Shown here: positions 1-33,754 of the stretch, in pieces
How the letters are laid out: each line of letters starts with the position of its first letter
Numbering within the stretch: the first letter of the stretch is position 1
Origin: a virus
IMG/VR virus record: IMGVR_UViG_3300008120_000163
Coordinates: 1 to 33,754 of that record
Strand: one strand, 5' to 3'
Length of the DNA stretch: 33,754 nucleotides
Notes under the pieces: model-generated
Told to the model about the DNA's origin: nothing
The model's database searches: none
The model's input: only the letters and a program-made list of their open reading frames with translations
Translations under genes and position numbers: made by a program

Positions 1-76
1 AGGACTCTCACACCCCTTTTAAGGTTATTTGATTGATACCTTCAAATCAATCTATCAAATTGTATAACACATTGTC

Positions 77-259
77 ATGAAATACTTTCTATTGACGATA
101 ATAATCATTGCTATGCTTGACAGCTTTGCATTGCTTTATTTCTGTGTAACATTACTAGAACCATCAGCATATGTATTAACATTCGTATCGTTTGTTAGTG
201 CATTCACAATATGGTTATTAGTATTCCACATCAAGGAATTAAGAGCCGGATCACGATAA
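77..259 (+). CDS. Small two-helix membrane protein, unrecognised
   Basis: A 60-residue protein that is almost wholly hydrophobic. Two membrane-spanning segments are visible, at about residues 3-25 and 31-50, followed by a short basic tail (HIKELRAGSR). I see no motif that gives a function. It is the first gene of the rightward early-type region and is followed by a 539-base gene-free stretch holding two ribozyme-like RNAs. Its leader contains a small inverted repeat (positions 31-37 pairing with 46-52) and an A/T-rich approach to the ATG without a Shine-Dalgarno sequence. Small membrane proteins in this position in phages often act on the host envelope or in superinfection exclusion, but that is only inference. 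The coding call rests on an intact frame and coherent membrane topology. Confidence 0.6.
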   Translation: MKYFLLTIIIIAMLDSFALLYFCVTLLEPSAYVLTFVSFVSAFTIWLLVFHIKELRAGSR

Positions 260-362
260 CATGTGAACCAAAGGGTTTAACTGTACCCATAATAAACAGT
301 TAATTTATATTCTTAAAGTATTAGCATTTGAACAAGAGATGAGAAATTATACAAATGCACAC

Positions 363-423
363 AACCAACAGCATTGAGATCTGATTTGTCGATACAAGTC
401 TTTCGATTGATATGTTGTTGGTT
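363..423 (+). ncRNA. Long hairpin directly upstream of ribozyme copy A
   Basis: Bases 363-373 pair with 413-423 over 11 base pairs (one G·U). A second stem lies inside: 383-389 pairs with 394-400 (7 bp, one G·U) around a CGAT loop. The outer stem ends only four bases before the predicted ribozyme cleavage site at 427/428. A cleaved upstream transcript would therefore end in this hairpin. Bases 260-362, before it, hold nothing I can recognise. Confidence 0.6.
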
Positions 424-519
424 TGCTAATGCACCATAACTTACTTCCCAAGGGTGGGCAGTTGTATGTCAGTTTACTGTAGCAGAATACAGTCTTACAA
501 CTGAGTGCAGAGGGGCACA
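422..519 (+). ncRNA. Twister self-cleaving ribozyme, copy A
   Basis: Seen in the sequence: P1 is short (U424-A517, G425-C516, C426-G515). Then come U427 and A428-A429, P2 (430-434 with 505-509), a stem 440-444/454-458 (two G·U pairs) closed by the loop UUCCCAAGG (445-453), and a P5 hairpin (459-466 with 496-503; inner stem 476-481/488-493). One A, the P2 return strand and GAGGG (510-514) follow. Loop bases C447-C449 can pair with G512-G514, the T1 pseudoknot. Known of the family: the rice twister shares UAA at the cut site, CCCAAG in loop L4 and GAGGG in L1, with the first G of that strand (here G510) catalytic. Predicted cleavage is U427/A428. P1 is weaker than in the other two copies. Confidence 0.85.
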
Positions 520-625
520 GCAGTTGTAGTATATGCCGAGTTAGATAGATTTAGTAATCTATACTATACGTAGGGTGGCCACCTAGAATCAACGTTCAGC
601 AGGTAATACTACAATTGTTTGTATT
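428..625 (+). ncRNA. Predicted 198-nt RNA released between ribozymes A and B
   Basis: If ribozymes A and B both cut, this piece is freed with a 5'-OH at A428 and a 2',3'-cyclic phosphate at U625. It would contain the body of ribozyme A and a long hairpin in which 521-532 pairs with 606-617 (12 bp, one G·U). Inside that hairpin are a 6-bp stem (546-551/556-561, loop TAGT) and the palindrome GGTGGCCACC (574-583). No open reading frame is apparent, so the structured RNA is the likely product. Its existence is inferred from the two cleavage sites. Confidence 0.45.
521..617 (+). ncRNA. Long hairpin directly upstream of ribozyme copy B
   Basis: Bases 521-532 pair with 606-617 over 12 bp with a single G·U pair. 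The enclosed 73 bases hold a 6-bp stem-loop at 546-561 and a perfect 10-base palindrome at 574-583. It stands in the same place relative to ribozyme B as the 363-423 hairpin does to A and the 2506-2527 hairpin to C, although the stem sequences are unrelated. That suggests a shared architecture. Confidence 0.6.
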
Positions 626-767
626 AATGCATCATTCCAACTTCACAAGGGTTGGCAGTTGTAAAAAATCATCTACTATACAGTACACAAGTAATAGTTG
701 ACCAGGCTTAAAGCTGGCACTGTATAACACAACCTGTAGAGGGTACAACTGAATGCAGAGTGGTACA
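620..767 (+). ncRNA. Twister self-cleaving ribozyme, copy B
   Basis: P1 is 620-624 with 763-767 (5 bp, one U·G). U625 and A626-A627 follow, then P2 (628-632 with 753-757), stem 637-641/651-655 and loop UUCACAAGG (642-650). The long P5 arm is 656-663 with 744-751, with an inner 8-bp stem 677-684/719-726 and a CCAG/CTGG stem at 702-717. The L1 strand is GAGUG (758-762). The pseudoknot is C644-G762, A645-U761, C646-G760. Compared with copy A, P2 changes from TGCAC/GTGCA to TGCAT/ATGCA and the pseudoknot from CCC/GGG to CAC/GTG, and both changes keep the pairing. Predicted cleavage is U625/A626 and the expected catalytic G is G758. The mRNA for the gene at 799 would begin with this folded element. 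Confidence 0.9.
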
Positions 768-798
768 TAATCAAATCATTAACTAACATTTATTAACT

Positions 799-1353
799 AT
801 GAATCTAGAACAATTTTTACAGAAGTACCCTAATGTGAGTGTAACCGATTTTATGCAAGCAGCATTTAATATCGTTAATGCAATCGAAGAAGCTCGTGAA
901 GAAATTGCTGAAATAAATAGCAGAGATGAGCAAGCACTCGAACGGTTGCGTCGTAAGATGGATGATAATTCTGACGAAGAATATCAACAATCTTTTGATG
1001 CAATTAATTGGCCATCAGATGACCATGAGTATGAATCATTTAATGACTATGAATCATTTAATAGTGATGCTGATGAACAATATGTTACAGCATCTACATC
1101 ATACAATGCAAATGAAACATTCTACTTCATGAGTGATGAATATGGAGTACATGGAGGTCATGAACTAGGATGCTCAATGGCTGAACGTTGGGGTAATGTA
1201 CTTTGGAATGTTCCTAGTAGAATAGACAGAAACATTGAGGATGAATTTCCCAATCACGATGTCAAACTATCTAGAAGCTATCGTATAGAACCAGACAAAG
1301 AACACCCTTGGGCAGTAGAAAAAAGAGTCTATAGGGTAACAAAGAGACAATAG
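799..1353 (+). CDS. Acidic protein of unknown function
   Basis: A 184-residue protein with an A/T-rich leader, starting 31 bases after ribozyme B and ending in TAG. The first 60 residues are charged and predicted helical. Residues about 56-100 are very acidic and rich in Tyr, Phe and Ser, with a short tandem repeat (YESFND then YESFNS) encoded by an 18-bp direct repeat (1030-1044 and 1048-1062). The last 70 residues are more ordinary, with a W-rich patch and a basic C-terminus. I do not recognise the family. A strongly acidic small phage protein could be a DNA mimic that blocks a host DNA-binding protein, but nothing specific supports this. Another frame is also open at 926-1132, but its composition looks like a shadow of this gene. 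Confidence 0.7.
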   Translation: MNLEQFLQKYPNVSVTDFMQAAFNIVNAIEEAREEIAEINSRDEQALERLRRKMDDNSDEEYQQSFDAINWPSDDHEYESFNDYESFNSDADEQYVTASTSYNANETFYFMSDEYGVHGGHELGCSMAERWGNVLWNVPSRIDRNIEDEFPNHDVKLSRSYRIEPDKEHPWAVEKRVYRVTKRQ

Positions 1354-1429
1354 AAAGGACGTGATATTCGTCGTATTCCTAGGCATGAAGACAAACTGCC
1401 TTATACTTTACTAAATCTAAATAAACAGT

Positions 1430-1807
1430 ATGAAAACATTTACTTATCTAAAACGGGTTGAAATAGAAACAACTATTGAAGTTCCCGTAATCACCTTTGT
1501 TGCTGAAAAGGTGCGTGTATCAACAGGTGACTCATCATGGTTTGAAATGGGTTATGTACCAAGATTTAACGGACTCACATCATGTGAATACGGTAAAGAA
1601 ATGTGTAACTATAATGCCATGTGGAAGATGCTTGAAAAATATGTAGCAGAAACATTTAGTAAAACTAAAGGTTACGGTGCAGGTTATGGTTCAATAGACT
1701 ATCATGTCTATGCAGGTAAGGACATAGATATGCCCGAACTACCTAAGATTCCAAGAGAATGGAATGATGACCATGCTGACCTTGTTGCAATGTTCAAAGG
1801 TCTATAA
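1430..1807 (+). CDS. Hypothetical protein
   Basis: A 125-residue soluble protein with no signal peptide, membrane segment or motif that I can assign. The N-terminal third looks like beta-strands (alternating hydrophobic residues to about residue 30). The middle holds a glycine/tyrosine stretch (GYGAGYGSIDYHVYAG), and the C-terminus is acidic. The 76-base gap before it is A/T-rich near the ATG, with no Shine-Dalgarno sequence. It lies between the ribozyme-headed acidic gene and the gene at 1901, in the block of unrecognised early-type genes. Confidence 0.65.
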   Translation: MKTFTYLKRVEIETTIEVPVITFVAEKVRVSTGDSSWFEMGYVPRFNGLTSCEYGKEMCNYNAMWKMLEKYVAETFSKTKGYGAGYGSIDYHVYAGKDIDMPELPKIPREWNDDHADLVAMFKGL

Positions 1808-1832
1808 GAGCACAAATTAATTATATGGAAGC

Positions 1833-1857
1833 ATCACAGGGTTTATAACTCTGTGAT
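1833..1857 (+). promoter_or_regulatory. Strong hairpin in the leader of the gene at 1901
   Basis: Bases 1833-1843 pair with 1847-1857 over 11 bp (one G·U), leaving a three-base loop or a slightly larger one after breathing. No T-run follows, so it does not look like an intrinsic terminator. It lies 25 bases after the stop at 1807 and 43 bases before the ATG at 1901. It may stabilise the 5' end of a processed mRNA. A GTG inside its 3' arm (1853) is in frame with the downstream gene but is an unlikely start. Confidence 0.5.
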
Positions 1858-1900
1858 CTTCCGACTAAATTTGGATTTACATAAATCAACATATAAAATC

Positions 1901-2479
1901 ATGAGTTACAACACTCCAAATTCTGGATCATTGACTGGGTTGTCAATGAATCAGACCTTGCTCGTGTCTGCTAGGAAAGTTGCAGGCCAAAAATTACAGT
2001 TAGAATTTGCTGAGATCTTGGAAAAAGGATCTGCTCCAGTAAATGTTCTAGCGATGTTCAACCAATCAGACAATCGTTTCTCTCAAGGAGGAGCTCGTCG
2101 TGCTTGGATGACAGTAGAAGCAATTGATGCATCAAAACTATTAGGTGTTGATCTATCAGACTCTGCTTCTTGGGGTGTTGATTCATTAGGTCGTGAGATC
2201 TTAATGCTTAACATTCTAAACCCTCAAGTATTAATTGGTGACGAACTAATTAACTTGAAGGTTGAGGTAGTGGAAACTACTGAAGGTACAGAATGGCAAA
2301 AGTCTAACTTAGAGACTTCTGCTAAGCGTAAAGGTAAAGACGGTGATTTTATCATGCACAATGGTAAGCACATCTTTGCTAACACACGTATTGCTCTTAA
2401 CAAAGCTAACCACGTGTTCTTAACTGCTGATGCTAGTGTGGCTAACACTGTATCTGCATCTGATAGTGTTTTCAACTAA
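1901..2479 (+). CDS. Hypothetical protein, possibly highly expressed
   Basis: A 192-residue protein read from the ATG at 1901, whose leader reads AACATATAAAATC. An in-frame GTG at 1853 would add 16 residues but lies within a hairpin, so I rejected it. The sequence is rich in Ser, Asn, Ala and Leu with a beta-rich centre (residues about 75-125) and a small-residue C-terminus. I recognise no family. It has its own structured leader (1833-1857) and is followed by a terminator-like hairpin and ribozyme C. It is therefore framed by RNA elements on both sides, which suggests a separately processed, abundant mRNA. A nucleic-acid-binding role is conceivable but is not shown by any motif. Confidence 0.7.
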   Translation: MSYNTPNSGSLTGLSMNQTLLVSARKVAGQKLQLEFAEILEKGSAPVNVLAMFNQSDNRFSQGGARRAWMTVEAIDASKLLGVDLSDSASWGVDSLGREILMLNILNPQVLIGDELINLKVEVVETTEGTEWQKSNLETSAKRKGKDGDFIMHNGKHIFANTRIALNKANHVFLTADASVANTVSASDSVFN

Positions 2480-2505
2480 ACATTATCAAAAAACCTACAA
2501 TAGGG

Positions 2506-2527
2506 TGTCAAGGTTAATTCCTTGACA
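2506..2527 (+). terminator. Terminator-like hairpin upstream of ribozyme C
   Basis: A perfect 8-bp stem, TGTCAAGG (2506-2513) with CCTTGACA (2520-2527), closes the loop TTAATT. It is followed by a T-rich stretch (TTCTATTTGTATT) that includes the 5' strand of ribozyme P1. It could act as an intrinsic terminator for the gene ending at 2479, as the protective 3' hairpin left by ribozyme cleavage at 2540/2541, or both. Confidence 0.6.
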
Positions 2528-2531
2528 TTCT

Positions 2532-2606
2532 ATTTGTATTAATGCACCACAACTTGATTCCAAAGGTCAAGCAAGATTTTAATCTTGAGTGCAGATGGGT
2601 ACAAAT
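2532..2606 (+). ncRNA. Twister self-cleaving ribozyme, copy C
   Basis: The most compact copy, 75 bases. P1 is 8 bp (2532-2539 with 2599-2606, one U·G). U2540 and A2541-A2542 follow, then P2 (2543-2547 with 2589-2593), stem 2553-2557/2567-2571 with loop UUCCAAAGG (2558-2566), a 7-bp P5 hairpin (2572-2578 with 2581-2587, very tight loop), one A, and GAUGG (2594-2598). The pseudoknot is C2560-G2598, C2561-G2597, A2562-U2596. The hairpin stem (CTTGA/TCAAG) has a different sequence from A and B but is fully paired. The strong P1 makes this the best candidate for an active ribozyme. Predicted cleavage is U2540/A2541 and the expected catalytic G is G2594. Confidence 0.92.
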
Positions 2607-2631
2607 AATTATTTACCAAACCTTAATTGTT

Positions 2632-2925
2632 ATGATCAATTTATCAAAAAACTCAACACCAAACTATTGTTTACCAAACTATTCAGTAGAAAAACAACCT
2701 GTTAAAAAACCAATTATACGTAAACAATTTAAACAATTGTTTCGTGGATTAGCAGAATTAGCTGCTGTATTCACAGCTGTATTTATGGCTCCAGCATTAC
2801 TTGCTGCGTTTGTTAACTTCGACATTAGTGTGTACTTCTCGTGCATACATAGTGCTACTTATTGTGTATTACTTACCATGCTTGGTATCATTGTGTCCAT
2901 CTTTTATACATCGATGCACCAATGA
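2632..2925 (+). CDS. Two-helix membrane protein
   Basis: Read from the ATG at 2632, this is a 97-residue protein. A polar, Lys-rich N-terminus (about 40 residues) is followed by two hydrophobic segments at about residues 43-62 and 72-92. The same frame can be extended to an ATG at 2542, but that ATG lies inside ribozyme C, immediately after its cleavage site, and the extra 30 residues resemble translated RNA structure rather than protein. I therefore chose 2632. Its stop overlaps the next start by four bases (ATGA), suggesting translational coupling. The function is unknown. A basic cytoplasmic tail with two membrane helices would suit an envelope-acting early phage protein, but that is inference. 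Confidence 0.65.
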   Translation: MINLSKNSTPNYCLPNYSVEKQPVKKPIIRKQFKQLFRGLAELAAVFTAVFMAPALLAAFVNFDISVYFSCIHSATYCVLLTMLGIIVSIFYTSMHQ

Positions 2926-3113
2926 GAAAGCTTAAGTACCATATTCAACTTCATTGGTATTGGGAGGAACGAGTATTCGTATTCGTTCCAACCATTGCCT
3001 TTGGGGAATGCTTACCTGAATACGATGATTCGTATTGGTTTGCTTTTATGTTTGGTCCTATGAGATTAGGATTTAAACGAGTTGCTAATAATATAGCACA
3101 AGAAGATAAATAA
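2922..3113 (+). CDS. Small aromatic-rich protein
   Basis: A 63-residue protein started at 2922, where ATGA overlaps the stop of the upstream membrane protein. An upstream in-frame ATG at 2862 lies deep in that gene and is less likely. It is rich in Trp, Tyr and Phe, with a stretch reading WYWEERVFVFVPTIAFG and a basic patch near the C-terminus (MRLGFKRVANN). I see no clear membrane helix and no known motif. Co-translation with the membrane protein suggests a shared role. It is followed by a large terminator-like hairpin. Confidence 0.6.
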   Translation: MRKLKYHIQLHWYWEERVFVFVPTIAFGECLPEYDDSYWFAFMFGPMRLGFKRVANNIAQEDK

Positions 3114-3124
3114 TCTTCTCTTTT

Positions 3125-3174
3125 GCAAACAATGCTTGTAAGGTTTCTGGTAAATTCCTTATGAGCTTGTTTGC
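3125..3174 (+). terminator. Large two-part stem-loop with T-rich tail
   Basis: GCAAACAA (3125-3132) pairs with TTGTTTGC (3167-3174). After a one-base bulge, ten more pairs form between 3134-3143 and 3157-3166 (two G·U). The loop is 13 bases. A T-rich run (TTCTTTAAT) follows. At 18 bp it is larger than a usual intrinsic terminator, so it may also protect the 3' end of the preceding mRNA. Bases 3114-3232 contain no other feature that I can see. Confidence 0.6.
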
Positions 3175-3232
3175 TTCTTTAATACCTTGTAAGAAATTAA
3201 TCACGAACTATATTTACAAAAACTAATCAGTT

Positions 3233-3397
3233 ATGAAAAAATCAAATGCTTATCTTATTCTTTATTTTGCAACAATCATTGCAATAGCTTGTATGACATC
3301 TTGTAGTAGCTCTCAACATGGGTACAATTACAAGTCTCATGCTAAGCATCGTAATACAGGTCCTAGTAAATGCTATAAAAAGCATAATAAGTGGTGA
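3233..3397 (+). CDS. Small lipoprotein
   Basis: A 54-residue protein beginning MKKSNAY, with a hydrophobic segment (residues 7-20) ending in a lipobox-like MTSC. Cys24 would be the lipidated residue after signal peptidase II cleavage. The mature part is only about 31 residues: a Ser-rich start (CSSSQHG), then a basic region rich in His and Lys. It would sit in the cell envelope of an infected Bacteroidota host. The leader AAAACTAATCAGTTATG recurs almost exactly before the next gene. Small phage lipoproteins are known to cause superinfection exclusion in other systems; I infer only that this is possible. Confidence 0.6.
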   Translation: MKKSNAYLILYFATIIAIACMTSCSSSQHGYNYKSHAKHRNTGPSKCYKKHNKW

Positions 3398-3410
3398 AAA
3401 CTAATCAGCT

Positions 3411-3617
3411 ATGGGTTATATGAAGTGGGTAAAAGGCCTGATGGATACAGGTCGACACACAATTCTTCGTGAGAAATACGACGAAGCAATTGAGTGTAAG
3501 TTCGAGAGAATAGAATTTGACAATTCTAATCTTGATGTTACATTTGTAGGTCACGTTCTTGACTTTATTGACAAGAATGATGATGCTCATACAGCAACAA
3601 GACATGAAAAGCTCTGA
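3411..3617 (+). CDS. Small hypothetical protein upstream of DNA polymerase
   Basis: A 68-residue soluble protein, started at 3411 after the leader AAAACTAATCAGCTATG, which is a near copy of the leader of the upstream lipoprotein gene. It has a mixed charged composition, basic N-terminally and acidic in the centre (FERIEFDNSNLD), and no known motif. Its last 14 bases overlap the chosen start of the DNA polymerase gene in another frame, so translation of the two is probably coupled. An opposite-strand reading of the same region is also open but is most likely a shadow. Confidence 0.55.
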   Translation: MGYMKWVKGLMDTGRHTILREKYDEAIECKFERIEFDNSNLDVTFVGHVLDFIDKNDDAHTATRHEKL

Positions 3618-5520
3618 TTCTATCTATGTAGTTAATGGTAAAGATAATCTCTTTGAATACCCATTGAATTCATGTACAATGCAAGAATGTGTAGACTACT
3701 TACGATCAATTGATTTGATTGGGGTAGATACCGAGACCGAAGGTTTCGACTTCACAGGAAAGAAATTGTTAATGATTCAATGTGGTGACAAAGGGAAGCA
3801 GTTTATCATTGATTACAGAGTAACTAGTAAGCAAGAGATAGCGTTATTGAAATCTGTTTTAGAAGATGCTTCTAAAATTAAGATACTTCATAATGCTAAG
3901 TTTGATTACAAGTTCCTCAAGTTCTATTGTAATATCAGCCTCAATAATGTGTACGACACATTTTTGGTGGAAAAGATATTACACTGTGGTAAGGACGATT
4001 ATGGTTTTGCTCTTGGCAAGCTTACTCAAAGGTATTTAAACGTCACTCTCAATAAAGAAGTACGTAACAGATTCGTAGACCTTGGTAGTAATCCATTCAC
4101 TGTTGATCAAATGGTGTATGGTGCTAAAGATGTAGAATATCTAATCGATATCTATCACAAACAACAGCCTGATATCGAGCTTAAGAGACTACGTAGTGTA
4201 GTTAGGCTTGAGAATGAAGCTGTTGTAGTTTTCTCTGAGATTGAGTATGAGGGATTAATCCTTGATACTGAAGCTTGGCAAAAACTTGCTGTCAGAAACA
4301 AAGCCATGTCTATTCAGCTTGAGAAAGAGCTTGACAAGTCATTGGTTGCTGATGAAAGGTTTACGAAATACAAGGCACAAAAGCAGTTGGATATGTTTAC
4401 TGCTGTAGAGGATTTGAAAGAGTCTACAGTTAAGTGGTCGTCCCCAACTCAAGTGTTAAAGATTTTCAGAACGTTAGTACCTGAGCTTGAGAATGCTAAC
4501 GGTAAGAAGCTTGCACCTTATAGGTTCAAGCATACTCTTATCGATGAGTATATCAAGTACAAGGAGAAGGATAAGTTATCATCTGCATTTGGAGATAACT
4601 TCTACACATTCCTTAGTGCTGACAAGAAAGTTAGAACGAATTTCACACAAATCCTGGACACAGGTCGTGTTAGTAGTTCTGAGCCCAATATGCAACAAAT
4701 ACCTGCTACTAACGAGTACAGAAATTGCTTTGTGGCTCCTGAAGGTTATGTGTTTGTATCTAGTGACTATTCATCACAAGAACTAAATGTAATAGCATAT
4801 GGTTCTCAAGACCCTGTGTTTCTAAAAGCTCTCGAAAATAATGAAGACTTGCACTCAGTATGTGCAGAGTTAGTATTCGGAGAAGTATGGAAGAATGCAG
4901 CAGAAGAGGATTGTGCCTATTACAAAACGAAAGAGAAGTGTGACTGTAAAGCTCACAAGAAATTAAGAACTCAAGTTAAGACAATCAATTTCGGATTGGC
5001 TTATGGGATGGGACCTAAGAAGTTATCTGAAACAATCAATTGCTCTACAAAAGAAGCAAAGGATTTGATTACTAAGTACTTCAAAGCTTTCCCTAAGATT
5101 GAGGCATTCTTAAATGGTCTTGGTGAGTTTGGAAAGAAACACGGTTACATTGAGACTTTCCCTCCATTCAGAAGGAAGAGGTGGTTTAACAGTTGGACTC
5201 CAAAGATGTACAGTGATAAAGATAGCTTTATGGAACTGGGATCAATTGAGAGAGCATCTAAGAACACACCGATTCAAGGCAGTTCAGCTGATATGACTAA
5301 GCTTGCATTGGTTCTCATTTATAGGCATATTAAAAAGTACGACTTACCTGTTAAGATAATCATGACCGTTCATGATCAGATTGACACAGTTTGTCCAAGA
5401 GAATATGCTGAAGAATGGAAACAGAGAATGACTGAGCTTATGGAACAAGCAGCTAACACTGTTATTAAGAATGGATTGTTGAAAGCAGAAACATCAATCA
5501 CTAATGTTTGGAGTAAATAA
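3604..5520 (+). CDS. Family A DNA polymerase with 3'-5' exonuclease
   Basis: Read from the ATG at 3604, this is 638 residues. It is the replicative polymerase: it extends primers from dNTPs and proofreads. The exonuclease domain (about 35-190) shows ExoI D42-T-E44, ExoII within HNAKFD (N97, D101) and ExoIII YGAKD (Y172, D176). The polymerase domain has motif A with D388 (DYSSQE, to E393), motif B R455-x3-K459-x3-F463 followed by GLAYG, and motif C H590-D591-Q592. The usual HDE of motif C is HDQ here, while the metal-binding aspartates D388 and D591 are kept. A Cys-rich insertion (CDCKAH) lies just before motif B. An upstream in-frame ATG at 3559 would place 15 odd residues (MTLLTRMMM) inside the previous gene, so I rejected it. 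The next gene starts two bases after the stop. Confidence 0.95.
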   Translation: MKSSDSIYVVNGKDNLFEYPLNSCTMQECVDYLRSIDLIGVDTETEGFDFTGKKLLMIQCGDKGKQFIIDYRVTSKQEIALLKSVLEDASKIKILHNAKFDYKFLKFYCNISLNNVYDTFLVEKILHCGKDDYGFALGKLTQRYLNVTLNKEVRNRFVDLGSNPFTVDQMVYGAKDVEYLIDIYHKQQPDIELKRLRSVVRLENEAVVVFSEIEYEGLILDTEAWQKLAVRNKAMSIQLEKELDKSLVADERFTKYKAQKQLDMFTAVEDLKESTVKWSSPTQVLKIFRTLVPELENANGKKLAPYRFKHTLIDEYIKYKEKDKLSSAFGDNFYTFLSADKKVRTNFTQILDTGRVSSSEPNMQQIPATNEYRNCFVAPEGYVFVSSDYSSQELNVIAYGSQDPVFLKALENNEDLHSVCAELVFGEVWKNAAEEDCAYYKTKEKCDCKAHKKLRTQVKTINFGLAYGMGPKKLSETINCSTKEAKDLITKYFKAFPKIEAFLNGLGEFGKKHGYIETFPPFRRKRWFNSWTPKMYSDKDSFMELGSIERASKNTPIQGSSADMTKLALVLIYRHIKKYDLPVKIIMTVHDQIDTVCPREYAEEWKQRMTELMEQAANTVIKNGLLKAETSITNVWSK

Positions 5521-5522
5521 TC

Positions 5523-5873
5523 ATGACTCAAGAAGAAGAAAAAATTAAAGTACTAACATTACTAATGTGGTTACAAACTGCTGTTTATGCTGCAGATGAA
5601 TGTCAAGAGATTAAATGGTTCAATACTAGAAGAAGTAAACAACTATTGAAGTCTACTGTTGATATCATTCTGAAAGAGCACGGTGGAATTATCAAAACTT
5701 TATGGGATGTAGATGGTGTGCAAATGCCAGAAGTCACTAAAGCTTTAGAAGAATTCACTGGACTCTTATCTACTACTGACTATTACAAACTGCCTGAGAT
5801 ATCAGCTCTTATCAGAGCTTATCAAGCAGGAGAATTCGAAGACACTTTTAATCCTATAAGAGATGAACAGTAA
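5523..5873 (+). CDS. Hypothetical helical protein
   Basis: A 116-residue soluble protein starting two bases after the polymerase stop and overlapping the next gene by 11 bases, so it belongs to the same transcription unit. The sequence looks mostly alpha-helical (residues 4-30 and 38-55 amphipathic; 70-105 with LSTTDYYKLPEISALIRAY). I see no enzyme motif. Its position right behind the polymerase could mean an accessory replication role, but the sequence itself does not show this. Confidence 0.65.
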   Translation: MTQEEEKIKVLTLLMWLQTAVYAADECQEIKWFNTRRSKQLLKSTVDIILKEHGGIIKTLWDVDGVQMPEVTKALEEFTGLLSTTDYYKLPEISALIRAYQAGEFEDTFNPIRDEQ

Positions 5874-6105
5874 CTTACCAGCAGGGGCAGAAAATGACCC
5901 TAATAGACCATGGGATACTTCAGAGAAGTATTGTCGTGTTTGTGAATCTGATGCCATCGGAGATCTAGTTGATAACTATTTAGCAGCACATCCTGATTGT
6001 GGAGATTGGGATGAAGCTTATGAAAAGTTAGAAGAAGATGAGCAGATTGGATTATGCAGACATTGTTATTGGGAAGAAATGGGGGAATGGAACAATGAAG
6101 ACTAA
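5863..6105 (+). CDS. Small acidic protein with two CxxC motifs
   Basis: An 80-residue, strongly acidic protein with CRVC at about residues 24-27 and CRHC at about 65-68. This four-cysteine arrangement is typical of a zinc ribbon or zinc finger, with a 37-residue acidic helical spacer between the pairs (GDWDEAYEKLEEDE). A zinc-binding fold is likely but no family is recognised. It overlaps the preceding gene by 11 bases and the following one by 11 bases, in a block of tightly packed small genes between the polymerase and the helicase. Confidence 0.65.
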   Translation: MNSNLPAGAENDPNRPWDTSEKYCRVCESDAIGDLVDNYLAAHPDCGDWDEAYEKLEEDEQIGLCRHCYWEEMGEWNNED

Positions 6106-6394
6106 AAGACTAACTGATGATGACATCATCAAAGAACTAATAGACACAATGTTTCTTATAGCTGGTCATGATGTAACCTTTGAGGACATCAAGGGTCGTA
6201 AGGACCAATGGTACTATGAATGGACCATGACTCCTGAGCAAGAGCAACAATGGATGGAGTATATGGTAAAGTATTTCCGTAAGCACAGAAGTATGACCAT
6301 TAGACATGCTCAGACTTCAGCATCTATGTTTAACCTAATGTGGGGCCTTAAAGTGGAACGGCCTGAAGTTCCCGATATCGATAACATAAATTAA
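6095..6394 (+). CDS. Hypothetical protein
   Basis: A 99-residue protein read from the ATG at 6095. An in-frame ATG at 6038 would add 19 residues wholly inside the previous gene. It is soluble, with a helical N-terminal part (DDDIIKELIDTMFLIAGHD), a Trp/Tyr-rich centre (QWYYEWTMT) and a Met- and His-containing helical part (residues about 58-82). No motif suggests an activity. The one-base gap to the next gene and 11-base overlap with the previous one show operon packing. Confidence 0.6.
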   Translation: MKTKRLTDDDIIKELIDTMFLIAGHDVTFEDIKGRKDQWYYEWTMTPEQEQQWMEYMVKYFRKHRSMTIRHAQTSASMFNLMWGLKVERPEVPDIDNIN

Positions 6395-6395
6395 C

Positions 6396-6563
6396 GTGAA
6401 AAAGTTATTCATCCTTGCACTGCTGTTTGCTTCATGTAAGCAAGCACCAGTAAACATTACAGTTCATTGTCCAGAAAAGGACACAACGAAACTGTTTGAC
6501 TTAGAAACTGTAGGTACTACAACAGACCCAACAGAGGAAGAACTTAATCAATTAAACAATTAA
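6396..6563 (+). CDS. Small lipoprotein (GTG start)
   Basis: A 55-residue protein starting with GTG at 6396, one base after the preceding stop. MKKLFILALLFASC is a classical type II signal peptide with lipobox FASC, and lipidation at Cys14 would leave a 42-residue mature protein. The mature part contains one further Cys (VHC) and an acidic C-terminus (TDPTEEELNQLNN). Together with the lipoprotein at 3233 it gives this window two tiny envelope lipoproteins. A role at the host cell surface, such as exclusion of other phages, is inference only. The next gene starts five bases after its stop. Confidence 0.65.
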   Translation: MKKLFILALLFASCKQAPVNITVHCPEKDTTKLFDLETVGTTTDPTEEELNQLNN

Positions 6564-6568
6564 ACAAA

Positions 6569-6883
6569 ATGGAGATTTTTGCAATCATTTCAACAGTCGT
6601 TGCCGTACTAGGTGTGGCAGGTACTATTTTCTTTTTACTAACTTCATTGAAGATAATGGGTAGATTAAGAGAAGCAGAGGAAATTATCGAGGATAAGAAC
6701 GATGCTCTTAGAGATGCATTCGAAGCTATTCATATTCACAATGAAAAGCTGTGGGATGTTAGACATGAACTTAACATGGTAAAGAATCCTAAAAAACCTG
6801 TTGGTCGTCCTAAAGGTTCTAAGAACAAGGTTACTAAGCCTAAGTTTTCTCAGAAAGAATTTGACAAGAAATACGGGAAGTAA
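6569..6883 (+). CDS. Membrane-anchored AT-hook protein
   Basis: A 104-residue protein with three visible parts. A single N-terminal membrane helix spans about residues 4-27 (IISTVVAVLGVAGTIFFLLT). A charged region predicted as coiled coil covers about 31-70 (RLREAEEIIEDKNDALRDAF). The basic tail holds PVGRPKGSKNK, an AT-hook-like motif (GRPKGS) that binds the minor groove of A/T-rich DNA. The inferred topology has the tail in the cytoplasm. Such a protein could tether phage DNA or its replication complex to the membrane. It lies among replication genes, and its stop overlaps the next start by one base. Confidence 0.7.
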   Translation: MEIFAIISTVVAVLGVAGTIFFLLTSLKIMGRLREAEEIIEDKNDALRDAFEAIHIHNEKLWDVRHELNMVKNPKKPVGRPKGSKNKVTKPKFSQKEFDKKYGK

Positions 6884-7068
6884 TGCCAGATATTTCTATG
6901 TGTAAGGGGGTTAATTGCCCCCTTGCTTTTAACTGTTACAGGTTTACAGCTAAAGCAAATCCTTATGGGCAAGCTTTTTTCATGGAAACTCCATGGGACG
7001 AAGAGAAAAAAGAATGTGAATATTATTTACCAAACGAAAAGATTAAAGTTAAATCAAATGACAAATGA
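6883..7068 (+). CDS. Small cysteine-containing protein
   Basis: A 61-residue protein with four cysteines: C7, C12 and C18 close together (MCKGVNCPLAFNCYRF) and C46 (CEYYLP). The pattern suggests a metal site. The short N-terminal signature resembles small proteins I associate with phages of Bacteroidota, but I cannot name a characterised function. It starts at the last base of the preceding gene (TAATG) and overlaps the following gene by four bases (ATGA). Confidence 0.6.
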   Translation: MPDISMCKGVNCPLAFNCYRFTAKANPYGQAFFMETPWDEEKKECEYYLPNEKIKVKSNDK

Positions 7069-7622
7069 CGGAAAGAAAGAAGTTTTACTCAACGAAAAGA
7101 AGGAAACATTTACTGAGTTTGATAGAGTCTTCACGGGATTCCTCGATAGAATTTACGAAGTCACGAGACCCGAAGGCAATATCGGAGATGATGATGAAGA
7201 TAGTGGAGCATCTGTTCCACATTCCTAGAGAAGAATTCTTATCAGAGAGTCGTATCAGGGACTATGTTGTACGTCGTACTTTAGTTGTCAATCTAATAAG
7301 CATGCATACTCATCACAGAGATGTGGAGATTGCTAAGGTTATTAATCGTGACAGAACTAGTGTGATTCACATGCAGAAGCTTCATGAGGATCTTATGTTT
7401 TCTGATGGAACTTATCGAGAGTATTTCGAGAGAGCTTCTAGTCTTTATGCAAGAGCTAATTATTTACCAAGAGTAGAAGATGCAACATTAGATGGCATCA
7501 TTGAAAAGATAGTAAAGCTTAATGAAGAAGTAGAAGCCCTCAATGGAATGCTAGGCAACCTATTAGTTAACGTAAAATCTAAAGACAATGTCACAAGTGA
7601 AGAGCAAACTTTTAGCAATTAA
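7065..7622 (+). CDS. DnaA domain IV-like helix-turn-helix protein
   Basis: A 185-residue protein. Residues about 60-110 resemble the DNA-binding domain IV of bacterial DnaA: a helix with VVRRTLVVNLI, then DVEIAKVINRDRTSVIHMQKLH, which parallels the DnaA signature (IG..FGGRDHTTVIHA..K). The turn RDRTSVIH aligns with RDHTTVIH, the part that contacts the DnaA box. No ATPase domain is present, so it is not a full DnaA. A coiled-coil-like stretch follows (residues about 143-172). Its place between the polymerase region and the helicases suggests an origin-binding initiator, or an adaptor that occupies host DnaA boxes. It overlaps the upstream gene by four bases (ATGA) and the downstream helicase gene by 35. 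Confidence 0.7.
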   Translation: MTERKKFYSTKRRKHLLSLIESSRDSSIEFTKSRDPKAISEMMMKIVEHLFHIPREEFLSESRIRDYVVRRTLVVNLISMHTHHRDVEIAKVINRDRTSVIHMQKLHEDLMFSDGTYREYFERASSLYARANYLPRVEDATLDGIIEKIVKLNEEVEALNGMLGNLLVNVKSKDNVTSEEQTFSN

Positions 7623-8787
7623 AGATGCTGAACAAAAGAAGGCATTGAATGCTTGGAAAGATGCTGACTACGTGGGCACTGTTATAGCTGGTACAGGATT
7701 CGGGAAGAGTCGTGTTGGTGTTATTGCCTGTGGAGCTATGATTCGTAAACATGGAGGTAGAGGATTGGTCTTAGTCCCTACTAATCAATTGCAAGACCAG
7801 TTTGAAGAAGAATTCAAGAAGTGGGGTTATGAAGATGTATTGGATAGTGTAGATATCCTATGTTATGCATCAGCTCATAAACTTCGAGGTGTTACTTATA
7901 CTGTTACAGTAGCAGATGAGGTGCATCTTGGCTTATCCCCAATCTATCGAGAAGTATTCTTACAAAATGACCACGAAAGACTTCTTTGTATGACTGCCAC
8001 TGCCCCAGAGGAAGAGGAATACGAAGATTTACTTGATGAGATAGCCCCAACGGTCTATACCATTACCCTAGATGAGTGTGTACAGAAAGGATTAGTGGCT
8101 CCTTACACTATTCACTGTGTTCCCGTTCCATTGTTAGATTCAGAGAGAGATGCTTACAAGGCTGCAAACAATGCCTTTGTTCATTATAAGTATCATCTTG
8201 GGATGTACAATGCTTTCGAGGAAGCAGGTAGAATATTGAAGGACCCTAATGCTACCCCTGTACAGAAGAAGAATGCAACTTTGTTCTACAAAGCTATTCG
8301 AGATAGGAAGGAAGTAGTTCAGAAGGCTCATAACAAAATTCTTTATACTGCTATGATAGCTAAAACTAAAGCAGATAAGAAAATACTAACGTTTGCCGGA
8401 ACTAATGAATTCACTAACCAAATGTATACAGAGTTGAATGCTGCAGATTGTAAATCGGCTAGATATCATTCAGCTCTTGGTAAGAAAGAGAAGGACAAAG
8501 CTCTCAAGGATTTCAGAGAAAATGAGGTACGAATACTGTGTTCTACAAAGGCATTGAATCAAGGATTCGATGTACCTGATGCACAGCTCGGAATCATCTG
8601 TGGCCTTGATAGCAAAGCATTAGCCATGATTCAGAGAGTGGGTAGATTGTTACGACTTAGCCCCGATAAGGTTGGAGAAGTAGTGATACTCTACGTAAAA
8701 GATTCTCAGGAAGAGAAATGGTTAAGAAGTTCCATCGAAAGTTTATCAAATATAGTTTGGTGTGACGATATTTCTTCTTATATTTGA
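7588..8787 (+). CDS. SF2 DNA helicase (DEVH box)
   Basis: A 399-residue protein with the conserved motifs of superfamily 2 helicases. Walker A is AGTGFGKS (34-41), the DEVH box is at 110-113, motif III is TATAP (136-140), and motif VI is QRVGRLLRLS (from Q349). An insertion of about 80 charged helical residues separates the two RecA-like domains. It probably uses ATP to move along or remodel duplex DNA, branched DNA or stalled forks, like the UvsW/SSL2-type helicases of other phages; the exact substrate cannot be read from sequence. It starts inside the preceding DnaA-like gene and is followed by a 36-base gap containing a weak 5-bp inverted repeat. Confidence 0.9.
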   Translation: MSQVKSKLLAIKDAEQKKALNAWKDADYVGTVIAGTGFGKSRVGVIACGAMIRKHGGRGLVLVPTNQLQDQFEEEFKKWGYEDVLDSVDILCYASAHKLRGVTYTVTVADEVHLGLSPIYREVFLQNDHERLLCMTATAPEEEEYEDLLDEIAPTVYTITLDECVQKGLVAPYTIHCVPVPLLDSERDAYKAANNAFVHYKYHLGMYNAFEEAGRILKDPNATPVQKKNATLFYKAIRDRKEVVQKAHNKILYTAMIAKTKADKKILTFAGTNEFTNQMYTELNAADCKSARYHSALGKKEKDKALKDFRENEVRILCSTKALNQGFDVPDAQLGIICGLDSKALAMIQRVGRLLRLSPDKVGEVVILYVKDSQEEKWLRSSIESLSNIVWCDDISSYI

Positions 8788-8823
8788 ATACGATTACTTA
8801 TAGAAAGTATAAAAGAAACTTTT

Positions 8824-9390
8824 ATGATCATTGAAATTGATACAGAAAAGCTGTTAGCCCATGGGTTTACAGCTGATGAGTTCCTGTTCTTATCTATGCT
8901 TAATCGTGACCATGATTCTAGTGACTTAAAGTTAATTATTGACCGTGAGAAATTGCAAACCAACGGTTGGATTAAGTTGGGAGAGGAGGACGATTGTACA
9001 TTGAGAGAAAAATTTAACGACGAATTCTCAAGTACAGAAGATGTCATATGGCACGGCCTCCTTTCTCACTATCCACTCAAAGTCATAGCTAACGGAGCAG
9101 TCAGAATACTTAGAGCTAAAGATCCCAGCTCTAAGGCAAATGCAAAAGCCAAAAGTCGTTATCTTAAATACATAGGAAAAGATAAACAAAAGCACGAACA
9201 CGTTATAGAGTGTCTGCAACGAGAGCTCCTATTACGTAGAAAAGGTAATAACCTAGGATTTATGCAGCAGCTAGAAACTTGGATTAATAATCACACATGG
9301 GAGAAGTACAGTGATTTAAGTGATGGAGAACAATCCAAATCAAAACCTGAGTCATCAGGCTCAGAAGGTAGAATCACAAGGCAACTTTGA
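8824..9390 (+). CDS. Hypothetical replication-module protein
   Basis: A 188-residue protein between the SF2 helicase and the DnaB-like helicase. The first 60 residues (KLLAHGFTADEFLFLSMLNR ... TNGWIKL) have the look of a winged helix of the kind found in replisome-organiser proteins. The middle is basic (SSKANAKAKSRYLKYIGKDK) and the C-terminus is Ser/Glu-rich. Its last 68 bases are shared with the DnaB-like gene in another frame, an unusually long overlap. The context suggests a helicase loader or adaptor, but no loader motif or ATPase site is seen, so this is inference. Confidence 0.6.
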   Translation: MIIEIDTEKLLAHGFTADEFLFLSMLNRDHDSSDLKLIIDREKLQTNGWIKLGEEDDCTLREKFNDEFSSTEDVIWHGLLSHYPLKVIANGAVRILRAKDPSSKANAKAKSRYLKYIGKDKQKHEHVIECLQRELLLRRKGNNLGFMQQLETWINNHTWEKYSDLSDGEQSKSKPESSGSEGRITRQL

Positions 9391-10303
9391 CGACTCGTTA
9401 AAGGATTTTAGACACATCTCGTTATCAGTAGACAAATCAATCGAAGAAATTAAAGCAGCCCAAAGTGGCTCTAGAGTTGTCTTCCCTACTGGTTGGCCGA
9501 GATTGAATAAGAACTTGCTAGGTGGACTACAGAAAGGTAAGATGTACGTTATTGCCGGTCGTCCTGGTGTAGGTAAATCTGCATTTTCAAATCAATTAAT
9601 TTTCGATGTACTCGATAACAACAAAGACAAGAAAGTAATAGTTCTGTACTGGACGTTCGAGATGCCTGACTATCAGCAGATCATGAGAGCTGCATCAAAC
9701 AAGGCACAACTCCAGTTTTCACAGTTATACAGTGTCGACCAACAGTTATCAGCAGAGGGATTAAAGAAGTATGAAGATGCAGTAGACAGCTATAGGAAGT
9801 ATCCTATATTCTTCTGCTCTATTCCACAGAACATGGTGAAGATTAAAGAGATTAACAACAAGGTGTTTCAAAAGCACCCTGAACACACAATCATTAATCT
9901 TTACGACCATTCGAGATTGATTCTAGGCTCAGAAGACACAGAGCTTCAGAAGCTAAATCAAGTATCGAAGACATGTATGTGGTTGCAAGCAAGAATGGGG
10001 AGCATTTCTATTCTGTTGTCACAGCTAAACAGGAATATCGAGCAAGAGTATCGTGCCAAACAACAGTATCAACCACAACTTACAGACCTATTTGGTGGTG
10101 ATTCTATTGGGCAAGATGCTCACGTAGTGATGATGCTACAAAGACCATTCGACCTTTACGGTATTACAGATGCTTATTGTGGAGAGGATCCTGAAGGGTT
10201 GTTAGCCTGTCATATCGAGAAGAATCGTGATGGTCAATTGGGTATGATTCCCTACGAAGCTGATTTGTCAACATTTAATTTGACAGAAAGAGTGAAAAAG
10301 TAA
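9323..10303 (+). CDS. dnaB: DnaB-like replicative helicase (RecA domain only)
   Basis: Read from the ATG at 9323 (a GTG three bases earlier is an alternative), 326 residues. It matches the C-terminal ATPase domain of DnaB: Walker A GRPGVGKS (79-86), TFEMP with the catalytic Glu113, Walker B-like NLYDH (D195), SQLNR (234-238), DSIGQDAHVVMMLQRP (260-275) and HIEKNRDGQLG (297-307), parallel to the DnaB signatures. It would form a ring that unwinds the fork 5'-3'. It lacks the N-terminal domain of about 150 residues that DnaB uses to bind primase, having instead a 50-residue polar leader. Walker B carries N and Y where bulky hydrophobic residues are usual. The primase is encoded separately at 12301. 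Confidence 0.9.
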   Translation: MENNPNQNLSHQAQKVESQGNFDDSLKDFRHISLSVDKSIEEIKAAQSGSRVVFPTGWPRLNKNLLGGLQKGKMYVIAGRPGVGKSAFSNQLIFDVLDNNKDKKVIVLYWTFEMPDYQQIMRAASNKAQLQFSQLYSVDQQLSAEGLKKYEDAVDSYRKYPIFFCSIPQNMVKIKEINNKVFQKHPEHTIINLYDHSRLILGSEDTELQKLNQVSKTCMWLQARMGSISILLSQLNRNIEQEYRAKQQYQPQLTDLFGGDSIGQDAHVVMMLQRPFDLYGITDAYCGEDPEGLLACHIEKNRDGQLGMIPYEADLSTFNLTERVKK

Positions 10304-10322
10304 ATTTAAAATTTGACAAAAA

Positions 10323-11027
10323 ATGGAGTTAGTACTGCCAACAGAGAAGGTCGCTGCCCTTCGTAAGAGTCCGAGACACATGATTATCTACGGACCACCA
10401 AAGATTGGTAAAACAACAGCACTGGCTAAACTTGATGGATGTCTTATCATAGATCTAGAGCAAGGATCGGATATGGTAGAAGCACTTAAAGTTAAAGCTG
10501 CAAACTTGAAAGAGTTGAGTGAAATCGGTAAAGCAATTATGAAAGCTGGAAAGCCTTACAAATATATTGCTATCGATACCTTGACTCAATTAGAGGTATG
10601 GTGTGAATCAGAGGCTAAAGAACTCTATCGTCAAACTCCAATGGGTAAGAACTTTGATACTGATAACAAAGGGTTATCTGTTCTTAGTCTTCCTAACGGT
10701 GCTGGCTATTTGTATCTACGAATGGCTATCAAGAAGTGGATGGATAGATTAGAGACTTTGTCTGAACACATCATTTACATCGGTCACTTAAAAGATAAGC
10801 AGATCGAGAAGAAAGGTAAGGAGGTATCAGCTAAAGATTTAGATTTGACTGGTAAGATCCGTAGTATTGCTTGTGCTAACTCAGATGCCATCGGCTATGT
10901 GTATAGAAACGAGGACAAGACTATGATCTCATTCAATTCATCTGATGATATCACTGCTGGCTCACGTTGTGAGCATTTAAGAGGTCAAGAGATGGAGCTT
11001 GACTGGAGTAAAATTTATATTGATTAA
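10323..11027 (+). CDS. Sak4-like RecA-fold ATPase
   Basis: A 234-residue P-loop ATPase. Walker A is GPPKIGKT (24-31) and Walker B is YIAIDTLTQ (D85). A polar stretch (FDTDNKGLSV) and a C-terminal beta-rich part follow. The pattern fits the phage AAA_24 (Sak4) group, RecA-like core proteins that work with an ssDNA-binding protein in recombination and annealing. The neighbours agree: an ssDNA-binding protein lies two genes downstream and the DnaB-like helicase just upstream. Start at 10323 after the leader AATTTGACAAAAAATG. An alternative is a helicase-loading ATPase. Confidence 0.8.
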   Translation: MELVLPTEKVAALRKSPRHMIIYGPPKIGKTTALAKLDGCLIIDLEQGSDMVEALKVKAANLKELSEIGKAIMKAGKPYKYIAIDTLTQLEVWCESEAKELYRQTPMGKNFDTDNKGLSVLSLPNGAGYLYLRMAIKKWMDRLETLSEHIIYIGHLKDKQIEKKGKEVSAKDLDLTGKIRSIACANSDAIGYVYRNEDKTMISFNSSDDITAGSRCEHLRGQEMELDWSKIYID

Positions 11028-11042
11028 TTAAAACCCTAGAAA

Positions 11043-11396
11043 ATGTCTATCGAGGCAAACATTCAACAAAATCCAACTGTTGCAAATACTGCAACAACTG
11101 AAGGTCCTATCGTATTAACGGTAACAGGAATCATTAATGACTTAAACGACGGTATCGATCGTGATGGCATTGCAACTAAGTATAACTTGACTAAAGCTGA
11201 AGTTACTGAGCTATTCAAGCACCCTAAGTTGACTGGCCTACGTGCTCGTAAGAAGATTCCAGTACGTTTTACATTGGTAGATGACACTGTTATTACTAAG
11301 AGTGAGGCTGCTGCTGTAGAGTCTGATCCTAATCAATTAGATTTGATGGATGCTATTCAAGAGCATGTAGCTACTGAAGAAGCAATCAGCAACTGA
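11043..11396 (+). CDS. Small helix-turn-helix-like protein
   Basis: A 117-residue protein with a Thr/Ala-rich N-terminus. The central segment (about residues 31-62: LNDGIDRDGIATKYNLTKAE then VTELFKHPKLTGLRARKK) resembles a helix-turn-helix, with a basic end suited to DNA binding. The C-terminus is acidic (DPNQLDLMDAIQEHVATEE). I recognise no named family. It lies between the Sak4-like ATPase and the ssDNA-binding protein and probably shares their operon. It could be a regulator or a replication accessory factor. Confidence 0.6.
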   Translation: MSIEANIQQNPTVANTATTEGPIVLTVTGIINDLNDGIDRDGIATKYNLTKAEVTELFKHPKLTGLRARKKIPVRFTLVDDTVITKSEAAAVESDPNQLDLMDAIQEHVATEEAISN

Positions 11397-11461
11397 GAGT
11401 TCCGTCAGCAACAGGACATTGTGTATAGAACATATTTTCGTTAATTTAAATTTAAAACAAA

Positions 11462-12229
11462 ATGGCAATTGAGTCAAACAATTCAGAAGAAGTAGTAGCA
11501 GGTGGTGGTTATCAGTTATATACTGGTATTGCTGCTGTTAGTGTAGTAGCAGTTAATCCAACTCAATCAGAGTTGCAAGCTATTGGTATTAATGCTAAGG
11601 AAGATCCTAAGTACAACGTGGAAATCAATGGAGAAGAGTACAATAAGATTGTATTCTATCTTCGTCACGATGATCCAAACATTACTGTAAGATTTGATAT
11701 CTTGGCTAAGCCTGAGCACCGTATGTCAAAGAACGGTAAGGCAATGTGGATTAACAACATCGGTCAGATGACTTGGAGTGAAGATGTTCCAGCATACGAT
11801 TGGTGGAAGAATTCAGACACAAGCCGTAAAGCTTATGTTGGAGAAGACATCCTTGTTAACTTCACTAAAGCATGGGCTAACGTAGCCAATGGTGGTAAGA
11901 TTAGTTTTGATACTATCGATGCTATCATGAAGGGTGATGTTAAAGAGTTGAAGGAGCTTGTAAAAGCTTTATCTGCTAACAAGTTACGTGTCTTGATTGG
12001 TGTTAAAGACGAGAAGTATCAGGTTGTTTACAACCGTCACTTCGGTCGTTTGAAGCCAGCTAATGACATGTTATTTGTCAAAGCTTTGAATGAGGACTAC
12101 GGTTCTTTCAATGCTGAATACAGCAAAGACCTTAAGTTTGGGGTTTATTCACCAACTTTAATTACGGCTGATACTACGTCAGAAGAGACTCCTTTCAAGG
12201 ACGACTCTAAGGACGAGTGGGATGCATAA
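11462..12229 (+). CDS. Probable single-stranded DNA-binding protein
   Basis: A 255-residue protein with a beta-rich, aromatic-rich core (residues about 45-130, with HDDPNITVRFDILAKPEH and MWINNIGQMTWSEDVPAYDWW). The very acidic C-terminal tail (TPFKDDSKDEWDA) is a hallmark of replication ssDNA-binding proteins, which use such tails to recruit partners. I do not see a canonical OB-fold signature or a zinc site like that of T4 gp32, so the family name is left open. Support comes from the neighbours: Sak4-like ATPase upstream, primase downstream. It has its own A/T-rich leader (AATTTAAATTTAAAAC) and an intrinsic terminator 27 bases after the stop, which suggests strong separate expression. Confidence 0.7.
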   Translation: MAIESNNSEEVVAGGGYQLYTGIAAVSVVAVNPTQSELQAIGINAKEDPKYNVEINGEEYNKIVFYLRHDDPNITVRFDILAKPEHRMSKNGKAMWINNIGQMTWSEDVPAYDWWKNSDTSRKAYVGEDILVNFTKAWANVANGGKISFDTIDAIMKGDVKELKELVKALSANKLRVLIGVKDEKYQVVYNRHFGRLKPANDMLFVKALNEDYGSFNAEYSKDLKFGVYSPTLITADTTSEETPFKDDSKDEWDA

Positions 12230-12245
12230 TTGAAACCTTAACCAA

Positions 12246-12286
12246 AAAACAAACAGGGGTTACAGAAATGTGCCCCTTTTGTTTTT
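12246..12286 (+). terminator. Intrinsic terminator after the ssDNA-binding protein gene
   Basis: GGGG (12256-12259) pairs with CCCC (12273-12276). Inside, TACA pairs with TGTG around a GAAA (GNRA-type) tetraloop, with one bulged T. The stem is extended outward by the A-rich run before it and the T-rich run TTTTGTTTTT after it. The same arms could work on the opposite strand. It separates the ssDNA-binding protein from the primase. Confidence 0.85.
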
Positions 12287-12300
12287 AATTTAGCCTCCTT

Positions 12301-13287
12301 ATGATTGAATCAAGAAGCAGTGATGCATACTTGCATAAGGATTCTATTTTGTGTAAGATATCTGAGTACGATATATTCAGATATTATTGTCACAATTTTA
12401 AGAATTTTGGTGACAAGTTTTGCAGTGAGTTAAGAGAGGATAGATCTCCTACATGCTCGATAGTTCCTTGGAAAGGGAGAGTTATCTATAAAGATTTTGG
12501 TAGTGGGGAAAGTCATGATTGCTTTTCGTATGTACAAGCCAAATTCAATTTAACTTTCTCAGAAGCCATGAGAGTTATTGACACAGATTTTGGGTTAGGT
12601 TTACAAAGTGGGTCCGTTATAAAGAATCAAGTAGCTATTACATATGGTACTCAAGAGATTATCGAAAGACGTCCAACCAAGCTTGCAAAGAGAGCAAGAA
12701 AGTGGACTCTACAAGATAAAGAATTCTGGGAAAAGTACTATATCACTAAGAGTTTATTGATTAAATTTGATGTCGAACCAATAGATTACTTTTGGATTAA
12801 TGAAGCACGTTACGTATGTCACACTCCTAGTTATGTATATAACATCAATGGTCGTTATAAAATCTACAGACCATATGAAGCAGAGGGTAAATGGTATAGC
12901 AACACTTCTAAAAATGACATTCAAGGGTGGAAGCAGTTAAAAGATAATGGAGACATTGTCATATTAGCTTCTTCTCTCAAGGATGTCATGTGTCTTAATG
13001 TATTGGGGTATGAGGCTATTGCTCTACAGAGTGAGATGCAGATGCCAGATCCAAAGTTAATCAGTAATTTGCAGAAGAGATTTAGCACCGTAGCTGTACT
13101 ATACGATAATGATTTTGAGAAGGAAGCAAATCCTGGTCAAACAATGGCCAATAAAATTTGTGCAGAGTTCAACTTAATTAACGTAATTTTACCAGCACAC
13201 TACAAATCGAAAGACATCTCTGATTTAATGAAGAATCATGGAATCGAGATAGCTCAGAGAATTGTGCAAATACAACTACCACTTTAA
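12301..13287 (+). CDS. dnaG: DnaG-like primase with degenerate zinc and Toprim sites
   Basis: A 328-residue primase-like protein that should make RNA primers for the fork. The N-terminus follows the CHC2 zinc-ribbon layout (FCSELREDRSPTCSI, then KDFGSGESHDCFSYVQAKF), but only C41, C52, H72 and C74 are available and the C-x2-H pair is not intact. A Toprim domain lies at about 217-300: VILASSLKDVM (K227, D228) and LYDND (D269, D271). Aligning D228 with the Asp of the DnaG EGYxD motif puts Ser224 where the conserved Glu should be. E245 in LQSE could substitute. No DnaB-binding C-terminal domain is present. Start at 12301, after the terminator. The stop overlaps the next start by one base. Confidence 0.85.
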   Translation: MIESRSSDAYLHKDSILCKISEYDIFRYYCHNFKNFGDKFCSELREDRSPTCSIVPWKGRVIYKDFGSGESHDCFSYVQAKFNLTFSEAMRVIDTDFGLGLQSGSVIKNQVAITYGTQEIIERRPTKLAKRARKWTLQDKEFWEKYYITKSLLIKFDVEPIDYFWINEARYVCHTPSYVYNINGRYKIYRPYEAEGKWYSNTSKNDIQGWKQLKDNGDIVILASSLKDVMCLNVLGYEAIALQSEMQMPDPKLISNLQKRFSTVAVLYDNDFEKEANPGQTMANKICAEFNLINVILPAHYKSKDISDLMKNHGIEIAQRIVQIQLPL

Positions 13288-13775
13288 TGGCCAAACGACG
13301 AACCCCAAGAACTAGATCCAACATAAAGTCCAAAGGATTAACTAAAGGAAAGATCCAAGCAAGACAGAAAGAAGTAGATGGAATTAAATTCAAGTCAATG
13401 CTTGAAGTATTCTGCTACAAGAAACTAAAAGAGCTTGGAGTATCTTTTACTTATGAGGAACACTCTTATCAATTGACTGATGCTTTCTACTATCCTTGTC
13501 CAATATTTGAGACCAAAGGAACAAGTAAAGAGTTTGTCGATAAGAGCAAGGATAAGATTCGTGGGATTTCGTACACACCAGACTTTGTGAGTCATGATGC
13601 AGATGGTAAGCTGCTATGGGTAATAGAATGTAAAGGTTTTGCTAACGACAGGTTCCCAAACACTTGGAAGAACTTCAAGAAGCATTTAATCGATACTGAT
13701 TCTGTCTGTCCGTTATTCTTACCAAAAGATCAAAAACAAGTATTACAAGTAATTCAGCTCATTTCTGAGCTATAA
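13287..13775 (+). CDS. PD-(D/E)xK endonuclease (DUF1064-like)
   Basis: A 162-residue nuclease. The first 30 residues are very basic. The catalytic core shows SMLEVFCYKKLKELG with E40 on the first helix, then YTPDFV (P98, D99) and VIECKG (E114-x-K116), the three parts of the PD-(D/E)xK site. The layout resembles DUF1064-type phage nucleases and Holliday-junction resolvases. It would cut branched or replication-intermediate DNA with Mg2+. It starts at the last base of the primase stop (TAATGG), which suggests coupled translation and a job at the fork. Confidence 0.85.
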   Translation: MAKRRTPRTRSNIKSKGLTKGKIQARQKEVDGIKFKSMLEVFCYKKLKELGVSFTYEEHSYQLTDAFYYPCPIFETKGTSKEFVDKSKDKIRGISYTPDFVSHDADGKLLWVIECKGFANDRFPNTWKNFKKHLIDTDSVCPLFLPKDQKQVLQVIQLISEL

Positions 13776-13786
13776 ACTAAGAGGTT

Positions 13787-14149
13787 ATGAGTCTCACTAT
13801 TAATGAAGACTCTAATTATCTTAAACCACATACTTTTCAAAAGGGAGATTTAATTCTTATCTCTATTGGTAATGGGATGCATTATGGTATCTATGATAGC
13901 ATGAAATCTGAAGACAAGATTTACTATTATTTTATAGGAGGTGCTTGGCATTGCCATCCCTATGAAAAAGATACTGCAAATGGAGATTCTTCATGGTTGT
14001 ATAAGAAAATTAACGATCCTTCACAAGGCTCTGTTGATTTTACTAATACTAATGCAAGTAAAAGAATCTTCCCTCTTCCGAAAGAAATGTGCACTAAGAA
14101 ATTATTAGAGATTCAACACGATTACAAAAAAGCTAGAAACTTATTATGA
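13787..14149 (+). CDS. Hypothetical protein with beta-rich N-terminal region
   Basis: A 120-residue protein. Residues 14-65 look like an SH3-type small beta-barrel (FQKGDLILISIGNGMHYGIY ... KIYYYFIGGAWHC) and the C-terminus is helical and basic. No named family is recognised. It follows the nuclease after 11 bases, and its stop overlaps the start of the rIIA-like gene by four bases (ATGA), so the two are probably co-translated. Confidence 0.6.
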   Translation: MSLTINEDSNYLKPHTFQKGDLILISIGNGMHYGIYDSMKSEDKIYYYFIGGAWHCHPYEKDTANGDSSWLYKKINDPSQGSVDFTNTNASKRIFPLPKEMCTKKLLEIQHDYKKARNLL

Positions 14150-16968
14150 GTATCAAACAGATTGACAACGAGTTTGTCGGTTCAGACACTGGTGTTGCTA
14201 AACGAATTAATCGTGGTGCAGAGAAACTAGTATTTGACATATTACAAGCCACACAGTATTCTACTCCAATTCCTTCAACCGTCAGAGAGCTGGTAACAAA
14301 TGCCTGCGATTCTCAACGAGAGAAGGAAATTGCTATAGAGATATTGACTGGGCAGAAGACCGTGGAAGATTATTATATCAATCGAGAAGGAGAGCAGTAC
14401 GAAGACAGTAACTTCGATCCAAGCTACTATAGCTTACCTCATTTTGATGTACAGAATCACCACGTTGACGTTTATTACAAGCACAATGCTGGAGTTGGAT
14501 ATTGTGACCAGTTCATAATTAAAGACTACGGTGTTGGTATCGGGGGTAGACGTTTAGAAGGTATCCTAGAATTAGGTTATTCAACTAAACGTAATACTTC
14601 AGAGAATTTTGGTGCCTTCGGTTTGGGTGCTAAGGTTGCATTATCTACGGGTGTAGACTTCTACACTATTGAAACCATTTATCAAGGGAAACGATTCAAA
14701 GCAAACTGCTTTAATTACAAGACTGATTTCTTAATTCCACGATTTAATCTTAGTACAGGCCAAGAGAATCCATACATCACATTTACTGATGGGACTAAAG
14801 TTTATTACGAGCCAACTACAGAGTTAAACAGAACTGAGATTTCATTTGGAGTAAAGAAGCACAATGCAGATCGTTTTATAGATGCAGTCAGTGAGCAATT
14901 AACTTACTTGAGTAATGTTAGATTCTATGTGGTTGAAGAAAACGGTTATGAAAGAGAGATCGACTTCAAGCCTAGTGTTATCTACAACTCAAAGCATTTG
15001 ATTATCACTGAGAGTAACTACTATGCACGTCCACACATTGTCATTGTTAAAGCAGAGGGAGCAACCACTGGTATTAACTATGGTCACGTGGATTTCCGAG
15101 AGTTGGAGATGGAGCAGTTATATGGGGCAGTTGGTCTGAAGTGTCCTATACGACAAGTGTACAAGAATGAACAGGGGGAAGAAGTAGTTATTCAAGATGG
15201 AGTCGATGTTACTCCGAGCCGTGAGAAAGTAATCTGGTCTGATCATACTAAACAGTTTGTTCAGAACTTGATTCTTAAAGCAGGTGAGGAAGCAACAGAG
15301 CTTGTGCAAGAGAAGCTGAACGAAACAGATTTCTTGAAGTGGGTAGAGGCATGTAAGAATGTAGTGTACTCAGGAAGAATAAACGAAGATTATTCTGCTA
15401 ACGGTAGAGTACTGCAAGCTATGAGTAGAATCATTGACACGAAGTCTTTAAAGCCGGTATACCCAGTGAACAAACGAATCAAGTTTGAGCACATGGGAAA
15501 GGTATTCGAAGGGTTTAATGTCAGACTTCATACTCTGTCTAACAAGCTTGAGAACGGAGAGTTTAAGATAGTTTCTAATACTACTGATGTTGATACTTGG
15601 GAAAAGTTTGACATCTCTAAGGTGTATTTTAGAAAAGAAGGATTTACCAGACTTAAAGATGCATATCTTATGAAAGAGAATGGTGGTTCTTTTATATCTA
15701 TCAGAAAGAAATCCACTCAAGATTTAGAGGACAAGTGTGATGATCCTTCTACACCTCCAAACGAGTTAGGAATCTACGAAGCTCAGTTAGCAAAGGTTAA
15801 GAAAAACCAATTAGAAGTTGAGAAGTATTTATCAGAGTCAGAAAGCTACAGAGTTTATGATGATGTGATAGTTCCTGATGACTTTGAGGCTAGTCTTAAA
15901 GAGGAGGAAGAAGTATTGGCTGCTACAGGTGGTGGAACTCAAAGGTTAACTCCTGCTGAACTTCGTGAGTTGAACAAGCAGATTGTAGGTTACACTGTTC
16001 GTACTGCTACTGCAAGACAGGCTAATAACTGGAATGATTCTGTATGGGATAAGGTAGAGCCAAAGTTATCTGAACTTAGAGCTACTGAAACTCTTATCTA
16101 CTATGGTACAGATGAAGATGGAGAAAAGCTTAAGTTAGCTGCTGAGATAATGAAAGGATTTGCTCCGTTTATTTCAGATGTTTATCCTAGTTCTACTTAT
16201 ACTCCTCCTTATTCTAATAGTAGACAGGATCCTATGCATTTCTACATGTGTCACCCTACAAGATTTACTAATGGTAAAGGAGAGCTTAGTGAATATCCTA
16301 TGGGGACTAAAGTCAATAGAGATTTTAAGACTCCACAGTTAATTAAACTCAGTGAAGCCAATGTAAGACAGGTGAAGAATGTCGAGAATATCAGACATAT
16401 CGATGAGTTTTTCTATACAGTGACTGAGAATGACTACATTACTTGTAGCCCATATCTTAGAATATACTATGCTGCTCATCGTCTTGAAACTTGTGATCTT
16501 AAGCATTTCTTTGATCATCTGCAATCTATCAATCCTTTGTTTGGTAAAATGTATGATCAGATTATGGAAGTTACAGGTAAGATATCTTATAAGTTAAAAG
16601 ACAAATCTCATCCATTACTTGATGAAGTGTTTACAAGACTGAATAAGATGTATGCTTTAGAGTATGTATGCAAGACTTCTCCTGATGATAAGGAGACTAT
16701 TGCTAATACAGCAAGCAACTTGTTTATGCTAGCAGACATTCCAGGAGCTGAGATTCGTATTCCAGGCTTTGAGGCTGTGTATTCTTTCTATAAAGATTTC
16801 ATAGAAACTTCTCAACATATCCTAAGTCAGATTTCTAGTTATAAGTTTGATGAGGAAGATACGAAACGTGAGATTCAGCTGTATCTAAAAGCAAAAGGGT
16901 TACTCGAAATGACCATTCCTGTTGACGAAATTAATGAGTTCGAGTCATTTATTTCAGTAAATTTGTAA
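14146..16968 (+). CDS. rIIA: rIIA-like GHKL ATPase
   Basis: A 940-residue protein with an N-terminal GHKL (Hsp90/MutL/histidine-kinase fold) ATPase domain. The N box is RELVTNACDS (E48, N52, D55), the second motif is KDYGVGIG (D127, G129, G131), and the third is GAFGLGAK (156-163). The rest, about 750 residues, has no motif I can name and includes a charged helical part near residues 525-590. The domain layout, with the rIIB-like gene directly following, matches the T4 rIIA/rIIB pair. rIIA is linked to lysis control and to resisting exclusion by prophage systems. Membrane association is known for T4 rIIA, but no membrane helix is seen here. It is longer than T4 rIIA (about 725 residues). Confidence 0.85.
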   Translation: MSIKQIDNEFVGSDTGVAKRINRGAEKLVFDILQATQYSTPIPSTVRELVTNACDSQREKEIAIEILTGQKTVEDYYINREGEQYEDSNFDPSYYSLPHFDVQNHHVDVYYKHNAGVGYCDQFIIKDYGVGIGGRRLEGILELGYSTKRNTSENFGAFGLGAKVALSTGVDFYTIETIYQGKRFKANCFNYKTDFLIPRFNLSTGQENPYITFTDGTKVYYEPTTELNRTEISFGVKKHNADRFIDAVSEQLTYLSNVRFYVVEENGYEREIDFKPSVIYNSKHLIITESNYYARPHIVIVKAEGATTGINYGHVDFRELEMEQLYGAVGLKCPIRQVYKNEQGEEVVIQDGVDVTPSREKVIWSDHTKQFVQNLILKAGEEATELVQEKLNETDFLKWVEACKNVVYSGRINEDYSANGRVLQAMSRIIDTKSLKPVYPVNKRIKFEHMGKVFEGFNVRLHTLSNKLENGEFKIVSNTTDVDTWEKFDISKVYFRKEGFTRLKDAYLMKENGGSFISIRKKSTQDLEDKCDDPSTPPNELGIYEAQLAKVKKNQLEVEKYLSESESYRVYDDVIVPDDFEASLKEEEEVLAATGGGTQRLTPAELRELNKQIVGYTVRTATARQANNWNDSVWDKVEPKLSELRATETLIYYGTDEDGEKLKLAAEIMKGFAPFISDVYPSSTYTPPYSNSRQDPMHFYMCHPTRFTNGKGELSEYPMGTKVNRDFKTPQLIKLSEANVRQVKNVENIRHIDEFFYTVTENDYITCSPYLRIYYAAHRLETCDLKHFFDHLQSINPLFGKMYDQIMEVTGKISYKLKDKSHPLLDEVFTRLNKMYALEYVCKTSPDDKETIANTASNLFMLADIPGAEIRIPGFEAVYSFYKDFIETSQHILSQISSYKFDEEDTKREIQLYLKAKGLLEMTIPVDEINEFESFISVNL

Positions 16969-16991
16969 TACAAATAATAACAAAATCTTAT

Positions 16992-18161
16992 ATGATTAGT
17001 TTAAATGTAATCGATGGAAACATCGTAGGATCTTACGGAGAGAAGTCATTCTCTGTAAAGTACAAGGAAGAGTTGTACAAACAAATGCAAGAGTTATCTA
17101 ACAAGGCTGACAAAGCAGAAACAATGGATGAGTTGAGAGGTATCTTAGATACTTTCGATAGCTTGGCTGTTGAGGATTACACTGAGCTTATTCAAGATAA
17201 GTGTGAGCACATCTATGTTAATAGCACTACCGGAGAGTTCTTCTTGAAGACTGGTGATGTGGTATCTAACATTCCAATGCCTGAGGCTTTAGTAGAGAGA
17301 ATCTATGAGTCTATGGATATGGGTTTAGATTTTATGCCACTTATCAAGATGTGGACTCGTTGGCTACGTAATCCAATTCTTTGGAAGAAGATGAAAGCTG
17401 GTACAGGAGTAGAATTCTCTGAAAGATTCTTCAATTTCATCAATCTTAAGTATGTTCACCCTGTTCTATTCAAAGAACTTGTTGAAGAAAAGGGATTGAA
17501 TGAGGACGTAGCTGCTAAGAAAGCTACTATGTATCAGATGAAGATTACCAAGGAAGGTTTATTGAACGGTTACAAAGTTTCTTCTGAGGTTTTGCATAAG
17601 TTCGATGCTGAGACTGGAGAGGTAGTAGATCGTTACAAACGTACATTCAATGTAGACACTGGAGAAATTGAGTCAGAAGGCTTACCAGAGTTTGTAGAGG
17701 ATCGTGTCTTCCAACCTGCTATCATGGGAGAAAGTGGAGATGCATTCTATTGTGAAGGTCCTAACGGTTATGCTAACCCTGGCCACTTCATTAAAGTAGG
17801 ATGTACTCATCGTCTTGCATCTTGGGATCAGGTGAATACTAATGACCATCAAGCATGTGTACCTGGCTTACACTTCGGAGGTCTTGAGTATATTAACCGT
17901 ATCTCAGGTGAGATTCACAACATCTTTGTAGACCCGATGCACATCGGTGCCGTTCCAGATGATAACACTGGAGCTATCCGTTGTCTTCAGTATTTCGTGC
18001 ATTCAAGTTTGGCTGGTGTAAATGGTTCCATTTATCACTCTTCAACTTATGCAGCAAAGACTGATGCTGAATGGGCTATAGCTCGTAAAGAAGCAGTAGA
18101 GAAATCTTTCTCTCGTATTGAAGAACTAAAAGCAGCTGTTGCTAGAATAAACAACATATAA
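16992..18161 (+). CDS. rIIB: rIIB-like protein
   Basis: A 389-residue protein that follows the rIIA-like gene after 23 bases. It opens with a short beta-rich part and a helical region to about residue 65. The central segment (about 100-160) is rich in Trp, Arg and Phe. The C-terminal half contains CVPGLHFGGLEYINR, a stretch I associate with T4 rIIB-type proteins, and aromatic and His residues that could form a pocket. The adjacency to a GHKL ATPase is the strongest support. The partner pair probably acts at the host membrane during infection, by analogy with T4. Start at 16992 after the leader AACAAAATCTTAT. Confidence 0.75.
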   Translation: MISLNVIDGNIVGSYGEKSFSVKYKEELYKQMQELSNKADKAETMDELRGILDTFDSLAVEDYTELIQDKCEHIYVNSTTGEFFLKTGDVVSNIPMPEALVERIYESMDMGLDFMPLIKMWTRWLRNPILWKKMKAGTGVEFSERFFNFINLKYVHPVLFKELVEEKGLNEDVAAKKATMYQMKITKEGLLNGYKVSSEVLHKFDAETGEVVDRYKRTFNVDTGEIESEGLPEFVEDRVFQPAIMGESGDAFYCEGPNGYANPGHFIKVGCTHRLASWDQVNTNDHQACVPGLHFGGLEYINRISGEIHNIFVDPMHIGAVPDDNTGAIRCLQYFVHSSLAGVNGSIYHSSTYAAKTDAEWAIARKEAVEKSFSRIEELKAAVARINNI

Positions 18162-18172
18162 ATTAAGCTCAG

Positions 18173-18946
18173 ATGGAAGAAATATTAGACCAGAGTGTAG
18201 GACCAGTGGAACCGATATGTCTAATTGATGGAGATAGCTTAATTTATTATGAGATGGACAAGCCAACCCTGGAGGAAGCCTTACAAGGGCTAGACTCCAG
18301 GATCTTGACCATTCTTGAACAATGCAAAACCCCTACATATGTTGGCTTTCTTACAGATCATAATTGTTTCCGTTACCAAGTTAGCAAAGACTATAAAGCT
18401 AATCGGAAACATAGACCCAAACCTGTCATCTTCCCTGCCCTTCGAGAATACCTCAAACAAAAATGGGGATTCTATGGAGTTGAAGGATTAGAGGCTGACG
18501 ATTTGGTAAGTTATTATGCTAAGAACGAACCACGTAAAACGATTATCTGCTCACCAGATAAGGATGTTCTTCATCAATGCCCAGGCATGCACTTTAATTA
18601 TCGTACTCTTGAGTTTTTGCATACATCTCCAGATGATGCATATCAATTCTTGTGGAAGCAAGTATTGATGGGAGATAGTACAGATAATATTACAGGCATA
18701 CCAGGAGTTGGTATTAAGACAGCCGAGAATTGGTTGATGGGGAGAACTAATGATGTTGAAGCATTTGTTTTGAAGAAGTATATCGAGAAATTTGGAAGTA
18801 CAGAAGGCATTATGCAGTTCTATACTAACTTTAAACTTGTATATTTACTTCAAAGTCCTGAGGATATTCTCAGAGAGCTTCAAAATAATTTAGAACCCTT
18901 AAAACCTATAACTCACTATGAGCCAGCAGATAGCGACGGATGGTAA
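18173..18946 (+). CDS. 5'-3' exonuclease / flap endonuclease
   Basis: A 257-residue protein of the FEN/5'-nuclease family, which removes RNA primers and flaps. Metal ligands and motifs are in order: D19-G-D21, DYKANRK (73-79), GLEADDL (105-111), SPDKD (127-131), GDSTDN (167-172), then the helix-hairpin-helix GIPGVGIKTAE (175-185) that holds the DNA. Its length is close to the T5/T7-type nucleases. The last 29 bases overlap the next gene. It is one of the primer-processing enzymes of this module, together with the DNA polymerase at 3604. Confidence 0.92.
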   Translation: MEEILDQSVGPVEPICLIDGDSLIYYEMDKPTLEEALQGLDSRILTILEQCKTPTYVGFLTDHNCFRYQVSKDYKANRKHRPKPVIFPALREYLKQKWGFYGVEGLEADDLVSYYAKNEPRKTIICSPDKDVLHQCPGMHFNYRTLEFLHTSPDDAYQFLWKQVLMGDSTDNITGIPGVGIKTAENWLMGRTNDVEAFVLKKYIEKFGSTEGIMQFYTNFKLVYLLQSPEDILRELQNNLEPLKPITHYEPADSDGW

Positions 18947-19721
18947 AATAATTTACACTCCAGTGAATGGTAGAACCATTCGTATGACAGGAAGTATTGC
19001 AGACTATTCTAGAGTTTATGATGAAGATGGGAAAACAATAACTACTTTGGTAAGTGGGAAATTAAAACATGATCTCGGCTCTATTGTTAGAGGCCGTACA
19101 AAGAATCCCTACAAAGTAAATATCATAACCCCACTTTATAATGCTGTAAATCTTTTAGCTGGATATGATCTATCAGTTGCAAAAGCAACTAAATCTACAA
19201 TCTTTTTATGCCCAATGCTTGGAGGAAAGAGAGAGTTATTCTACTGGAACAATCTATTAGTAAATGCATTCTGTGCTGTACCGAATGATGAGAATGTGAT
19301 TGCATTACTATATAGATTTTCAGGAGATGCTTTGTTCACAAAATTTGAACATGCTCTTGAAAGCTTTGAAGCATTTAAGTATAAGATTGATACTGACCCA
19401 TACCATGTGTTGTTTGTGTTTGAGGTGCCTAAGCATGCTCAAGTATCTTATTCACATTTTGTGAATGGTCGGTATTCAGAGATAGATGATATCATGAAAC
19501 TTAAGATTTTGGATTATCATGGATTTAATATGGATGGGTCAACAGCTAAAATCCTATTCAAGTCTCCTTCATTGAAGAAAGAACTTGAGGAGCAATTAGA
19601 CGTAACGATACCAGAAGAGAATGAATTACATTCTCCCCCAAAATTAAATGAAGAAACATTCGATCCAGAACTATATCATACAAGTAAATTAAAATTCGAT
19701 AACACAAAATTCTTAAAATGA
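18918..19721 (+). CDS. Hypothetical protein
   Basis: A 267-residue protein overlapping the exonuclease gene by 29 bases and the uracil-DNA glycosylase gene by four (ATGA). It begins with beta-rich sequence (residues 8-60), has a mixed centre with IVRGRTKNPYKVNIITPLYN and an aromatic C-terminal half (FEVPKHAQVSYSHFVNGRYS). The tail is acidic then basic. I recognise no fold or motif. Its tight coupling to the two DNA-processing enzymes suggests a role in replication or repair. Confidence 0.65.
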   Translation: MSQQIATDGKIIYTPVNGRTIRMTGSIADYSRVYDEDGKTITTLVSGKLKHDLGSIVRGRTKNPYKVNIITPLYNAVNLLAGYDLSVAKATKSTIFLCPMLGGKRELFYWNNLLVNAFCAVPNDENVIALLYRFSGDALFTKFEHALESFEAFKYKIDTDPYHVLFVFEVPKHAQVSYSHFVNGRYSEIDDIMKLKILDYHGFNMDGSTAKILFKSPSLKKELEEQLDVTIPEENELHSPPKLNEETFDPELYHTSKLKFDNTKFLK

Positions 19722-20473
19722 GTAAACTGCTTGAACAGATCGGGGATTGGGGACCTATCCACACTAAGTTGGTAGAAGACCACCCCGGTCTTTACGGGCA
19801 GCTCAAAGACTTCATTAAATTTCACAGAACAAATTACACTGTATATCCTGCTAGTCCAGAGGTGTACAAAGCATTTGAGTTGTGTCAGATGAAGGACCTT
19901 CGAGTTGTCATCATAGGGCAGGATCCATATCACAATGGAGCTGCTACCGGCCTTGCATTTGGAGTTAAAGAGGGAATGAAAATTAATCCAAGTCTACGAG
20001 TGATACAGAGAGAAATCTGTAGATCCCATGGCATAGACGAATCAGATGCCAAAACAACTGAGTTTGATTATTCATTGTCTCATCTGGCCAAGCAAGGTGT
20101 ATTGCTATTGAACACTACTCTGACTGTTACTAAAGGTAAACCTAATTCCCATGAGCAAATCTGGGGCTGGTATACCAAAGGAATTGTCAGAGAGATATGC
20201 AATGAGTTAGATGGAGTCATCTTTTTATTATGGGGAAAGTTTGCACAGCATGCTTTCGGAGGCATAATTAAAGAAGTGAATTCTTTCCACGACAAATCAC
20301 ATATCATATTTGCTGCATCACATCCTGCAGCAGAAGTCTATGGAGGTAATGCCCGGTTTATTGGTTGTAATCATTTCATTAAAGTTAATGAGATAATTGC
20401 AGAGCCAATTGATTGGTTTAAATTACCAGAGAAGAAAGAGGATGAATTAGAATCTCAATTTAATTTACTATGA
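19718..20473 (+). CDS. ung: Uracil-DNA glycosylase (family 1)
   Basis: A 251-residue enzyme that removes uracil from DNA by cutting the N-glycosidic bond. The water-activating loop GQDPYH (67-72, catalytic D69), the uracil-binding segment LLNTTLTV, and LLWGKFAQHAFG are all present. The last motif reads HPAAEVYGGNARFIGCNHF with H202. H202 is kept, but the usual HPSPLS has become HPAAEV, so the leucine that plugs the flipped-out base gap is not obvious. It overlaps both neighbours by four bases. A DUF1599 nucleotide-related protein follows. In phages, a glycosylase points to avoiding or clearing dU from viral DNA, or to attacking host or rival DNA. Confidence 0.93.
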   Translation: MSKLLEQIGDWGPIHTKLVEDHPGLYGQLKDFIKFHRTNYTVYPASPEVYKAFELCQMKDLRVVIIGQDPYHNGAATGLAFGVKEGMKINPSLRVIQREICRSHGIDESDAKTTEFDYSLSHLAKQGVLLLNTTLTVTKGKPNSHEQIWGWYTKGIVREICNELDGVIFLLWGKFAQHAFGGIIKEVNSFHDKSHIIFAASHPAAEVYGGNARFIGCNHFIKVNEIIAEPIDWFKLPEKKEDELESQFNLL

Positions 20474-20883
20474 ACGATACTGAACAACAGATTAATGCTG
20501 TATGCAATCAAATCAAAACACTTTTACTTTTAAAGAACAAAGCTTACGGGGACTCAGCACTTGAGCCCGTAAGAATCTTTTCGAAGAATAGTTCTATCGA
20601 TGGACTACTTGTACGAATTGACGATAAGTTATCTCGAATCAAGAATATGGGGGTTTCTTCAGCAAGTGAAGACACTCTTATGGATTTGATTGGGTACTTA
20701 GTTCTTTTGAAAATTCAATTGAATAAGAGTATGAGCAGTGGTTTTGAGGTTATGGCTAAAGAAACTCAGAAGAAAATAGTAGATCAGTTAGGGCTACCAA
20801 AGATGCCACCTACCTATTGGCAAGGTACTCATCATGATATCGATAAGATTCGATACACTAACGGCACTATGACAGGGTATTAA
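20470..20883 (+). CDS. DUF1599-like (MazG-superfamily-like) protein
   Basis: A 137-residue all-helical protein. KNKAYGDSALEPVRIF (22-37), RIDDKLSRIKN (49-59) and SEDTLMDLIGYLVLLKI (66-82) follow the pattern of DUF1599, the nucleotide modification-associated domain related to all-alpha NTP pyrophosphatases. The Glu/Asp pairs (D51-D52, E67-D68, D72) could bind Mg2+. It would act on a nucleotide, perhaps cleansing an unwanted dNTP; the substrate is unknown. The uracil-DNA glycosylase overlap (ATGA) suggests a shared job in handling uracil or a modified base. An unusually strong stem-loop lies inside the gene (20543-20573). The gene ends at the convergent terminator. Confidence 0.75.
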   Translation: MNDTEQQINAVCNQIKTLLLLKNKAYGDSALEPVRIFSKNSSIDGLLVRIDDKLSRIKNMGVSSASEDTLMDLIGYLVLLKIQLNKSMSSGFEVMAKETQKKIVDQLGLPKMPPTYWQGTHHDIDKIRYTNGTMTGY

Positions 20884-20889
20884 AAAGAA

Positions 20890-20909
20890 GGGGCAGTAGC
20901 CCCTTTTTT
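20890..20909. terminator. Bidirectional intrinsic terminator between convergent modules
   Basis: GGGGC (20890-20894) pairs with GCCCC (20899-20903) around AGTA, followed by six Ts on the + strand. On the - strand the A-rich run before it gives a T-rich tail as well. It sits between the stop of the DUF1599-like gene and the stop of the giant leftward gene, so it can end transcription from both sides. Confidence 0.92.
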
Positions 20910-20919
20910 ATTGCCTTTA

Positions 20920-23900
20920 TTATTTCGTTGCTGTAGCAGGAAGATCAAACCACTTAGAAGCTGTAGCTGGATCAGATGATTTTTCAATACCCCCTAGTAT
21001 TGGAATTAATGCTTGGAACTTAGCTAGCAGTTTGCTATCTCCTTTCTCATGAATTCCAGACTTTCTTTTGTAGTATAGTTCTGATGTATCCCCTGTAAAT
21101 ATTGATGGAATAGCTTGAAATGCTACCATATCTATAAGTTCTATTGATTTTGTAATAGGACGTACAGTTGCTGTAGGGGAATTAGCAGTCTTTAAGAATT
21201 CCATTGGTCTTACGAACTGAGTCAATTCAGTTTGCATACGTAAAGCCTCGTAAATAACGAAGCTCTCAAACCATGAATCATCTTCATCATCGTCATCTGA
21301 AAGTGACATTACAATCAAAGCACATAGAGTCCAGAATGCAATAGATACTGCAGACCTTCTCATGTTTTGCTTCTCCATGTCTGTCATCATCTTGTAAACT
21401 TTAACACCGTTACCAGCATTCTTATAAGTTTCTTTCATGAATCTCCACATAGTTTCCATTGTACCTTCTGAGATAGTTCCAAGCTCTAAGTCACGGTGGA
21501 TTCCCCCACGAAGACCGTTGTGTCCATAGTGTTTACGAAGAGATGGAATGAAGTAACGACGGAATAGCATAATCAATTTACCGTACCATCTTCTTTGAAG
21601 AATAGCATCATCAAATTTAGTTTTGACTTGGTTGGTTCTCTTGTTGATTCCAGAGATTTTAGACATGAATCTGCTTCTGTTGAAGTTAACAACCTTAGGG
21701 TCTATTCCAAATCTACCAGTCTTCTCATCTTTAACAAATACATCCCAAAGATTTGCATCTTCCCCCTTCTCATTTTTAATGACATTACCGTCTTTATCTT
21801 TAAGCTTTCCTCTGTAGCTGTCCATCAAGGCAAGCATTCTTGTTACTGCTGTCTCGTGCTCAGCAATAGTTTGTAATGCCATTGGCCCTTCTTGTAAAAG
21901 CTTAAGCATTCGTGGACCAGTCTTGTCTTCTTTTGTAGATCCAAGTACTTCCCCTAATGCATCGAAGTATCTAATAGCTTGTACAATCTTAGTTTGTGGG
22001 GCAAATGTTTTAAAGTCTTTCAAAGATCCTAAGCCACCATTACTTGTAAAGTGGTAGATGCTCTTAGCCCACGTCATATTCTTTTTATTAAAGAACTGCT
22101 GTGAGTGTGCCTCTTCCATCAAACGTACGTTATCGAGTAACATCTGATTGGTGGACTGAAGTAAGTTACCTGCTAAGTTAGCTAATGCAGTAAACGATGC
22201 TATTTTATTAGATAGCTTATTTGCTGAGATCTGTCTCCCAAATATATTTAAAGCAGACTTTAACTCTTCTTCCCCAAAGAATATTTTATCAATCCATTCG
22301 GACAAGTGCTTGAAGTTATTCCCTCCTTTACCTGCAGTCTGCATCTTAGTTCCTTTTAGGATCTTTGACATTCTGTGTAAAAGAGGATTGTTATCTGCTG
22401 CTACTGCCTGTACTTCTCTGTTTTCTATAATATCTCTCATTAACATTACTGACCCAATAATTTCAGATTTACTCTTAAACATATTGGCCATTCCTCCGAA
22501 GAGAATTAATGAGCTGGCTATGTCTCTACTTACTAATTTAGAATCAGTAGGATTTGTGTAGAAGATAGGAATTGTTTTGGCTCTAGCTTCTTTGTTGGCA
22601 TTGATAGCATCTCCGTAATTTACATCCGTAGATAAGAACTGAAATGAATCTTTTACAAAGTCTTTAGCTGCAGTGAATGCTCCGTCCTTCTGAACCTTTT
22701 CTAACCCTTCCGATCTCACTGATGGGAGAATGTAGCTGAACTTATCCCAAGAATTTTTTGCAAGGTTATTATTTCCAAGCATCTTTTGCTTCTTGTAGTA
22801 GAAGCTCATCATGCCCTTGTAATACTCAAAAGCAGGAGCATTCTTTTTTAATGCTTCATACTTAGGATTTTTGTAGCTATCATTTGGACGAACTGCTGAA
22901 ATTTTCCACTGCCCATTTACAGAGTCATACATCTTGTCCATCAATGATTTTAGAGAAGCTTGTTCTACTTCTAAAACTTGAATCTTATCTGTATCTATTA
23001 AAGCTTTGTCTTTTGAACTTTCTTCTAAAAGTTTTTTTCTTACAGTCTTAAGTTTGTCTACAAGTACGTTATATTTTTCTTGAGAGTCTTTACTTGGGAC
23101 AGAATTTTCTTTGTACCACTTAGCTACTTCTTTATAGTACTCTCTTACGGTTACCTTGTTCTTTAACCACTCTTGAATTTCTTCGTCCCCCTTAACTGGT
23201 TTACTGTACTTTTTAGCTAAATCTTCATACATTTTAGATTCAGCACGTTTGTACCTAGTAACATCAAACTCTTGTACAAAAGATAGTAAAGTTGTTTTTT
23301 CTGACTGCCCTGTTTCAGGATTGTACGTCATATACTCTACCTCTTCTATTACATCTTCATTAAATTTATTAGGATTAAGTCCTGACCCTTTTGATTTTTC
23401 GAAATTTTTATATACTTCTGCTAATTCGTAGATGTCATCTTGTGTTTCATCATTAGCTTGATACATTTTATCCTTAAGCATAGATGCAAACATCTGTATC
23501 CCTACTTGAGAAGAATAAATGATTGGGTCTAAAAGGTAACTAAATGCAGACTTATCTTTTTGAGCTTCAGTAAGTTCATTTATTAAAGTCTGTCTAGTTA
23601 CTTTTTTGTTCTCTAACTGCTTGATGTTCAATGCTATAAGAGCTGCAAATTCATCAGCAGGAGCTAACTTCTGATTTTTTATTTTGTTGTACTCCTCATC
23701 TCTCTCAATAGCTACTAAACGATTGTTATCTTTTATATTCTGTATAAGCTTAATAATCTCATCGTTTACATCATCATTTGAATACTCCATTAATAAGTCT
23801 GCCATAAGAGGGATACCTATTTCTCTGTATGTCTCTTCTACCAAGTTCATTCTATAAATGGCTTGGCTAATTTTCTTTTCAAATACTGATAAAGATTGGA

Positions 23901-25473
23901 ACTTTGGGTCTTGTTGAAGTTGTTCAAAGGTTAATCCTTTTCCAAGTCTTACTAAGTCTTTAGAAACTAGTAATCCAATCTTCTGCATTATGCTATCTTT
24001 CCCAGCTCTTCCACCATAGAAATCTCCTACCCATTCACTAACCTTGTATAATTCATGGATAAGTTGTAATCTTTCTCTAGTAGGTAAAGTCTCGTTGTAC
24101 TTTTCATTAATTTTATCTAAATTTTCTTCAGCTCTATCTACAAGTCTTGAAGCATAATTTACAAACTCTACTAATTCTTCTACGTCTTTAATCTTGTCTA
24201 ATCTTTTCTGCATTAAAGCTAGCTTCTCTACTGCAGTGTCATTCACATCTCCAGGAACTCTTTTAAGTTTGTCGATGCTTTCTTGTGTTACAATACGAAC
24301 ATCATCTACAACTTTCATAAAGTCTTCTTCTTTCTTAGTAAGCTTACTATCAGCCATTAAGAAAGTAACAGAACCTTTTAAATCTGCAGCAGTGTATCTT
24401 CTCTCCAAAAGCATTCGTGTAAGTTCTTCTACTGCAGATGGTTTTGCCTCTGTACCGAATAACTTTGAAAGAGCTCTTACCACTCTATTGAATATTCTTT
24501 GAAAAATATTAGGATTGTCTCTTTTTATTCTAGCTCCACTTAAACCCATAGCAGTTACAAGAACTTCTTTTTCTAAAGCTTTTTCATCTAACTTTGGGTA
24601 TGCTTTTTTAATTTCTTCGTAAAGGTTTGTAGTCTTTAACTCGTTGATAGCTCTAACTACTACAGGATGATCTTCCCCTAAAAGCTCTACAAGGATGTGG
24701 CTAAACTCATGGATGTGAGTATCTTCTGTCATCAACAGTGGGTTAAGTACTATTGTTAATACTTGACCAGGATTGTTAATAACTCTACCCTTTACTTCAA
24801 GTGTAGGGTCTATTTTAACTTCAACATTTATCCCAACTTTTGCAAAATCAGCTATAAGATTGTTGATATCTTTTTGAACAGAAGGCATTTCTGCTCTCTC
24901 CATATCCTCAAGATCCAAACGACTGTCCATGTCTTGGAACATATCTAACTGTCTAGCAGTTTCATTTGACATTCTCTTTGTCAAATTCTGCTCTGCATTA
25001 GTAAGTCTTAAATCTTCACGATTAAATGGAATTACTAAAGGCTTAAATGTATTCTCAAACTCATAGGCATTTAGAGCAAACTCGTATGGGTCTATTCTGT
25101 TTGGAAGTTTAGGGGCTATGTTTGGAGACAGAGACAGAGTAGCTTGTTCAGAAATCTGAATATCGTAATTTGTCTGATTGTTACTCTTGTTTCTAAACGG
25201 TGTAATTTGTACAAGTTGTACAGGTGAACCATAATACAAAGCTGCAACGGCATTCAAGTCAGCCACTTCTTGTAAAAGCACATCCTGCATTGCAGGAGAG
25301 ATTCTTCCTGAAGAGCTTATCACTCCATCGTTGTAAAGCAAGTAGCTGATCCTGTTAGGATCTACTGTATCATTACTTGCTAATTGAGTGTCTATGTATT
25401 CAATAACCTTACTAGTAGTAGGAGATTTTCTTACATTTCCGTTTTCGTCTGTTTTAAAGAATCCACATGCCAT
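20920..25473 (-). CDS. Giant zincin-domain protein of the virion transcription module
   Basis: Read from the ATG at 25473 (MACGFFKTDENGN), 1517 residues. An earlier in-frame start at 25503 would overlap the preceding gene and add an unlikely ten residues. The N-terminal quarter carries a zincin motif HEFSH (255-259), the metal-binding HExxH of metallopeptidases. A long charged, probably coiled-coil region follows (about 350-800). Near residue 1370-1392 there is one hydrophobic segment (VSIAFWTLCALIVMSL) followed at once by SDDDDEDD. In crAss-like phages the gene next to the giant RNA polymerase encodes a similar giant zincin protein thought to be injected with it; I infer the same here. The metallopeptidase may cut a virion or host protein. 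Confidence 0.8.
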   Translation of the reverse strand: MACGFFKTDENGNVRKSPTTSKVIEYIDTQLASNDTVDPNRISYLLYNDGVISSSGRISPAMQDVLLQEVADLNAVAALYYGSPVQLVQITPFRNKSNNQTNYDIQISEQATLSLSPNIAPKLPNRIDPYEFALNAYEFENTFKPLVIPFNREDLRLTNAEQNLTKRMSNETARQLDMFQDMDSRLDLEDMERAEMPSVQKDINNLIADFAKVGINVEVKIDPTLEVKGRVINNPGQVLTIVLNPLLMTEDTHIHEFSHILVELLGEDHPVVVRAINELKTTNLYEEIKKAYPKLDEKALEKEVLVTAMGLSGARIKRDNPNIFQRIFNRVVRALSKLFGTEAKPSAVEELTRMLLERRYTAADLKGSVTFLMADSKLTKKEEDFMKVVDDVRIVTQESIDKLKRVPGDVNDTAVEKLALMQKRLDKIKDVEELVEFVNYASRLVDRAEENLDKINEKYNETLPTRERLQLIHELYKVSEWVGDFYGGRAGKDSIMQKIGLLVSKDLVRLGKGLTFEQLQQDPKFQSLSVFEKKISQAIYRMNLVEETYREIGIPLMADLLMEYSNDDVNDEIIKLIQNIKDNNRLVAIERDEEYNKIKNQKLAPADEFAALIALNIKQLENKKVTRQTLINELTEAQKDKSAFSYLLDPIIYSSQVGIQMFASMLKDKMYQANDETQDDIYELAEVYKNFEKSKGSGLNPNKFNEDVIEEVEYMTYNPETGQSEKTTLLSFVQEFDVTRYKRAESKMYEDLAKKYSKPVKGDEEIQEWLKNKVTVREYYKEVAKWYKENSVPSKDSQEKYNVLVDKLKTVRKKLLEESSKDKALIDTDKIQVLEVEQASLKSLMDKMYDSVNGQWKISAVRPNDSYKNPKYEALKKNAPAFEYYKGMMSFYYKKQKMLGNNNLAKNSWDKFSYILPSVRSEGLEKVQKDGAFTAAKDFVKDSFQFLSTDVNYGDAINANKEARAKTIPIFYTNPTDSKLVSRDIASSLILFGGMANMFKSKSEIIGSVMLMRDIIENREVQAVAADNNPLLHRMSKILKGTKMQTAGKGGNNFKHLSEWIDKIFFGEEELKSALNIFGRQISANKLSNKIASFTALANLAGNLLQSTNQMLLDNVRLMEEAHSQQFFNKKNMTWAKSIYHFTSNGGLGSLKDFKTFAPQTKIVQAIRYFDALGEVLGSTKEDKTGPRMLKLLQEGPMALQTIAEHETAVTRMLALMDSYRGKLKDKDGNVIKNEKGEDANLWDVFVKDEKTGRFGIDPKVVNFNRSRFMSKISGINKRTNQVKTKFDDAILQRRWYGKLIMLFRRYFIPSLRKHYGHNGLRGGIHRDLELGTISEGTMETMWRFMKETYKNAGNGVKVYKMMTDMEKQNMRRSAVSIAFWTLCALIVMSLSDDDDEDDSWFESFVIYEALRMQTELTQFVRPMEFLKTANSPTATVRPITKSIELIDMVAFQAIPSIFTGDTSELYYKRKSGIHEKGDSKLLAKFQALIPILGGIEKSSDPATASKWFDLPATATK

Positions 25474-25490
25474 AGTACAAATATACGGTA

Positions 25491-28400
25491 TTATATTGAG
25501 CAAGACATATTTCCAGACTCAATTGGTAATTTTCCTCTGTCTAACAAGTATGTGCTGTTTCTCTCTATGTTGTTTTTAATCTGTGGAATTACTTCTTCGT
25601 TTGCTATTCTCATGTAGTTTAGCCCGTAAAGTTTAGTAGACCCCTTGGTTGTGAAAGTTCCTGTAAGCATTCCATACTGTGTCATAATAGATCCATCTCC
25701 AGCTGTTACTGGTCCAATTTTACCAAACACAGCACTTGTACCAACTTTTTGATTTCTAACTATTATAAAGTTTTCAGTACCACTATCTAAAACAGTTTCT
25801 GTTGTTGACTTAAGTATATCACTGTTTACCCTTCTAACCAAGTTGCTCCCTCCAGCTCTCATTTTTCCAAATGCAGCCATGTAATTAACCATGTCTTGTG
25901 AATCAAAGTACTGGGACTGTCTAGCTTTAAATGATTCTTGTCTGAAGAAATCTAAGATGCTTATTCTGTTTTGAACTTCTATTCCAGGTTCTGATGGCCC
26001 TTGCTCAACCTTCACAGGAGTTGTGAAAAACTCTAAAGGAACAATATCAGCATATGAGCTAGCACTTTGTCTAAATCCATTTACAAAGAAGCTGTGCATT
26101 GCTAACTTTTCGGCAAAATCTTTTACTTCTTTTATACCTTCATTAACTTTTGGATCAGTGTAGTTACCTTCACTATCCATTGTTTTATCTCCTGGTACAT
26201 AGAATTGTGGGTTATACAATAGGTTGTATAATCCATCTGTATAAGATTGCTTTTCCCCTGCAGAAGTTTTAAATGTATTGTCAAACTTAATTCCATAGTA
26301 CTTAGCTTCTGTATCTGTATCAGGCTCTAAGTTGGCTATAAATGGGTTTGTATTTAATGCAGGGTACTTCGTCTTTAATCCTTGAAGTCTTGTATAGATG
26401 TTATCATTTGCTTTGTTGTACAAGCTTGACATGTTGTTCATAAGGGAAGCAAATGGAGAACCAGGCTTCATAAGCATCATGAACATCAAGTTGTAATCAA
26501 TCAACTGATGCATTTCAGGGGTTAACTCTTCAGTACTTACATTTCCTAATAGTTCTTTCTTGAAGACTTTGAATGATTCAGATAGTCTAGTAGGGAAGAA
26601 CACACCTGCAAACTCAAGACCGTTTCTCAATAGATTCTCGTAACCTCTTTCCATTCCATAGATAGATTTCTCTCCAATGAATTGGTCAGTAACGTTATCC
26701 ATAGAAGTTGGTTCGAAGAATATTGGAGTCTTGAGAGAATCTTCACTCTGATCGAATGCATCAGCTCTATCTAAGTAAGACTGAATAGAACCTATTCGTC
26801 CCAATCCATCCATTGAATCTGGGGTTACTCTCTTTCCTAGTTTCATAAGAGCTGACCCAGCTTCGTAGAACTTCATAAAGTTAGCAAGCATCTTAAGTTG
26901 CTCATCTACATTTCTGTTCTCTTTGCTTAAGTTTTCTAACTCTGCAACATCCATGTTGAATGTACCAGGCTTATTTAAATTTAAATAACCATTAGGGTCT
27001 TTGAGCTTTTTTCTAAAGGTCTTATAAGCTTGTTTTAAATCTCGTAAGTTTCCTGCTTTTGCAGTCTCAAAGTAATCTGTAAATTCTTTAATCAATGGTT
27101 GATTTAAGAACAAAGAACAGAATCTTGAAGAATACTCTGGGAAGAATCCTGAGAATAAAACTCTGATACGAGATGTTAAAACTGTATCGTTAAGTTCGTA
27201 TTGTACAGGAAGTTTTGCAGCATCCACGGCAGCTGATAAAAATAGAGACATACTTTTATCTGTTGGGTAAGATCTGCTTGTTTCATCAAATGGATTTTCA
27301 AAAGCAGTTTTTATGTAGTCTCTATATTCTACTCCGTTGATTTTAATAGCATAATCGTTGTGCATTCTAACACTGCCGTGTTGTAACACGTTACGTGCAG
27401 CTAATGCATTTGCATAGATACCACGGAGTTTATTTCCAAGAGTACTACGACGAGCTGTAACAGCTTCTGTCTTGTAGTCACTCCAGTCTAATTCTTTTGC
27501 AAGTTCTGGGGACTTAGATTTAATCTCGTCCACAACAGTATTTAATGTAGTATCATCAAGTGGAGTAAACACTTCTTTGAAGTGAGCAGGATTTGAGTAC
27601 ACTGCCTCCATCAAATCTAATATCACATTGTTAATCTGTTGATTAGACAACTTCGATAAGTTCTTTGACTTAAGTACACTTGCATAGTCTACAGATACTT
27701 TCTCTAGTTGCTTAGTCTCTTTATTAATTCTAACCTCTGGGAATAAGAGATTTAATTTATCGACGTCAAAGTCAGATCCCATCAACTTAACAAGTTGTCC
27801 TGGTACAACCACTGCTTTTGCATAATTATTTGGTAAGATTTTAGCAATCTTAAGCATAACTACAGAAGCTTTATCCTGATTAGGGATACGGTAACCTACA
27901 ATTCTTCTAAGTTCTTCTGGGATAGAGTCTAAAGATTGTCCTGGCTGTATTCCAAACTTACGAGCTACGTCCTCACGGATCATAACTTCTGCATGGATTA
28001 CCCTCTTACCATCTTCAGATATTTGCAAGAACTTCAAAGCACCACTTCCATCAGCTTCTGATCCTCCTAACTGTGTAACTTGAACTGCTTCAAACCCTTT
28101 AACTTTTTGTTTGAACACATCATTGTTTATTACAGACATTATGATGGACTCATACTTCTTGTTGTATAGAGGTATGTCAAGTGGAGCCACGAATCTAGGA
28201 GATCCATCGTTTTCAAATACGATATCTAAAGCTCTCTCATAGTTAGAGTGAAGCTCTTTTGTTCTAGCCTGCTTGAGTACTTTCTCTCTTACAGTTTTTA
28301 ATACTACTAGTTTTGCTTCATTTATCTTGTTGATATCATTGCTTTCAGCAGCTGCATAAAGTTTAGTCAATCCAAACTCGTCTTCAACTTTCTTTGTATC

Positions 28401-31400
28401 TCTAGCAAGTTTCTCTTCTACAGCAGCATGGTAAAGGTCTTTTAATTCTTTACCTGAAATTTCTGTATCTAGAATTCCAGGAGAGATTTGATATATGGTA
28501 TCATCCTCAACATTGGCCACCATATTTTTTTTAATCTGACGATTGAGAGCATTTGTTGGATCTTCTTTTGCAGAAGGGATAAATTGTGGAAATCTTAATC
28601 CTGATGAAGAGTGAGTGTTAACCCCTGCTTCTCCAAGCAGTCCTAGTCTACCTGTATGTTTGTAAACGTTTCTCTTAGATAGTTTTTTACCAGATACAAA
28701 GTTTACTACATGTACTGGCTTTAACCCTTGATACTCTTCTACAGCTTCCATTCTACGACGTAAGTCTTCTAAGAATGGGAAGTTTGTAGTATATGATTTT
28801 AATAGCACAGAGTAAGAGTTCTTTTGAGAGTCTATAGATAATGTTCTTCCAACATTGTTGTAAGACATTTTTTCGTAGTAACCTTTATGCCCCAATGTTG
28901 GGACTGGGTCTCCAACTTTTTTACCGTCAGGGACAAACCCTGGTTGGTATACAAACTCTCCTGTTACTTTATATGCTTTGTATGCTTCTTCATCTTCTCT
29001 CTCCCACTTTCCTAAACCTTGCATAATACTTCTATGCATATCCAAACTAATGAAAGCTTGAGCATCTGTAGAATCATATTTGCCTGGTCTAAATGCATCT
29101 GCAATAATTTTTGCTTCTGTGCTTGAGACACCACTTTTAACTAACCCATTATAGATATTTGTAGCCTGATCATTTGCTTCTTTTTCTTGTTCAGCATTTA
29201 GATTTAACTTAATATCTCTCATCACAATCTCATTGAACTCCTTCATCATTCCATAAGATTCACTGATATCTCCAACCATAACCATTTTGGTTCCAGGAGT
29301 AGTCAAGTGGCCCATACGTTTGTAGAAGTCTTCTTGATTTTTATGTAGAGCTCTGTTACCACGGAATAGTTTTACTATTTCATTTCTCATGATAGCATTC
29401 TCAACAACAAATCCTTTGAGCAATCCTTTTAAATCTACTCCGATAGCTCCACTCATTCCAACTTCTCCTAACTTCCCTGCTTTAGTTAACTCTGCCTCTA
29501 AAGCTAAAGCTTGTGCAGAAAAGAATTCAAGCATCTCATTAGTCATTCTATCTAAACGAGCATCAAATAGTTTCTGAGATTCTGCATCCATAGACTTGCC
29601 TACATAGTCCATAACCTTGTCACTCATCTGAGTAACTCCGTTCATTCTTGTACCAGTTACATTCTCTGTTAAAGCTTCATCTGTTACTATGTATTTACCA
29701 TCTTGGTTCTTAGCTCTGAATTGGAAGAAAGATTCTTTGAATGCATTACCAAGGTATTCTCCATTCTCTACAATTCTTGTAGGGTCTCCAGGAGCTGTGT
29801 GGTAACCTTCTTCTAAATCTGCATAATCTACTCTTCCATTTAAAGCTCCTCTTACAACATCCTTAGCTTGTTTTACTCTCACTAAGTCTTGCACGATCTG
29901 AGCTTTAATCAAATCTTTATGTGACATGAATTGCTTAGAGAAAGCATTTTTGCTAATTCTAGGAACCTTTACAAATGTGAATTTGTCACGGTCTGATTGA
30001 ACAGGGACAGCAATGTATGTATACTCACTATCTGTTCTGTTGTTAATGAAAGCATTTATAAGAGTAACCATTGTATCGGCCTCTGAGAAGTCTTCATATG
30101 CAAGAGCTTCTTCATACTCTGATCCCATCTTGCTTGCATCAAAGTCAAATACCCCAAACTCTTCTAAGAATTTATTATCCATTAAATGTTTAAACAAGAC
30201 ACTTGTAAACTCAGGTCTTCCTTTTACATTGATGAATTCGTCTTTAAGATATTCTTTTAGTAACTGAGCAGAATTTTCAGATCTCTCTTTCAATATACTT
30301 ACAATCTGAGCCATGTGTGTCTCAGTGTTTGTACCGTAGATTGCTTTTCCCTTTCCATTGACAAAGCTGATACCTGCAATAGGGATAGTTGATTTGAAAA
30401 GCTTTGCAAAATCTATAGCTGCAGATTTACGAGCAGTTATGAAATCTAAGTTTCTGTCATTCTTTACCCCTACAAACTCTTCAAGTTCTGATCCTTTCCC
30501 TCTAGTGAAATCTCCTACTTGACGGATGAATGATAGTACTTGAGTTTTAATAGTTCTCAAAGAATCTACCCCAGTCTTACCATCTATTCCATTATCAGCA
30601 ATTGATTGTAATATTTTTTGTGTGTCTCCTACATTGGTATTGCTACCTACATATAGACCTAATTCAAACATAGCCTGTGCAAGATGTTCTACAACAGGAT
30701 TAACCTGTCCGTCTATACTAGCTACATTAACTACTCCAAATTTTGGGAGAAGTTTCTCAGCTTCTTTCCAAGCTTTTGCAGCTGCAATTACCTTATTCTT
30801 GTTAGTAGTAAGAACTTCTACAACCGTCCCATCCTCTTTAGTAACAACATCCTTTTTGTACAAAGCCATTCCATCTACTTCAGAAACAAGTGTATTCTTC
30901 CACTTCTCTGCAATAGCTGTTGGAATGTCTTTACGATTAGGATTGAAGACTTCAACGTAGTTTACTTTGTTATCTACCTTTTGCTTTAACATTACAAAGT
31001 CAGTATTGCTAAGTGCAAATGCAGAGAATATCATAGCCTTTTCAGAGTCTGATAATTCGTTTAAAAAGTTAAGGACATTTCTTAAGTGAGGTCGTAGCTT
31101 TACTTCTTGCTTAAGAGCATTAACCATTGCAGTGTAAGTTTGCTTACCACTGAATATGTTCAGCAATTCTTTGAATACAACATCTCTGTTTAAATATGTT
31201 TTAACCCCTAAGCTATTATATTCATTTGACATAATAGTAGATAGAAGTTCTCTTACTCTTGCTGTAAGTCTTTTTGCTGGACTAATTTCCATACTACTTT
31301 GTCCGTATATTTTTCCTACTGCCTCATCGATGATTGCAAATTCATCGTTTAATTCATCTAATTCATCCTCAGCTTCTGAAGGAGTTTCTAGGTCAGTATC

Positions 31401-33194
31401 GTATTTAAACTTAGAGTCAATGTATATTCCAGCATCTGTAAGTCTGTTTACCAATGCTGTTCTCCAACCTTCTTGAATAATATTTCCAGATTTAGACTGT
31501 ACTACATCTCCCCAAGTGGTGTATATGTTTTTGTAAACTGTTCTTTTACGTAGATTGTCCCCCATTGCAAAAACTAAATTGTTTTTAGCAAGTATATCTC
31601 TAAGAGCTTGTAGATTTTCTGGAGATTTATTTTCTGTATAGACTTCTTCAGCAGCTATAGTTTCAATCATTGCAGCATAGTCTGTTGTCATATTTAGACT
31701 AGACCCGTCTGCTTTAGCATATATTTTTGTTAAAAATGAGTTTGCTATTGCTCCTTTATTTTCTCCAGATCCTAAAGCAACTGATGAGTCAAAAGTATCT
31801 TTATAGTCTTTTCTCATCTTTAAGAAATCCGTATATAAAACATCGACAGCATCTGTAATAGTTTGACCCCCCATTCCAGGACGGGTCAAATAAGCTGTCT
31901 TTGGTCCTACAAACTTTTGTGGGTTTCTCATTACTCCTCTACCAAGAATAGAAGTGTTCATTCTATTGCTTTCAATCAAAGAGTAAACCTGCTTTAGTCC
32001 TACACTGTCTGTGAACATTGCTTTGATGAAGTTCCAAAGATCTTTAAAGAACTTAGCAATTTTACCAGGAAGAGATTTTTCAGTAGCTTGATCAGTAAGA
32101 ACGTAGTCTCTAAATTCTTCTGACATCTTCTCTTCTAGTACAAGCTTAAAAGCATCTTCATTAGATATGTTTGGGAATTGCTTTTTAATATCAGCTATCT
32201 CAGCATCAGTAGGTGTTCCAAAATTCTTTTCAGCTTCTGCATACAATTGCTGTCTCTGTTCTTCACTAAGCATTGTTCTGAATACTAAGTGGTAAGCTTC
32301 GTGGTATTCTGTGCCTACTTCAGCAGCAGACCATAGGAACACAGAAGCATTCTCTACATATCCATGAATTTCTTGGCCTCCTACAGACTTAGCTGTTTCA
32401 AATATGCTAACAGAATTCTCTCCAAATCTTTCTGCTACCCAAGCTTTTGCCTTTTCAGCATTTATTGTTTGAGTAGATGATACTTGTGCACTAGTTCTAA
32501 ATGCTTTATTGCTATTTACAAACTTTTGAAATCCTTTTATATCTTGTTTATTTCCTAATATATGAATTTGTTCTGGTTCAAACACTGTAATATTCTCTGC
32601 CCTTGTTATTGATGGTGATATTATGCCATCATAATTATTAGCTAATAAAGACTTTTTATAATTTCTGTAAGCTTCACTTTTTTCTATTAAACCTTGTACA
32701 TCTTTAAATTTAGTAGATAGAATACCTGGTTCATTAACTATCTTTTTAATGTTTAATATTGCTGGATATTCTTGTTTCCATTCTAAATTTCTAGATTTAA
32801 GTAATTCTTTAAACTTTGTTTTATCTGTAGTAAAGAAAAACCCTAACCAGCTATCAAAATCTCTTGTATTTGTGCTAATAAATTTCTTGTCAAATTTTTC
32901 AAATTGAGCATTACTTAGATGATATACAATATTTTTTACTTTACTATCAGGAAATATAGAATCTAAATATTGAGAATATTGCTCCTCATTTCCAATAGCT
33001 TTTAACTCAGGACTAGATTGAAACAAGTCACTTACACCTGACTTAATTTGGATTTGTTGAGGAACAGTTTGTACATAAAACATAGAAGGCACATTGCCTC
33101 TGTATTTATCCCAAAGGAAGTATGCTACATTTTCACCTTGTGCACTTACAAGGTTTTTCCATTCTTCAGAGTTTATGTTTGGACAAAATGCCAT
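25491..33194 (-). CDS. Giant virion RNA polymerase with ART-like and zincin domains
   Basis: A single 2567-residue protein. Residues 1808-1812 read DFDVD inside MGSDFDVDKLNLLFPEV, the DxDxD motif that holds catalytic Mg2+ in the double-psi barrel of two-barrel RNA polymerases, including phage phi14:2 gp66. The region just before it (GYRIPNQDKASVVMLKIAKI and PNNYAKAVVVPGQ) fits the conserved approach to that barrel. The N-terminus differs from a plain polymerase: residues about 88-214 (YHLSNAQFEKF, LGFFFTTDK, NYDGIISP, VFEPEQIHIL) resemble the ART-PolyVal type of ADP-ribosyltransferase domain. HEAYH (298-302) is a zincin motif with a possible third ligand in EEKMSEE near 354. It would transcribe early genes after injection. 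The next leftward gene starts 17 bases after its stop. Confidence 0.9.
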   Translation of the reverse strand: MAFCPNINSEEWKNLVSAQGENVAYFLWDKYRGNVPSMFYVQTVPQQIQIKSGVSDLFQSSPELKAIGNEEQYSQYLDSIFPDSKVKNIVYHLSNAQFEKFDKKFISTNTRDFDSWLGFFFTTDKTKFKELLKSRNLEWKQEYPAILNIKKIVNEPGILSTKFKDVQGLIEKSEAYRNYKKSLLANNYDGIISPSITRAENITVFEPEQIHILGNKQDIKGFQKFVNSNKAFRTSAQVSSTQTINAEKAKAWVAERFGENSVSIFETAKSVGGQEIHGYVENASVFLWSAAEVGTEYHEAYHLVFRTMLSEEQRQQLYAEAEKNFGTPTDAEIADIKKQFPNISNEDAFKLVLEEKMSEEFRDYVLTDQATEKSLPGKIAKFFKDLWNFIKAMFTDSVGLKQVYSLIESNRMNTSILGRGVMRNPQKFVGPKTAYLTRPGMGGQTITDAVDVLYTDFLKMRKDYKDTFDSSVALGSGENKGAIANSFLTKIYAKADGSSLNMTTDYAAMIETIAAEEVYTENKSPENLQALRDILAKNNLVFAMGDNLRKRTVYKNIYTTWGDVVQSKSGNIIQEGWRTALVNRLTDAGIYIDSKFKYDTDLETPSEAEDELDELNDEFAIIDEAVGKIYGQSSMEISPAKRLTARVRELLSTIMSNEYNSLGVKTYLNRDVVFKELLNIFSGKQTYTAMVNALKQEVKLRPHLRNVLNFLNELSDSEKAMIFSAFALSNTDFVMLKQKVDNKVNYVEVFNPNRKDIPTAIAEKWKNTLVSEVDGMALYKKDVVTKEDGTVVEVLTTNKNKVIAAAKAWKEAEKLLPKFGVVNVASIDGQVNPVVEHLAQAMFELGLYVGSNTNVGDTQKILQSIADNGIDGKTGVDSLRTIKTQVLSFIRQVGDFTRGKGSELEEFVGVKNDRNLDFITARKSAAIDFAKLFKSTIPIAGISFVNGKGKAIYGTNTETHMAQIVSILKERSENSAQLLKEYLKDEFINVKGRPEFTSVLFKHLMDNKFLEEFGVFDFDASKMGSEYEEALAYEDFSEADTMVTLINAFINNRTDSEYTYIAVPVQSDRDKFTFVKVPRISKNAFSKQFMSHKDLIKAQIVQDLVRVKQAKDVVRGALNGRVDYADLEEGYHTAPGDPTRIVENGEYLGNAFKESFFQFRAKNQDGKYIVTDEALTENVTGTRMNGVTQMSDKVMDYVGKSMDAESQKLFDARLDRMTNEMLEFFSAQALALEAELTKAGKLGEVGMSGAIGVDLKGLLKGFVVENAIMRNEIVKLFRGNRALHKNQEDFYKRMGHLTTPGTKMVMVGDISESYGMMKEFNEIVMRDIKLNLNAEQEKEANDQATNIYNGLVKSGVSSTEAKIIADAFRPGKYDSTDAQAFISLDMHRSIMQGLGKWEREDEEAYKAYKVTGEFVYQPGFVPDGKKVGDPVPTLGHKGYYEKMSYNNVGRTLSIDSQKNSYSVLLKSYTTNFPFLEDLRRRMEAVEEYQGLKPVHVVNFVSGKKLSKRNVYKHTGRLGLLGEAGVNTHSSSGLRFPQFIPSAKEDPTNALNRQIKKNMVANVEDDTIYQISPGILDTEISGKELKDLYHAAVEEKLARDTKKVEDEFGLTKLYAAAESNDINKINEAKLVVLKTVREKVLKQARTKELHSNYERALDIVFENDGSPRFVAPLDIPLYNKKYESIIMSVINNDVFKQKVKGFEAVQVTQLGGSEADGSGALKFLQISEDGKRVIHAEVMIREDVARKFGIQPGQSLDSIPEELRRIVGYRIPNQDKASVVMLKIAKILPNNYAKAVVVPGQLVKLMGSDFDVDKLNLLFPEVRINKETKQLEKVSVDYASVLKSKNLSKLSNQQINNVILDLMEAVYSNPAHFKEVFTPLDDTTLNTVVDEIKSKSPELAKELDWSDYKTEAVTARRSTLGNKLRGIYANALAARNVLQHGSVRMHNDYAIKINGVEYRDYIKTAFENPFDETSRSYPTDKSMSLFLSAAVDAAKLPVQYELNDTVLTSRIRVLFSGFFPEYSSRFCSLFLNQPLIKEFTDYFETAKAGNLRDLKQAYKTFRKKLKDPNGYLNLNKPGTFNMDVAELENLSKENRNVDEQLKMLANFMKFYEAGSALMKLGKRVTPDSMDGLGRIGSIQSYLDRADAFDQSEDSLKTPIFFEPTSMDNVTDQFIGEKSIYGMERGYENLLRNGLEFAGVFFPTRLSESFKVFKKELLGNVSTEELTPEMHQLIDYNLMFMMLMKPGSPFASLMNNMSSLYNKANDNIYTRLQGLKTKYPALNTNPFIANLEPDTDTEAKYYGIKFDNTFKTSAGEKQSYTDGLYNLLYNPQFYVPGDKTMDSEGNYTDPKVNEGIKEVKDFAEKLAMHSFFVNGFRQSASSYADIVPLEFFTTPVKVEQGPSEPGIEVQNRISILDFFRQESFKARQSQYFDSQDMVNYMAAFGKMRAGGSNLVRRVNSDILKSTTETVLDSGTENFIIVRNQKVGTSAVFGKIGPVTAGDGSIMTQYGMLTGTFTTKGSTKLYGLNYMRIANEEVIPQIKNNIERNSTYLLDRGKLPIESGNMSCSI

Positions 33195-33207
33195 TGCTTA
33201 TTTTATT

Positions 33208-33754
33208 TTAACATTCTTTTTTCTTGTTTTCACCTTCTTGTGCAGCATCTCTCATTAAATCTGAGAAGTCTTGCATAGCTCCTCCCATTGGATTTAAGCC
33301 TCTTAATTCTGCTTCCATCTCTGCTTTAAGTTGTGCCTGTTTTTCTGGGCTAGGTCTTAGGTGAGCAAGTGCTGCAGGAAGTTCAGTCAAAGATACAGGT
33401 TTTTGCTGAGCTTTTGGAGCAGGGCCAAACAAATCTGCAGGCATTTCATCAACAGCTACATCTAAAGTAGATTGTGCAACCGTGGTAGGAGCTACCGGTG
33501 TAACAACAGCTGGTGTTGTGGGTTGAGTTTGAGTTTTAGAAAGTGATCCAGGTCCGTAGAAAGATTTAGCATTGTATATCACATAGAAAGGATCTACTTT
33601 TTGTTTACCAATTATATGATTTAAAACTTTAACTCCTCTTACTTCAGGGTTTGATTTCTGAAAATCATTGAATAGGTTTATAATTGCAGGACTTTGATTT
33701 GCTTTTCCTGTATCATTGTACTCAGCATCAGGGTTGGCAGATATGTAAGATCCT
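33208..33754 (-). CDS. C-terminal part of a large protein, cut by the window edge
   Basis: The frame stays open to the window edge, so only the last 181 residues are seen. A GTG at 33582 could look like a start, but reading continues upstream without a stop (NPDAEYNDTGKANQ, FNDFQKSNPEVRGV, VKVLNHIIGKQKVDPFY). The visible part is a folded-looking segment, then a Thr/Pro/Val-rich linker (KTQTQPTTPAVVTPVAPTTV), then Ala/Leu-rich helices and a Lys-rich tail ending NKKKEC. It lies 13 bases before the polymerase gene on the same strand. In crAss-like phages a third giant protein precedes the polymerase, so this is probably its end. Function unknown. Confidence 0.75.
   Translation of the reverse strand, partial: GSYISANPDAEYNDTGKANQSPAIINLFNDFQKSNPEVRGVKVLNHIIGKQKVDPFYVIYNAKSFYGPGSLSKTQTQPTTPAVVTPVAPTTVAQSTLDVAVDEMPADLFGPAPKAQQKPVSLTELPAALAHLRPSPEKQAQLKAEMEAELRGLNPMGGAMQDFSDLMRDAAQEGENKKKEC

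Follow-up and report, generated by a model that had tools for sequence, protein, structure and literature searches.

What are the three similar elements that lie between the genes of this phage, and are they RNAs that cut themselves? A first-pass annotation of the 33,754-nt stretch analysed here (IMG/VR virus record IMGVR_UViG_3300008120_000163; the window) had read them as twister-type self-cleaving ribozymes of a crAss-like phage.

Three copies of one RNA fold in the window

Base-by-base re-reading confirmed the three elements and their anatomy at the positions first given: one RNA fold occurs three times, at 420-521 (E1), 618-769 (E2) and 2533-2605 (E3), and runs 5' to 3' from P1 through UAA, a 5-bp P2, P4 with its UUCCCAAGG cap, a P5 hairpin and a single A to P2' and GAGGG. 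The window holds three matches to the core pattern TAATGCAY-N5-12-TTCNNAAGG, where 0.00 were expected; 100 dinucleotide shuffles gave none. The pairing-preserving differences among the copies, in P2, in the P4 stem and in the pseudoknot T1, are real, and the predicted cut steps (U427/A428, U625/A626 and U2540/A2541 in E1, E2 and E3) and candidate active-site guanines (G510, G758 and G2594) fall where they had been placed. The features are as follows, with scores from the covariance model R1, which was built from eight short-P5 copies, E3 among them.

420-521, + strand: E1, putative twister-variant RNA (59.9 bits, E = 1.1e-15; outside the model seed). UAA 427-429; P2 430-434/505-509, UGCAC/GUGCA; P4 440-444/454-458; loop 445-453; P5 459-503 (45 nt); A504; GAGGG 510-514; T1 CCC(447-449)/GGG(512-514); P1 weak, three pairs and then a mismatch
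521-618, + strand: P5-like stem-closed domain (CAGUUGUAGUAU...AUACUACAAUUG), standing alone between the tandem copies E1 and E2
618-769, + strand: E2, putative twister-variant RNA (63.6 bits, E = 6.6e-17; outside the model seed). UAA 625-627; P2 628-632/753-757, UGCAU/AUGCA; P4 637-641/651-655; loop 642-650; P5 656-751 (96 nt); A752; GAGUG 758-762; T1 CAC(644-646)/GUG(760-762)
799-1353, + strand: gene for 184 aa of unknown function, directly downstream of E1/E2
1901-2479, + strand: gene for 192 aa, directly upstream of E3
2533-2605, + strand: E3, putative twister-variant RNA (79.3 bits, E = 5.6e-22; itself in the model seed). UAA 2540-2542; 7-bp P1 2533-2539/2599-2605; P2 2543-2547/2589-2593, UGCAC/GUGCA; P4 2553-2557/2567-2571; loop 2558-2566; P5 2572-2587 (16 nt); A2588; GAUGG 2594-2598; T1 CCA(2560-2562)/UGG(2596-2598)

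All three copies are intergenic, E1 and E2 between ORF 77-259 and the gene at 799-1353, and E3 between the gene at 1901-2479, whose stop it follows by about 60 nt, and an ORF at about 2632-2925; the presence of several copies in leader or intergenic positions supports the first-pass interpretation. Homologues of gene 799-1353 stand directly downstream of the motif in two other contigs (L030 and L038), and a 61%-identical homologue of gene 1901-2479, whose product is without Pfam or PHROG match, stands directly upstream of it in L030. The region 516-622, which spans the domain between E1 and E2, folds at -31.4 kcal/mol (z -3.42; 0 of 200 shuffles as low), and a similar linker likewise separates two tandem copies in another contig (L013:1272-1381).

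The label crAss-like holds loosely for the window, whose DNA polymerase best matches those of gut crAss phages at about 29% identity, and fails as a name for all carriers of the motif, which extends far outside the window phage's own group, many motif contigs being without a recognisable homologue of that polymerase. It suits the window and a small number of relatives but does not describe the RNA family at large. On the minus strand, 20920-33194 holds two giant ORFs of 1527 and 2567 aa, at what we take to be the site where crAss-like phages carry large RNA polymerase proteins; neither has a PHROG match, nor the 2567-aa ORF a PDB match.

Distribution and covariation of the fold

Pattern scans of IMG/VR returned 9 and then 43 contigs, and scans that left the P2 bases unconstrained raised the total to about 70 phage contigs; every match inspected was a full fold, and the copies are intergenic. 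The P2-free patterns were also run twice against 84,980 bacterial and archaeal genomes (257 Gb), yielding no match and one match, the latter (Anabaena, L116) judged to be chance as its P2 is incompletely paired. Because these scans gave so little, and nothing genuine, chance matches must be rare and the element is a feature of phages. When the region and individual motifs were compared by BLAST with 50,697 phage records, no real match appeared, so no cultured phage carrying the motif came to light there.

In a non-redundant set, R1 detects 72 copies at E<=1e-10, the three of the window among them and 69 elsewhere, and in their alignment 96.9% of cells are paired, as against 77.8% in shuffles. 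Two-sided changes occur at 19 of the 21 pairs, and the covariation score is 0.560 versus 0.183 in shuffles, with none of 500 shuffles as high. By helix, 85.6% of cells are paired in P1, 100% in P2 and 99.4% in P4, with two-sided changes at all pairs; every pair of P2 (5/5) and of P4 (5/5) covaries. T1 is 99.5% paired, with two of its three pairs covarying in the 72 copies, and the third varies too, as UCC/GGA in a copy outside the alignment (L012); the types seen are CCC/GGG, CAC/GUG, CCA/UGG, CCU/AGG and UCC/GGA. The contigs are to some degree related and shuffling leaves that relatedness in, a concern addressed by two further observations: pairing falls to 29-49% when the partner is shifted by 1-3 columns, and the P2-free scans returned P2 helices as varied as UGCAC/GUGCA, UGUAC/GUACA, UGCGU/ACGCA, AGUAC/GUACU, AUUAC/GUAAU and AAUAC/GUAUU. 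Covariation, which had been proposed as a check on the first reading, is thereby supported for P1, P2, P4 and T1 of the 72 aligned copies. The scan patterns fixed UAA, UUC..AAGG (part of L4) and GA, so that invariance at these bases is partly ascertained. The C and A of L2, the closing C-G of P5 and the A 3' of P5 were left unfixed in the first two scans, yet are invariant in the best 60 copies.

The same pattern of change is seen between orthologous copies. L030 is a close relative of the window phage, with a DNA polymerase 93% identical; relative to E3, its copy beside the 1901-2479 homologue shows compensatory changes at P2 (UGUAC/GUACA), P4 and T1 (CCC/GGG versus CCA/UGG). Upstream of its homologue of gene 799-1353, L030 has a single copy (L030:7225-7331), with compensatory P4 changes relative to E2. 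Because this single copy has a 5' flank that matches the one of E1 and a 3' flank that matches the one of E2, E1 and E2 are probably a tandem duplication. The two have since diverged (CCC/GGG and UGCAC/GUGCA in E1, CAC/GUG and UGCAU/AUGCA in E2), such that their halves no longer fully match each other. Within the same closing stem, the P5 interiors of E2 (96 nt) and the L030 copy (50 nt) are unrelated.

Comparison with canonical twister

At gathering thresholds no Rfam model matches the window; with permissive filters, positions 350-2700 gave only chance matches and no twister model at E<=10, and a direct search with the twister model RF03160 (gathering cut-off 67.2 bits) was likewise without match at E<=10. 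The first-pass annotation had named the lack of a twister hit as an outcome that would speak against it and, taken literally, this one does. We consider it outweighed, because R1, made from the new RNAs alone, finds real twisters, because the helices covary and because the RNA changes places with hatchet (see below). The twisters that R1 detects are canonical ones in L121, L122, L118 and L126 (19.8-22.7 bits, E 2e-4 to 2e-3) and in L017 (22.2 bits).

Canonical twister has P1, a 4-bp P2, P4 and a T1 of three pairs plus an A-A pair (PMC5408937). Its T2, in which GC of L2 pairs with two bulged L4 bases, has been called its most critical tertiary contact; L4 holds an essentially invariant G-C and a U.A trans pair, the nucleotide 3' of the cut is a conserved A, the active site contains a G, and altered P2 length has been suggested to disturb the active site (PMC5408937). 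The new RNAs share with RF03160 the stems P1, P2 and P4 in twister order, the UAA with its U|A step, the UCCCAAG loop on P4, the strand order and the T1 that joins L4 to the GAGGG of L1. Canonical phage twisters also carry UAAUGCA, UCCCAAG and UGCAGAGGG, with a UGCA/UGCA P2, and the two strand orders can be set side by side:

Phage twister: UAA-UGCA-GC...G-UCCCAAG-CC...UAAA-UGCA-GAGGG
New RNA: UAA-UGCA-YC-AY...U-UCCCAAG-G...C[P5]G-A-R-UGCA-GAGGG

The bases around the twister cut site are kept, with AA after the cut in 72/72 copies, the U before it in 71/72 and the L1 GA in 72/72 (positions partly fixed by the patterns). Also kept are the U and A of the L4 trans pair, whereas the L4 G-C is replaced by U...G in 72/72, these loop bases being part of the search patterns; L4 as a whole reads U-UCCCAAG-G, in place of G-UCCCAAGC-C. 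The GC:GC T2 is absent, and with L4 ending in GG at most one C-G is possible. L2 reads YCAY where twister has GC (plus P3), and its Y pairs with the P2 R (57 C-G, 14 U-A), such that P2 has five covarying pairs to twister's four; the UAAA strand has become C[P5 hairpin]G-A-R. On the simplest mapping, the first T2 base would now pair with R as the fifth P2 pair, the second would keep one C-G, and P5 would have taken over part of UAAA.

Part of the twister interpretation therefore stands (the layout, the U|A site and T1), and part does not: without Rfam match, T2 or L4 G-C, this is not an ordinary twister. We class the new RNA as a twister variant and not as a member under a strict definition. 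Twister-sister (RF02681), whose other strand is cut and for which no pseudoknot is known (PMC5408937), has only a vague layout in common with twister; the motif has no match to RF02681 and, unlike twister-sister, has T1. One phage contig does carry a twister-sister (L121:5163-5234, 39.2 bits), with a canonical twister about 2.3 kb away.

The subfamily would represent a previously uncatalogued branch of twister, carried by at least about 70 phage sequences from the environment. A subfamily of this size missed by current Rfam models would widen the known sequence limits of the ribozyme, and would mean that a twister can make do with a reduced and replaced T2 pseudoknot.

Neighbouring ribozymes and the proposed function

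Pistol, hatchet and twister-sister were first found by their proximity to ribozyme-associated genes and other ribozymes (PMC10085705). Among 50 contigs (the window and 49 motif contigs), pistol scored above cut-off in three and hatchet in six, and one holds a canonical twister (57 bits, E 1.8e-11, below its cut-off); in the window itself neither RF02679 nor RF02678 matched at E<=0.01.

L031:1122-1190, L109:1501-1562 and L110:1501-1562, motif's strand: pistol (RF02679; 42.8 and 63.4 bits), 0.4 kb upstream of the motif; L109 and L110 nearly identical here
L027:10917-11072, L021:10222-10383, L113:460-597, L114:1501-1659, L115:1501-1637 and L037 ~2079-2215, motif's strand: hatchet (RF02678; ~80 bits), 0.9-1.6 kb upstream of the motif

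All ten known ribozymes are on the motif's strand and only 0.4-1.6 kb away on contigs of 16-122 kb (combined p 2.6e-8 for same-strand proximity; 2.5e-7 without one near-duplicate contig). Moreover, one orthologous gene (300-303 aa, 53-58% identical) has a hatchet upstream in L037 and L005/L115 and the motif upstream in L014, L016, L018, L026, L029, L042 and L092. Upstream of this gene, hatchet and the new RNA take each other's place; their gene position is alike, while hatchet is unrelated to the new RNA in sequence and structure. Pistol, also phage-associated, is unrelated in fold. Because the motif adjoins known ribozymes and swaps with hatchet, a self-cleaving function appears much the likeliest.

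We put at roughly 85% the probability that the three elements cleave themselves and belong to a new subfamily of twister-variant ribozymes, which cuts phage mRNAs between genes. The RNA would fold into P1, P2, P4 and P5, and the P4 loop would dock on the internal loop L1 via T1, as in twister, which would bring the U|A step with which UAA begins next to the guanine of the L1 GA; cleavage there would leave 2',3'-cyclic phosphate and 5'-OH ends. Polycistronic phage transcripts would be cut in intergenic stretches or leaders (in the window, after gene 1901-2479 and twice upstream of gene 799-1353), which would set mRNA ends and separate neighbouring messages. A scheme of phage-encoded RNA circles was dropped: none of the 50 contigs tested encodes RtcB, which could turn twister products into circles.

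A descendant of twister could have kept the fold and lost the active site, for example through loss of T2, and now serve as an mRNA stabiliser, a nuclease block or a regulatory leader. The altered T2 and L4 G-C pair, the enlarged and highly variable P5 domain and the lack of recognition by Rfam models would all suit such an RNA; on the other hand, UAA and the L1 GA are kept in the 72 copies but for one U-to-A at a tolerant U (a constancy partly ascertained), and the motif substitutes for hatchet at one locus and adjoins pistol, hatchet and twister elsewhere, all of which makes a non-catalytic role unlikely. It is more improbable still that an independent ribozyme or RNA class came to look like twister by convergence: although L2, T2 and the 3' junction differ and RF03160 finds nothing, the UCCCAAG loop, UAA, GAGGG, T1 register, stem order and P2 UGCA are the same as in canonical phage twisters, which R1 itself detects. 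Finally, short conserved blocks that recur in several copies per genome might be DNA or protein-binding repeats (a promoter, operator or recombination site) whose dyads merely resemble RNA stems, but such repeats do not need a pseudoknot and four helices covarying at a fixed register, nor would they explain the constant strand orientation of the copies relative to nearby known ribozymes, and we give this explanation almost no weight.

Taken as self-cleaving twister variants, the elements would provide a clear natural case of unrelated classes (hatchet, pistol and a twister type) in equivalent intergenic phage sites, and the exchange makes the use of self-cleaving ribozymes by phages directly testable. 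More speculatively, and at long odds, the hypervariable P5 interiors (40-96 nt, with cassette-like exchange) might be sensor or docking domains, making up a phage library of switchable twister ribozymes, and tandem copies with incompatible T1 and P2 might cut independently and release a defined RNA. As a group, inner P5 domains fold no better than shuffles. In four contigs (L018, L041, L042 and L083) the P5 interiors have in common a conserved internal loop (about TAGATGTATGT / ACATACTACCT) that encloses a varying hairpin and could be a docking or binding site. A general use of different T1 by tandem copies was rejected, as about 8 of 15 same-contig pairs differ by hand count, not significantly more than the ~0.4 of pairs expected; CAC/GUG occurs only in multi-copy contigs, a post hoc observation.

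Some individual copies deserve mention. One with P2 and P4 deletions (L007:7421-7527) has the look of a decayed ribozyme near an intact one at 7084-7163. In L004, L011, L040, L090 and L093 a protein of about 460 aa is encoded downstream of the motif; that of L004 matches DUF2828/DUF7788 (Pfam) and is, we presume, TROVE/vWA (Ro60)-like. At L020:3230-3311 (- strand), a tRNA gene (3311-3426, - strand) begins directly at the 3' end of the motif copy.
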